A DNA stretch of 64,000 nucleotides from Daedaleopsis sinensis (lineage: Eukaryota > Basidiomycota > Agaricomycetes > Polyporales > Polyporaceae), in NCBI GenBank assembly GCA_033807695.1, contig CM066310.1, positions 3,286,001 through 3,350,000 on the forward strand. The letters are read 5' to 3'. The number at the start of each line of letters is the position of its first letter. The first letter of the stretch is position 1. Under the pieces are notes generated by a model. The model did no database searches. It saw nothing but the letters and a program-made list of their open reading frames with translations, and was not told the DNA's origin. Below, one piece after another: positions 1 to 64,000 of the stretch. The position numbers and the translations under genes were made by a program.

Positions 1-89
1 TATCTAGCAAAGAAACGGCGTGCAACGTCTATGTGCCTCGGCACAAGAGCATCCATGGTAAAGACAGACATCGAATGGCTAGTCGATGC

Positions 90-413
90 TTAGATGGTAA
101 AGAGCACCTTTATTACTAGTAGGAGCAAGCAGCGAGTCGGACGAGTATAGTCTACTAGAGATGATGATTCGTCGGTAGCAGCCACAAAGAACTTGATCTT
201 GAAGGTCTGAACGATTGTGACGGGCATAGTACAGTTATCAGTATAAATCTCACCTTTCGGAGAGTGTCCAGATACGTACACCGCAGCGGGTAGTCCTCCC
301 GGTCGGGAAGGGGGCTTGGGTCCTACTGGCCATGGCAAATTAGCATAAGTAGTAGTCTTCAACTTGTGGTGGTCGACAACAAACTTCGGCAAGCCTTCGG
401 TAGCATCCGGCAA
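90..413 (-). other. Unrecognised open frame, possible exon
   Basis: An open frame of 107 residues, rich in proline and glycine around residues 25-45 (LPWPVGPKPPSRPGG). The composition resembles coding sequence more than the surrounding frames do. I see no signal peptide, no domain I can name and no clear splice partners. It may be an exon of a gene reaching beyond the left edge, or chance. Confidence 0.2.
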
Positions 414-1570
414 AGGTAAATAGTGACAAATAACGCGCTTGTGGCTATCGGCGTCTACACGTTGAACCTACTATGTACTTAGTACTCGCATGAGCGCATA
501 CTTACATTCAAAGCCATCGCCCACTCTCCGCACTCAACTGAAATCTCTGGCAAGAGACACTCAAGCTCTCCTGCCACTCTGAAGAACATCGTATCTGCGC
601 ACTACATGTTCCGTGCTTCGTACTACTTACGCGCGCAGCCAGAGCCTACTAAGTATACTCTCCGGACAGCTTCGCTTCAACAAGTTTAAGTACCCCGGTG
701 ACGTACCATCATGCCATGCATTGCCAGTACATTACTCTCGACGAAAAAATGTTAGCTGATACTCTCGTGCATCCGCAGCACCCAGCATCGTCTAGACAGG
801 TTCAAGATGTCCGCGTCATGCCTCTCGTTCATACTCTCAAGTACGAGAGGATAACGACGCAGTATGTAGCCTTGCAAGGCCTGGGCCGGATGGATCTAGA
901 AGGATGGATCACCGAAGAGTGACATTTCTCAACGTCATACGGTCTGTGTGCGCTCGATCGCACGCGCGTCGATGGCACTGGGCATTGGCAAACTGTCTCG
1001 GTTCGACTGCGATTTGATACACGCACGTACTTTTTCCCGTGGACAGGTCGCCGTTGAGCGGGCGGTAGCGAGTACGTCTGCGCGGTGTAACGAGCCACGC
1101 TACCCCCGCGACATCGTGAGATGACAGCCATGGCACAGCTCGAGGGGGCCGCCGCTCGAATTCCGGCCAGCAGTTCAAGGCGAACGACAAGGAGATTCGG
1201 TCGTTCCTGGCGACTGGAGTGGATGCACATCTGCCCGAAGAACACGCTTGTGTCGAGGCCGCCCTCGTCGACGCGCCCTGTAGTTGAAACCATCCACGGC
1301 GTTACACACCCAGTATTGCCGGCAAATCGTTCTTGCCGGCTGCGCACGAGGAGTGGGTTTGACAACCGGGACCGCGCTCTGCCCGCAAGCGACGCCCAGG
1401 ACATCGACGGACGACAGAAGTTATGCAAGCAGAATGAAGCTCGAACACCGCATAACGCGGGCCTTGAACGGGGCGCGTCTTCGAAGTAACGTACCTCACG
1501 CTCACGATGGATTCGCCGTTTCCCGATACAAACACTTGCTGAAACGCTCTGCCCAGGCGCCGCTGGTACA
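414..1570. other. Intergenic, no supported gene
   Basis: Several overlapping frames are open on both strands (up to 266 codons on the minus strand) but they overlap each other, change composition and show no family motif. The only structure I see is the first copy of a direct repeat that recurs beyond the hydrophobin (1042-1118). Confidence 0.5.
1042..1118. repeat. Direct repeat flanking hydrophobin 1, left copy
   Basis: About 77 bases resembling 2662-2737 in the same orientation. Shared pieces include ggtcgccgttg, gcggtagcga and ccgcgacatcgtgag, with substitutions and small gaps between. Minus-strand translations of both copies are also similar (SHDVAxV... YRPLNGD / YRSPNGD), so this may be a shred of a decayed coding sequence. 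Confidence 0.5.
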
Positions 1571-1586
1571 TTCCAGCCTGAGGAGG

Positions 1587-1593
1587 TATAAAA
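1587..1593 (+). promoter_or_regulatory. TATA box of hydrophobin 1
   Basis: TATAAAA lies 94 bases before the ATG at 1681. Most of the hydrophobins here have a TATA-like box 80-100 bases before the start, so the position is informative as well as the sequence. Confidence 0.7.
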
Positions 1594-1680
1594 CCTGTGA
1601 GGAGGCCATCGAGAGTCCCCAGCAAACACTCACCAGAACTTGCACTCGCACATCGCACAACACACAACTTCTCATCAGCC

Positions 1681-2142
1681 ATGTTCTCTAAGCTCGTCGT
1701 TGCGCTCTCTTCCCTCGCAATCCTTGCTGTCGCCACCCCCACGTCTGGCGGCGGGGGTTCCCCGGGTTCCTCCTGCACCACCGGGCCCATCCAGTGCTGC
1801 AACACCGTCACGACGGCGAAGGACCCTGCTGCGGGGAAACTTATCACGCTCCTCGGCATCGTCGTCAAGGACCTCACCGTCAGGGTTGGCCTCACCTGCT
1901 CCCCCATTAGTGTCATCGGAGTCGGAAGCGGCGACTGGTCAGTTCACCCCTTGGTAGCTTGCACGCAGCCACAAGAGACTGACTTCAACTTCTGCACAGC
2001 AAAGCGAATACCGTTTGCTGCCAGGACAACTCTCACAGTGAGATAGCAATCCTCGGAAATGTTACCCGTGTTGTGGGCGCAACTTACAGACATGCTTGCA
2101 GATGGTCTCATCTCCATCGGCTGCGTCCCGGTCAGCCTCTAA
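1681..2142 (+). CDS. Class I hydrophobin (hydrophobin 1)
   Basis: Small secreted amphipathic protein that should self-assemble at air-water interfaces and coat hyphae. Three exons: 1681-1937, 2000-2037, 2102-2142, giving 111 residues. A signal peptide of about 20 residues ends near AVATP. The eight cysteines fit the class I pattern: C-x5-CC (SCTTGPIQCC), a fourth in GLTC, the fifth at the first splice junction (TG|C), then ANTVCC and a last one in SIGC. The first intron splits the fifth-cysteine codon, as in all the other copies. The donor of intron 1 is gtcagt rather than gtaagt or gtgagt. Weak form of the shared leader motif (CACTCACCAG) at about 1626. It stands alone between direct repeats 1042-1118 and 2662-2737. 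Confidence 0.9.
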
Positions 2143-3062
2143 GGGACCACAAGGCGGCGGACACGAGTCGTTCCCTAGGGACCCCGGATGTGATGGTAGA
2201 ATGGATGAACTCGATTCGATAGTATGATGTATAGGCTCGGAGGAGTACGTCGGAGAGCTTGCGGTAGTCGTACGGGTAAAATCTGATTTATATGCGATGC
2301 GGAGATAGGTTATGTCCATCCTTGGCAATGGACGTGTGATGATCCTGGAATGAGAGCCGTCAGTTGCAAATATTGAGAGATCCGTCCGATGCGGAGGACC
2401 TTAATTGTCATTGGCGTATGGATGACGTCGGTCATGCCCAGCACACCCCTCTCCTGGGTACGGTGAGAACCAGAAGCTGAAGGCGGTGCATATGACCAGA
2501 GCAGTAGGTGGGTAGGGTGATTCGAAGAGAAAAAAGGCACGAACTTTAGACATCGTCCCTCTATGATGCATCTCATCCTATCTTCGTCCTCCGCTGCTAA
2601 AGACTTTGGTCGTCAGTACCGGGGCGACAGGGAATACGCGCACGATGGGTTTCTCGCGGATGGGTCGCCGTTGGGTGAGCGGTAGCGAACTTGTCCGCGA
2701 GATTCGATCAGCCTTGTCACCGCCGCGACATCGTGAGAGGGCCGTCGACGTCTGATGACTCCACCCATGTGTCTCGGAGCTAAAGCGAGCGGGTTACAGA
2801 CGCCTAGCGACTCGGGAGCTGTGGTTACTGCGTAACTGCCACGGGTGGAAGAGCGGGGTGTGGGCGGATGTATTGCGCCTGCCCCCGGGGGAAAGTGACA
2901 TACCCATACATTCAAAAGGTCCACGTCAAGGAGGTTAAAATTCAGTGTACGAGGGGATGCTACTGTTCCTTGGCTTTTGAAGAAACGGGGTGCGGATTCG
3001 ATAAATGGTTGTGCTGGCACACGGCAATACTGGTTCGCGGCAAGGTCATCGAGTGTAGTATG
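2143..3062. other. Intergenic, no supported gene
   Basis: Between the 3' ends of the hydrophobin and the GH28 gene, which converge. I see no convincing gene. It contains the second copy of the flanking direct repeat (2662-2737). Confidence 0.5.
2662..2737. repeat. Direct repeat flanking hydrophobin 1, right copy
   Basis: Partner of 1042-1118, same orientation. Together they bracket hydrophobin 1 at about 1.6 kb spacing, which would suit an old duplication or unequal exchange. Confidence 0.5.
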
Positions 3063-4985
3063 TCAAGTACTTGTAGTAGCACAACCTGACCGCCGCACAG
3101 CCCGATTAATTCCACTTCGCGCGTCGAACCGTAAAAGAGCGCAGACGTACCGTCAAGACCAGACTCGCTCACAACGTTGACACACTTATATGCCGCCGTA
3201 GTCCCGGCAGGCGGTGCGACGTTAAAGTTCTTGAAGCGCATGTTCGGGCACGGCACGGCTGAGCTGCACTCGATGTCCACCACTACAATGATCCATGAGC
3301 ACGATGGTCCTACTACAATAAGGGGGATGCACTTACGGGTGTTCTTCAACGAGGTCCCGCTCCAGTCGACGAAGCTGAGGTTGCTGAATTGCACCGTCGA
3401 CGGCAGGTCTTGGCTGTAGCGCGGAAGCATGAATGCGGTCAGCGCTTCTCCCTTGGAAGTACTGCTGCAGACGCAGAACGCGAGAGCGACGTACGAGTGT
3501 CCGCCATTTGTCTGGTAGACGTGCAACGGCACCTTCACGTCGTCGAGCGAGATACCCTTCGCTAGTACGTTCGAGACGTGCCCGCCGCCGCCGCCTCCGC
3601 CCGTCGGGGGCACGCCGTTGACGGTCCCGGTCCACGTCTTGAAGTACACGCCGTTGTTCATGTTCGGCTGCACTTGCGAATCGAGACGAATGAACTGTGT
3701 GCAGAGCAGGCGTGAGCTTGTGCGGGAATGCGAGGCAGCAGGTGACGGCGGACTTTGATGTCCTCTAGGACCACGTTGTCCACAATGTCAGGCTGGATTG
3801 CGCATGAGTGGTCAGTGTGCGAGGAGCGAGCGACGGGGTCGGAGTAGCGTACGAGGTCTACGTATTGCCCGAGCGATCCAAAGGCGATCCCGTTCCCGCC
3901 GCGACACTTGATGTCCTTGGCGAAGATGTTCGTCGAGTTCTAACCGGACCAGAGTCAGCGATCGCTTACAGAGGTGCTGACAGAGTCTTACGCCCTTGAT
4001 GGCGATGCAATCATCGCCGCAGGTGATCTGCATTTCCAAGTCAGATATAGATCCCGAAGCAGAGTACAGCGACGGTAGAAAGCCTTACGTCCCAGCGGAG
4101 GAGCGAGATCTTGTCCGACCGGTACGTATTGATACCATCTGTGTTCGGAACTACGCTGCAACAGGTCATGTTAGCAAACATCCGAGACCATCTACTGTCA
4201 CGTACTTCTGGCCTGCGTACAGTGGATCCTGGTTCGTTGCGTTGCAATACATGCCGTCGAACACGACCTCTTTCGAGTCAGCTACAGCGTTGCACCAGAA
4301 CGGCTGCGCCTCGACCCGGAAATCCTTCACCAGTGCGCGCGCGACGTTCTTGAGCGTGAACGCGACCGGGCGGCCGTCGCCGTCTTTGCGCGTGTGGGTC
4401 GCGAAGTACGACCACCACGGCTGGCCGTTCCCGTTGATGCCACCCGCACCGTGTGCGTCGATGACAAAGTCGTGGCCGGTGACGACAAACCAGGAGGCCT
4501 GGTTCTGGATGAAGATCGTGCGGTAGGTGTTGTCCGAGTCGAGCCAGTACTCGATGTCGGGTACGAACTGTGCTGGCGTGAGATGGTACGTCGGAGAGTG
4601 GAGAGGTGTGCCATACACTCAGATATCCGTACATGTCAACTCGAGAGCCGACGAGGTCCCATGTCATTTTCCTGGACTGCCGTTAATAACCGGTTCTTGA
4701 GAGCGCAGACATCGTCTCGACTGACCTGGTAACGTTGTATTGCCCCGAGCCGAATATGGTTTCGCCAAAGTGACCGCACTTCGCAATGGCAGCTTCAATC
4801 TATTCGGAGTCGAGAGTCAGTTGCATGGTGAGAGGCCGAAGTCGCCTAAAGCTCGCCTGATCGGTGTCATCCCTCCCACTTCCTAGAGGGTTGAGAGTGC
4901 AAATCTTCGCTGAAGCTGCAGCGATGTACGCGGCGGCGATGGCGATAGCACCGAAAGCTGTGTTTATGACTCGGAGGTGTAGCAT
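3063..4985 (-). CDS. GH28 exo-polygalacturonase-like enzyme
   Basis: Secreted glycoside hydrolase family 28 protein, most like galacturan 1,4-alpha-galacturonidases that remove galacturonate from pectin ends. Spliced from eleven exons (4985-4857, 4799-4726, 4671-4617, 4567-4206, 4155-4089, 4027-3992, 3939-3853, 3792-3754, 3694-3337, 3282-3151, 3085-3063), all in phase, 453 residues. A signal peptide (about 26 residues) is followed by TLNPLGSGRDDTDQ, the usual start of the helix. Family motifs are seen in order: PNTDGINTY, TCGDDCIAIKG, then GGNGIAFGSLGQ. The last has Asn where endo-enzymes carry the His of GHG. Further on are QPNMNNGVYFKTWTG and a glycine run. Intron 1 begins with GC (CAG|gcgagc); the frame works only with this GC-AG intron. 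Intron 8 starts at a weak gtccgc donor. Confidence 0.85.
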
Positions 4986-5480
4986 CTTGACTGAGGATTA
5001 TACGAGTGTTATACGAGTGCGCGTCCCGAGCGGAGATATATATGTTGGTTGGAATAGTCACGGGGGTATTCGGCGGCCCGGCGGAAAATTGTCCGGAGGA
5101 AGTGACGCGGTCGGCTTCGTACGACGATGTGGACCAGTGACTCGCACAAACAGGTTTGTGATCTTACAACGGCAAGCATTCCACAACGCTAGACTCTGCC
5201 ATTGGGTAGACTGCATCATGTGCGCTGCGTGGCACTTGGTAGATGCATCATGCGTGCCCTAACTCCGACTCGTCAGGCCCAGTTGTCACGAGGTCGTCTG
5301 CTACTCTGCAGCCGCTCAGATTAATGTCTACACGTTGCCCATTAGTATCAGTAGAGCTAGCGTGAATTGATACGACACGCACCATGTCTTTCGGCGATAC
5401 CGTAGTGCTAAGTGGAAGACTCTCAAGACAAGGCGGCCGGCTGCGTCGCCAAACCGTGTGACTAGCGACGCGTTATGTCA
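4986..5480. other. Intergenic, GH28 promoter side
   Basis: Presumed promoter region of the GH28 gene, which reads leftward, and the upstream side of the F-box remnant. No gene and no clear promoter box that I would defend. Confidence 0.4.
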
Positions 5481-5485
5481 CGCGT

Positions 5486-5922
5486 ATGTCACCCATCAAT
5501 GATTCTCCGCGCTTGAATGTCGCGGGCGGCCGCTTCTTCCTGCCCCCTCCTGCTGAGGCTCCTGCTCCCCTACCTCCTCGTCTGGACTGTGCTCCCTTGG
5601 AAGTGCTGCAGTTCCGGCGCATGGCAACACTCTCCTTCGACCTTGTGACGACCGCCGAGAGCCTTGCGCTCTGCGAGGACGCGTGCTCCGTGCTACTACT
5701 CTTTGCAATCTGGGCACGAGCACAAGCACCGGTGGCGGCACAACCACTTCTGCGCCTGGGAGCCGACCCACCGAACTTTCGTCGAGCTGTAGTGATGTTC
5801 GAGGATATGGGGCTCTCGCGCTTGCGGTTAATGGGGACGTGGAGATCAGAGCGGAGAAGGGGCGGGATAGGCTTCGGATCATCGACAACGCTGGATTCGA
5901 GCTCGTCGTGTCTGCTCTATGA
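5486..5922 (+). pseudogene. F-box/leucine-rich protein remnant (3' end only)
   Basis: The 3' third of an F-box-type gene. LSFDLVTTAESLALCEDA matches LSFDLFATVESLALCVDA in the gene at 52401-53922, and the tail (KGRDRLRIIDNAGFELVVSAL, then stop) matches KGREMLRIVEDCGLELEVSAW. To follow the match one must change frame in the middle (from the frame open at 5486 to that open at 5683), so there is at least one frameshift. The F-box half is absent. This is a decayed copy. Confidence 0.7.
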
Positions 5923-6225
5923 TCACTACGAGTACGTACACACCCAGTACACACCTCAGGAACGTTAAACGTCTTCTACGACACCGTGACAGAAGCTTGG
6001 CATTCCGTCTGGCACGGTATGTCGGATCAGGGCTAGAGCCATCAATCTCTCATTATACCCGCTCATCGCCGAGTACTTATACAGCACAGGCGTAGACAGG
6101 CGGCCCCCGCGAATAGGCATTCTGCGTCGCATCTTACCTAAGAAATCGCGCAAGAGGTGAGTGCATATCGTCGTCCTTCGAACGCCTAGTATTGAAATCA
6201 GTTCCAGCATCACAATCCTCAATCA
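5923..6225. other. Intergenic, DUF4246 promoter side
   Basis: About 300 bases upstream of the DUF4246 gene. An open minus-strand frame here (85 codons) has no recognisable features. No clear TATA box. Confidence 0.4.
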
Positions 6226-8230
6226 ATGATGGCTGCAGTCCAAGAGCCACAGCAGCGGCGTGAGGCCTATACAGCTGCTGAGGGTCCTGATACGAGCGAC
6301 CAAGGATCTACACCCAACGACAGTTCAGAACCATCAGGAAAGACTCACGAAAAGGCGCCCGAGGTACATACATTCCCCTCTCCTTACGAATTTCAATCCC
6401 GCGAGCCCACGACTCTGGTCGAACTCCGGATGCGCAAGCTATCTGGAATGATTCGCGCGAAGCCGCGGTGGTGGGAGAAGGTCCACGATGAGGCGCTCGT
6501 AACCAAGTGGCGCGCGGAGATGCACGAGTACGACCGCGAGCGGATCGCGTTCGAATGGCGGCCCTACCCGGAGAATGAGGACGATGATGACCTCGACTAC
6601 AAGGGATGGCGCGTGAACCACTGGCACTGGCCGCCTAAACCTGTCACGGAGGCCCAGCTCGATTACGTCTTTGCAAAGCTGAAGCACTATGCTTCCCAGG
6701 TGGACGGAGAAACCGGAATACATGTACGTCTTCACCTTCTGTGCAGGTTTCTGTGCTGATGTAGAAAGTTCGTGGAGCACCTCGGTATACTGCGTTCACC
6801 AGTCGTGGGCCCTTGTCCCCACTGATGTGAAGGATTCACTCATCCGCGCTGTCGTGGTGCTCGAGTCTGTCCCTGATGAAGAGAAAGACTGGCATCCGGG
6901 TTCGAACGGCCAGGTTCTCGACCTAGTACACCCATCTCTCTACTGCTTACGAATCGGCAAGAGTCATTTCCGTCAGGGTGGCGACGGCGCGAATCCGCTC
7001 GAAGAATACTCCATCGAGGAATACACGGGACTCCGCCCTGACTTTGAAGAGTTCTCTGACTACAAGCGCAAGACGATCGTGTCTCAGAGGTACCAGTGGC
7101 TTCCCACTGATTTCAAAGTCTCCGAGGCAGGCGAGGTCGAGTGTCGCGGGGTTATCAACAACTTGCATCCAATCACCCACGAAGTGGTCTACCCCGCGAT
7201 CACCGCTGTCCTCCAGAAGTTCGTACCCATGTTCGAGCGCGTTCTCTCCGATGCACTGAGTCCGGAGCCGAATCGCGCGATAGAGGTCGACCCAACCGAC
7301 TGGTACGGACCGGAGCCCGACTTTGACAACGACGAGGACCACGATAGGTATAGGGAAGAACGCGAGCCTCATGTCCCAGAACCAGCTCCTTTCCAACCCC
7401 CCCGCTCCGGCCCTCGCATCGAAATCAGCCTCCGCGGGCGCACGCTCCAAGTGATCGTCAAGCTCGCGAACATCATACTAACGCCCGAGAATCCGCAATA
7501 CCCGGGTGGGACGTGGCACGTCGAGGGCATGCTCAACGAACGCATCGTCGCGACAGGCCTATATTACTACGCGTGCGAGAACATCACGGAGTCGCGGCTC
7601 GCGTTCCGCGTGCAGGTCGGGACGCACGAAGACAGCTCTGGCATGGCGTACGAGAGCGGCGACTACGATGGCTACCGGCACGTCTTCGGGTTCGCGAACG
7701 ATGACGCGCTCAACCAGGAGCTTGGGCACGTCGTCGCCGCCGTGGACAAGTGTGTCGCGTTCCCGAACATTTACCAGCACCGCGTCGAGCCGTTCGCGCT
7801 CGCAGACCCGACGCGTCCCGGGCACCGGAAGATCCTGTGCTTCTTCCTCGTCGACCCGTACCGCGAGATCGACTCGACGGCGCGCATCCCGCCGCAGCAG
7901 CGGGCGTGGTACACGGACGAGATGGAGCGGATTCCGGCGCTGCGTGCGTTGCCGCGGGAGCTGTACGACATGATCGCGGAGTATGCACTCGAGGGCACAA
8001 TCACGCGCGAGGAGGCGGAAGAGGAGAGGGAGAAGCTTATGAAGGAGCGGTCGGAGTTCGTGCTGCAGCACAACGAGGACGTCTTCGAGGTGAGGTTTCA
8101 ACTTGTGCGAACACTGATCAAGGCTGGCGCCCATCTTGTAGTGGAGGCTAGACGACTATGCTATATTTACGGCAGTGGGTCTCGCAGGCTGGGTAACAGG
8201 GTTTGGAATGCTCATAGTGGTTCGGACTAG
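6226..8230 (+). CDS. DUF4246 domain protein
   Basis: Large intracellular protein of the fungal DUF4246 family, whose role is not established. The ATG at 6226 follows a stretch with no other in-frame start. Exon 1 (6226-6723) carries a low-complexity head rich in Q, S and E and then the conserved RKLSGMIRAKPRWW region. A 79-base intron (6724-6802) removes in-frame stops. Exon 2 holds the hallmark blocks EKDWHPGSNGQVLDLVHPSL, PGGTWHVEGMLNERIVATG, YYYACENITESRLAFRV, and LPRELYDMI near the end. The 3' end is uncertain: reading on gives a stop at 8230, while a good intron at 8090-8141 would lead to a stop near 8274. The tail enters sequence that recurs at about 10845, so it may have been altered by the duplication described there. 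Confidence 0.8.
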
Positions 8231-8274
8231 TACGTCCTGCTCATGTGGCGGAGGATCTTCGTTCATCTGACTGG

Positions 8275-8540
8275 TGGTGGTATGACGTTTTGCCCGTATA
8301 CAGTCAAGTGCCACTGCGTATCGCGCTCGGAAGTGTGGTAGCACCAACTAGAGTCGCCACTCGTTATTCAATCATGACACCATAACGCGACTCGTTCATG
8401 CAAACATCAATATACACAAGCATAAACTCCCCGATACATCGACGACTCTGTCTCCGTCTGCACTCTCGCTACACTGGCGCTTCGACCCACTAGCTTCGAC
8501 CTTCTTCGATGAATGGTCTGTTGTCGACGACACCTGTCGT
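8275..8540. other. 3' region of hydrophobin 2
   Basis: No gene. Part of the duplicated block; the stretch around 8398-8440 matches 11023-11070 closely and probably includes hydrophobin 3' untranslated sequence. Confidence 0.5.
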
Positions 8541-8998
8541 TTAGACGGTGACCGGGACGCAGCCGATGGAGATGAGACCTCCTGCAGACAGCCTAGTCAG
8601 TATCCGAGACGTCTGTGGGAGAGATATCCAATCTTCCTCGCGACGCACCATGGGTGTTGTCCTGGCAGGTGACCGTGTTGGTGGAGCTGTTCGGCATGGT
8701 CAGCCTCGGTCCATCGCGCACGCGATTAGCTCGACGCTCACCAAGCGCTGCCAGAGCCAACGCCGATGACGGTGATCGGGGTGCAGCCCAAGCCAACCGG
8801 GACGTTGACGTCCTGCAAAACGATCCCGAGCAGCCCGAGGATGCCAGCAGCGGCGGGGTCGCTCGCCTTCTCGACGGTCTGGCAGCACTGGGTGCCAGTG
8901 GCAGGCGGGGTCGAGCCGGACCCGGAGCCCGAATTCGGGGCCGGGATGGCGGCGGCAAGGATTGCGAGGGAGGCAACGGTGAAGAGCTTGGCGAACAT
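8541..8998 (-). CDS. Hydrophobin 2, lacking cysteines 1 and 6
   Basis: Exons 8998-8742, 8686-8649 and 8581-8541 give 111 residues with the usual two introns and the fifth-cysteine codon split TG|C. Signal peptide ends near AAAIPAP. The first cysteine is missing: the region reads [11 protein letters not shown] where paralogues have SCSTGPVQCC. In exon 2 the CC pair is TC ([10 protein letters not shown]), so cysteine 6 is also gone. The six others are present (QCC, GLGC, the split codon, TC, IGC). Known hydrophobins pair C1-C6, C2-C5, C3-C4 and C7-C8, so exactly one disulphide is lost while the frame and splice sites stay intact. It is either a functional six-cysteine variant or a young non-functional copy. 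Confidence 0.85.
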
Positions 8999-9089
8999 GG
9001 TGGATTCTGTGTGAGGCTTTGGAGGCGATGCGGAGGCTTAGAACGACTGGTGAGTGTTCGTTGGGGTCAGTAGCGAGATGTCTGAGGGC

Positions 9090-9096
9090 TTTTATA
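9090..9096 (-). promoter_or_regulatory. TATA box of hydrophobin 2
   Basis: TATAAAA on the minus strand, about 92 bases before the ATG at 8998. The leader motif GAACACTCACCAGTCGTTC lies between it and the ATG (about 9060-9042). Confidence 0.7.
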
Positions 9097-9439
9097 CGCA
9101 CAGGGACACCAATAGAAGCGCACCGGGATGAGCGAAAGCAGCTAAATGCATTGTGGTGTGAATGTTAACTTCCGTCCGGCGCAAGTAACGCGGTGGTGCC
9201 TTGAGTTCGCGAAGGAAGCAGAAGAGTCCTAGGTGCGTCTCTGATGCTGCTCTAGACGCTACGAGGACGTCGCATGTCACAAAGCAAATGGATCATCTCC
9301 GCGCACTGAATAGGAACACCATAGACGTCAAACCTGCTCCACCCGGATGAGATGAAGAGACGAAGACTACAGGCTCCGTAGGACTGCGATTGGGTGAGTG
9401 AGTCGCGCGAAAACAGTATTTCATATCGTATGTTGATTC

Positions 9440-10900
9440 TAAGCACTCACAGTTCTTCCATTGGCTGTTCGTCATGATCATCTTGTCAGGATTCTTCAAG
9501 TATCCTGACAGGCTGAGAGCGTAGGCCGTAAAGGCATGCTGTCCCGCCGGGCAATCTGATAGCGCCGGGCGGGGGGCATGCACGTGCGCCGTTACGGTCT
9601 GTCGAACAAGCGTAAGCATCCCTAACCGCGGAACAGCGATCGCATCTCTATCATACGCTAATAGCTAAAATGAGCACTTACGACCAGCACGATCTTGCAT
9701 CAGGCTGCGATCCGTGGGTTGAGGGAGACCTGAGGTGCTCTGAACGGAGGACCACGACTCCAGCTCAAAGTGACGCCGCATGTTCATGTTCGCAAAACGC
9801 CAGCCGCGGGCGGCCGCGGCCCAGCAAGTTCCCGTGAGCTCTTTCATTTGCGGCTTCACGACATCATGACACGACGTCACCGTCAGGACCGCCGCCATAT
9901 CCCCGCCCGCAGGCAGATGAGCCTTCCACGGCGTCGTAACGTGTGAGGACGCAGGCAGCTCGGATCTGGGGTAGGAATGAAGTCACCGCCAGACCGGTCG
10001 CTCAATAGCCGCGGCTAATTTGAAGGGAGCGTCTGGGATCCGATGTCATAGCTGGTGCTGTACCTTTTCGGATGCGGAAGGGTCGTGTACGAGGGACCAA
10101 GGTTCAACGTTCCTGTTTGACCTCGACATATGTCGCGGGTCCGAGCCGCAACCGTGCTGGCGGATGCAAACGAGGGCTACCTGGAGAGGGTAGCACCCCG
10201 GTACCAGTTTTGTCGACTTTGTGCTCATTAACAGATGTTGCTAGCAGAAACGCATTGCGAAAAGATGTAGTACATCGGCAGTTCGGTGCCTGTTTAGTGC
10301 GCGGTTGTACGTCGATATATGCATGTGACGAGTCGATCTAGAACATCTGGTTCGGAGACAACGAATGGCAAGTGTGCTATACAACAGACAGGTCAGCCGG
10401 TCGGAGGTGCCGCGCGCGCGTGTATCATGCTAGTTAGAACGTACCCAATACTGCCTCGCTTTACGATGCGGTATTCGTCGGAATTGAGGAGCATTGGTAG
10501 ACGACATTGTTCGGATGAGCCCGCGCGGCTACCGCATCTAAGTCGTCCTTGAGTGTCGTGATTCGAATCTGCTTGTTCCCACTGAGAGATGATTTCACGC
10601 ATGCGAGCCTCCAGCACGCTGCCAGATCCTAATGCGTGGCCGCACTCCGGCTTGCGGTGGAGTTTGTGTGGGCGCACGATAGCCTGTATCGTCCGCTGTG
10701 CGGGGCTTGCGCGGAATGGCATCAATTACAAAATCGGGTCGTATGTCTTTTCCCACAGGGACACGGGACACATACTCCCTTTGGACAATGAGCGTATTAT
10801 GAGCGTGCTGCTCCGAGAGTTTTAGACCTGCATGTCTACGGCCTTGATGGTTCTCGAGGGCTGGGTAACCTTTGGTAACAGGGTTCGGAGTATTCATTGT
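9440..10900 (-). pseudogene. Decayed multi-exon gene, copy A (family unknown)
   Basis: Minus-strand coding-like islands that align with islands in copy B: RTIQAIVRPHKLHRKPECGH (about 10690), DMAAVLTVTSCHDVV with WRFANMNMRRHFELES (9898-9740), and AFTAYALSLSGYLKNP (about 9530-9480). Splice-like sites join some of them, but I cannot build one continuous frame with a credible start. I do not recognise the family. It sits just upstream of hydrophobin 2 on the same strand, as copy B does to hydrophobin 3. Confidence 0.4.
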
Positions 10901-11165
10901 TCTTCAAAACTAGTGCGCCCTGATCATGTGGCGGAGGATCTTCGTCCATCTGCCTGGTATGACAGGTGCTGCTGCGTATCCTTGCGTATCGCGCTCGGAA
11001 GCGTCATGGCACCACAAACGCGACTCGTTCAAGCAAACATCAATATACACAAGCATAAACTGCCTAATACATCGACCGCTCCGAGTCCATCTGCACCCGC
11101 CTGCCACTACATCGCCGCTTCCGGCGACCTTCTCTGAGTGATACTCGTGCAGTAGACGACATCTT

Positions 11166-11618
11166 CTAGAGGGAGACCGGGAGGCAGCCGATGGAGATGA
11201 GGCTCCCTGTAGATATGAACTGATTAGTATCCGAGAACATGCGCATGAGTCAGACGTCAAATCCTTTGGCGACGCACCGAAGGAGTTGTTCTGGCAGCAC
11301 ACCGTGTTGGCGGAGCTGTGCGGCCCGATAAGTCTCTCAATGTTGTATGTTTGTTGAGTCCTTCACTTACCAAGCGTTGCCAGAGCCCACACCAATGACG
11401 GTGATCGGGGAGCAGGAGAGGCCGACGAGGGCGTTGATGTCCTGCACGACGACACCGATGGACTTGAGGATACCTGCAGCAGCAGGGTCGCTCGCCTTCG
11501 TGACGCTGTTGCAGCACTGGACGGGCCCAGTCGAGCACGACGCGGGGTTCCCGCTCGGAGCGGGGGTGGCGGCGGCAAGGATTGCCAGGGAGGCGACGGT
11601 GAAGAGCTTGGTGAACAT
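11166..11618 (-). CDS. Class I hydrophobin (hydrophobin 3)
   Basis: Exons 11618-11371, 11315-11278 and 11206-11166 give 108 residues. Signal peptide through AAATPAP, then SCSTGPVQCC, GLSC, the split fifth cysteine, ANTVCCQNN and SIGC: all eight cysteines are present. It is the duplicate of hydrophobin 2, and shows the intact state of the two positions lost there. A TATA-like TATAAGAA (minus strand, 11718-11711) and the leader motif GAACACTCACCAGTCGTTC lie upstream. Secreted, expected at the cell wall surface. Confidence 0.9.
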
Positions 11619-12009
11619 GATGGATTTTTGTGGGTGAGGACTCGAAGACGACGTGGAGGTGTAGAACGACTGGTGAGTGTTCGTGGGGACAACAGCCAGA
11701 TGCCTGAGGGTTCTTATACACTCGGAGACAGTGACAGAAGCGCGCACGGCCAATGTGCGAAAGCAGCCAGGTGCACCCGCGAACGTTGACTCTCGGCCTG
11801 CGCGTGCACTCGCGTGCAACGCGCCGGCAGCTGCCTGAAGCTCTCGGTACGTCACTGATGCTCTTGCAGAGTCTAGACGCTGCGAGGACGTCGCATGTTT
11901 CACAGAACCAATTGATCATCCTCGCGCACTGAATGGGACCGCCAAGAACGTCAAACCCGCTCCACTCGGTTGAGGAGAGAGGGAGGGACGAGTGAGTCTT
12001 GATGAAACG

Positions 12010-13620
12010 ATATATCAAATGGTGGGATGAGGACTATGATTAGATAATAGATTCATCCAGTGCGCTGGCAGGCTGAGAGCGCGTGCGTAGAACGCAGTAG
12101 CATACTGTTGTCTGGGGAATTCCGAAGGGTGCTCACCTGCCAGGGCTCCGAACGACTTTCGCGCGTGTGTCAGGGTCTATCGGACAAGCGTAGTGAGAAT
12201 TCCGGACCGCGGAATAGCTGGCTCACCTCATGCATAAGGGCTGCTCAATTCTTGAGGGACGTTTCGAAATGCAGTCGACTGACGAACAGTCGTCGAGATG
12301 CCGCTCGATGCCGCTGATGGGTGGCAGTGGCCATCCAAATGCGGTCAGGTTGAGCTCGAAGTCCCGAAGTTGCTGTCGACGTCCAAAGCTCAGTAATGAC
12401 CTCAATTCATTGAGATTCGAGTATTTCAAAGCAGAGAACATCTGCTATCCGCCGACATCTCATTCGCAAACAGGGGAGGAGGGGAGGAAAGGGATGCAAG
12501 GAAGAGCAGGTAAGTACATAGTCTTAGCGCTGCATCACCATCAGCCTCGGCACTCACCGGCAACTCGACGACTTTTGTCAGTCGAATGCATTTCGAAACG
12601 GCCCTCAAGAATTGAGCAGCCCTATACACGCATAGGCCTAACAGCTAAAACAAGCAGTGGGATGCTCTGAACGGAGAACCCGCGCCACCACCCCAGAGTG
12701 ACGCCGCGCTAGCGTTCTGACCGCCAAAAGCCGGACTCGGGAGTAACTTGGAGCAAAGCTCCAACGAACTCTTTCATATTTTGTTCTTCAAGATCGAATA
12801 TCCATGGCACGACGTCAATACCGCCGTCATGTCCTCGCACGCCAGCCCAACGGGACTGCCTCAGTGCCGCATTGTGCGAAGATACAGGCGGTGCGGATCT
12901 GGGGTAGGGATGAAGTCACCGCCCGAACTGGCTGGAAAAGATTGTATCTTCCGGGTGCGTGCAGCTGCGTGCAGTCAGTTTGTTACTGTGCCTAGAGCCG
13001 TGTAGATGTTCCTGTTCGACCTCGACACATGTCGCGGGTGGGCGGCCGCGGCGCTTGTCGGTTTTGACGAGCACTACCTGGAACAGTTAGTATCCCAGTA
13101 CCAGTGGCGTTGACATTGTATTTGGGCACGGATATTATCTGAGATATTGCCAGTAGATCAGTGCCAGTCGTACGAGGTTGTACGTCGAATGGATGTAAAA
13201 GACTCGATCCAGAATGTCTGGACCATGGATAATTCAATGGCAAGCAAGGACCGGAGACGTCAGCCGACCGCGTGTAAGACGCGTTGTAGAACGTACTTAT
13301 CCCATAAGTACCGCCTCACTGGAGACTTTATTGTTGTAAATGAAGCGTCCATGAGCGGCATGATCCGAACCCGGGCCCACGTAATGTCTCGCCGTTTTTA
13401 TTGGCATGCAGCGGGCCGGCGGCACACTCTGAGCTACTCTGAGATCGCAAAGTGTATGGCGGCAGTGCGGCTCATCATGAAATTGTGGGCGCACGGTAGC
13501 TTGTATCGTCCGCCAGGCGTCCATATATCTCATAGGGATGTCGACACAGAATCCTTGCGGGAGAGAACTGTATATCGAGTGCGCTGACACGTTGTTTGCA
13601 GAAATTAGAGCGCGCAATGA
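12010..13620 (-). pseudogene. Decayed multi-exon gene, copy B (family unknown)
   Basis: Counterpart of 9440-10900. The islands RTIQATVRPQFHDEPHCRH (about 13480) and NVNATGTGILTVPGS (about 13130-13080) look coding; the middle island seen in copy A is scrambled here (12650-12900), and the 3' island (ARALSLPAHWMN, near 12070) follows an in-frame stop. A 387-base inverted-repeat element has landed inside it. Confidence 0.4.
12237..12623. mobile_element. MITE-like inverted-repeat element
   Basis: Ends are inverted repeats of about 45 bases: agggctgctcaattcttgag at the left and its complement at the right, continuing with tttcgaaatgca. No coding capacity. The interior has a purine run (ggggaggaggggagg). 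Both sides are flanked by ATA (12234-12236 and 12624-12626), fitting a 3-base target duplication as in PIF/Harbinger-type elements. The paralogous site in copy A (near 9650) is empty. Confidence 0.7.
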
Positions 13621-13762
13621 TAACGTACTAGTAGAAATCGTACCTGGTCGGATGAACGTAAACTGTGACGTCGATTATATGGCTTTGATATTGCACACGC
13701 GTTATCTTGTGTTCCAAGGCGACTCTGCTCCATTCTCTGTGTCTATCCACGACTCCAGGTGA

Positions 13763-14604
13763 AACGCTCGGAATCTGTTGCAGGCAAAACATGAATGATA
13801 AAGGCCCTATTCGGGGCAGCCAATAAGTGGGTCAAGGATATGTGAGGTTCAATTCTGCAAGAATGTAGCACCCTAGGCCTGTCGTCGACGTATATCGTCT
13901 TGATCCGATCCTGAGCGCGAGCGAGTCAAGCACCGACCGCTCGCCAGTAGGGAGTCGCCTGCAGGTTTTAGGACATATATTGCCTGGTAGAGGCAGGCGT
14001 TTGACCACTGACGATTCAGCGGCCAGCCTGAACGGTTCAAACTTCAGACTCTCGAAGCCGTGCTAGTGGGCGCTTCTGTAGAGTTTGAGTTCGGTTTGTC
14101 CAATGGAGGGTGTCGTGCGGGGTACGCACCGAGAGGCCGGTAGCCCACGTCGGTCTAGACCGCAGACGAGAGACGCGAGCCGCGAGATCTTGAAAGTGCG
14201 CCTGCTTGACATCAGGTGCGCATTCAAGCCCGGAGTACAGCAGCGACGACAACGTTTACGATCTCGCAGTGCATCTACCCATTCTTGGTAGCACACAAGG
14301 ATCAGAGTTGGCCTGTGACCGACGATACGGGGCCTCAGGTACCTGCAATACGGTGAGTAGCACCTAGTATGGTTCAGAGGGAGATCACACCATGATACAT
14401 ATATGGATTTAGATCGGATGGCCATCAAGTACAGCAGAAACGAAGGCTCGGACTCAGCCGCAACGCTGTTTCTAGCAGTTAGCACAAAGTTAGCATGCCG
14501 TTTACGCGTATGCTAGGCTTGCACTCACAGACACTTCGGATTCCGGACTCTGCGGCTCGTCTTGCGCGTCCGAGCTGCGCCACGCGTACTGCGAACACGC
14601 ACAC
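13763..14604. other. Intergenic, no supported gene
   Basis: Open frames here (for example 140 codons on the minus strand, 14063-14485) show no motif and no usable splice structure. Confidence 0.45.
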
Positions 14605-15803
14605 CTAAGACACAAGCCGCACATCCAGTAACACCCCAGGAATTTTCCCCACTGCCCCGAAGGCGCGTCGCCATTTCTCTATGACTTCCTGCTTCTGTGC
14701 GTTACCCGCAATCTCCGAGCTGTACCAGGTGGAGTAGAGTTCGCCTCGCCAGCTTTTGGCCTCGACGGCGATCTCGAGCCGCGCAAATCGGGGATAGCGC
14801 CCGGAGCCGAGCGCACGCGCGAGGCGCGCACAGAGGACGTCGCTCACGGAGACCATCTGGTCATACCGGTTTTCCATCCGGAGCGAGAGGTGCTCTAGAT
14901 TGGAGGCGGGTGTGGGCGTGCGCTCGAAGAAGTCACAGATGGAGGTCAGGAATACGAGCGAGTCGTATGCGCGAGCTTCGAAGTCGGGGAAATGACGCAG
15001 AGATAGGGTAGTCAATGAGGGGGAGTCTTTCAGCGCGTCGAAGAAGCTGGCACGAAATGACGCTACGAGAATGCTCGATGTTGATATTGGAATGGGAGAT
15101 ACGAAAGACAAGACGTACGTTCGTCAATGGTAGATATCTGTAGAGTTTGTAAGCCAGGAGCGACGATGCGGATGAAGGGGATCCATGCTGTGTGTTCCTC
15201 TCTTGTGTGAAGCGTCAATTTGAGTTCGAGAAGCGTCTGCGGTCCCGGGCCTTGAGCAAGCCATGTCGCGAAAGTGGTCAAGGGCAGGGCAGTCTCCACA
15301 TAGACGCGGATGTACTCGTGCTTGACGGCAAGAGTCCTTAACGATGGAGGTCTGATCGAGGGAGATAACGTGACTATATCACGAGCCTCAGTGGTTAAGC
15401 CGCCGCGAACGAGTAGTACCTTCATGCAGGTGAGAGATTTCAGAGAGGGAAGAGATGCGACTAAAATACAAAGGTGATTGATGCTTGTGAAAGACACCGA
15501 GTAGAGGTCGAGTGTGTGTAGACAATCGAGCTTCCCAAACGCGACGTTGTCTGGGGTTATAGCATGGGTGCTTGTGTATATTCGAAGCCTTCGAATATAA
15601 TTTCCAATGTCCTCAGATTCCGTCAGGAGGCGCATAATGGGCAACAAGTTGCGAGACGTTATGCGGATGTCGCGGAAGAGGTGTATGCGTGCGTAGGCTA
15701 GAAACGCGCTGTTCACGAGTGCGCATGTCCGAAGTGTGCGAGTATCGTTGCATGTATAGTCTAAGATGCGATAGATGACATCTAGAGGGATTTCCTGAGG
15801 CAT
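14605..15803 (-). CDS. F-box/leucine-rich repeat-like protein
   Basis: Probable substrate adaptor of an SCF ubiquitin ligase, with an N-terminal F-box-like helix set (residues about 3-35, IPLDVIYRILDYTCNDTRTLRTCALV) and a long C-terminal region rich in leucine, typical of basidiomycete F-box families. Exons 15803-15119 and 15062-14605 are joined in phase (C|CG) to 380 residues. The intron donor gtacgt and acceptor cgtag are good. The C-terminal block (YPRFARLEIAVEAKSW... VIEKWRRAFGAVGKIPGVLLDVRLVS) matches the end of the gene at 22344. The ligase partner and substrate cannot be told from sequence. Confidence 0.75.
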
Positions 15804-17252
15804 TGTAAAGCACTAGGAGGGCGAGTCGTTGACGAGCTCCGAGATGGTGGTGGTTGGCAGTGAAGTCGGGACTTGGCGCCAAGTCGCTCCGGCTCGACCC
15901 GGAGGCGGTGGTTAGTAGACGCTCGACTCCCACCCCGGGCGTCTACATGGTATGTTCACAACTTCGCTTGCACTATTAGCACGACCGCTGCGACTTTGGA
16001 AAAGACTCGTTCTCTAGACAGGTGGGCACACACGAGAACTACAAAATTGTTTTTGACTAATAGTATGTTGTCAAGGAGCTTGTTTTCTGTAATAGAAGTG
16101 TGGTGTGGGTGACGAACCAACTCCGCTCAGGCTTTATTCAAGTTCAGGGACGGTAGTACCCCGCATGAGTGATTGGTACCTTGGTGACCATGCCCTGTCT
16201 CCGACAATAGACAACTGCTGACATCTGTACTTAGTGTTTATCGAGAACGAGCACCCCTGCAAATCCTTGACCACGCGGATAGATCTGCTATCCATGACGT
16301 CGGGACACTCATCGGCAGCCCAGGCTTCCATGCATATACGGTATGTAATCCCACTTGCTTAACCTTGTAGAAAGGCTCACGACGACAGACCGTCACGACT
16401 TGCTCATCTGAGCCGCGGCACTGCATCGTCCCGGCTCTCTCATGCTCTCTCCTGGGGATGGAGCGATGACGACCCTTATCATTCTCACCGCACGAAGGAA
16501 TACACGACGCGCCGAGGTACTCGTGACTACCGGGCACAATCAACAATACAGGGAGACATAGTGAGGGTCGGGACTCGGGATACAGCGTGCCACGCACAGC
16601 GGTGACGTAGCTCTATGGCGATTCCCATATGTGCATTGTCGCAGCTTCCGCGGTCCGCCTCCGCCTTTTGACCGCACACATACGTACTCACCGACATGAA
16701 GTCTTGTAACAACCTCCGACATCGCCCAGGTACGCCAGATGTATATACATCCGTTACTTCTTATCACTCATTGTCAAGCACAGCTTATTCTTGCCGTTCG
16801 GTTGCAGTATGCGTGTCGTGAAAGCTACCTGACACAACCTAGCCAGGTGCGCTGCCCCAACTTTGTGAATGCTCGAATAATCTGCCGTTGACAATGATAC
16901 TAGCGAGTATGATAACGAACGAGGGTGCTATATGCTCGATTCTTTTCTAGAACTCGAAGCTGTCGGCTGCTGAATGTCATATTACGCAGAGTAAGGTTCA
17001 CACAGGATACATCGTCGCCCATAACGTGATTCGCTCATTCCACGACCCATAGGCATACACAATACGTGACCTCCTCCATCATCTGCACCCGCTTCAGCTA
17101 ATGCACCCGTCGAGCAAGAGATGAACGCATAGCGCGAACCCTTCAGGCCGAGAAAGGCAGGCAGCCAGTAGCGACAAAGCACTCTGTAGTCAAAGACTAT
17201 CAGTCATCTATCACGAGAGGAAGCGGATAGAAGCTCTCCGCCGGAAACACAC
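15804..17252. other. Intergenic, no supported gene
   Basis: Upstream of the F-box gene. Overlapping minus-strand frames at 16134-16767 have no recognisable domain and do not join into one reading frame. A palindrome cttggcgccaag lies near 15873. Confidence 0.4.
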
Positions 17253-17520
17253 CGAAGGAATTGTTCTCGCAGCACATGGTCTGCGCATCGCTGCAAGCCA
17301 GTCAGCTATCGAATCGACTCTACACGGACGGGAGGAACTGACGTCGACGACGCTGACGGCTGAGCAAGTCAGACCGACGAGCACGTTGACATCCTCTTGA
17401 GGATCGGGGCAACAGCCTTGCTGCTAGCGGGTGGACTGGGCCAGTGGCACAGCTGGCTCCCAAAGCGGGGGTGGCGGCAGCAAGGAGTGCGATGGCTGAG
17501 GCTTAGAACGCTGGTAAGGG
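17253..17520 (-). pseudogene. Hydrophobin pseudogene
   Basis: The middle exon is perfectly preserved (17290-17253, 38 bases, AQTMCCENNSF with the split cysteine codon). The first exon is ruined: the start codon and the front of the signal peptide are gone, ALLAAATPALGASCATGP is followed directly by a remnant of the later SSKAVAPIL region, and another deletion and frame change precede NVLVGLTC. A degenerate leader motif (GAACCCTTACCAGCGTTC) is still visible near 17520. No third exon found. A second relic lies 0.7 kb to the right. Confidence 0.8.
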
Positions 17521-18204
17521 TTCGTTGGGTTCAACGAGTGCTAACTCGCACACAGTATTCCGTCCTATCATCACGCACTGCTCGATAGCACGATGACGTC
17601 ACGGAGTCAAGCTTCGTCTCCTGCGCTCGAAATGCGTGGTGAGTAACCCCGTATGTCAAGGGCAACTACTATCGCGCGGCGAACCCATGATCCGTTCGTC
17701 AACATATCGACCAAGTCAGGATGACCGGCGAAGTCAATGCGGCTCCACTTAAGTGAGGAGAGCAGAAGACAAGATTATTGCCTCCGCAGAGATTGGATTG
17801 GTGCGTCCGCTTCTCCGCCGAGAAATTGACTCCACGACGCATTGTGATGGTCGCAAATTATCACCTCACCGACTTTCCAGTGAAACCCGTCAGAACGTGA
17901 CTATGAAGACCTAGCTTCTGCAATGCGCCGTCTATAGCGTCCGTACTTCCTTGCTACTGTGCTAATCTCCTCTGACTCTGTTCAAGTTCACAGGGTGGCC
18001 TTGCGGACACACGGCCGCAGCGCAGCCGCTAAATCATGCCAACAAATTCCTTTTCCCACCCACGCCGCGACGCAATATACCTGTCTTGTCCTGTCACCTC
18101 GATCTCATCGAATGATCTGCCTCGTTGTTGATAGCTCAGAGCGCCACTACTGAGCTGTTTTGAAACCCCTCATTCGCGCGCAGACCTCCGTTTCGTATTT
18201 CATG

Positions 18205-18324
18205 TTACCTGCGAGCAGTCTGACAGCATACAACTAGGCCGAACGCGTAGATGCTGCGTCCCGACGCGGAGTTGGCTGCAGCAAGGATAGCGAGTGCAGA
18301 GAAGGCGGAGAGCTTGATGAACAT
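18205..18324 (-). pseudogene. Hydrophobin relic (signal peptide and CC fragment)
   Basis: A 39-residue open frame starts [17 protein letters not shown], the family signal peptide, and then has lost the first-cysteine region: AFGLVVCCQTARR and a stop. VCCQT corresponds to QCCQS in other copies. Nothing recognisable follows. It is a truncated copy, unlikely to be functional. Confidence 0.65.
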
Positions 18325-18900
18325 GGCTCGCGAAGTCGGAGAGTCGGAACGCTGGTACGTCAACTAACGGGTATCTACATCATCAAACGCCAGTGACGGT
18401 TCCCATCTACTAGCACCGGCTGGATGACGTCGGGCATCCCCGCTTTAGCGACTTCGACCTCCTAATCCCCGCAAAATGAATGTGCGAATTCATCGCTCAG
18501 ATCTGGTGTCGATACATACAGTCTGAATAGGGTCTTGTGAGTGTTCTTCCTCGTTGTCCGCGGTCCTGACTGCCACTATCTCTCCAGAGCTCTGGGTACT
18601 GACGTCGTTTCACTTTCTAGATTCTCACTTTACTTTAGCGATCTGTAGTTTCTCGTTAAAGGTTGAGAGTTCTGCGGTCATCTGATCACATTTGTGCTTG
18701 GGGAACAACGTTTATCGCGCAGCTAGGTCCTCGGACTGTTGTACGTGTCTCTAGCTCAAATAAAGCAACTGCTAACAAAAGCCCATAGTACACACAACCT
18801 TACGAATACTCGTATATGCAGGAACGAACACAAATGTACGACTCCCCCGCTACACCGCATTGACCGAGAGACTACTCTTGCGTGAGATCTCGGTTGAACG
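18325..18900. other. Intergenic, no supported gene
   Basis: Between the relic and hydrophobin 4. I see no gene; AT-richer than the coding segments. Confidence 0.4.
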
Positions 18901-19349
18901 TCAGAGGATGACAGGCACACAGCCGATGGACACGAGACCACCTGTCGCACCCCGTATGTCAGTACGTCCGGCACTATCCCGCTACAATTATGATGGATTA
19001 GCTCATAACGCACCGACGGCGTTGTTCTCGCAGCACACAGTCTGGGCAGAGCTAAGAACTCTAGTCAGCGCCGGCTTGAGAACGCGAGAGTTCGGACAAG
19101 AACATACCATGAATCGCCAGCACCCACACCGACCACCGTGATTGGGGAACAGGTGAGACCGACTAGGGCGGTCACGTCCTGCACGACGATGTCCAGCGCC
19201 TTGAGCACCGGCGCGACAGTGCTGCTGCCGGCAGGGAGAACCTGCTCACAGCACTGGATCTGCGAGGTCGTGCACGCGTCGGGCGTGGGAGTGGGGGTGG
19301 CGGCAGCAAGGATTGCGAGGGACGAGAGGAGGAAGGGTCTAAAGGACAT
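18901..19349 (-). CDS. Class I hydrophobin (hydrophobin 4)
   Basis: Exons 19349-19108, 19051-19014 and 18941-18901 give 106 residues. Signal peptide ([19 protein letters not shown]) differs in its first residues from the usual MF(A/S/T)KL. Cysteines: ACTTSQIQCC, GLTC, split codon, AQTVCC, SIGC; all eight present. A TATA-like TATAAG is upstream near 19400. The leader motif shared by most other copies is not evident. It lies next to two hydrophobin relics on the same strand. Confidence 0.9.
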
Positions 19350-20717
19350 GACGATGTGGTGACTAATTGTTGAAAGCAGGACGCGACGCTAGCTGAACGG
19401 TCTTATAGGGATACGGGAAGCTGCCGCGTCAGGATCATATGTGGGACACGGGCTGAACAGGTAAGTAGCCTTGCTGAACACTGTCGCACGCGTCATCGCG
19501 TCCATCTAGAGTTCCCGGAGGGCCTTATCATTGCGTGCTCTTCGCGCATTTGTGAACGCGGATCAGCGCGCCCATGCATGACAGACTTCCTTACACTCAC
19601 TACCGCTGGTCGTACACGAGGCGTGTTCTCCGTGAGCTACACGCTCAGAGTAGCCGAGCACTACTACGTCCGTCGTAGGGTGATTGGTGGGTTCTCAGTC
19701 ACGCTGTCAAATGGAACGCCAGCTGCTGACGCTCCCATTTTCCAATATAGAGCCCTGTCAGATGACATCTCTCGTTAATGAAGGTGTACCACACTATTGG
19801 TATGTCGTGACATCTCCTGCTTAGACGGTAGCAACACCGGAGCACCAATGTTGCGCTAATCCGACTGGTATAACCGGGTGCATCGGTTGTACTGCATACT
19901 GTTGAGAGCTATGCCTCTGCAGCACCGGCACACTTTCTATGACACCGTCTTACTAGCGGAAACACTCAGATGAACACTCACCGCTCTGCGAGCGCGATAA
20001 GGGCATGGGCATGCGGTTGCGGGACCGGGACCGGGAAGTACGCTCACTTTCATCAACTGTCACCGTGGTGCGCGCGACGCCCACCATGTCTCCGCATGGT
20101 GGGTCGCACCCGCCTTCAGAACAGGGTACCTATGAAGTCATTGACATCGTGAATAGGGTACGTGTTCTCGCTTCACGAAACGTGTTGTTCTATTTCCGCT
20201 CAATGAACACCGTCGCGGCACCGGTGTTATACCTGGACGCTCTGACGCGCTTTCCACCCGCAGCTTCGAAGATTGAAGCTCAAGTCCTAACGGATATGTA
20301 AGACACGAGTGCTGAAGATTAGTCTCCGCATAGATTTATACATACTCCCACGAGGAGTCTCACGAACACCGCCGAGGCACGAGGCACATCATGAATGCAG
20401 AGTTGTTCGCTCATGGACCGGTTGGTATGGTATACATTGATGTTGTACAGCATTCTCTACTACCGTCAACGGCTCCCATGCACATGGACGAGCTTATGGT
20501 CGAGCGATTCCGGAGGCGTGTACCCATGCGTCACCCGATGTAGAGCTCAAATTCTGAGAGCATGACTTCGAAATAAATATATCGTACAATATCGGTCATC
20601 AATGCATCACCTGCTAGGATCATTCAACTACGTAGCCCCAACCGTTATCGGGCCACAGAAGTGTACCTTCCGTTTACTCCTCGTATGTCTCGGACTGCTT
20701 AGAGAGTTCAGGCCTGC
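19350..20717. other. Intergenic, no supported gene
   Basis: A frame of 66 codons at 19578-19778 and another of 98 at 20005-20301 are open, without recognisable features. No repeats noticed. Confidence 0.4.
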
Positions 20718-21387
20718 TCAGTTGTAACCCTACGCACGGAATCATGTCAGCCTTTTCTCGTGTGGGCGCGGTTTGAACTTACACTTCGACCGAGAGGCTC
20801 GGGGGCGATCTCTTCTTCCGCGCGACGGTTGTATCCCTATCCCAAGGCATAATAAGCATTTCCCGCCGCGCGGTGAAATAAATTGGTACGTACACTACGA
20901 CCTAAGGTCTCGTCACTTGCGCGACGATTGTAGCCCTGCAAGGGTTCTGTGAGTCTACGAATACTTTGTCCGAGATTCTTGAGAAGCTTACCCCTCGACC
21001 AAGAGGCTCTGGAACGACGTCGGGCTCCTCAGAGCGACGATTGTAGCCCTGAACCGGGTCAGTGTTACTGGAATCCTAAGGAATATACATGAGCATTTCG
21101 ATAGACTCACTCCTCTGCCAAGCGGCTCCGGCTCAGCGCGACGGTTGTATGCCTGTGCAGGGAGTGCTTTAGTGTCATGTATCCCATCAACAGGGTTGGG
21201 CTAGACGTACTCCTCTGCCGAGAGGCTCAGGAACAAGCTCGTCGGTCGCCGGTGCCGCGGCAGTCTGCAGATGGTTGTGAGGGGCCGAGTCGGAGAAGAA
21301 TGAATGATTGAGTAGAACAGGACGCACGTTGCCGATGAAAGCAAACATGCCAACAAGCAGCGCGGGGAGGAGGTAGATGGTCTTCAT
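20718..21387 (-). CDS. Secreted repeat-peptide precursor, GYN-RR type (KEP-like)
   Basis: Six exons, all phase 0: 21387-21211, 21152-21111, 21048-20992, 20935-20894, 20836-20783 and 20729-20718; 127 residues. A signal peptide (MKTIYLLPALLVG...) and a spacer of about 35 residues lead to five units. Each ends in PLGR(G/S) at an exon end and continues G/A-YN-RR at the start of the next exon: PEPLGRG|AYNRR, PEPLGRG|GYNRR twice, ETLGRS|GYNRR and PEPLGRS|GYN-stop. RR is a typical Kex2 site, and the last exon codes only for GYN and stops exactly where RR would come. This supports peptides ending in GYN. Spacers are acidic (AEPE, SEEPDVV, AEEEIA). Role unknown: signalling peptide or RiPP core are the options. 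Confidence 0.75.
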
Positions 21388-21451
21388 ATCTTCGTGTTCG
21401 TGTCGTTGGGGTGGTCGCTGATGGGCGTATCTCGTCCCAACTTCCATGAGG

Positions 21452-21459
21452 CTTTATAG
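21452..21459 (-). promoter_or_regulatory. TATA box of the GYN precursor gene
   Basis: CTATAAAG on the minus strand, about 70 bases before the ATG at 21387, nearly the same spacing as in the second precursor gene. Confidence 0.55.
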
Positions 21460-22343
21460 CCGCATACTATTGCATCCTGAGCGCGACTATGACGCTAGTG
21501 CTACATAGGAGCATGATTGAGTTTGATTCTAGTCCGTAGTCTTCACTGCGGCCGCGCTGATAGTGAGATAAAGTGACAAATTCAGAGCTATTTCAGTGAA
21601 TGTAGCGTTCAAATGGAGAATTGTCCTATCGGTAGTGCATCACAGTTGTGCACAGTTGTTCACAATGTCTGGCTACGTCGTTGAGATCTACAGAGTAAAA
21701 TACCTCATGTAGCACTAGAGCGGCAGACAGGCAACATACTACCGATGACTTGGTGGCCAGACGTCTTGCACTGGTGTTCAAGGAGTACTTAGATGAAAGA
21801 TTGCTCACCACTGCGATCTAGTGGGGCTCAAGAAGCTCTGATTTACGTTGTGTGCGAGGGTCGCGCGTGTCTTCGTTGCTAGGAGTGGTCCATCAGCCGA
21901 GCTCGTATGCTCAGTCCCATTACGTCGCCGCGCCAACGATGGAGTACAGGAGAAAAGGTCAATAGAGCGGGCCAGTGGCTGACAGACATAAAGCTGAAAG
22001 ACGATACCTAAGGCGCAAGTATGTCTTCGTATATTAGTACGTATCCGGGTAGTGTGATGTATGCAGTGCAGTGATTCTCAGCGGACGCATGTGGACGGCC
22101 GACTTGCCAGTGATTGAAGTTTGTCAATCGACTCGGCTTCTAGTAGTCTTCAAGTGGCATGTCCTATGACCGGTGGACCTCAGTCGTAAGTCCACGAAAT
22201 TCAGAAGCAAGCACTCGGCAGCGACTCACGCTCGGCGTGACTCGGAGGAGGCACCCTAGACGCGTTACGTAACGCGTTCTGTCACATAACGCGTTGATTT
22301 TATCGAGCGCTAGTAGCAATGCTCCGGGCCAACGACGACTACT
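21460..22343. other. Intergenic between divergent genes
   Basis: Lies between the leftward precursor gene and the rightward F-box gene. No gene found. A short inverted stretch, cgcgttacgtaacgcg, lies just before the F-box gene (about 22261). Confidence 0.4.
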
Positions 22344-23634
22344 ATGTGCAGCTTATTGCAACCTTCAGCTTCAGATACGGCATTGCCGATCGATGTATTC
22401 TATCCCATCTGTGAAAACCTCGACACTGACTCTCTTCGAAGCATATGTCTCACCTGCCAAGGTCTCGTCGCCCCCGCCCAAGCGGAGTTGTTTCGAGCCA
22501 TCTTCCTGGGGACGGATCGATCGATGGCTCAGCTCGCGCAATGCCTGAATACCAACCCTTCCCTCGGGGGACTCGTTCGGAACATCACTTTCTACGAGGT
22601 TTCTCCTCCTCTGGATAACTTCCCCTTCTCCCGCTTGTCCGACCTTCGGACACTCGTCTTGCACTCAGTTTACTTCGATTCCTGGGATCAGTTATTCTAC
22701 GGCATCTTCCCCTCACTACCCACATTGAAATTCCTTATTTGTGACTGGACAATGCTGGATGACGATGATGGCGAACACTACTACCCAGTTCGATCTGCCA
22801 CATCCCCCCCAATCCCGGTGTCGCTGATATCACTCGTCGTAAATGATGGAGGCGACTACGCCGAGTTTGTTCAGGCGATTCTCCAAACAGGCATCGCATC
22901 CCGTCTTCGTCATCTCCACGTGTCGCCTTCTCCGATGGCTAACAACATCTGGTGGGTACCTGTCATACACGCCACTCGTCACACATTACAACGTCTCCGA
23001 GTCTCTCTCGACGACGATACCATTTATAACAAGGTAGCCCTACCAAATCCTTCCGGTGCGTATGGTTGCAGACTTCTAGACACGGAGCACCAGCTGACCC
23101 CCGGTCGCACCGTTAGATCCACCCATATGCTTGTTCGACGCAATTGCCGAAAGTCGACAACTATCCTCTCTGTCTTTCCAGTATTGCCCTCCCCACTTGG
23201 CTCAAGATGGGTCGGAGCTTCGCTCTGACGACATACTATATGCACTGAGTGCTGTCCTCGAGCAATCCCCCGTCTCTCTGCCCTGTCTGCGTTCCCTGAC
23301 GCTGCAGTTGGTCGACCGTGGACAGGTGCTGGATGAAGCCCCCATAGCCCGTCTCGCAAGCGCTCTTGCCAGTCGTGCACGGTACCCCTCTTTTCGGCAC
23401 ATCGCGGTCGTTGTGGAGCCTCAGAAGGACTGTAGCACGCAATCGGTCGTCGGTGGACTCGGATTCTGGCTTAGCAGCAAAGCGTCACAGTTAGACTACG
23501 AACCAGAGGAAGTCGTAGCGAAGTGGAGAGGCGCCTTCTCTCCTTTCGAGGAGGCTCCGGGGGTCGCTCTCAAGATCGAACTTGTTCTGGATCCTTCAGA
23601 ACGTAAGTCATGTCGTTTTCCTGAGTACTCTTGA
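22344..23634 (+). CDS. F-box/leucine-rich repeat-like protein
   Basis: Exons 22344-23055 and 23117-23634 join in phase (G|AT) to 409 residues. The unspliced frame would continue to a stop at 23228 but loses the family match; splicing restores DPPICLFDAIAESRQLSSL. F-box-like helices are at about residues 15-45 (ALPIDVFYPICENLDTDSL). The leucine-rich remainder ends in WRGAFSPFEEAPGVALKIEL, matching the end of the 14605-15803 gene, so the two are paralogues. Likely an SCF ligase adaptor; target unknown. Confidence 0.75.
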
Positions 23635-24400
23635 GTATGCTCACCCGCGTCTGCATGATCCTTTCGTTGAGTAGTGATGCGGTGTGACTGGGACGCGGAA
23701 AGTGTCTCCTCACAATCTTGGGACTAGGCTCGGTATCAATCTGTAGATTGCGACAAGTGGTGAGCCGGCAAGTCGAGCAAAACGTCCGTTAACGCAAGCA
23801 TGGTTGTACTGTTCAATGAATGTATTGATGCTGTTCAGGCCGCATGGTCGCAGCTAGATTCCCGCTCGCATCCAACCCGCTGCTACGGTCCGGTGACCTC
23901 GTGTCGATGTGTGCGCGGCCATAGAGCGGCGGCGGAGTACGACAGGGCGGGACCCGTACATGTGGGAGTCTCTTCATCTACACGCGCATCTTGCCGTCGC
24001 CGCAGTGCGTCATGGGATACAGTACGGCTGCAAGACATATCACGTATCACCGAGTGCGCGCAAACACAGGAATCCGCGGAGGGGACCCCAAGTCCTCGCG
24101 GAAGAGTGGAGCTGCCGGGATGCGTTGCAAGGGTGTGGACCCCACTCGGAGCGATCCGTGAGTACCCCAAACGGTACGCTCGCGTCGATGCGCCCGCTCG
24201 GATGTCCGGCGGCATCGACCGCTAGACGGAGGAACCGTTTCAATCCATCGCGGAGGCATTTGTCGCACTTGTACCCTAGAACGAGGTGTACCGACCAGGA
24301 CTGCGCGCGGAGAGAAAGACTGAGAATATGAACGTGGATCACTGACGTAGCGTCCAAGGACAACGGGACGAGAGTACTATTGTGACTGACCGTCTCTGCA
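23635..24400. other. Intergenic, no supported gene
   Basis: Overlapping GC-rich frames on both strands (up to 141 codons) mirror one another and show no motif. I treat them as chance. Confidence 0.4.
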
Positions 24401-24407
24401 CTGACAG

Positions 24408-24415
24408 CATATAAA
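24408..24415 (+). promoter_or_regulatory. TATA box of hydrophobin 5
   Basis: ATATAAAT lies about 85 bases before the ATG at 24496, matching the family spacing. Confidence 0.6.
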
Positions 24416-24495
24416 TGAGCGACATCCCTCGTCGGGTCCCCCAACTCGAACAGCACTCACTGTCGTTCAAGTACTCCTCGTTCTGCACCTGCACC

Positions 24496-24950
24496 ATGTT
24501 TACCAAGCTCTTCACCCTCTCCGCTCTCGCAATCCTTGCCGTCGCCACCCCAAACCCCGCTCCCGCTGCGTCCTGCAGCACCGGCGCGATCCAGTGCTGC
24601 CAGTCGGTCGAGTCCGCAAACAGCAAGGCCGCCTCTGCTATCCTAGCGAGCATCGGCGTCGTCGTCCAGGACGTGAACGCCCTCGTTGGCCTGACTTGCT
24701 CGCCGCTCACCGTAGTCGGCGTCGGCTCGGGCAGCTCCTGGTAAGCGATCCGCATACGACTGGACTTTGCGAGAGGCTGACATACGCGGACAGCTCTGCT
24801 AACACGGTGTGCTGCGAGAACAACTCCTTCGGTGAGATATTGCCCGTTGGCACAGCGCGTTCTGCCGAGTCGAGACGTTTTGGGATACGTGCTGACGAAT
24901 GCTCGACAGGGAGTCTTATTTCTATCGGATGCCTTCCCGTTAGTGTCTAA
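24496..24950 (+). CDS. Class I hydrophobin (hydrophobin 5)
   Basis: Exons 24496-24740, 24794-24831 and 24910-24950 give 107 residues. Signal peptide through AVATPNP, then SCSTGAIQCC, GLTC, split fifth cysteine, ANTVCCENN, SIGC: all eight cysteines. Leader has a variant motif, GAACAGCACTCACTGTCGTTC. First of a same-strand pair with hydrophobin 6, 0.95 kb downstream. Confidence 0.9.
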
Positions 24951-25800
24951 ACACGCGGCGAGTACCGAGTCAAGGCAAGATGGGCTCGAGAACGTACCGT
25001 CGAAGGAGGAGGTGGAGAATATACGATCGTGAATGTGAACCGTCTATGTAGAGATGATACGCAATTGATATGCATATGCTTGAGAGGATGCTTCATAGAC
25101 GACGCGAATCTGGTGTGCTGGCTTCGCAGTGTTCAACAAGCAACCTTCCGCGCGAGCGCCGTGTCAACAAATGCGTGAGCATTCCTCGGACGAGTTGCGT
25201 GTAGACAGGGCATGCATGAACACGTACTGCAGACCACTGGCGTTGCACATCCTGGTGTACACACTCGTAGGGCGCAAACGAAAGCTTGCACTGGGTGAGA
25301 TGGGCGGGCGGAAGTGCATAGCTCGTAAGTACTCACGTTCATAAAACGGGCACAGCGTTGCGATGACCTCATCGGCGTGCTCGCCAGTCGCGGCCATAAG
25401 AAGGCAAAAGAAGACGAGTACTACGGATAATCACGCGTGATACTCTCTCCACATTCACGCGCCGATGTTCCTGCCATGCCAGAGCATGGTACGGTGTGCG
25501 ACGGCCGGGGGCGCGAACCTGTGAGTTCGCATGACGCTGTCAGCAACGTATACAACACCGCATGCAGCAGAACGTTAGGACGCCGTGTATCGAAGCTTCG
25601 TTGAATATAATCTCGGCGGACCTGTTTTTGTTGAGGTCCCGGTCTATTTTACGGTACGCTTGTAGCGAAGGCCGAAAAATCAGCTGTGAAGCGACTACAG
25701 GGTGGTGTTCGATGCTAGTGGGTGAGAGCGTGGAAGGCTCGCAGAAACACAAGCTTGGGCGTGTGTTCATCCTCAGTCACCACGACACACACCCGGACGT
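24951..25800. other. Intergenic, no firm gene
   Basis: A minus-strand ATG at 25397 opens a short frame (MAATGEHADEVIATLCPFYE) that meets a good donor (gtgagt), but I find no downstream exon that I can defend. Otherwise nothing. Confidence 0.35.
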
Positions 25801-25809
25801 CGTCTGCAG

Positions 25810-25816
25810 TATAAAG
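25810..25816 (+). promoter_or_regulatory. TATA box of hydrophobin 6
   Basis: TATAAAG, 90 bases before the ATG at 25900. The leader motif CGAACAGCACTCACCAGTCG follows at about 25852. Confidence 0.7.
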
Positions 25817-25899
25817 AGGGCCGCGGTCAGACCTCGTCCGACATCCTCACTCGAACAGCACTCACCAGTCGTTCAAGTACTCAGCCTCGCCTTCACACC

Positions 25900-26381
25900 A
25901 TGTTCGCCAAGCTCTTCACCCTCTCCGCGCTCGCAGTCCTTGCTGCCGCCACCCCCGCTCCCAACGTCAACGGCGGCGGCTCCGGCGCAGGCACCAGCGG
26001 CTGCACCACGGGCCCGATCCAGTGCTGCGAGTCCCTCCAGACCCCGAACAGCACCGCCGTCGCACCGATCCTCGCGGGCCTCGGGATCGTCATCCAGGAC
26101 TTGAACGTGCTCATCGGGCTGACCTGCTCCGCGATCAGCGTGATTGGCATAGGATCTGGCAACGACTGGTGAGCAGATTTCGTCGGTTAGTAATTGGAGG
26201 GCATAGACTAACGCGATTGACAGCAACGCCCACACGGTCTGCTGCGACGACAACAACGTCGGTGAGGATCGGACTGTCTTGTTACATGCATATCCATGTT
26301 CGGGTCGGTCTGGAGGGCTGCGCTGACCGATTGCTAACAGGAGGTCTTCTGTCCATCGGGTGCCTCCCGATCTCCATCTAA
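25900..26381 (+). CDS. Class I hydrophobin (hydrophobin 6)
   Basis: Exons 25900-26168, 26224-26261 and 26341-26381 give 115 residues. Signal peptide through AAATPAP, a glycine/serine linker longer than in most copies (NVNGGGSGAGTSG), then GCTTGPIQCC, GLTC, split cysteine, AHTVCCDDN and SIGC. Eight cysteines, class I spacing. Its closest relative by eye is hydrophobin 5 next door or hydrophobin 7. Confidence 0.9.
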
Positions 26382-26745
26382 CCTGCCCAAGAGGAAGGAA
26401 TTAGTCATAGACGAGACTTTCAGAGTCCGAGAACGTACCTGTGCTGAAGACGAGGTCGAATTAGCTGTTCCTTGATTTGTTGAGCCTATATATCAAGTGA
26501 TGCGCCGAAAGTTTGAGATATCGTTTGCCCACACTAGACAATCATGTCTGGAACTGCACGTCAAGATGAGTCGAGACGAGCATACGAAATCCACAGCTAA
26601 GCCAACCGTGGAGGGTAACAAGATATCCGAGGTGGTAGCTTGCTACGAGTATACTCCTCGTCGTCTGGTAGTACTCAAGGAGATTTTCGCGTGGGATCCG
26701 AGCTTGCAGCCCCCATACAAGAGGTGATATAGACGAAGCAGATGG
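26382..26745. other. Intergenic, no supported gene
   Basis: 3' side of hydrophobin 6. A 76-codon frame at 26497-26727 on the plus strand has no recognisable feature. Confidence 0.35.
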
Positions 26746-27132
26746 GATGAACTTACCTCGGGTCGATAGTGCATGAGCGGGCTGCAGCCTCGTTGCAAGC
26801 TGTCAAAGCTTGCTCGGAGTGCGTGGAGGTACTATCGCGGTTACGTGTGCTCAGCCCCACCTGCATCCAGAGAAAGTGGCAGTAGCGTAGAACAGAGCTG
26901 CTTGAGAATTAAGCTTCAACAACATAAGAGCTCTTGCATAGACATACATACCTCTAAGCTCCGCGCTACGATCCGATTCAAACTGCTCCCGAAGTTTTCC
27001 GAGAGTCGTTTGCAATGCTTTCCAACAGGCTACATAGCTTGAGATTGTCTGCAACCGTTACACCAGGACAGGAGGCCTGTGAGGAGGTCGAACTCATTGA
27101 CACGAAGAGCTAGGTCGCATAGTCTCATGATA
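26746..27132 (-). pseudogene. 3' part of a host gene cut by the hAT element
   Basis: Coding-like minus-strand islands: ALTACNEAAARSCTIDPR before a donor (about 26810-26756), ACWKALQTTLGKLREQF (about 27025) and RLCDLALRVNEFDLLTGLLS (27127-27066). When the transposon and one target duplication are removed in thought, the last frame continues into the sequence at 32108 and beyond. The family is not recognisable. The gene would start near 32637 and read away from the precursor gene at 32825. Confidence 0.35.
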
Positions 27133-27140
27133 GTCAGAGA
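27133..27140. repeat. hAT target-site duplication, left
   Basis: gtcagaga, repeated exactly at 32100-32107. An 8-base duplication is the hAT superfamily hallmark. Confidence 0.9.
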
Positions 27141-27305
27141 TAGGGTAGAGGCAATAAATCAAACAGTTGATGACCTGACAGTTATTAACTGACCATCCGG
27201 ACGGGACTTAGTGACAGCAGTTACTACCAGTTAGTAACCACCCAGTTATTAATGGTCATTAACAGTCATTATCTAATAAGTGACAGTCAGTAACCGCTCG
27301 ACACG

Positions 27306-30300
27306 TCAGAAATCCCAGTCCGCCTCCGCAACATCGTCGCTGTTGCCTCCTTCTCCCTCGCCCTGCTCTAAGTCGCTTCTACTGCCTGTCCGCCTTCCTA
27401 CATCACCGTCCGGCCTGTCGACGTCCTTTGTATCATCACGCAAGAGCTTCCTCAGTGTCGCCGACCTAGTGTCGATGTCCGAATCCACCCGGAACTCCTC
27501 ATCCATCAACAGTCCCTCTTGCTCGAGCTTGCGAGCCGCTTCTTTGGCTTGTTCCTCCTCCGGCCATTCCTGGAAGAACTCGTCGTCGGTCTGTTCGACG
27601 AAAGCCTTTTCCCGGCGTTTGAAGACAGATTGGTCCATATCAGTCCAGCGCACCGTGGGCTGGGTGCGTGGTTTCTCTGGATAGTCCTAGTCACGGTCGC
27701 AGAGGGGTATTAGGTATGTTAGCCTACACTGTTCCGGTCTTGTAGTTCCACATTCGTACCTGGTACAAATACCATTGGCGCACCTGGACCATGTCCACTA
27801 GCGTCTTCACGTTCTGTCTACTGCGTACGGCGCTGTTGAACCATGTGAAGTTCGACGCTGTACGTTCGTCTGCCATGGAGTTGATGGCGATTGAGTAGAG
27901 CTTTATGGCAAGTATCTGTGGTCATAGGAAGCTCGTGAGACACATGCTCGCTGCAATGAGTGCTTGTTACACTTACCGCAAGTACAGAGGCATGTGTATG
28001 CTTCTCCAAATCACGCCACCATTGCAAGACAGGGCGGGTGCATGTCTCGTCCGCTGCTAGGAGTGGTTGGTCGAACGGCCATTGGTTGTTCGCATATGCT
28101 AGTAGCTGAGCTCGGAAAGCCTCAACGGCCTTCGCTTCACCGAGTTTTGTGATCACCGGATGCCGCGCTGTCTTGCTTTCAGCACGGAGCTGAGCCTTGA
28201 GAAACTCCTTGACCCGGTAATACGCCTTGGGGTTGGGAGCCTTCAGACTGTCGTCAGGCTTCCCATTCTTGGGATTGACAGAAGGGACCCAGTCCTTGGA
28301 TGGCTTGCGGAAGATGTCGGTTCGGCGGAGTTCTGATGGTACGGCAGCATACAAGTAAGTATTCGTCCGGGTTATGGGGCATGTATGTACGCACCTGGAT
28401 GCAAGAAAGCGGAACAAAAGTAGACATCCGTGGGTGAGTCGTCGATAATCTCCTTGTAGCGTGTGTTAACAATGGTCGTGATCTTTCTAGCGAGTGTCAT
28501 TGATATCCCTGTTTTGCCCTCTGACTGGAAGAGTTCCTCGAGGCTTGCAATGATAGCCAGCCAGAAGATGAACACGTCAGTTGCAGTAGCATCGGTAGCC
28601 TCGAGACTCTTCAGTGCTCGTGCGAGGGGAGCGACTACGGTGACGTATTGCATCAGGTCACGCTCAAACTTGAGTGTCGCGTAGGAGTGGGTTTGAAGGA
28701 GAGCGGGATCGAATGACACGTTCTGTATGCATCGTGAGTGGTTAGTTTGACATGACCGCACAGCCTGGCTGAGCACATACCCTCGGTAGCGTGATCCGGC
28801 CATCGTGCACAAGAGAACGGATGAGTCCCAAGCATGTCCGTAGTGATTCGGCACTCCAATATACTGACGCAAAGCGCGTCTTCCCGATGCTCTGCAATCC
28901 CTGGAGGATACCCTGCTCTCGGCGAGCAAGGGAAAGCTCCGCAGCTGCAAGGGTCGACTTCTTGAAGTATTTGATTATCTTGCGCAGGTCGGCGATCACC
29001 TAGTATTGGGTGTCACGTCGTGGTATGATGGTGAGCGTACATCCTCTTATAGCAGTATACTACTCACCGGCTTGAACTCTGACAGCTTCGTGATGTCCTT
29101 TATCGTGTTGTGTAGATGGTGGCAACAATCGAGCATGTTGTTGAGTGTGGGGATCTCCTTTGCGAGGAGCTCACGCGCCTTGCGTGTGTTGCCAGTGTTG
29201 TCAGAACAGACTCCGGAGAAGCGGTCTACTCCAATACGCTCCATGACCTGTTGCCGCCGTGAGTATCTGAATAGCTGTCATCTCGCGTCCGAAAATGACT
29301 CACCTCAAGCAGTAGATTCTTCAGATGTTCAGCAGTGTGATGCTCGCGTGAGGCTTCATCCCCCTCGACAAGATACACACGGCGCTCGGGAGTGGTGACG
29401 TGAACCGTGTAAACCGACTCCTGCTTGTGGGTGGTCCCGCCGTCGTACGTCGCCGTGAGGTTGTTCTGGGTCTTCAGATGCTCAATTTGGAGATTACGAA
29501 CTTGCGCAGCCTCTTGAGGGATATGGACATCCTCAAACTGACTCGCACATGTCGGCTCATACCTCGTGTTTGCTGCTGCCATGACATCCTTCCACTCCTT
29601 CGTATCAACGATTTTCGGAGAGATCCCACGGACACAGATCAGCTTCAGGATGCGATAGTCGACCTTCTTACGCAGCTCGTCCCGCCCCTTCCCAATCACA
29701 ATCTCCCCCAGATTCCCGTTCTTCTTTACCGTGGGCGTGTCCGACTTGGCCGCTGGTGACACTTGCTTACTGTTTGCAGCTGTAGACTCGGAGCCGGACG
29801 GGTCCTGCGGTGCTGAGCTTGTAGCCTCTGTGTGGGAGGAAGGCGAGGTGAGGAGACCGTTCTGAGCTCCAAGGGACAATGCTGCGGCCCAGTCGTTAGC
29901 CTTGGCCCTGAGCGTGGGACTGAGTTTCTTGCATCCGGGAGCATGGCGTAGAATTCGATCAATTCGGGGGCCCCCGGAGCGGATGAAGGTGCAGTTCTCG
30001 GCGACACAGCAGTAGTACATCTTCCCCGTCTTCTTGTGCTTAAGTTTGGTTGACAGCAGCATGTTCTCTTCCTTCGGAGGACGCCCCTTCATCTCGCGCA
30101 GCCTCTTGTGAGATGGCCATGGTACAACGACCATGTCGCTCTTCTTCAAGCCAGGCTCCGGGTTATCCTGTACGTATTCGAACTCGTCAACTTTAGTCAC
30201 TGAACTCACAGACAAAAATGGGCATACATTATTGTCGGGGGTGTCGCTCTCAGCCTCGCCGTGTTCCTCTTCATCTTCATCTTCTCGTGAACGTTTACCA

Positions 30301-31810
30301 AGTACGGTTGTGGTCTCAGTCCGAGTCCGGGCTACGGTGGTAGAGTCGCCTGCGGCTCCGGCGGTCACAAGACGAATCTTTGGGCCGACCTGGGCTATCG
30401 ACAATCCGGGCCTAGCAGGTGGAGGGAACTTCACAACTCGGATGCTGGGGTGAGCGTTGAACTTGATTATACATTAAGACAACAAACTCACAGTCTTGCT
30501 CACATCCCTATAAGCTTTCTCTGCACCAGCACGGATATCATCAATCCACTTCAAGAGCACTGCATCTTCGTCAGGGTTTTTCAGGGACCTCATGTACTGA
30601 TTCAGCGGCTCGATGAGAGAGCAAATGCCAGCTCCTCTCTCTTCAATCGGAAGCACACCCATCGAGCGGGCTGCATGCCCAAACGTGATCTCGAGAGCAA
30701 GAGGGGGGCATGAAGTGAAAATCGTACCGGGGTAGGCGAAGTGCAATAAGGGGTTTCTGGGGACCCCCCCTCCCCCTCCCCCCGTGGGAAACTACTATAT
30801 ACGGTATGTTTTCCGGCATAACATATCCTAAAGGAGAAGCGGAGGCGCCCAACACCTCCGGACGGCTCACTATTAGTAAGTAGTAGGTTCGGACCCATGA
30901 GTTTAAATGCATTAACAGGGATTGACAGCATCAGTAAGACGTTAAAAGTTGTATGAGACAGCCCTAAGCAGTGGTCAGTATAATGATTTCGTGACCACCG
31001 CCGACTCGGATTATTTAGTTTCGAAATTGCATAGTAATATCAGGCATGACCATTTGATTGAAGATAAAAACACATCTCAGTGCTCAGTGTGTGATATGAT
31101 TTGCTAGATAGTAGCTGCTACTTTAGAGAGTAAGTCACATATTTGATGAGATGAACTTCCGAGTCACGACGGGCATTTAATGCCCTTTTCCATCCCTGAG
31201 GAAATTGAATAAGTATCTATCACTTCCTAGTTTTCGGGCCTCAACATGCGCGAGAGCAAAAACAATGATACACATTCCTTCAATTCTCGACGGCAGGGGA
31301 AAGGCCCTTGCCCATCGGCGTGCTTAGAACTTGGGTAGTAGTAAAGAAGTAATACTTTGGCAAGCGCCGAGAACTCAAGTCACTGTGCTTAAACTTTTCA
31401 TAGCCAGCCTGAGTTCAAGACCGGTGAGAGGTAAGTGCTTGTGTGCTTAAGTGCTCTAACGAGTCTTTGTGTGCTCAGAATAGCTTCCAACACATCTGCA
31501 GAGGGTCCAAACGAATTTCCCAAGGGGTATCCCCGAAGTGCATTAAGGACCCCGGGACCCCCCCTCCCCCCTCCTAGCGCCGGTCTCGGCATCTGCCGGT
31601 GCCCCCCTCTTGCTCGAGAGCGCGGTTTATAGCGGCTGCAATGGTGCCGTAATTTTCGATGTCTTCTTCATCGGGCTCGTAGTTGACGAAGTTGAAGCGA
31701 GATGCCGTAAGACTACGGTCAGGTAAGGAGTCGGGAAGATTCTCAAGTATATGCTGAAGCTCTGCGATGCGTCTAGAAGCCAAAGAGTCGAGTTCAGGCG
31801 GCAGAGACAT
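27306..31810 (-). CDS. hAT transposase (multi-exon)
   Basis: Minus-strand exons. The likely start is ATG 31810 (MSLPPELDSLASRRIAELQ), then 30746-30480, then the largest at about 30434-29250. This last holds a BED-like finger (YYCCVAENCTFIRSGG with RHAPGC) and many charged residues. The next exons carry the catalytic region: VDRFSGVCSDNTGNTRKA with LDCCHHLHNTIKDI (the C-x-x-H...N of hAT enzymes, about 29244-29060). C-terminal exons include the dimerisation-like SIAINSMADERTASNFTW (about 27900) and an acidic tail ending at 27306. I did not fix every splice site. An 860-base interval splits the first two exons. It is either a long intron or an insertion (see direct repeats 30736 and 31533). Acts in the nucleus to cut and paste the element. 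Confidence 0.7.
30736..30781. repeat. Direct repeat inside the hAT element, left
   Basis: Resembles 31533-31575: gaagtgca(a/t)taagg, then a divergent spot, then ggaccccccctccccc. The two copies enclose about 0.75 kb with no coding sequence between transposase exons. Confidence 0.5.
31533..31575. repeat. Direct repeat inside the hAT element, right
   Basis: Partner of 30736-30781, same orientation. Confidence 0.5.
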
Positions 31811-32099
31811 GGTGCACGGACAGGGACGCAGTGCGCTGGCACTGGTAGGGCAAGTTAGAGGGAGTCAAAATGTTACTAAGGCGACTCTGAAGCGATATTG
31901 AATATGATGTCATTCAGTGATGTGCATTGTGCTGCTGCACTGAGCACAGTTTGGTAGTTCGAAGCCCGTTTGGCGCTTGGTCATTATGACTATTATGACA
32001 GCCCACTTAGACCCCCCCATTAAATGACAGTCAATAACAGGTTATTAACATGGTCATTATATAAGCGGTCACTAAATCTGACTTATTGCCTCTACCCTA

Positions 32100-32107
32100 G
32101 TCAGAGA
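32100..32107. repeat. hAT target-site duplication, right
   Basis: gtcagaga, identical to 27133-27140. Confidence 0.9.
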
Positions 32108-32645
32108 CGAACTTGGTCGAGAGACCACGGACGCTGGTCAGCCGCTGATGACGTAAGGCAAGCATCAAGCGCTCCAAGTTGTACTACTTACCATCCTCCT
32201 CGCCGTCTCACTGGCGACCCGGACGTTCACTAGAGCTATTGGTGCTGCTTCTCTCACCTGGCACTAGTCTTTTTACGACATAAGCGAGGCCCAGGCTCTC
32301 AATACACTTATATTCTTCCCACCCGGAGACTCATAGGGAGACACGGTCCCCGCACTGCACCGTTCAGGAGACCAGTTCCTCCTCAAGATCGTTGCTGTAC
32401 GTCCTTCACTACTGCCGGCACTACCATACCTCTTTACAATGGTTAACGTAATCTAACATAACCTTGCTCATTTACTCCAACACGCTGCAACACGGGATCA
32501 CATACCTGACAGCTCAGCGCGCAAGCGTCACGTACAAAACGCCAACTTGACAGACAAAGCGTAGAAGCCTCGCGACCGATGTCGGACATAGAACAGAGAG
32601 CCATGGCTGCGGTGGTACTCCCGACGCTATCTTTCACTCACGTCC
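32108..32645 (-). pseudogene. 5' part of a host gene cut by the hAT element
   Basis: A minus-strand frame begins at 32637 (or the inner Met MALCSMSDIG, 32601) and runs through SWRFVRDACALSCQ to a donor gtatgt. Downstream coding is less clear. It diverges from the precursor gene at 32825, with only about 190 bases between the starts. The 3' part lies beyond the transposon at 26746-27132. Product unknown; whether the transposon sits in an exon or intron cannot be settled here. Confidence 0.35.
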
Positions 32646-32750
32646 TGTATGCGTTTGGCGTGATGCCAACTCACGTGTGCAACCCGGCATGCTGGTAGAG
32701 AATAGCTAGAATTCGAGGACACTCCTGCGCGGGCGGCCCAGTCACAGTAG

Positions 32751-32760
32751 TTATATATAA
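32751..32760 (+). promoter_or_regulatory. TATA box of the GWR-WLI precursor gene
   Basis: TTATATATAA, 73 bases before the ATG at 32825. Confidence 0.65.
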
Positions 32761-32824
32761 GTACTCCCATTCCAATACCAGTACTATCTCGTCAAGATCG
32801 GACCCCTCAGTTTGCATCAACGCT

Positions 32825-34588
32825 ATGAAGCCGATTCACCTCCTTCCCCTCATCCTTCTCGCTCTCTTCGCGGTAGTAGGCAAGGTACGTCATCGTCGGG
32901 CTTGAAGATGTATCGAATTCGGTCTTATACTTATGCTCTATATCTGGGCAGTCCCTGCCTCAAGACTCGTACTATGTTGAAGTGAAGTCGGACGGACTCG
33001 AGGGCCCCAGCTACGCCTGGGCCATCGGCGAAGACGAGGAGCGCCGGATCAGCCAGCTACTCGACTACGACATCCGAGACCTCGACTTCGTCGGGTTCAA
33101 CATGAACACCGTTCCAAAGATATGCCCCCATTGCGGAAAGGAGACGGAGATATACGACTGGTACGCCTTTCGAAGTGTCCTCTTGTCGTCCGAGGTATGG
33201 TATGAAGCATCCAGGCTCATGATGTCGTCGTGCCCGTGACGCAGGTTTTGGACCGCGCTCGAACGCGGCATCCACTCCAAGGAGTGGCTCATCCAGTCTC
33301 TCCGTAGCGGTCAGCTATCCCGCAAGAACGCACACGATGTGTATTGCTCTCGATGTGGGCACCTTACGGTGTTTCGCGATCCCACGGGCGACGAAGGCGG
33401 AATGCATCACATCGCTCATGCGACGGTACGTTTTTCTATGACATTATCGACTACAGCTACTTACCCCCTGCTTAGCCTTACGATCGCGCGACTCGAACCT
33501 TTGGTAAACGAGACGCTGTGCGTCAACTACATCTGCAGCATTGGGGATCTAGATGCTGACACCTCTTATGCTGCTGTACAATAGGAGGCAGCCGCTGCTC
33601 AGGAGATACCTGAAGGAACTGATGCAGGCTGGCGCACAAGCTGGCTCATCAAGAAGGACGCCGCCTCCGACTCCGTGGAGACACAGGGCTCTGAATCTGT
33701 AAGTCACAGCACTGTGTCGCTTTTAAGCTGTCGTTTAACGTTAACCCAGAAGTCCGACATGGCTGCCGACTCTGCTGTACCTGAGGCTGGGTGGCGTCCT
33801 TCGTGGCTCATCAAGAAAGAAAACGCTCCTGAGGAGACGAGCATCTTTGTAAGTTATCCGACAGGCTTATCCGTGTACACACGCTGGCTGTATTTCTACG
33901 CTAACCCGTGCTCCCTAGGAATCCGACGCCGACGTGCCCGAATCTGACGTCCCTGAGGTTGGGTGGCGTACCTCCTGGCTCATCAAGAGAGAGAACGCCC
34001 CCGAAGAGCTCGGGAGCACTGTGCGTGGTTCTTTCATACTCGACAGCAATTATTCTGACTCTGGGTTGCGTTGTCTACGCATCAGGGAACCAAGGTAGCG
34101 GATGCTCACGCTCTCGCACACGAGTCTGGGGAACCTTCTGAAGACGCTGTTGGATGGCGGCCCATCTGGCTTATCAAGAAAGACGACATGCCTGAAGAAC
34201 TGAAGGTTCGTGTGACTCTGCCCCTCCTCTTGGGATCAGATGTCTGAGTACTCACTATCTTTCGCCAACGCGTACTTACTAGGAGCCTGATGCCGACGTG
34301 TCCGACGTTCCTGAGGTTGGATGGCGGCCAATCTGGCTCATCAAGAAAGAGAATGCCCCCGAGGAACTCGAAGTGACGAAATCCGAGGCAGCGGATGCCC
34401 AGGCTGTCGATCACAATGCGGGGGAACCATCTGAAGACGCTGTTGGATGGCGGCCCATCTGGCTCATCAAGAAAGATGACATGCCTGAAGAATTGAAGGT
34501 TCGTCAGACCGCTCCGTCACCCTCCTCCCTGGATAAGGTGTCTTAGTACTCGCTAACCTTCCCCGTACAGGATCGTGAGAGTCTGTAA
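32825..34588 (+). CDS. Secreted repeat-peptide precursor, GWRxxWLI-KK type (KEP-like)
   Basis: Ten exons: 32825-32884, 32952-33160, 33245-33425, 33476-33517, 33585-33698, 33750-33848, 33919-34020, 34086-34205, 34283-34498, 34571-34588; 386 residues, every junction in frame. A signal peptide (MKPIHLLPLILLALFAVVG) resembles that of the precursor at 20718. Exons 2-3 code for about 130 residues with two CxxC pairs (ICPHCGKE and YCSRCGH), a possible zinc-ribbon. Exon 4 ends FGKRDA, and exon 5 starts EAAAAQE: a KR site followed by X-Ala dipeptides as in yeast alpha-factor leaders. Six cores follow: AGWRTSWLI-KK, AGWRPSWLI-KK, VGWRTSWLI-KR, then VGWRPIWLI-KK three times, separated by acidic spacers (ENAPEE, DDMPEE, SDVPEV). 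Exons 5-8 hold one core each and exon 9 holds two. Expected to be cleaved by Kex2 in the Golgi and exported. Function unknown. Confidence 0.8.
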
Positions 34589-34830
34589 GACATTGAAAGA
34601 GAAAGTATCATGAATTGCAGTGTACTATAGCTACTCTGTAGATTATGTTCGAAATGTCGACCGCCCGCAGTGTATGGCACTGAGTTTCGCACCCTGTGAT
34701 ATATGGTGTCTACGATTTGACTAGAGCAGGCTCTTCTGGCCTTAACCGCCCCATGATAAGTAGCTCCCCGACATATCTCAGCGACGCTAGCAGCCGAGTG
34801 CACTGCAGGCTACTTCGATTGTCCTACCAT
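34589..34830. other. Intergenic between convergent genes
   Basis: Short spacer between the 3' ends of the precursor gene and an F-box gene. Nothing else seen. Confidence 0.5.
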
Positions 34831-36314
34831 TCACATCATCGACGCGTCCACCTTCCGCACCGACACATCGACCTCTATCCCGTGCTCCTCGAACCTGCTG
34901 AACATCTCCCGCGCCTTCGCAAGCCTGACCGCCGCATCGTACTGCACCATCAGCCGCGTCCCCGCATACGTCGTCATCTCCTCCAGCGCGACCGACAGCC
35001 GCGCGAACCGCGGGTATCGCGGGTGCCCCGCGGCCGTGCCGGTGAGTGCGTGCAGCAGCCCGGTCCAGGCGCCCCCGCACTGCGCGAGGCTCTCGATGTT
35101 GCAGATGAGGTCGAGCTTGAGCGTTTCGAGGTGCGGAAACGGCGATTCGCTGTCAGCGTGGGAAGGGACCGCGGCAGGCGACTCTGGAATAGTAGTGGCT
35201 GGGGAGGCGGGGTCGGGTGTGCGAGACGAGGAGAGGAGGGAGGCGAGCGCCTCGAGGAAGAAGGGCGCGATGATGGGGCTGGGGCTGATGCGGTTCTGGA
35301 CAACCTCGCGGATGAAGGTCGGAAAGCCGTCGTACTTAATCCGCAGCGAGCGCAAGGACGGACATCCGAGCAGCGCATTGTAGAGGCTCGTGACTCTGTC
35401 TCCTGCATGGGCGGATAGTAATGGGTGAGTTCTACGTACACATGCACATTTGAACGTAACAATAGCATGGTCCATGGATGGAAGGATTGGCACTCACGTA
35501 GTTGCTGCTTGCTAAACCCAATGTTGACATCGTCGCCCGACACGACGACGTCGTTCACGGTGACCGCGCAATGCTCGAGGGTTGGTCCGATGGCGGGGAA
35601 GAGCGGAATACACACGTGCGTGCTTGCGGAGTCGCCGAGGAGGTTCAGCTTCGTGAGCGTCGACAGCTCGCCCATCTCCGCCAGTACCTGTGCCAGCGCG
35701 AACGACTCATGTTGCCTGACGTGACGTCGCCCAGAGAGATCATTTAGAACTAGTGCTTTCAGAGCTCTTGCACGGGTAGCGGTCTTGCGGATCTCAACGG
35801 GATGTTCTGTAGTCTGCCAACGTGTTTCGGGAGTGTCACTGACGTCGCCCCGAACCGTCACTTGGTCAAAGATGAGGATCTCGAGGAGGGGGAAAGAGCA
35901 GATGGCGGTCTTCGCCACCTGCGCTAGGGATGTGCAACTGAATCCCGAGATCGCAAAGCAGCGTAGCACAGACATGTTTGCGTATTGCCGGAGGAGGCCG
36001 TCTCCGGGCCACGGAATCGACTGCCAACGCTTTGCAGCGAGACAAAGTGTCTTCACGTGTCGACATATGTCGGTGTCCTGTTGGATGAGGTCGTCGAACA
36101 GCTTCCTTCGACTCTCCGACGGAAAGGTGAGAGTAACCTCTGCAAAGAGGTGATGTCGTGCTCGCCGTTGCCAGTGTTTACAGACGAGAGCGCAAGCCGA
36201 TAGACTTTGGAGATCGTCTTCCAGGCAATCGATGATGTGGTCGACTACATCTTGATTAAGATGAGGTATGTGTATCTCGGGAGCTCCTGAGATGTCAATG
36301 ACTCGCTGTGCCAA
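34831..36314 (-). CDS. F-box/leucine-rich repeat-like protein
   Basis: Exons 36314-35498 and 35402-34831 join in phase (C|GA) to about 462 residues. F-box-like segment at about residues 15-50 (HLNQDVVDHIIDCLEDDLQSLSACALVCKHW), then a leucine-rich body and a C-terminal block (FPHLETLKLDLICNIESLAQC... YPRFARLSVALEEM) shared with the genes at 52401 and 55838. The start is uncertain: there is no in-frame ATG at the head of the open frame. The frame runs up to a good acceptor (catag, about 36345), so a small upstream exon is likely, as in the two paralogues. Probable SCF adaptor. Confidence 0.7.
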
Positions 36315-36345
36315 GTAGAGCTCGTGGGACGAGACGTACTCCTAT

Positions 36346-36836
36346 GGGAGGACAGGAACATGATTCGTCCGCCAGATGCCTCGTGAGACTATGGACGATA
36401 ATGTTCCTTCGACGGTTATTTGAGTCGGATCAGCGTAGTAATGTGATATTCGATATTGTGTTCAATACCCAGCCTTCCAATTGAACCCTGTCGAAAGCGA
36501 GACCTGGCGGTAGATGAGACTTGTTTCGGTGATGATGGGAGCTCGCAGGTCTTGACGCTTGTCTGTTGCTCTTTTGCATGGATGCGTTCTCACGAACCAC
36601 CGAATGAGGTTGCTAAATGGTATAATGTCCTGAATAAGGTTCGCGTCCCCCGTCGAGCTCGCGAACATCCCAGTAAGCATCCTCGAACATCCAGAGCATA
36701 TCTATCATTTTCCACCTCGGTTTCTCTTCTCGATTCAAATTACCACCTAGTGCCTGCAAGTTGGTCGAAGGTTGGCTCGGGCACTTCGGGCCGTCAGATC
36801 CGCTCGGGCCGGACCACAAAATAATGGGCGTCTCCA
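36346..36836. other. Intergenic, no supported gene
   Basis: Upstream of the F-box gene and left of the retrotransposon. It may hold the missing first exon; I could not identify it. Confidence 0.4.
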
Positions 36837-36970
36837 AACTTTCGCGACAAGACTCAGGTTGACCTCCTCCTCGACGACCGCCTACCCGGTGCTACTGCCT
36901 GGCCTCCGAGTACTCTGAGTCTTGTTCTTGTTTGCTGAGTCATTGCACTGAGATCGCTTGCTGTTGTCCT
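36837..36970. repeat. Outer direct repeat X, left copy
   Basis: About 134 bases (starting aactttcgcgacaagactca, ending cttgctgttgtcc) almost identical to 46378-46510 in the same orientation. It abuts the B2 repeat of the Ngaro-like element. It could be part of that element or a host sequence duplicated around it. Confidence 0.75.
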
Positions 36971-36971
36971 C

Positions 36972-37080
36972 TCACGTCTAGGCAACACGCATAGAGTGTT
37001 GTAGCAAGACTCGGACGCTCCGGCGCGTGGCCAGGGGAGCGTCCAGTGGTACGTGTGGTTTTTTCGCGAGTACGAATGGG
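36972..37080. repeat. Split direct repeat B2
   Basis: Starts tctcacgtctaggcaacacg and ends cgcgagtacgaatgg; nearly identical to B1 at 37530-37632 and in the same orientation. Confidence 0.8.
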
Positions 37081-37146
37081 ACGTGCTAGATACAGTTTTG
37101 TATACGTACGAGAGGTAATATTGCCAAAGAGGCGGGATGGAGGGTA

Positions 37147-37481
37147 GCTGAATTCGACGTGAGATCGCCTCGAGCCTGGGCTGGCGAGTCGAGAGTTGGA
37201 AGTCAGCCAACAAGAAGCTAACGGGCGCACGAGGGACGGGCTGTGGTGCGTACCTGGCGAGTCGTGAGTTGGAAGTCAGAAGGAAAGAGTGGACTCCTGA
37301 CTTCCGACCTCACGACCTACCCGACCACTGGCCCTCTGTGCGCGCAGCACGAAGCCGACGGCAGAGCACAGCTGCTCCGGAAGAGGAAGAGAGGGGGCGG
37401 CGCATGGCTGTAGTCAGCCTCGCCCGAGCCGCCTGAGCGGCGGCGCGTGCCGCTTTAAGGGCGGCCGCGCACGCTGATTCA
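37147..37481. repeat. Split direct repeat A2
   Basis: About 335 bases (gctgaattcgacgtgagatc to ccgcgcacgctgattc) nearly identical to 45320-45651, the A1 copy beyond gag. One visible difference is gaagccgac versus gaagctgac. Confidence 0.85.
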
Positions 37482-37529
37482 ACTCGTGTAAATCCTCACT
37501 TTAAACCCGACAAATCTGCGGCGCTCTCA

Positions 37530-37632
37530 CGTCTAGGCAACACGCATAGAGTGTTGTAGCAAGACTCGGACGCTCCGGCGCGTGGCCAGGGGAGCGTCCA
37601 GTGGTACGTGTTGTTTTTTCGCGAGTACGAAT
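37530..37632. repeat. Split direct repeat B1
   Basis: Copy of 36972-37080 next to the recombinase end. Confidence 0.8.
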
Positions 37633-37883
37633 GGTAAGAAAGCTAAGAAAAGGAAAAGAAAAGGAATTATGTGAATATAATGTTCGAGCGTGAAAGGATA
37701 GAGACGCGAGTGGTGAGAGAGAGATGTCTGAGAACGGAGTGGGGATTGTAGTTTAGTTTTAGCAGTTGTTTGACCCGAGAGATGGGAGATACGAGCAGAA
37801 AGGAAGAAATTGTTCAAATGAAATGATTCGCGGGGGGCGCTCGGAAGCGGGCGCTCGGGAGCGCGGACGTGGAGAGGTCACGA

Positions 37884-38891
37884 TCAGAAACTGGAGAGAC
37901 CCGGGGTGTTCTGTTGTTGGACGAACATCATCGCGTGGAGCACAACGGGGTGCTCGCGGATGTATATCTGCCATGCAGTTGAGGACCAACATCCAATTGC
38001 TTGAATCGTCGGGCCGGGGGTGCCCTCGATTGCAAGTGCAGTTGCTCCACCGGCGCGCATTGAATGCCCGCTGATGTCGGCTGGGAAGAAGTGGCGGAGC
38101 TTGCGAATGAACCAGGCACGGGTGGGGATATGTCCATTTGCTTGCAGCCATAGCTCCGCGCGTAGTGGGAAAAGCTTATCCCGTGCTGTCAAGTAGCGGG
38201 TGAAAGCGGTGAATGGGTCAGCGCCACGCGTGTACCTTTTGACGAGGATAGTGTCGCCGGCAAAGTTCTTGTCGGTTTTGTGGGAATGTAGCTGGAACTG
38301 GAAGTCATCCGCGTGGACAACGACGGACGTTCGGCGAGTTACTTTGTGGAAAGTGCGGAGTCGATGACTATCTGGCCAGACCAACTCGCCGAGTTGCATG
38401 AGGCCGTTGAAGCCCGTGAGAATGATTGCCAGGAAAAGGGAGTCGTCATGTTGATCTGATGCGGAGAGGGTACTGTATACGAGATTGAGGTCATCGCGTG
38501 TGAGCGCGCGCTTCCGACGGACTGGTTTGCTATACAAGCGCTTGCATCCTTTTAAGGTACGCGAGACGAGCGGCGAGCGGCGGCGTGCGCGAATATCAGG
38601 GTAGAATGGTTCGAGTTCGCTACAGATCCCCGAGAGGTAGGAGTCGACGGAGCGGGGCTCAATGTGATGGGATTGAAACACAACATATAGGCTGAGGTTG
38701 TTTTCGGTCGGGTGGATCTGGAAGCGATGAAGATCACAGAACGTGAGATAGGAATTGAGTGCTGAGGAGTACGAGGCTGCTGTAGATTGTTCGAGCGCGT
38801 GCTCGAGCGCGATTGCACGCTCGTGGAGCAAACGCTCGAGAGGCCACGCCTGCCTGGGAGGCTGACGCGACATGTGTGAAGTGGGGATCAT
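37884..38891 (-). CDS. Ngaro tyrosine recombinase
   Basis: 335-residue tyrosine recombinase that would integrate the circular DNA intermediate. The C-terminal boxes are present: GHSMRAGGATALA holds H-x-x-R, and the likely nucleophile is the Tyr in WQIYIREHPVV. The first catalytic arginine, normally in a motif like GLLRLGELVWP, is Gln here (GLMQLGELVWP), which should abolish strand transfer. One C-to-T change of a CGA or CGG codon would explain this. The N-terminal part (ATAASYSSALNSYL-like) resembles a SAM-like core-binding domain. It starts within a few bases of the RNase H stop. Confidence 0.85.
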   Translation of the reverse strand: MIPTSHMSRQPPRQAWPLERLLHERAIALEHALEQSTAASYSSALNSYLTFCDLHRFQIHPTENNLSLYVVFQSHHIEPRSVDSYLSGICSELEPFYPDIRARRRSPLVSRTLKGCKRLYSKPVRRKRALTRDDLNLVYSTLSASDQHDDSLFLAIILTGFNGLMQLGELVWPDSHRLRTFHKVTRRTSVVVHADDFQFQLHSHKTDKNFAGDTILVKRYTRGADPFTAFTRYLTARDKLFPLRAELWLQANGHIPTRAWFIRKLRHFFPADISGHSMRAGGATALAIEGTPGPTIQAIGCWSSTAWQIYIREHPVVLHAMMFVQQQNTPGLSSF

Positions 38892-40024
38892 TTTTTCATT
38901 GCCCCCATCGCATCCTGAGGGGGTTTAAAGGGGAAGACCCGCAGTGCGGGGTCGAGCTGCGAGGCAAGGTCCAGGTTGCCACGTGAGAGAGCGTCGGCTA
39001 TCGAGTTGTATCGGCCGGGCACATGGTCTACTCGGAGTTCCATCTTGTCTGCGATGAGTATGTCTATGGATGAGACAAGAATGCTGTTGTAAATGGGGGA
39101 GGCGCGGAGGGTGTTGAATGCAGCCACTGTGTTCATGTTGTCGGACAAGACCGCGAGTCTTGACACCCGGCGGTTAGCCTTCTTCCAGATATGGACGCGA
39201 TGCACGGCGCTACAGACGGCGAGCGCCTCGAACCAGAAGATAGCGGCAGTCGGGGCGTCTGAAGGACAGTCGCAATAGAAACCCATGTGTAACCAAGGGA
39301 AGTACATGCCTAGGCCTCGTCCTGAGGCATCTACCAATGCGAACTCGTCGCTTTGAAGTCCCTCCACCAGGTCTGCCGGCGTCCATGCGAGAGACGAGAG
39401 GATGCGAACACCATCAGCCGCGCGCAGATGACGTGCGAGCCACTGTAGCTCTCGGATGACTCCCGCGTTGACATAGATACCAGCGCGTTTGGCGGTTTTG
39501 CCTGCCATTTTTGCATAGCACGATGAAAGCGATGGGCGGAGGAGGGGAAAGACATTGAACGCCCAGTTCGCATAGCCTGTGAGCGCTTGGAAATCCCGGA
39601 GAGAGTGACACCGGTCGCCTGAGGTGTCGCAGAAAACTTCTATGGCATCAAGAAGTCGTTGCTTCCCTTCGCACGGGAGGGTTACCGTGAAGCTGCTAAC
39701 GTCGACTTCAAACCCAATGATAGGGCAGATGACGCGAGCGATTTGTTTTGTCTCGGAGTGTGGCACTTGGAGTTCGTCCCACAGCAAGAGCAGCTGGACT
39801 TGTGGACTGGGGAGGAGTTTCTGGTAAGGCTCGTACCAGCGGCAGTCGCTCAAGAGCGCAGGGCCGAAGTTGTCGTCGACATAGTTGGCCATGTGTTGTA
39901 TCCCGCGCTTAGTGGTTGCGATCCAATGTACTAAACAGTTGAACGCCGCCCAGATGCGCAGAGATGCGCGGCCCCCAAAGACATTACAGCGGTCGACATG
40001 TCGCAGCCCATCTATCGTGACCAC
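38888..40024 (-). CDS. Reverse transcriptase (3' part) and RNase H
   Basis: The part downstream of the insertion. VVTIDGLRHVDRCNVFGGRAS continues directly from WQIKQ on the far side of the inserted element. The polymerase site HMANYVDDNFG has the YVDD box. RNase H residues are recognisable: VDASGRGLGM (D), FWFEALAVC (E), SDNMNTVAAFN (D) and HVPGRYNSIADALSR (D). Once a single polyprotein with the segment at 42447-43190; now separated by 2.4 kb. Confidence 0.85.
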   Translation of the reverse strand: MVTIDGLRHVDRCNVFGGRASLRIWAAFNCLVHWIATTKRGIQHMANYVDDNFGPALLSDCRWYEPYQKLLPSPQVQLLLLWDELQVPHSETKQIARVICPIIGFEVDVSSFTVTLPCEGKQRLLDAIEVFCDTSGDRCHSLRDFQALTGYANWAFNVFPLLRPSLSSCYAKMAGKTAKRAGIYVNAGVIRELQWLARHLRAADGVRILSSLAWTPADLVEGLQSDEFALVDASGRGLGMYFPWLHMGFYCDCPSDAPTAAIFWFEALAVCSAVHRVHIWKKANRRVSRLAVLSDNMNTVAAFNTLRASPIYNSILVSSIDILIADKMELRVDHVPGRYNSIADALSRGNLDLASQLDPALRVFPFKPPQDAMGAMKK

Positions 40025-40035
40025 CTGTTTGATCT
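40025..40035. repeat. Target duplication of the foldback element, low side
   Basis: Minus strand AGATCAAACAG; the other copy (42459-42469) reads AGATCAAGCAG. Ten of eleven bases match. The sequence codes for the QIKQ of reverse transcriptase. Confidence 0.7.
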
Positions 40036-42458
40036 CACTAGCTGTGGTAGTTCTGATGTATTACGAACAGGTACTTTGTCTAAGCCTTATTGCAATAGGA
40101 ACAGGCAGGACATATGATGTATTACGAAGCCCTGGGGAGGTCCTGGGCACCATCAGCTTGGCAAACCCAATTAGGCAAAGGGGTGCAAAATGCTTGATAT
40201 CTGGCAAATTAAGCACATCAAAGGCTTATCTCTATAGATAATAGCACTATTAGGCCTGTCCTGGGCGTGCCTTTGAGCGCTTATTTTCGTTCCAGCATTC
40301 CCACACCTCCTGCACCTGATTAGGTAATTTGCTGGGGGGCTACTATAGGTGGGGGATTGGTTCCACTATTGCTCCCTCAATTCTGGATGGATTTGGATGG
40401 TTGTAGGTGCATTGGAAAGGTATTGTAAGGGCCATTCAAGCGCACCATTAAGGGGGTATACTCTAGCTACATGCATGCTATAAATTGCAACCTGATAGGC
40501 ATAAATGCAGGTTTTCAATGGGGTATAGCCTACTTAGTTCTAAGTGGACATATGGGTGTTCTATCTTCCTAGAATACAGTACAAGAGCACTCTCCAACAA
40601 GCCCATGATCATAGAATTTCATCCAGTGGTTGGGGAGATATACTTTCCCTGCCCATAGGGAGGAGGAGGAGTCAGTGTATCTCCACTAATTATGGTCAGA
40701 ATTCTTTCCAGTTTTTTAGAATACACCCTACATATATACTAAATGTAGGGTGGCTATGGTTCCTGGCCATAAAATATCAAGAGCTATATATAGGAGGCAA
40801 CTAATACTTCAGCCACAGAGGTGTTCCATCCTAAATATAATGTGCAGTTCGTGATGTGCACTGATGGTAAATATACTGCTGGAAAGCCACAGCCTGTATC
40901 TTTCTAACGGTATAAATATCATGTATGACCAGAACTCATGCATAGACTGTGTACATGTACAATTATATTGCCGGACACTGTGTCTGTGGCAGGTGTCTTG
41001 AAGTGTCTTAAAGTGTCTTAAAGTCTTAATCTGTGTATGGGCCACATATCATGCAATTCTTCACTGTTTCCAATAAATTTGTACTCATTCAATAGGTACT
41101 GAAGGTGATTATGTGTATGCAACATCAGATCTTTGGTAGTGTCATGCAAAAAAATAATTGTGGTGCAGACCACTTGAGATACATATATATCTGCACTAAC
41201 AGCTTGGTATACCAGACTACTACATGTGTAGAATCAGAAGGTAAGAATACTACCTGTAATCTATGTATATGAATGTGTCTACAGCTTAGTGAACCCACTA
41301 CATCCACATATCTTGTGCATAGACCGTAAAGATAGTATACATATGTTCCTCTTAAACTGCTACATATAGTCGGAGTTTGGAAATACTTAGTGAGCTGTTG
41401 CATATCTAGTTCTTCATCTGTGGGTCAAATTTTGGGCACACAGATACAATATGTATGTAGCTATCCATCAGAATGAGATTTAGTTAACGATTCATAGAGA
41501 TATAAGCATATGCCTGTTTAATGGGGCCAGGAGGAGAGGGTGGTAGTACCAGATGATTTTGTAGATCAATTGCCATGATATTTATACCGTTAGAAAGATA
41601 CAGGCTGTGGCTTTCCAGCAGTATATTTACCATCAGTGCACATCACGAACTGCACATTATATTTAGGATGGAACACCTCTGTGGCTGAAGTATTAGTTGC
41701 CTCCTATATATAGCTCTTGATATTTTATGGCCAGGAACCATAGCCACCCTACATTTAGTATATATGTAGGGTGTATTCTAAAAAACTGGAAAGAATTCTG
41801 ACCATAATTAGTGGAGATACACTGACCCCTCCTCCTCCCTATGGGCAGGGAAAGTATATCTCCCCAACCACTGGATGAAATTCTATGATCATGGGCTTGT
41901 TGGAGAGTGCTCTTGTACTGTATTCTAGGAAGATAGAACACCCATATGTCCACTTAGAACTAAGTAGGCTATACCCCATTGAAAACCTGCATTTATGCCT
42001 ATCAGGTTGCAATTTATAGCATGCATGTAGCTAGAGTATACCCCCTTAATGGTGCGCTTGAATGGCCCTTACAATACCTTTCCAATGCACCTACAACCAT
42101 CCAAATCCATCCAGAATTGAGGGAGCAATAGTGGAACCAATCCCCCACCTATAGTAGCCCCCCAGCAAATTACCTAATCAGGTGCAGGAGGTGTGGGAAT
42201 GCTGGAACGAAAATAAGCGCTCAAAGGCACGCCCAGGACAGGCCTAATAGTGCTATTATCTATAGAGATAAGCCTTTGATGTGCTTAATTTGCCAGATAT
42301 CAAGCATTTTGCACCCCTTTGCCTAATTGGGTTTGCCAAGCTGATGGTGCCCAGGACCTCCCCAGGGCTTCGTAATACATCATATGTCCTGCCTGTTCCT
42401 ATTGCAATAAGGCTTAGACAAAGTACCTGTTCGTAATACATCAGAACTACAACAGCTG
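40036..42458. mobile_element. Foldback element with 0.9-kb inverted arms (MULE-like)
   Basis: A 2423-base insertion. Arms 40036-40923 and 41574-42458 are inverted copies nearly identical over their length (a small difference is ggaggaggaggagtc against its shorter counterpart). The centre (40924-41573) is AT-rich and unpaired. No transposase. Very long terminal inverted repeats and an 11-base target duplication are typical of Mutator-like elements, so I infer a non-autonomous member. AT-rich, unlike the GC-rich retrotransposon around it. The matching open frames in both arms are by-products of the symmetry. Confidence 0.8.
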
Positions 42459-43190
42459 CTGCTTGATCTGCCAGTATGGCGACATGGGAAGTTGACGATA
42501 AGCTTGGGATACGTCCGACTTCCAGAGGATGATCGGCTCGCCGGCATGTTCCTTGCGCAATTCGCGGAGATCGCGACCGAGAACGGGGATGCTGTCAAGG
42601 ACCGCACCCTTGATTGCTTCCGGTCTGATGAGTGAGTTAAGCGAGAACACGCCTGCACTCTGATCATTCACGAGGCGGAGTTTTGATGTGCCCGGCTTGG
42701 GTACTACATGAATCGGCATGTTGTGCATACCAGGCAGAAGGTCTACACCGAACGCGGGGGAGTATCGGCCTAGACGGATCTCCTCGTCGCGCTGGTCGCG
42801 CAGGAACTGGCGCGCGGTCGAGTCGTTTGGCTCTGCGCGTACCTCATCGTGAGCGTTCGGGAATCCTGTAGGCCGTGGGTCCGCGAATGGCCAGAAACCA
42901 ACGCGAAGTCCCTTGACGACTGAGCGCACGAATGGTTGATTAGGATGATCCGCTAGGAGGGCCTCGAACCGGTCGGTGAGAATGGGGGATACGATTTTGA
43001 AAAGGTGCGGGTGAGACAGTAAGGTGCGGTTGATTTCGGGATCCTCGCGGACATCCTGTGGGACGTCCGGTAGAGGGAGGTGTGTCAGCGAAACGTGTCC
43101 GAAGCGAGAGAAATCCGCGTCGGCATCGGAGTCGCTCCAGACGAAGCCACGCAGGAAGCGCGGCTTCGCCACCGACTCAGGCCTGTCCGC
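42447..43190 (-). pseudogene. Reverse transcriptase, 5' part, interrupted
   Basis: The frame is open from 44408, but only from about FLRGFVWSDSDADADF (near 43170) does it read like the pol product; upstream of that it is a shadow of gag. Includes LPGMHNMPIHVVPKPGTSKL, LRLVNDQSAGVFSLNSLI and WKSDVSQAYRQLPMSP, the first catalytic Asp block. It is broken after WQIKQ by the foldback element. Gag and pol are in different frames, so expression would have needed a frameshift or re-initiation. Confidence 0.8.
42459..42469. repeat. Target duplication of the foldback element, high side
   Basis: Minus strand AGATCAAGCAG, partner of 40025-40035. Confidence 0.7.
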
Positions 43191-44375
43191 CCGTTCCCTT
43201 AGTGCATTGGGGCTTGGCGTGCCCAACTCCACCGCAGGATGCGCATGCGTGTCGGTACCGACAGGCGCTGGCGAGATTCGAGCAACATCCGAGGTTCCAG
43301 TTCCGGCAGACCTCGGTCCTGCGCGGCGAACACTTTCCTGATGGGAGAGGCTCCTTTGCCTTTTCAGCGGGCGTTGCAACGACGGCCGCTCCGAGGGAGT
43401 CAATGAATTGAGTTCGCAAGTTAGCGAACTCGTGCACGTCGGAGAGCAAGAGGGTCCGCACGCCGGCGACGTGTTTGCGCACCGCGCGGTCAAATTCGAA
43501 GACACGGGGGTGGAACATGGTAGCGAGCGCTCCAAAAAGGCCGTGGATATATTTTCCGTAGGCTCGTAGTTCGAGTCGGCGACCTGGGAAGGCGTAGGTC
43601 GTCGCGTCTGCCGTGATGTCCCACGCAATGTTCCAGTCAGCGGCACATCGGATCCGTTTCGCTGGCTCTCGGGTTCCGAAAGCGAGCTCAACGTCTCCGA
43701 TACGCTGAGTGAGCCGGGTGTCGGGGTCGTTAGAGAACGACCCGGAGAAGACTTGGTCGAGGTCCACAGGCCTTCCCGAGAGTACATTGATCCACTCGCT
43801 CTCCGGGAACTCGGGTGCTGAAACTGAGCTGATAATTTCAGCTTTTGCTTGTCGGACGTCCTTCCGGTAGATTCGGAGCAGTCTAAGCGTCTCTTGGAGC
43901 TCAGGACGCAGGGCGTGCTTGAGGACTCTGTCAGCGGGGATCCAAGCGTAGTCGTCCGGATCGACTCTCGAGCGCTTGGAGCACGGCAGTCCTTCTTCGT
44001 CGGAAGACTCTTCATCGGACGAGTGAGCAGAACCGCGCTGTCCGGCCTGGGTCCTACGCTTCTCGCCGGACTCAGGAGGCGTGCCTGCAGCGGAGTGCGT
44101 GGGCGCGCTTCCTCCAGTAGCGGCTGAGGTCGCGCCACCGGCAGCTGCGAGTTGAGCGCGAGCACCGGGGTTTCCAACGCCTCCATTCGCGACTGCAGGT
44201 TGCGCTCCGGTGACGGGGGGATTCCCGACGGTATTCCCAGCCGCTCGGCCAAGCTCAGCCGAGGCGGCCCCTGACGCCTTTCCCTCTCGCTCCCGCTGGG
44301 CTTCCAAGAGCATCTCGAGGTATGAGTCGAAAGTGGATGCGTACTCTTGTTTTGATAGTTTACTCGGGGGCTTGG
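43177..44375 (-). CDS. Ngaro Gag-like protein (main part)
   Basis: About 400 residues from DAKPPSKLSKQEYASTF through the capsid-like helical region (YAWIPADRVLKHALRPELQ, RIRCAADWNIAWDITADA) to two zinc fingers near the end: VCRNWNLGCCSNLASACRYRH (a CCCH-like finger) and CASCGGVGHAKPQC, a C-x2-C-x4-H-x4-C knuckle. It would bind the element RNA and form particles in the cytoplasm. Its N-terminal part is on the other side of the small insertion, so the gene is split. Confidence 0.75.
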
Positions 44376-45062
44376 CATCTGCAAAAAGTCATATGCATTG
44401 CGAGGCATTGAAATGCCTCCAATACCTTACAATACGTCCAATACTGGGCCCAAGATTGTGAGGCATCCCACGGCATCTTAGTGCATTATAATGCCATATA
44501 ATTACGGTTTCTGTATTACAAGCACACATAACCCTTCCAATATCAGGCCCAAAAAGGGAATAAATATTAGTTGTTACACGGGCCCGACCAAAACATTACT
44601 ACCACCCACCCACACCTTTCAACCAACGGTCACTAGTCTCAGATATATCCCTCCATCAGAGCTATTGAGAATGTTGCTTGAGGGATTGAACCGGCAACCA
44701 CATGGCCCAAATCTTTGCACTCTCATTTACCACTGCACTACTACAGCTTTATATATATCCAAAAGTATCTACCTATATACGCTTATCTGGGACCTAGTTC
44801 AAACCATAAAGTTATGATTTAAAATATATGATTGACTCCTAGTGTCTGTGACATATCTTCCTGGAGACATTTGGGGTCCTTGCAAGTCACAATAATAATT
44901 GGGCAGCTCTCTGAAGCCCTCAAAAGTTGTGGGCTGAATTTCAATACCTCACAATACCAGCCAAGTATTATATGGTATTGGATGTATTGCAAGCGCATGT
45001 AATGTAAGGATGAAATTTCAATGCTTCCAATGCTATCTAATGCAAATGACTTTTTGCAGATG
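44376..45062. mobile_element. Small inverted-repeat element inserted in gag
   Basis: 687 AT-rich bases whose outer ends are a perfect inverted repeat, catctgcaaaaagtcat, followed by imperfect pairing (atatgcattg / tttgcatta). No coding capacity. The flanks share only gg, so any target duplication is about 2 bases. By chance or design its ends look like splice sites (aaa|gtcatt ... tttttgcag|), but splicing there would not keep the gag frame. Confidence 0.65.
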
Positions 45063-45266
45063 GGAGAGGAGAGCCGAGATAGTAAAGAGGGCTTGAGGCC
45101 TTCCTGTGTCTCCTTTCCGGAAGCTCTCCACGACTGCCTCGCATTTTCGCACGATTTCAAGTCGGGCATCGCTGGTGGTTTCAACCGCGGGAGCAGCACT
45201 AGCTCCGGATGTAGATTGCGATTGGGCGACCGATGCTTCGGCTGGGTTTGTCTCGCCATCCGCCAT
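45051..45266 (-). pseudogene. Ngaro Gag N-terminal part
   Basis: MADGETNPAEASVAQSQST opens a 72-codon segment ending ISALLSHLQK at the small insertion. The ATG lies just inside the A1 repeat, as expected for the start of gag. Separated from the main gag body by 0.7 kb. Confidence 0.65.
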
Positions 45267-45317
45267 GGAAACGATGTTGAAAACTGATCGATAGATGTAG
45301 CGTAGCGACTTATATAT

Positions 45318-45653
45318 AGCTGAATTCGACGTGAGATCGCCTCGAGCCTGGGCTGGCGAGTCGAGAGTTGGAAGTCAGCCAACAAGAAGCTAACGGGCGC
45401 ACGAGGGACGGGCTGTGGTGCGTACCTGGCGAGTCGTGAGTTGGAAGTCAGAAGGAAAGAGTGGACTCCTGACTTCCGACCTCACGACCTACCCGACCAC
45501 TGGCCCTCTGTGCGCGCAGCACGAAGCTGACGGCAGAGCACAGCTGCTCCGGAAGAGGAAGAGAGGGGGCGGCGCATGGCTGTAGTCAGCCTCGCCCGAG
45601 CCGCCTGAGCGGCGGCGCGTGCCGCTTTAAGGGCGGCCGCGCACGCTGATTCG
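45318..45653. repeat. Split direct repeat A1
   Basis: Copy of A2 (37147-37481) upstream of gag in the minus orientation, so it should hold the element promoter. Confidence 0.85.
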
Positions 45654-46377
45654 AGAGAAGGTAATTATGCAGCAAGAAGCATCAAGTCGTCGAACAAACT
45701 AATATCATAAGTCTGCTGCAATAGAAGTAGCTAAGAGGAACTTGAACTTGGAAGTCACGTAAGTAACTTTATGGCGCGCATCGACCGGGCGCAAGGCCCG
45801 CCCACAACGCGCCTGCCGTTCGAGGTCGGTATATACGGGGGACAAGAAACAATATAGTGCCAAATGTAAGCTCTGGTATGATAGAGTACTACACACGCAT
45901 ATGTCGGCGTTTTCCCCGTGAAATTGTCTTGCGAGCGAGACACAGTGCCCAAGAGTGCCCAGAGCAAATCTCAGGTCCATTCAAAGATGCCAGTGGCGCG
46001 CTGGCGAGCGAAGGACACTGGTTGCGCAAGGACGGTACACGCAGAAGAACAAAATCATTCGCGGGAGCAAAACCCGCAGTACAAGCCCAGACGATGATAG
46101 ACCACTACTTCAGATCCCGGTAAATGAAGCCCATTAGATGCAGGTACAACGGCCTAGTACGGTCACGAGCGCCAGGAGGGGTGTGTACGGACCAATCAGA
46201 GAGGCGACGGAAAGACTGGAGGGTAGCGGCCCGAATGCGGGCCGTTCCCCGGGTTCACGCGAGCATTCCCGTAATCTTCCTGCAGGGAGGGAAAGAGGCG
46301 CACGTATCTGATTGGAGCGTACACATTGTGGCGTTCGGTCCATTGCTAGTAGAATACCGATTCTAAGACAGAATCGG
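45654..46377. other. Region between A1 and the outer X repeat
   Basis: No gene found. It lies between the A1 repeat and the right X copy. It is not repeated elsewhere in the window. Frames on both strands (up to 91 codons) look accidental. Confidence 0.4.
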
Positions 46378-46510
46378 AACTTTCGCGACAAGACTCAGGT
46401 TGACCTCCTCCTCGACGACCGCCTACCCGGTGCTTCTGCCTGGCCTCCGAGTACTCTGAGTCTTGTTCTTGTTTGCTGAGTCATTGCACTGAGATCGCTT
46501 GCTGTTGTCC
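46378..46510. repeat. Outer direct repeat X, right copy
   Basis: Nearly identical to 36837-36970, same orientation; visible difference gcttctgcc versus gctactgcc. Confidence 0.75.
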
Positions 46511-47061
46511 CCTTGCTGCCTGCTTCTCGAACGGCGCTGTGACCTAGAAGAGGATTGACCGTTGGATTAAGGGAAGAGACGATTCAGCTTGCGGTGGTGC
46601 GGAATGGATAGGTTCGTCCCTGCTCATGCTCACTGACGGTCTTGTGAAATGTGATCCTTCCAGTTGATAGGTGCTTGTTGCGCATGGAGAGCGATGACAT
46701 GGCGTATGGAGGCGCATCTCGGTGAGCGTCGTATACATCTATTCTACACCCCGCACCAACACTATATGTGTCGATTGCTTGCGAACCTCTGTACGACAAG
46801 ACTCGGGACGACATGGTCTCTGGTCCACGGCTGAAGCAAGATGCGTAATGCACGACGGCCAACTTGAACGTCGAGCTTCGACAACTCGTCTACTACATCG
46901 TGTACATTCCTTCTGCTGTCGCTCGAATACACTGAGTCTCTCTATCGGTCTGGGTCTCAGAAAACTTGCATACAGCTTGGCTATCGGTCTCTCAGAACTA
47001 GTCATAACAGCCTCGACTCCTCTCTAGCTCCGCATCCTCGATTTCGTCCACCAGTGTCCTC
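46511..47061. other. Intergenic, no supported gene
   Basis: Between the retrotransposon and the 3' end of hydrophobin 7. Nothing recognised. Confidence 0.4.
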
Positions 47062-47544
47062 TTAGAGGGTGACCGGGAGACACCCGACGGAGAGAAGGCC
47101 GCCTGCATACCCGCATCAGCATGAAGGGCTTCGCAACGGCGAGCACAGCGAAATGCAGTCTGGATCCCTCACCGAAGGCGTTGTCCTCGCAGCAAACGGT
47201 GTTCGCGGAGCTGTCCGACATGTTAGTCCTCCCGCTTCTGCACTATCTCATTCGGCAGAGAACACTCACCAAGAACCACCAGAGCCGACACCGATGGCGG
47301 TAATCGGGGAGCAGGTGACGCCCACCAATGCGTTGACGTCTTGGACGACGACCCCGAGGGCGGCCAAGATGGGAGCGACAGCCGTGCTGCTGGCCTTCTG
47401 AACGCTCTGGCAACATTGGATTGAGCCCGTGTTGCAGCTGCCAGCGCCGGAGCCGGAGCCGGAGCCAGAGCCGCCGCCGCCGGGAGCGGGGGTGGCGGCA
47501 GCAAGGATCGCGAGAGCGGAAATGGTAAAGAGCTTGGCGAACAT
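47062..47544 (-). CDS. Class I hydrophobin (hydrophobin 7)
   Basis: Exons 47544-47270, 47210-47173 and 47102-47062 give 117 residues. Signal peptide through AAATPAP, then an (SG)-rich linker [14 protein letters not shown], and [15 protein letters not shown], split cysteine, ANTVCCEDN and SVGC. All eight cysteines. TATATAAG (minus) lies near 47635, and the leader motif GAACAGCACTCACCAGTCG follows it. First of three same-strand hydrophobins in 4 kb. Confidence 0.9.
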
Positions 47545-47639
47545 GGTGTATGAGTGAGCGGGTGGAGGATGGTGAGCTTGAACGACTGGTGAGTGCTGTT
47601 CAGTGAGGATGCATGGACGAGAGGAGGGCTTATATACGA

Positions 47640-48878
47640 CAAACGCCCTTCGCCCCGCGTGCCCATACTCGTACGTCGTACGTTCGGTACTGTGTCTCCA
47701 CCTCTTCATGCGTGCATGACCTCACGCGCATTGTGACTCATAGGCACATAGAGACGCAGCACGAACCTGACGTCGAGGACGCTCGCACCTCGCTGCAAGC
47801 TTCGAAACTGGACTCCTCCCGGCCCGCATGGTTCATCTTCTACTGCCAGAGGTGAAACCTTGCTTGAACCAGTTGCCGTCAGGACGCTCCCTCGCCTGTC
47901 AAAAAGCTCATCTCCGGGACCGCTCGGCAACCCCCTCGTATGTACCAGCGCCTGATTTAACGTCACGGTTGTCTCGCCCGTCTCCGCCGTAGACGTGCTA
48001 CTCCACGCGCCTAAGGTTATGAGACGTGCTGCTGGCCTTCCTCCGCGGGATCATCGCTTGCCGTGGTCTGCCTGACCACCACTTGCTGCAACAAAGGTGA
48101 TTGCACGGGTGCGTGTACGTGGAGTCTGGGAGATCCATGGTGTCTTCGGTCCGCTTTAAGCCCTCTTGATCTCGCTGGGTGAGGTCACCCTGTACGTACC
48201 TTAATTTCGTCTCAACGGCAAGATGCACTCCCTGCTCGCCTCCGCGCCGTTCTCTCCCAGGAGACGGACGTACCGTACTTACGGGGTCTCACGTCAGCGT
48301 CCGTCGAAGGCACTTCGGATAGACCGGTACGTATCTCGCGAACGACGCCGCTATCAAGCTCACTGCTTTTTCTCTGCAGACTACATGTACATACCTGGCT
48401 CGTCTTATCCGCTTCGGGCGGTTGATCCCGGGCCTCTTCACGCTGACGACAATGTTTGTCAACGCTAGCGCGACTTGCTCATGCACTCCGACGTGACTAC
48501 GTCGTGCACGGTGGGATGGAAGTGATGCCTATATATGACGTTTTGCTTCCTCGCTACGCGCTCAAGCCTGAGTGTCTTACTACAATTTCGATCAATCGCG
48601 CTGGCCACCGATCCACCATATATGCAGTCGTGATAGACCATGTGGGCCGTTTACGGAGGTATCATACCCGTCGAAGCTTCAAGATACAGGGACTCTGTCC
48701 TGAAACGGTTCGATACGCAACTACCTGGCTCTCTTCACGGGACGCGACTGAATATTCATAATACAGGGGCAACAACTACAACGTTCGCTCTACATCCTAC
48801 AGCCTACGGACGGAGGATCCTGGCGGATTCTCTGTCGACAATGACGACGACGACGACGCCGCCGTTATAGCGCAGGGT
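47640..48878. other. Intergenic, no supported gene
   Basis: Promoter of hydrophobin 7 at the left; otherwise scattered open frames without motifs. A short (acg)n run lies at 48842-48860. Confidence 0.4.
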
Positions 48879-49348
48879 TTAGGTCGAGATCGGGGCACAT
48901 CCGATACCAATGAGGCCACCTGCCACAGTCAACGTCAGCACGGCTCGGAAACAACCCGCGCAAAGGATAAACAAAAGCCCGTTCAGGCTCGTCGGGAGGT
49001 CAAGACGTACCCAGCGAGGTGTTGTCGCAGCAGACAGCCTGTGCATCGCTGTAGCAAACAGACACGGTCAACGTCCAGCAGCTCCCCTGTCATCTCGGGG
49101 AAAGCGACGTACCAGGAGTCGCCCGAGCCCACGCCGATGGCGGTGATCGGGGAGCAACTGAGGCCGACCATGGCGGTCACGTCCTGGACGACGACGCCGA
49201 TCGCGCTGAGGATGGGCGCGACGGCCGGGCTGTCGGCGGTGCTCGTGCTCTCGCAGCACTGTGCGGTGCCGGTCGCGCACTGTCCCTGGGCGGAGGTGGC
49301 GGCGGCAAGGATAGCGAGAGCAGAGGCGACGGAAAGCTTGGAGAACAT
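48879..49348 (-). CDS. Class I hydrophobin (hydrophobin 8)
   Basis: Exons 49348-49113, 49048-49011 and 48919-48879 give 104 residues, the shortest of the set; almost no linker after the signal peptide (AAATSAQG). Cysteines: QCATGTAQCC, GLSC, split codon, AQAVCCDNT and GIGC. Eight present. There is no true TATA box. Instead the stretch where one is expected reads CTACAAAAG on the minus strand and is duplicated in tandem (49419-49476). The leader motif GAACACTCACCGTCGTTC is present. Confidence 0.88.
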
Positions 49349-49418
49349 TATGCTGGTTAGAGCTGAGGACGCTTGGGTATTAGAACGACGGTGAGTGTTC
49401 GTTGAGAGTGTCGAGCGA

Positions 49419-49476
49419 GCTCACCAGGGCTTTTGTAGGTGTCTCAGGCTCACCAGGGCTTTTGTAGGTGTCTCAG
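49419..49476. repeat. Tandem 29-base duplication in the hydrophobin 8 promoter
   Basis: Two perfect copies of gctcaccagggcttttgtag plus nine more bases, at 49419-49447 and 49448-49476. Each carries the weak TATA-like TACAAAA (minus strand) at the family position, about 85 and 115 bases before the ATG. Confidence 0.9.
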
Positions 49477-49499
49477 GCTGGACCCCCCGGGCGATGAGT

Positions 49500-50630
49500 C
49501 GATGACGCGTAGCCCGTGTGTAGAACACATACGAGCACGAGCACCTTTGCTATGGTCGTGAACTCACGGGTGCGGCCGCCGCGTTCTGTTGCTCGCACTA
49601 CGGGTGCTGCTACTACGGGAGCTTCGCCCGGTAGTGCGCATGAGTCCATGAGTCGCGAAACTCATCTCCGTACTGCTTCTAATCACGCGCGGGCTCCACC
49701 CGACTTAAACGAGAAGACGACGGGTACAGCGTCCGCAAAGCTGCTATTGGTGAGTGCGCTTCGTATGCGCCTGTATTCACGGGTGACAGTATGCCTTCTC
49801 TCCAGGTCGCGGCGTAATTAGAACGCGTCCTTGTATCGGAGCTTATTGACGTCTCTCAGTGCAGCACATGCGGGACGTTGTTCTCGTCCAGTGGTCGACT
49901 ATACGCTGATAGTATGAGAACAGTGGTATGCAGAGCGATAGTGCAGGCATCCGTGCCCATTTGAGCGGAACGGCCGGCCCTATCTGTGCCCGTCTCCCTT
50001 GAGGCTGTTGCACAACAAGGTGGTTCTATTCACAGTGCCCTTCTTCTATAGCCGCTTTGCAGCTCTATTCGAGTCCCCATGAAGTCATCATTAACGAACC
50101 ACGATACAGTTCCAGCCGGTTAATGGCCGCAGGGATAATTACGTCGGACACCCTCCGTGTCCGGTGAGAATACGAACTCGTGAGCCGCACGTCCTCGTCG
50201 TCCGCGGCGCTTGATGACTTCATGGAAGATCATTCAGCATCCCCCATCGAAGTAGCCGTGTGCATGATGCTTACTCGTGAGTATCTCTTGCACATCTTTC
50301 ACCCAATCGCTGACCGTGCTCGCAGCAGAACTCCCGTCGCATCCGAGTGTCGATAACGTCTCGTGCTATCTGCTTTACACCGCTCCCTGGATCCTGCACG
50401 CCCATCGACAGCTTGGTACGTGGTACGTGATGTCAGATATTTTGCGAATCATCAAATGTAACGCTCCGCAGATGCACACGCCCATTACGCGGCTCTACAC
50501 GGCGACCCCTTCGATTTCAATTTCAGCATACACAACAAGACTATCGCAGAGACAGCGCCATTCTCCGTATCCGACTAGCTACCGCACTTGTTCTACAACT
50601 TTACACTTCCAGCCAATGCCCAAATCTAGG
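49500..50630. other. Intergenic, no firm gene
   Basis: A plus-strand frame of 101 codons at 49516-49821 (SNHARAPPDLNEKTTGTASAK) has a gtgagt donor and later cag acceptors, so a small gene or relic is possible, but I cannot name it. The rest is empty. Confidence 0.3.
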
Positions 50631-51094
50631 TCAAACGAAGATCGGCACGCAGCCGATGGAGACTAGAGTGCCTAAATACCGCGGGTCAGTCGCCTCACGC
50701 ACATCTCTCGAAACCGTTCGTCGCCGTCTATTGCTCACCGACGCTGTTGTTCTCACAGCACACCGTATTGGCGGAGCTGCGTAGCAGGCGGTCCGTCAGC
50801 AATGGCCCCCTCGACGCTCGATGACCGCTACAGTAGCTAAGCGTGGACGTACCAAGCACTCTGGCCGAGACCGACGACCGTGATGGGGGAGCACTCGAGG
50901 CCGACGAGCACGTCCACGTCCTGCACGACGACGCCGAGCACGCCGAGCACGGGCGCGACGGACAAGCTCGACGCGGGCGCGATCTGCTGACAGCACTGGA
51001 TCGCGCCGGTGCTGCAGGACTCGTCCTGGGCGGGCGTAGGGGTGGCGGCGGCAAGGATCGCGAGGGCGGAGAGAGCGAGGAGGCTTGCGAACAT
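50631..51094 (-). CDS. Class I hydrophobin (hydrophobin 9)
   Basis: Exons 51094-50853, 50776-50739 and 50671-50631 give 106 residues. Signal peptide [19 protein letters not shown], then ESCSTGAIQCC, GLEC, split cysteine, ANTVCCENN and SIGC; eight cysteines. The frame is open further upstream to an ATG at 51175. TATAAG (minus, about 51194) is only about 20 bases from that ATG but 100 from the one at 51094, which is the family spacing, so I start at 51094. The leader is a hexamer repeat rather than the shared motif. Confidence 0.9.
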
Positions 51095-51097
51095 GGT

Positions 51098-51145
51098 GAG
51101 TGCGAGTGCGAGTGCGAGCGCGATTGCGAGTGCGATTGCGAGAAC
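51098..51145. repeat. Hexamer repeat in the hydrophobin 9 leader
   Basis: Degenerate (gagtgc)n on the plus strand: gagtgcgagtgcgagtgcga then gcgattgcgag units. In the minus frame it would read Ala-Leu repeats joined to the signal peptide. Confidence 0.8.
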
Positions 51146-51199
51146 GACAGGAGTGTCTGTTGAGCTCATGTTCACGCGGTCCCCAGGTACTTATAAACG

Positions 51200-52400
51200 G
51201 GTTGGATCACAAACGAGGGTTCTGGTATTAAAATTTAAGTGGACCGGCCGAAGACTTTGCCTGCGGGGGAAGGACGACGTTATGCGTGAGCATCATTCAC
51301 CGAATGCTTCGAGTTACTGACGGAAGTACTGGACCATCCGACCGATGCGTGTGACGCGCAATAACTTTGTCATGCTCTCATCTCAAGATGGTTCATAACT
51401 CTACGTCATCAGAGAGGAAGAATCCAATGCTCGTCTGTGTGTTGATCGGCGAGGTGGTGTCGTGTGTAGGATTAGAAGGAGATGCTTATCTCTTTATCTA
51501 CCCATTTCTTCCGTCCGCACCGTAGCATTGTGCCTAGCGAGATTTCACTAGTATGTAGTGAACTATGCGGTGATATGGTTGGGCGCACTCTGAATGGTAA
51601 GCAGGACATTCCAGTAGTCCCCGCTGATTACTGACCTTGCTATTGGATAGAGACGTAGGCTGCTTATGACTCGCGAGCCGACGATCACAGCACTGTCCAC
51701 TCTATGCGCGCAAATAACGAACATGCGGTCGCAGCATGCATCGTAGTATCAGGCCCGGGCCCAGCAAAGTGAGACTTGCCGCCATGCTCCCGCAAGGTGT
51801 GTCTTTCTGCTGTTGTATGCTCAGTCACGAGCCTCAGTGTGCCTGTGAAGTCATCGAGAACCAGCGGCGAACAGAGGACTGTCAGTTTGACTTGCTCACT
51901 TAATCACCGTCCTCGCGGTTCTATCTGGATTCTATTTCTAAATGAGGCGAAGTAGTAATTGTTCGTCCTCATGGTCCGCGGTACCGCCGTTACCCATTTT
52001 ATGCGTAACTGAACATTTTGCCACAGTAGAGTACGCGGAGTCCGTGCTACGGAAGGAACTCACCTGCTCATTCACACATTGAATCATCGTACCGTAAATC
52101 TTTACGACTCTGTACGACGCCGCTGCCCACAGGATATGCATTCGTGAACACTTTGGTACGCTCGGAGTCACTAGTCACCGGGCCTGAGGAGGAGCTCGAA
52201 GTCAGAGAGGGACACTAGTCACTACTAGTCACTAGTCACTAGTCACTAGTCACTAGATGACGTGCACAAACAGGGCCAAGCACTCCTCCAGCCTTGACTC
52301 TGCACTGTGATGACTCGGAGCCGAAGACCGCTGCATTTCTTCCTCACGACTATTAGTATCATCACGGCCTATATCCTACTACTCGGCGACATCCTCGATT
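51200..52400. other. Intergenic, no supported gene
   Basis: No gene recognised between hydrophobin 9 and the F-box gene. Contains a 7-base tandem repeat at 52213-52257. Confidence 0.45.
52213..52257. repeat. Microsatellite (cactagt)n
   Basis: About six copies of a 7-base unit, cactagt/tcactag, with one short unit near the start (cactactag). Confidence 0.85.
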
Positions 52401-53922
52401 ATGGGTAAGTCACCTTTCCGATTCTACTGGCAGGCCTATGAATGAATCACCAATTTACCATGCGCAATAGTCCAACAAGTTGACATCGCACATGCGGGCG
52501 ACGACTCTGCTGCATCGAAGGCGTTGGGGGTGCCAGAGCTGCTGGACGAGATCATGGATGCGCTCTGCGACGATCGATACGCACTGAGCCAGTGCTCGCT
52601 TGTGAGTTGCGACTGGCATGTGAGAGCACGCCGTCGCCTGTTCGCCAAAGCTACCCTTAGATCCACCATCAAAGACCCTTACCCGGCCACCCTCGATTCT
52701 CGGTTCCAAGAGATAGTGGACAGGGATCCTACCGTATCCCTCTACGTCAAGTCGTTGCGTCTCGTCCATTTAACCTCTTTCGACGGAGACTATTTCGACG
52801 GTGATGATCTGCCGATCCCATGGGGAGACATCGACCTTGCTCATCTCTCCCATCTCTCCAACGTCCGCTCTGTCACTCTCTCAAGGGCTCCATGCGATAC
52901 TTTGATCGAAGTTTGGAGAGCTTTTATAGCCGTGTTTCCACTGATGGAAAGCCTCACCTTCGACCGAGTGGAACTTCCCAGAGAGTTGATTGGAGACCCT
53001 CCCGAACCTACGTGGTTTCCTCCCGGCGGTCGCACGCCGATACGCTCATTTGCGAAGAGTGAACGCCGTCCGAGTCCCCTGAGGCATATCTCCCTCATCA
53101 ATGTCTCAGGCGGTGATGGATTCCTGCAGCCCGAGTCCTTCGCACTCGCCAAAGCCCTGGCCGCCGCTGGTGAACTGTCGTCTCTGACCTCACTGCACCT
53201 ATCCAGTCCGGTAGGGATCTCATATCCCTGGCTCTCGCTTTTTCCGGCGCTCGGACACTCGCTCGAGCATCTCTCTATCGCCGTGAATGATATCGCTGTC
53301 ATGCCAGGGCCTACAGGCTTTTACGAAGGAAAGTCTGAGCCCCAGCTCCGTACGTTATTTTCTTTCTTCCTCCGCCCCCTGTACTCATCCTGGCCGTCTA
53401 GGAGAGTGTCTCGTAGAGTTCTACGCCGCGGTATCCAGCTGCCCCCGCCTCCGTACGCTGTGCATCAAGTACGTCGGCATGCCGACGTTCGCGCGCGCGA
53501 TGGACGAGAACTACGAGGAGCCGAACCCGCTCATATCCCCCTTCTTCCTCGAACAGCTGTCCGCACTCCTCTCGCGCGGCACCGCAACGCCGCCCTTCCC
53601 GCACCTACACACGCTCTCGTTCGATCTCTTCGCGACCGTCGAGAGCCTCGCGCTCTGCGTGGACGCGTGGCGTGCGCTGTTCGGGACGCTGACGAGCGCT
53701 GCCTCTGGTGCGGACGGACGGACGGCCCACCGGTACCCACAGTTCCGTCGGGTGCGGGTCGTGTTCGAGGAGATTACACAGTACACGTGTTTGAATCGTG
53801 AATCCAAAAACTGGGACGAGGACGAAAGAGTGGCGAAGGGGCGCGAGATGCTGCGGATTGTCGAGGACTGTGGGCTGGAGCTCGAGGTGTCGGCTTGGGA
53901 GAGCTTCGCGTGCCTGATGTAG
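52401..53922 (+). CDS. F-box/leucine-rich repeat-like protein with a 4-base first exon
   Basis: Exons 52401-52404 (ATGG), 52471-53349 and 53402-53922 give 467 residues in phase. Exon 2 is closed upstream by a stop at 52443 and has no early in-frame ATG. The acceptor at 52470 and the donor gtaagt after ATGG give M-VQQVDIAHAGDD, so the tiny first exon is inferred from frame and splice sites. F-box-like segment VPELLDEIMDALCDDRYALSQCSLV at about residues 20-45. The leucine-rich body ends with LSFDLFATVESLALC and YPQFRRVRVVFEEI, shared with the 34831 and 55838 genes and the 5486 relic. Likely SCF adaptor. Confidence 0.75.
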
Positions 53923-55837
53923 TGGGCCGAGCGTGCCTCGGAGTGGCCGGCGGCGATGGTCAGCTCGAGCCGGAGATGACGAAGTATGCGTGGTTGGGGA
54001 CAAGAGGTGGGGACGTTCGAGGAGGCCAGTGAGGTTGAAGATGTTTTCGAATGCGTATCTTACTCATCCTGTGGTCGAATAAAGATTTGATGTCATACTC
54101 TCCGAACCTCAATCGCCACCTGATTGTAAGCCGGTGAGCGGCCGAAGGGGGTGAGGCAGACAAATTTGTGGATTTTACGACCGTTTTGCCAGTTTCACGA
54201 CAACGGAAGGCTCTGACCTCCAGTGGGATCCTGCGGTCAAAACACAATCGTGCAGGAAGCACTTGGCACCCATACCAGAACTTGAACACCGCGACCGCGG
54301 GGACCGTAAGTCCTTATGCGACTTCGGTTCCTGGAAGACCGTTTGGATGATAGCGCGATGATGGAGCTCAACGTCAACCGTCGTGCGTCCGACGCGTTCT
54401 GTCCCATCACGGCGTCCGTCCGTATGCATATCATCAACTGCAGCGCGCTTGCGCGTCGCGTCGCGGTGTGCGTGGTATCACCTGGCCGTGTCGTCCGTCC
54501 CTGTCCCCGTCTTCATTTCCGAGTGAGCTTGAAGCTTGATCATTGGATATTTAACATCGAACGCCTCTCGGAAGCATGAAGCTTGCAAGCTTGAACAGCG
54601 GGGGCTGTTTCGTGCGCTGTCAATAAAATAAGTATAACTAAGTCTGATCGGCGGACAGCGTGTGGCCGAGGCCGCACGTATAACGCACCGCAAGCACACG
54701 AGGAAGATGGCAGAATCGAACAGCGAACGGCGAACGTCGAACGTCGGACAATGGGGGATGGCGGGCCCGGGGCGCACCACCAACAAGTCCAGAGAGCCTG
54801 GGCCCGAGCAAGCGGTCCGTCCGTCTGTCTGTCAGGGACATCCCGTGCAGCCTCCTACTAGTAGTTGCGCCGACCGCCGACCGCCGTCCGCGGTCCGTGC
54901 AGCATCGCGGCCGCTTAAATTTACCCCACTACACACACAACACATCCGCACGCCCATACGCGCCCGGTCGGACATACACACGCATATATGCATGGATATG
55001 GACGAGCCCGAGCCGCGCACGGACACGGACACGGACATGGCGCACGACGCACCGTCAAGATGGGCAGTGGGCAGAGCACACACCACACGCATACGGCTCC
55101 GTAGTACATGTACGCGCCGCCGCTACGGTACTGCAGACCGTCCGCATCGGTATTGCACCTGAGGCAGAACAAGACTGGAGGAGGAGGAGATGAGAGTAGC
55201 TGAGGTCGAGTCGGGGGCCCCGCCGGCCGATGATGCATGTCACGGTGTTGAGTCACCGGGCATGGGCCTATAGAGCTGTAGCACGATCCGTGCGGTGTGC
55301 GCGGGATGCGACGGTATGAGGTGAGAGGTGTGGACGGCACGTCCCATTCGCACGGACGACGAGGTGGATGTCGATGCCTGGATCAACACGGCGGTAGGAG
55401 GCAAACCTCAGATGCGGAGGTTGGTACTCCGGAGACTCAAAGAGGCAGTCGCAGGAGCGGCCTGCGACGGGTCCGGTGTGTCGCGTTGGTCGACGCGTGC
55501 GCATCGATTGCCAGGCAAACTTCGCGTCTGGTCTCGGGGTCACGTCCGATTGCAGCCTGCAGCAGACTCAGAGCGAACGGGGGCATTGTGCACTCACCTC
55601 GCGTAGACGGTCCGTGAACGAGCTGCAGCCTCCGAATCCTCGGGGGGTGATGGGAACAACGAATGAGATCCGAGTTGTCCAACCCTCGGCCAACGAGAAC
55701 CCTATACGAGGTATCGGCTTTCCTGCTCAGCACCACCAAGGCCGCACAAAGAGCACTGCACGCCCCAGCCCCGCGACATCAACCAGCCGCGGTACCTGCT
55801 GCGTATGTATCCCGCACCGCAGAGCCATCACGTTCTC
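53923..55837. other. Intergenic, low-complexity frames only
   Basis: The frames at 54662-55162 and 55297-56012 are biased by simple sequence (acacac, cggacacggacacgg) or are antisense to the F-box exon. No gene supported. Confidence 0.45.
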
Positions 55838-57366
55838 TCAACAAACAGACACCTCGACCTCGATCCCCGCGTCCGCGAACATCGAGAGCATGTCCCGCCC
55901 CTTCTGCGCCCTCGCCTCCGCCTTCTTCCCGTACGGGAAGGGCGGTATATCAGGGCGGTACCCAGGGTCGTTGAGCCGCACGCCCACGCGCCGGAAGCGC
56001 GGATACCGGTAGGTACCCCGACCCCGACTCCCGCCCGTGCCCGTGCCCGTGCCGACGAGCGCAGAGAACAGCGCGAGCCACGCGTCCCCGCACCGCGCGA
56101 GGCTGTCGACGGACGCCCGGATGCCGAACGAGAGCGTCTCCAGGTGCTGGAGCGGCGGCGGGCCCCGTGCGAGGACGGCGGCGAGCTCGTCGAGAAAGAA
56201 GGGCGACAGGAGCGGGCGCGGGTTCCACGAGTCGACCCGCTGGGCCTGGTCGTAGGAGGGGTATCCATCGTACGTGATGTGCAGCGAGCGCAGGCGCGGA
56301 CAGCCTGGGAGCGCCGCGTACAGCTTGACAATGCTCTCTCCTAAGTACATAGCAGATCGTGAGTGCACCGTGGAGACCTTGACGGGCCGCGCCGATGGGC
56401 CCAGCACAGAAGCGACGGGGAGAAGTACTCACGAAGCTCGCATTCGGCCTTGTTGAAGTAGAAATAGTCGCCGGTCCCAGTGACGTCGGGGACAATGTCG
56501 TTCACAGCGAGGGACAGATGCGCCAGCGACCGTCCAAGCGCGGGGAAGAGCGGCAACCACGCGTGCGACACGCCGGCGTCGCTGAGGAGGTGCAGCGAGG
56601 CCAGCGCTGCGAGCTCGCCCGCTGCAGCGAGGTATCTGGCGAGCGCTGCTGACGCCCACTCCGTGGTGTCGTTTACGCCATCGAGATAGAGCAGCGAGAG
56701 GCTCTTGAGGGGCGCGGAGCGCGCTCCTCCTGCCGTGAACGCGCGCAAGGGTGGGGGCTGCGTCCATCGGGGCTCGGGATCGCGCCAATCGAGGTCCAGG
56801 TTGGTGAGGGTGAGGGTGTCGATCTGTGGGAAGGCGGCGATGACCACCTGGACCATCGCAGGCAGCGAGTCGCCTATGAAGCCGTCGAGGGTGACAGAGC
56901 GGACGTTGGCGAGGCATGCCAGATCCGGGCTGAGCGCACGGTCCGTCCAAAGGAAGCCGTCGTGATAGGATTCGCCCATATGCAGTTGGTGTATGCCGTC
57001 GTACACAAGATGGAGGTCTCTCACGCAGGATCCCAGAGCGGGATTCGCGTCTGCGAGGTTTAAAATTGCCTCGGCTCGTCGACTGGCCGGGATGTACCTA
57101 GGATTGGAGGATTTGGAAGGGAGCGTGATCTTGGCAAAGATATGGCGACGCGCAGTTGCGTTCCAGAGACGGCTCACAAGAGAGCACAGGCACATCGTGT
57201 GCATGTCGTCGTGCAGGTTCTCGAGGACTTTGTCGAGGAGCTCCGGCACCTCCAGTGCCGTGAGGTCCGCATGTCCTCCACTCCTATGAGAGATAATCGG
57301 GTGCGTTATCTAAAATTCAGGAGTCCCGTTCTGTTCTGAAGCTACGATGAAGACGTACCCATCCAT
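55838..57366 (-). CDS. F-box/leucine-rich repeat-like protein with an 8-base first exon
   Basis: Exons 57366-57359 (ATGGATGG), 57283-56433 and 56340-55838 join in phase to 453 residues. As at 52401, the large exon has no suitable ATG, and a micro-exon with a gtacgt donor supplies it (M-D-G-SGGHADLTALE). F-box-like segment VPELLDKVLENLHDDMHTMCLCSLV. The body and C-terminus (PHLETLSF-like, YPRFRRVGVRL, KGRDMLSMFADAGIEVEVSV) match the other copies. Nearest relative by eye is the gene at 52401, with identical intron positions. Probable SCF adaptor. Confidence 0.75.
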
Positions 57367-57369
57367 ACG

Positions 57370-60028
57370 TCTGGATACTGATTAAGTTCGGAGAGGATCC
57401 GAGAGGCGGACGAGGCGGAGTCCTCCTGGAATCAAAACTTGTGGCGAGTTTCGATCCTACTGCAAAGATATATTGTCGTTGTGGATAAAGAGCACGCACC
57501 AGCTAGGAAGCAGACTCTGGACGAAGGGGCAGGGATTAGTAGAGAACAGGTGAGTGTCAAGACGTCAAGCGCTGGCTCGAGATGTCGGAGTCATTCGACA
57601 GGTCACACATGCGTGACATAACGCGACGCCGGGCGCTGCCGCCAACTTGAACTGTGATGCCACATGATGGTTGGATCTCATTTCCTCCAGCCTGTATACC
57701 ACCACCAGTCGCTAAACGACGGTATCGCGCCGCTCTGGACACGATGCTCGACTCAGCGACTACGCTCTAGAGGCATGTGAGTGGCATTTGGTACCACTGC
57801 CGCTGTACAATGACCATTACGGCGCAGAGCTACATGTCAACACAGAGTGCGACGAACGTATGAGAACTCGTCCTTGTCCTTTCATTGTTCAACGTTCAAC
57901 GATATGCACTGGTACCAGTCAAACACCATCAACGGCACGTAGTAACCTCCCAGCAAGCGTACTAATTCACAGTCCACAGTCCATGCATGCACTCCAACGA
58001 CAGAGATAGCGCCGACCCGCGCACGCTAACGATGCACCTGCAGAATCGTAAAGGCCGGTCAGTCAGTCAACACGCATTGCGGACCCCGCGAGCGCAAAAG
58101 CGCAGCGGCGACGGGACACATACGTGTAACATACGCCCGAAGATGGCCACGGCCCACCCCTGAAGCTCGAAGCACCTCCAACTGTCCGCGTCGAGTTAGA
58201 ATTCACCTCTGCAACCGCAACCGCAACTGAAACTGCAAGGGGCCCAGAGGCCGCGTCGCGTCAGACTCGCCAATCCCAATGCCCAACGAAGCAAATAGGC
58301 TCACCGTAACAGGGGGATATAGATACACAGGGCTAACCGATAGCGCATCACGCGCTACGATGCCCCCATCCGACCTAGTCGCGAGGACGTGGATGGGCAG
58401 GAGCAGCGACGTCGGGCCGTACGCGAGGTGACGGCGCGCGACGCGGAGGTGGCGGCAACAAGGATTGGCAGCGGTGCACGCATGCGCGTCTCGAGCATCG
58501 GCCGAGGCGGCTTCATCTGTGTCGGTAGTCGGTGCTGGTGTTGGCAGCGGGCGGAGAGGGAGGGGTGGCAACGGTGAGGGGAGTGAGAGCAGACGGAGTG
58601 GGTCTAGCCAGGTGGGTGCACACACATACTCATATATACACACACTCACACTGACCCCATATCGCTACTCGCTGCGGGTGTTGTGCGGCGGGTCCCGCAC
58701 ACGCGTGACGTGAATCGGGACCTGCGAACCTCCAACTTCACGCCCACGCGCGGCACGTTCCCGCAAGCTCCTACGCTGGCAGCCGGCAGCCGGCAGCCGC
58801 ACTTCGTTTCGTCAACGCACGCGTGTTAGGCACATTGAGAGCAGCGGCGGTATGACGCGGGATCGATGAGGTGAGGTGCTGCAGCTGCAGCTGACCGCAC
58901 CCGTCGAATTCGGGAAGCCTCATTTCCGCTCCTCAAGGCCGCACTGGCACGCGCACGCATCGCTCGCCTCGGAGATCCTCGCAGCGCCGGCGTTTTACTG
59001 CTGGTGACGCGTGCCGTCCGACTCTACCCGGAGTATCCCGCGAACACACCGCAGCTGGGCTTCCAAGTTGATACTGCGGTCCTGACCATACTGATACAGG
59101 CCACAATACAACTGCTGATCGGCGTCGTACCGTCTCAGTTTGGTTTGCGCGGTACGTCATGCTGGCCCCTCCAATTCCAAAACTCCTCGATATTGAACGT
59201 TGATTCTGCGTATGCTCACAGATACCAACGTCGCAGCCCACATTCCTCCTCAGGCCTCACAGGCTTGTGTCGAGTACGCCGTCTCATCCGAGTTTCCTGG
59301 GCCTCGCACACATATCCAGATGCAGGTCGGCCGCGGTATGGGTATGACGCTCCGAGGACCTGCTCTACTCAATATTAATAATGGATATGGCTTCTCATCT
59401 CCACCTCCACATGCCGCCGCCGTCTCTTCTCCTTCCTTCTCCAGGCAGCACTATTGACTCACCAACGCGATGGTCAACCGGGCGTGCGGCAGCCGCAGCA
59501 CCTCCCCGCCTGAGGCCAAAATAAGTTCATGATGGGCGGAAAGCCCGGTCTCCTCGCACATTCAAGTTACTACGACTGATGCTCGACTGCGCTCGTGTCC
59601 ACGATTGAGAAGAGCAGTGCGCACTACGCCCCTCGCAGCGTAGCTCTCAACGGCTCGCTCAAAGGGTGAAGCTAAGGAGAGTGTCCCTAGGCGCGGGGAT
59701 GGCGGTATTGCCGTGCTCTGGCATGGAAAAGACGGCGAATAGCTCTCCCAGGAAGAACTTGGGTTAGCCCTCCATTCTATGCTACCCCGCCCTCGACTGC
59801 CCACCTGCGTGCGCGGCTCAAGATCAGTACGGCCAGAGACTCTGGATGTGCACAAAGGTCTGGCATTAGCCGCATTGATCTCATATATCCGATCCGCAAG
59901 TCACACTGATACATGCATGCACTGATACATTTGAGGACCTGCAGTTTCACCGAATCGAGCGTCGTCAGACGACGCCATCGCCAGATCTCCTGCTGCAGAC
60001 CTGCTCTCCCCAACCAGAACCAGTATCC
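57370..60028. other. Intergenic, no supported gene
   Basis: 2.6 kb without a gene that I can support. Frames at 58203-58649 and 58933-59241 are low in information. A faint LPILVAATSAS at about 58470 (minus) recalls a hydrophobin signal peptide but nothing follows. A short run cagccggcagccggcagccg is at 58780. Confidence 0.45.
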
Positions 60029-60526
60029 CTACACCAACGCGGGCAGGCATCCGACCCCGAGCAAGCCTACGTCCGATGCACAAAATCGTCAGTAAGCATC
60101 CATGCAACAATCCAAGCCGTGTCCGCTCACCGAACTCGCCCGCGCAGCACACCGCATTCGCAGAACTAAAAGAAGAGAAAAAGGATCTCGCATTCAACCC
60201 GACACTACACTGGCGAGCGACTCCGCAACTCACCAGGCGCCCCCAGCGGCGATCGGCGCACACGCGATCCCGACGGGCGTCGCGGCGTCCTGCACGGCGG
60301 CGCCGACGGCAGCGAGGAGCGTGCGCGCGGCGGGGCTCGTCGCGGGCTCGACGGTGTGGCAGCAGAGGAGGGCCGCGACGGCCCCGCCGCACAGGCCAGA
60401 CGAGCCGTTCCCGATGGCGGAGCTGTCTGGGGCGGGGGCGGGGAGCGGGGTGGCGGCAGCGAGGATTGAGGCGAGGGCTAGGCCGAGGACGGCGAGGAGG
60501 CGTGGGGTGGAGGTGAGGATGTGCAT
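60029..60526 (-). CDS. Divergent class I hydrophobin (hydrophobin 10)
   Basis: Exons 60526-60234, 60165-60131 and 60066-60029 give 121 residues. Signal peptide MHILTSTPRLLAVLGLALAS..., then LCGGAVAALLCC (8 residues between cysteine 1 and the CC pair, against 5 elsewhere), GIAC, split cysteine (TG|T rather than TG|C), ANAVCC and GVGC. Eight cysteines. The middle exon is 35 bases, three fewer than in all the others, and the third is also 3 bases shorter. Very alanine-rich. The same intron positions show common descent; this is the outlier of the set. The open frame runs on upstream, but the ATG at 60526 starts the signal peptide. Confidence 0.8.
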
Positions 60527-61390
60527 GTCTGCAGTGAGGGTGTGTGGACGATGGGTAGTGGACTCGGGAGGGATGGATCTGGTCTTGGCTGGAGAGGGCA
60601 CGCGTGATATACGCGTCGATTCGGATGCGTAGACAGAGGTGCGTGCCGTGCCGTCGACGTCAACTCGATTCTGCGTCGCATACGTACTGACCGGGGTTGC
60701 TAGATCTATTCCAAGTATTACCAGGGTCGTCGCATTCAACTCGGTGACCTCCAGTGGTGCTGTGTCCCTCCTGAAGCCTTGAGATATCAACGTTTTTCCG
60801 TTTTCGACGAAGGAGATGGTGAGAATCCCGCGCAGAGTTGAATGTAATGCCTTGCTATTGACCGCGAGCCGCAGTCCCCCAAGCTGATAGAGCGTGCGTG
60901 CTTGCGGGCAACTCAATTCTAATCAGTTCATCATCGATCTTCTCTCAATGAGCACCCCCGGATCACGACGTCATGAACCACTAGGAATCTCGCGCTTCTC
61001 ACCGCCTTCCACCCGCGAAGGTGAGTCTGTTTGAACGAGAAGGCGCGGAAAGAGAGGTGGTTCTCGACGGTGCTTGTTCCTGCTCAGCGATGTGCGTTGA
61101 CGTAAGTCCTCGGGTCGCGAGGGGAAAAAACAAAGTCGATACGCACTCACCGGACCTCACCATACAAACTCATGTACCACCTGAGACGGAGCTGTATGCG
61201 CATGGGAACGAGACGCGTTCGCTGCAACGGTGACAGGGCGCGAGTAGTCACAGGCACGTGATGCACTAGTTTGTGGAGGCGCCGGTGTGTGACCGAATTC
61301 GAGCGGCTCGAAGTGTCCTCGTCGGGACTTGGCGCGGTACCACCACCATCGTCCTTTGGGCCTTCCTCATCCTCTCTCGAGCTCTGGACG
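60527..61390. other. Intergenic between divergent genes
   Basis: Between hydrophobin 10 (leftward) and the homeodomain-like gene (rightward). A TATATC lies near 60608 for hydrophobin 10. Open frames here are upstream extensions without an ATG. Nothing else. Confidence 0.4.
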
Positions 61391-64000
61391 ATGCCAAAGA
61401 CGACGGTCAAGACGAGGACTACCGCTCTCACTCGCGCCAACGACGACTCGTCTGCAAACCCATCGGAGTTGCTCTCCCGCACGCACCGCGCCGAGCTCAG
61501 CGGCATCCTCGCCCAGTCCTCTCTCAAGCCCACGACGTCTTTCTGCGCCAACTGGGCGACCACTCGCAACATTGACCCTGCTCTCGTCGACGACTGGCTG
61601 CAGCGACGGACCGGCGGCCGACGCCAGGACGGTTCCGCGCGGGGGGGAAGGACCTCTGGGAACCCGGATACTGGCAGCGACGCTGGGCCGCCTCGTGAGT
61701 CTTTTCCTGTCGACGTCCGCGTCAAGCGCGAGCGCGCCGAGTCTCCCTCGCTCGCCCCGCCCCCAGGCAAGAAGGCGAAGACCCGCGGAACGACTCGGGG
61801 GCAGCGCACGAAGGCCGCACACGTTTCTCGCCAGTCTGCGGCTCGTGTGCGGCACACTCGCGCACACGACACGGTTCCCCATCCTGCCTGCGCGACATGT
61901 GCCAGAACAGCGCTCGCAGGGCTTCCACTCGTTCAAGGACCGGGCGTCCTGGGGCCCGTCTCTGTCGAGTCTACCAGTGCGTACGAAATCTGGTCTGGTC
62001 GTCAAGAGGGATCTGGCTCCGCTGTCTCTCAGGTCCTCAAGCCTGCTCTCCGCAAGTCTTCTCAGCGTCGACCCGCCTCTCGTCGTCCTCGTCAAGTACA
62101 CTTCTCGGACGAGGTTTCTGAACACTTATATACCGCATATACCCACACGGACAGTCAAGACGACGTCGTTTCCGACGCATATACCTACGCTGGACTCTCT
62201 GTGCCTGACGAGGACCCTTCACCTTCGCTTCCACCTCGCCTCAAGCGCAAACGATTCCTGTACTACGATGCTCCTGCAGTGACTGGAGCTCCGTCTGGTG
62301 TCTCTGGAGGTGCCACTTGTGTCGCTGGCTCGCATCCTCATCCTGGGCTTGAGATTCCTACTTCTGCTATTCGCTCTGGCGCACGTTTCGACGACCCTGA
62401 CAACCTCGCTGATTCTCACGTCTCTCGCTCAACTCCTGCCCGCGAGGTAGTTCTGGTGAACACGCTCCAAGCTTTCGGCCGAGTAGCTCCCCAAGATGAA
62501 ACTGTTCTTGCGGCCGCCGAGTCATCGACCCAGTCGCAGCCGAAGCGTCTCAAAACCCGCCAGGACCTCGAACCTGCTCTCCAAGGCTCTCGCCCTCTTC
62601 TGCCAATGCCGACTCCTCATACCGCACCCGATCCGCCTCGCACGCCAAGCCCGCAAGTCAAAGTCGAAGACTCGTTCTTTTCCCCCTCTTTCTTCTTGTC
62701 CACACATTCCTCGCCTCGCTCTCCTTCTCCATTCTCACTACAACACTCCGATGACGACCGCCGCCTGCCTTCGTCGTCTCCGCCAACGTCTCCGCTCGTC
62801 TGCTCCTCGCCCCCTTTGGACTCCGCAGACCCGAAGCAGTTTCCCGCGCACTCTCGCTTGCTAGCTTTCAGGAACGGCTCTTCCGTCGAACAGCAAACCG
62901 AGGCGTCCGCAACCGCCACTGAACACGATCTCCAGCCCTCTTTCCACCTCGTTCCGCGTCCGGGCAGCCTGCCTCCTCCAGAGGACATCCCACCCCGCCC
63001 CCGCACCCCGCCCGCATCCGGCAGTCGCCCGGGGACTCCTCAACCCCATCGTCCCGGCCGTCCCGGATCCGACACGAGCGACACATGCCTCCCTCAACAT
63101 CCCTCGCTCCCCCTTCCTCTTCCTCTCAGCCCACCCCCAGCGGACATCCCTCCCCGTCCCCGCACGCCCGACGGACCGTCGCCCTCGTCAGGCAGCCGGC
63201 CCGGGACTCCTCAGCCGTACAGACCCGGCCGCCCAGGCGCGGACGACTCTACCCTACACCTTCGCAACACAACACACCCGCCCCGCCCCCGTTCCCCCAA
63301 CGCGCCCTCGTCCGGGAGCCGCCCAGGAACTCCCCACGGACGTCCCGGGTCGGGCACGCGCACGCACACCCTCCGCCTCCAGCTCCAGTCATCGTCGGGA
63401 GGGTCGCCGAGGTCGCTGCCTGTCCGGCCGGACGCGGTGAAGGCGAAGAGCAGTGCAGGGGTGAGTGCTCACGGTCGTGTTCGTCGCTGTCGCTGTCGCT
63501 GGGAGTGATGCTGACCTGAAGCGTGAGCTTGAGCAGGATCCGACGCCGATGCCGATGCCGCTGGATGCCAGCGTACCACACACGATCAAATTTGAACTTG
63601 AAGACTGCGGCGGCGGGGTAGCGGTCAAACGCGAGCTGCTGGACCGTGACGCCGTCCCGCATCCGACGCCCATGTTCGTCTTGGACGACGACGAAGACGA
63701 CGGTGAGTGTCATTAGGGCGCAATCGTCGCTGCTCGTGATACTGATACGCTCTCGCAGAACCCCTGCGCATCGTCCTCGCGCGGAGGCGGCAAGCCCGGG
63801 CACAGCCAGTTGAGACGGAGGCGAACGCGAAAGGGTCAAAGAAGCAGAAGAACAAGCAGACCAAGAAGCAGAAGGAAGGGGCGGGTCCGAAGCACACCGC
63901 GGCGGGTGCGCAGCCTAACAAGGATAAGGCGCGCGGGAAACGCAAAGTCAAGGTCGAGGACGCGTCTCAGGCTCAGCAGCTGTGTGCGGCAGACGTTCGC
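61391..64000 (+). CDS. Homeodomain-like nuclear protein, 5' part (runs off the window)
   Basis: ATG 61391 is the first in-frame start. Exons 61391-63460, 63537-63702 and 63759 to beyond the edge are in phase. Residues about 20-72 (THRAELSGILAQSSL... WATTRNIDPALVDDWLQRR) resemble a homeodomain, with WLQRR in place of the usual WFxNRR. Then come basic stretches (PPGKKAKTRGTTRGQRTKA), long disordered regions, and three proline-rich repeats of about 35-40 residues in exon 1 (IPPRPRTPPASGSRPGTPQ; IPPRPRTP...SGSRPGTPQ; PPRPRSP...SGSRPGTPH). Several sites fit the SUMO consensus psi-K-x-E: VKRE, VKVED, LKRE, VKRE, VKVED. A basic, lysine-rich segment follows in exon 3. Probably a transcriptional regulator; target unknown. 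Confidence 0.6.

Follow-up and report, generated by a model that had tools for sequence, protein, structure and literature searches.

The window analysed here, a stretch of 64,000 nucleotides from Daedaleopsis sinensis, contains a predicted gene that, on a balance tipping only just in its favour, encodes a secreted Kex2-processed precursor of linear, tryptophan-paired peptides with a likely role as extracellular signals. Daedaleopsis is a genus of wood-rotting polypores. The predicted protein consists of a hydrophobic N-terminus, a conserved front domain with the pairs CPHC and CSRC, the sequence TFGKR and six units that each end in GWRxxWLI-K[KR] (Table 1).

The ten-exon model at 32825-34588 on the plus strand gives an intact frame of 386 residues, and its nine introns are 50-84 nt long, all bounded by GT..AG and in phase 0 in eight cases. 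At the level of sequence comparison, this model is supported by homology. An annotated protein of Fomes fomentarius reads ...TPYDPATRTFGKRDADAAA... over the joins of exons 3, 4 and 5. The least obvious join is the donor of exon 4, where GCT/GTGCGT preserves the frame and yields TFGKRDA-EAAAA, in agreement with TFGKRDADAAA of the Fomes protein. Introns 2 and 3 occupy the same positions in two paralogues, C3 and C12:2101k, and both have intron 1 where the signal peptide ends. Residues 5-19 have a mean Kyte-Doolittle hydropathy of +2.46, against +0.64 for the best stretch beyond residue 25; judged from hydropathy alone, such an N-terminus is consistent with a signal peptide. Exon 1 is also nearly identical in the C3 paralogue and in P0040 of Daedaleopsis nitida. 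The ten-exon gene model with a predicted signal peptide that had been proposed in a first-pass annotation of the sequence is thus upheld, the exon joins by the Fomes protein and the paralogues, and the signal peptide by hydropathy and the conserved first exon.

Table 1. Predicted exons, cleavage site and cores of the precursor gene (positions in the window), and loci of its paralogues in the genome.
Feature	Position	Strand	Exon or basis
Exon 1: predicted signal peptide MKPIHLLPLILLALFAVVGK	32825..32884	+	model, hydropathy, likeness to paralogue and D. nitida
Exon 2: conserved domain, first half, CPHC (aa 78-81)	32952..33160	+	model, alignment
Exon 3: conserved domain, second half, HDVYCSRCGHLT, second CxxC (aa 124-127)	33245..33425	+	model, alignment
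Exon 4: PYDRATRTFGKRDA, carries predicted Kex2 site	33476..33517	+	model, Fomes homology
Predicted Kex2 site KR that would free the pro-domain	33506-33511	+	within exon 4
Exon 5: repeat unit 1	33585..33698	+	model
Core 1: GWRTSWLI + KK	33627..33656	+	exon 5
Exon 6: repeat unit 2	33750..33848	+	model
Core 2: GWRPSWLI + KK	33789..33818	+	exon 6
Exon 7: repeat unit 3	33919..34020	+	model
Core 3: GWRTSWLI + KR	33961..33990	+	exon 7
Exon 8: repeat unit 4	34086..34205	+	model
Core 4: GWRPIWLI + KK	34152..34181	+	exon 8
Exon 9: repeat units 5 and 6	34283..34498	+	model
Core 5: GWRPIWLI + KK	34319..34348	+	exon 9
Core 6: GWRPIWLI + KK	34445..34474	+	exon 9
Exon 10: DRESL and stop codon	34571..34588	+	model
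Paralogue	C3:480k		
Paralogue	C11:3360k	-	
Paralogue	C12:2101k		
Paralogue	C12:2170k		
Paralogue	C12:2272k		
Paralogue	C12:2275k		

All six GWRxxWLI cores of the first-pass annotation are present, varying at positions 4-5 between TS, PS and PI as it had described, and 6/6 end at a dibasic site (KK in five, KR in one) that lies two residues past the second tryptophan. The 12 tryptophans beyond residue 160 all sit inside cores. The spacers are acidic, again as claimed, with 5-10 D/E versus 0-1 K/R each. The pattern W..[KR][KR] was observed six times in the tail of this gene versus 0.15 expected from letter shuffles of the tail, which rules out a chance origin of the repeats. The octapeptide predicted earlier is delimited at its C-terminal end by the dibasic site but not at its N-terminal end, as no dibasic site directly precedes GWR in this gene. 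Kex2 cutting alone would give fragments of 24-40 residues that are acidic at the front and hydrophobic at the end.

That cores should be conserved more than spacers had been set beforehand as a check, and within the gene its outcome favours the precursor reading: the cores have a pN/pS of 0.19-0.20 versus 0.45-1.15 for the flanks. For units 1-4, the ten core codons give pS 0.61 and pN 0.12, and a gap-free alignment of the flanks gives pN 0.50 for the eight upstream codons and 0.44 on the downstream side; the core boundaries were picked by conservation, which favours low pN, and the fair comparison is therefore the many synonymous changes. Compared with the C3 paralogue, core pN/pS is 0.46, above the within-gene value. 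Within the clade of this gene, conservation is fair in [DE][ND]xPEEL as well, the block that follows the cut, so that a longer fragment may be the product.

The same pattern is found in relatives. In the tails of 22 of 41 proteins, W..[KR][KR] was observed 60 times versus 3.3 expected by letter shuffles; repeats inside one protein are not independent, and the 19 unscored proteins, among them P0010 with its WCQRC cores, have no tail or a short one by pattern. Across 31 scanned rows (27 of the 40 database proteins and four of the seven own loci), 79 such sites occur in 19 rows, and a second tryptophan lies four residues back at 47/79 sites, nine back at 17/79, five or six back at 11/79, and elsewhere or nowhere at 4/79. 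Different genera keep the tryptophans at the same places before the cut. The Fomes homologue contains WHPIWLV-KK and WRPIWLI-K among different spacers, and WCQRC-type cores recur in Lentinus, Polyporus, Trametes gibbosa and Daedaleopsis as well as in this genome. The core is flanked by dibasic sites at either end in the Lentinus and Polyporus relatives (KK-AAWCQRCTAGNWLI-KR), and peptide release is therefore the simplest purpose of these sites. P0024 of Cubamyces sp. has a quite different repeated core, YGWDTISC[IL][AT]KR, in five copies.

The front domain and the gene family of this precursor are findings beyond the first-pass annotation. The domain, of about 100 residues, is common to 12/12 homologues in alignment A1, where 32 columns, including both CxxC pairs, are invariant; the pairs remain invariant across 33 rows. 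A direct homology search returned 13 homologues, all named for polypore genera, and a profile search returned 39 matches. PF26731, whose members have the front domain in common with this precursor, is present in 12 of the 13 direct homologues and precomputed on 34 of the 39 profile matches, and a Pfam scan of this protein did not report it. This Pfam family takes in proteins that look non-secreted as well as the precursors, and a literature search found no paper that mentions it. A search by title and abstract, outside of which lie the supplementary lists of the surveys of Kex2-processed repeat proteins (KEPs), found no paper on the precursor family either. With the repeat region as a probe, P0001 was the sole return among 7996 scored candidates; by that search, these cores were not found outside the family.

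Six further loci in the genome carry the whole front domain or part of it; C11:3360k, one of these, lies some 39 kb away from this gene. Of the 11 cores in the C3 paralogue, eight read KWRSAWLVKK, the C12:2101k paralogue has four WCQRCVLGNWIIKR cores, and C11:3360k has WSDIWNIKR and WAHYWLVKK, while the C12:2170k member looks degenerate. C12:2272k (L034) and P0018 have a front domain without evident Kex2 repeats, a type present in D. nitida too; these members represent either a secreted domain alone or one that lost its repeats. The N-terminus of D. nitida P0040 equals that of this gene at 84 of 90 residues when the printed sequences are compared, and in a tree of the front domain, D. nitida proteins are the partners of three other family members. 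This tree holds 29 of the 40 database proteins and six of the seven own loci; it excludes partial models, models with introns, P0013, P0016, P0037-P0039 and the degenerate C12:2170k. This gene, C3, Fomes P0001, C11:3360k and two Earliella proteins form a six-row clade (support 100/99), in which the fork of the first four has a support of only 82/61 and the Earliella proteins are without such cores. The WTR/WQR-type rows fall into a ten-row clade (100/97), in which five further rows have other cores or none. On the tree, the WCQRC core type needs two changes, and its rows branch nearest the root on weakly supported forks. Core types in the main track the front-domain tree, yet they drift inside clades too: WSDIWNI and the two Earliella proteins that lack such cores belong to the same clade as this gene.

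In ten profile matches (P0029-P0035 and P0037-P0039) the front domain occurs in another, non-polypore lineage. Six of these models (P0029, P0031-P0034 and P0037) begin far ahead of the domain and contain no hydrophobic stretch, and agaricomycete relatives with complete N-termini look non-secreted on this basis; the other four models are cut at the front, so that an absent hydrophobic stretch says nothing there. Some polypore models (P0005, P0017, P0024 and others) also have no hydrophobic stretch, and most of them start inside the domain. Near the end, W-x2-W-W-L-D-x2-G is found in 7/7 of the ten non-polypore matches that reach far enough; among P0029-P0035 and P0037 the invariant tail is present in seven of eight, and P0032 ends before it. 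No relative of the non-secreted type was found in this genome, where the 12 matches of P0033 all belong to the precursor family. In the tail, the spacing from Trp to Trp-Leu is the same as in the GWRxxWLI cores. Tail and core may have a common ancestry, an idea weakly backed because its basis is a spacing match of a short motif, and the WCQRC rows, nearest the root and with a spacing of 9, speak against it. An AlphaFold model of the Fomes protein places WLVK of the first core (residues 201-204) in a short strand, in a block with a pLDDT of 71, while the rest of the tail is mostly of low confidence; the strand hints that the front domain may hold the core.

Polypores might have turned an intracellular protein into a peptide-hormone factory by gaining a signal peptide, multiplying the tail and adding Kex2 fences, a scenario that, with all its parts taken jointly, is rather improbable. 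The ancestor would have been a non-secreted domain with the invariant W-x2-W-W-L-D tail that is still seen in other mushrooms; this tail, which has the same Trp-x3-Trp-Leu spacing, would have become the peptide cores through exon duplication; and the front domain, which would earlier have held its own tail, would now serve the tryptophan cores as an escort through the secretory pathway before being removed. If true, this origin would show a secreted peptide family arising from an ordinary intracellular protein.

The layout that the first-pass annotation recognised is that of the KEP class, which is home to alpha-factor-like and dikaritin precursors; the comparison draws on parts of Le Marquer 2019 (PMC6339444), Umemura 2020 (PMC7329392) and Vogt 2022 (PMC9769878). 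KEPs of Agaricomycetes have a signal peptide, at least three similar repeats, dibasic sites between them and a Kex2-type gene, and the present gene combines an N-terminal hydrophobic signal, six similar repeats and dibasic sites between them with a Kex2-type gene in the genome, where one P_proprotein match, to the Kex2 P-domain, lies at C2:3704560-3704871. This family differs from other KEPs in its front domain, common also to non-secreted-looking proteins, and in its paired-Trp cores ending in W-x-x-K[KR], whereas the cores in those parts of the surveys end in C-terminal -ADW or -PSW.

In the processing route that we infer, the signal peptide would direct the precursor into the secretory pathway, and the front domain with its two CxxC pairs would serve as a pro-domain that is removed at TFGKR. 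Kex2 would cut after every KK or KR, and removal of the basic residues by Kex1 would give ...GWRxxWLI. The acidic N-terminal part would be shortened by aminopeptidases to an end that the sequence does not fix. In the genome, a DPPIV_N match marks a candidate dipeptidyl-peptidase gene. The peptides, presumed linear, would be exported and then sensed by a receptor. Linear, minimally modified KEP peptides were found by mass spectrometry in four agaricomycetes according to Vogt 2022, and one pair, DDDPEGPPAPSW and GPPAPSW, stems from the non-repetitive end of its precursor and differs by an acidic stretch (PMC9769878). A signalling role is suggested because the cores are conserved and because Le Marquer et al. 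2019 argue for such a role from Ste13-marked basidiomycete precursors (PMC6339444). In Vogt 2022, Coprinopsis knockouts of six other KEP genes had no phenotype (PMC9769878).

Of the likeness to alpha-factor precursors noted earlier, the repeat layout stands: ascomycete precursors of this type also have repeats with dibasic ends and tryptophan in their cores. The alpha-factor family, however, is absent among 16 Pfam matches at E up to 10, and the XA/XP dipeptides of the Ste13 type are mostly missing, occurring here after the leader site and one of the six cores only, and family-wide at 17 of the 79 W..[KR][KR] sites. Ste13-like XA/XP runs are clear in the Earliella relative P0004 and weak in this gene. 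For mating, Basidiomycota are said to do without alpha-type pheromones (PMC6339444). A STE2 search of the genome gave no matches, but the controls were silent too, so that it carries no information on receptors. A STE3 search gave 24, on C4 and C5 and none on C11; the gene is therefore not at the pheromone-receptor loci found, and a link to mating type was rejected.

Dikaritin precursors (ustiloxin, phomopsin, asperipin) likewise have a signal peptide and Kex2-bounded repeats, and UstYa-type oxidases could cross-link or cyclise the cores before or after Kex2 cutting: the layout is that of ustiloxin-type precursors, each core offers two tryptophans for cross-linking, and the genome has 12 UstYa (PF11807) exon matches. 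The closest of these on the contig is 0.97 Mb off, however, and 0/12 lie in C11:3266001-3369800, a stretch that begins about 52 kb before the gene, ends about 49 kb after it and takes in near flanks of the kind to which the first-pass annotation had pointed. The six other family loci have no UstYa match within 0.8 Mb either, and the dikaritin reading is unsupported because this holds for all seven loci. A scan of 103.8 kb around the gene found no HxxHC motif, which 7/8 UstYa loci do show (some of these loci overlap; one shows none). The neighbourhoods of the paralogues contain a single such motif, at about C12:2283.9k, without a PF11807 match; a divergent or intron-split UstYa could escape both profile and motif scans. 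By the main genomic criterion, a UstYa gene clustered with the precursor, dikaritin membership was rejected. Known dikaritin cores are cross-linked through Tyr or Phe, whereas the cores of this gene contain no Tyr. Among 20 long ORFs of the window compared with Pfam, no modifying enzyme of a known RiPP pathway was found, and most had no match at all. Umemura 2020 gives UstYa neighbours for 103 of 1680 basidiomycete KEPs (PMC7329392). A dikaritin-like RiPP, in which a divergent or distant oxidase would act on the cores, is accordingly regarded as quite unlikely.

The whole fragments of 24-40 residues, with an acidic head and a Trp/Leu/Ile tail, might instead assemble on hyphae as surface-active structural peptides, which is what the Kex2 products of Rep1 of Ustilago are. 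This fits the polarity of the fragments and the conservation of the block after the cut, but in the WCQRC-type proteins P0002 and P0005 a dibasic site splits the acidic spacer from the core, so that the amphiphile is not general, and the tryptophan positions before the cut are kept between genera; such a function is unlikely. Variable cores on a conserved front are a pattern seen in defence peptides, and cores that vary between and partly within clades, atop a conserved front domain, could belong to antimicrobial or inhibitory peptides whose targets are other organisms and not the producing fungus. A biotic role was suggested for other KEP peptides by Vogt 2022, in which those tested nevertheless had no antibacterial activity (PMC9769878). 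WCQRC-type cores kept in four genera and a within-gene core pN/pS of 0.2 also weigh against such targets, which leaves this role rather doubtful. In a further reading the protein stays uncut, with its repeats bound to the front domain or to a partner. This would accord with the single similar Trp-rich tail, without an adjoining dibasic site, of the non-secreted-looking relatives and with the moderately confident AlphaFold strand at the first Fomes core. It is nonetheless highly improbable, as the N-terminus is hydrophobic and a dibasic site past the second tryptophan, in 6/6 units and in 19/31 rows, has no evident reason if the protein is uncut.

Kex2 repeat-protein peptides are described by Vogt 2022 as widespread in mushrooms, with largely unknown functions (PMC9769878). 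This family offers a handle on them: it has one conserved front domain, several paralogues in one genome and some cores that are conserved between genera, which allows matching peptides to be made synthetically and set side by side. Should its front domain bind the cores, the family would also be a testable case of a fungal peptide precursor that brings its own escort.

Elsewhere in the window, a probable DIRS- or Crypton-like mobile element spans 36854-45616, with identical 300-nt direct repeats (37145-37444 and 45317-45616) and perfect inverted arms of 884 nt (40040-40923 and 41574-42457); its ORF at 37887-38924 (-) resembles a tyrosine recombinase by eye and has no Pfam match. A DUF4246 protein is encoded at 6683-8227 (+; PF14033, E 7e-115), and a weak hydrophobin match under the cut-off lies at 60233-60922 (-; PF01185, E 3e-4). 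F-box-like proteins with weak Pfam matches under the cut-off are found at 34977-36341 (-) and 56344-57309 (-). ORFs at 22317-23225 and beside the C11:3360k paralogue look like them by eye, which suggests a local expansion.
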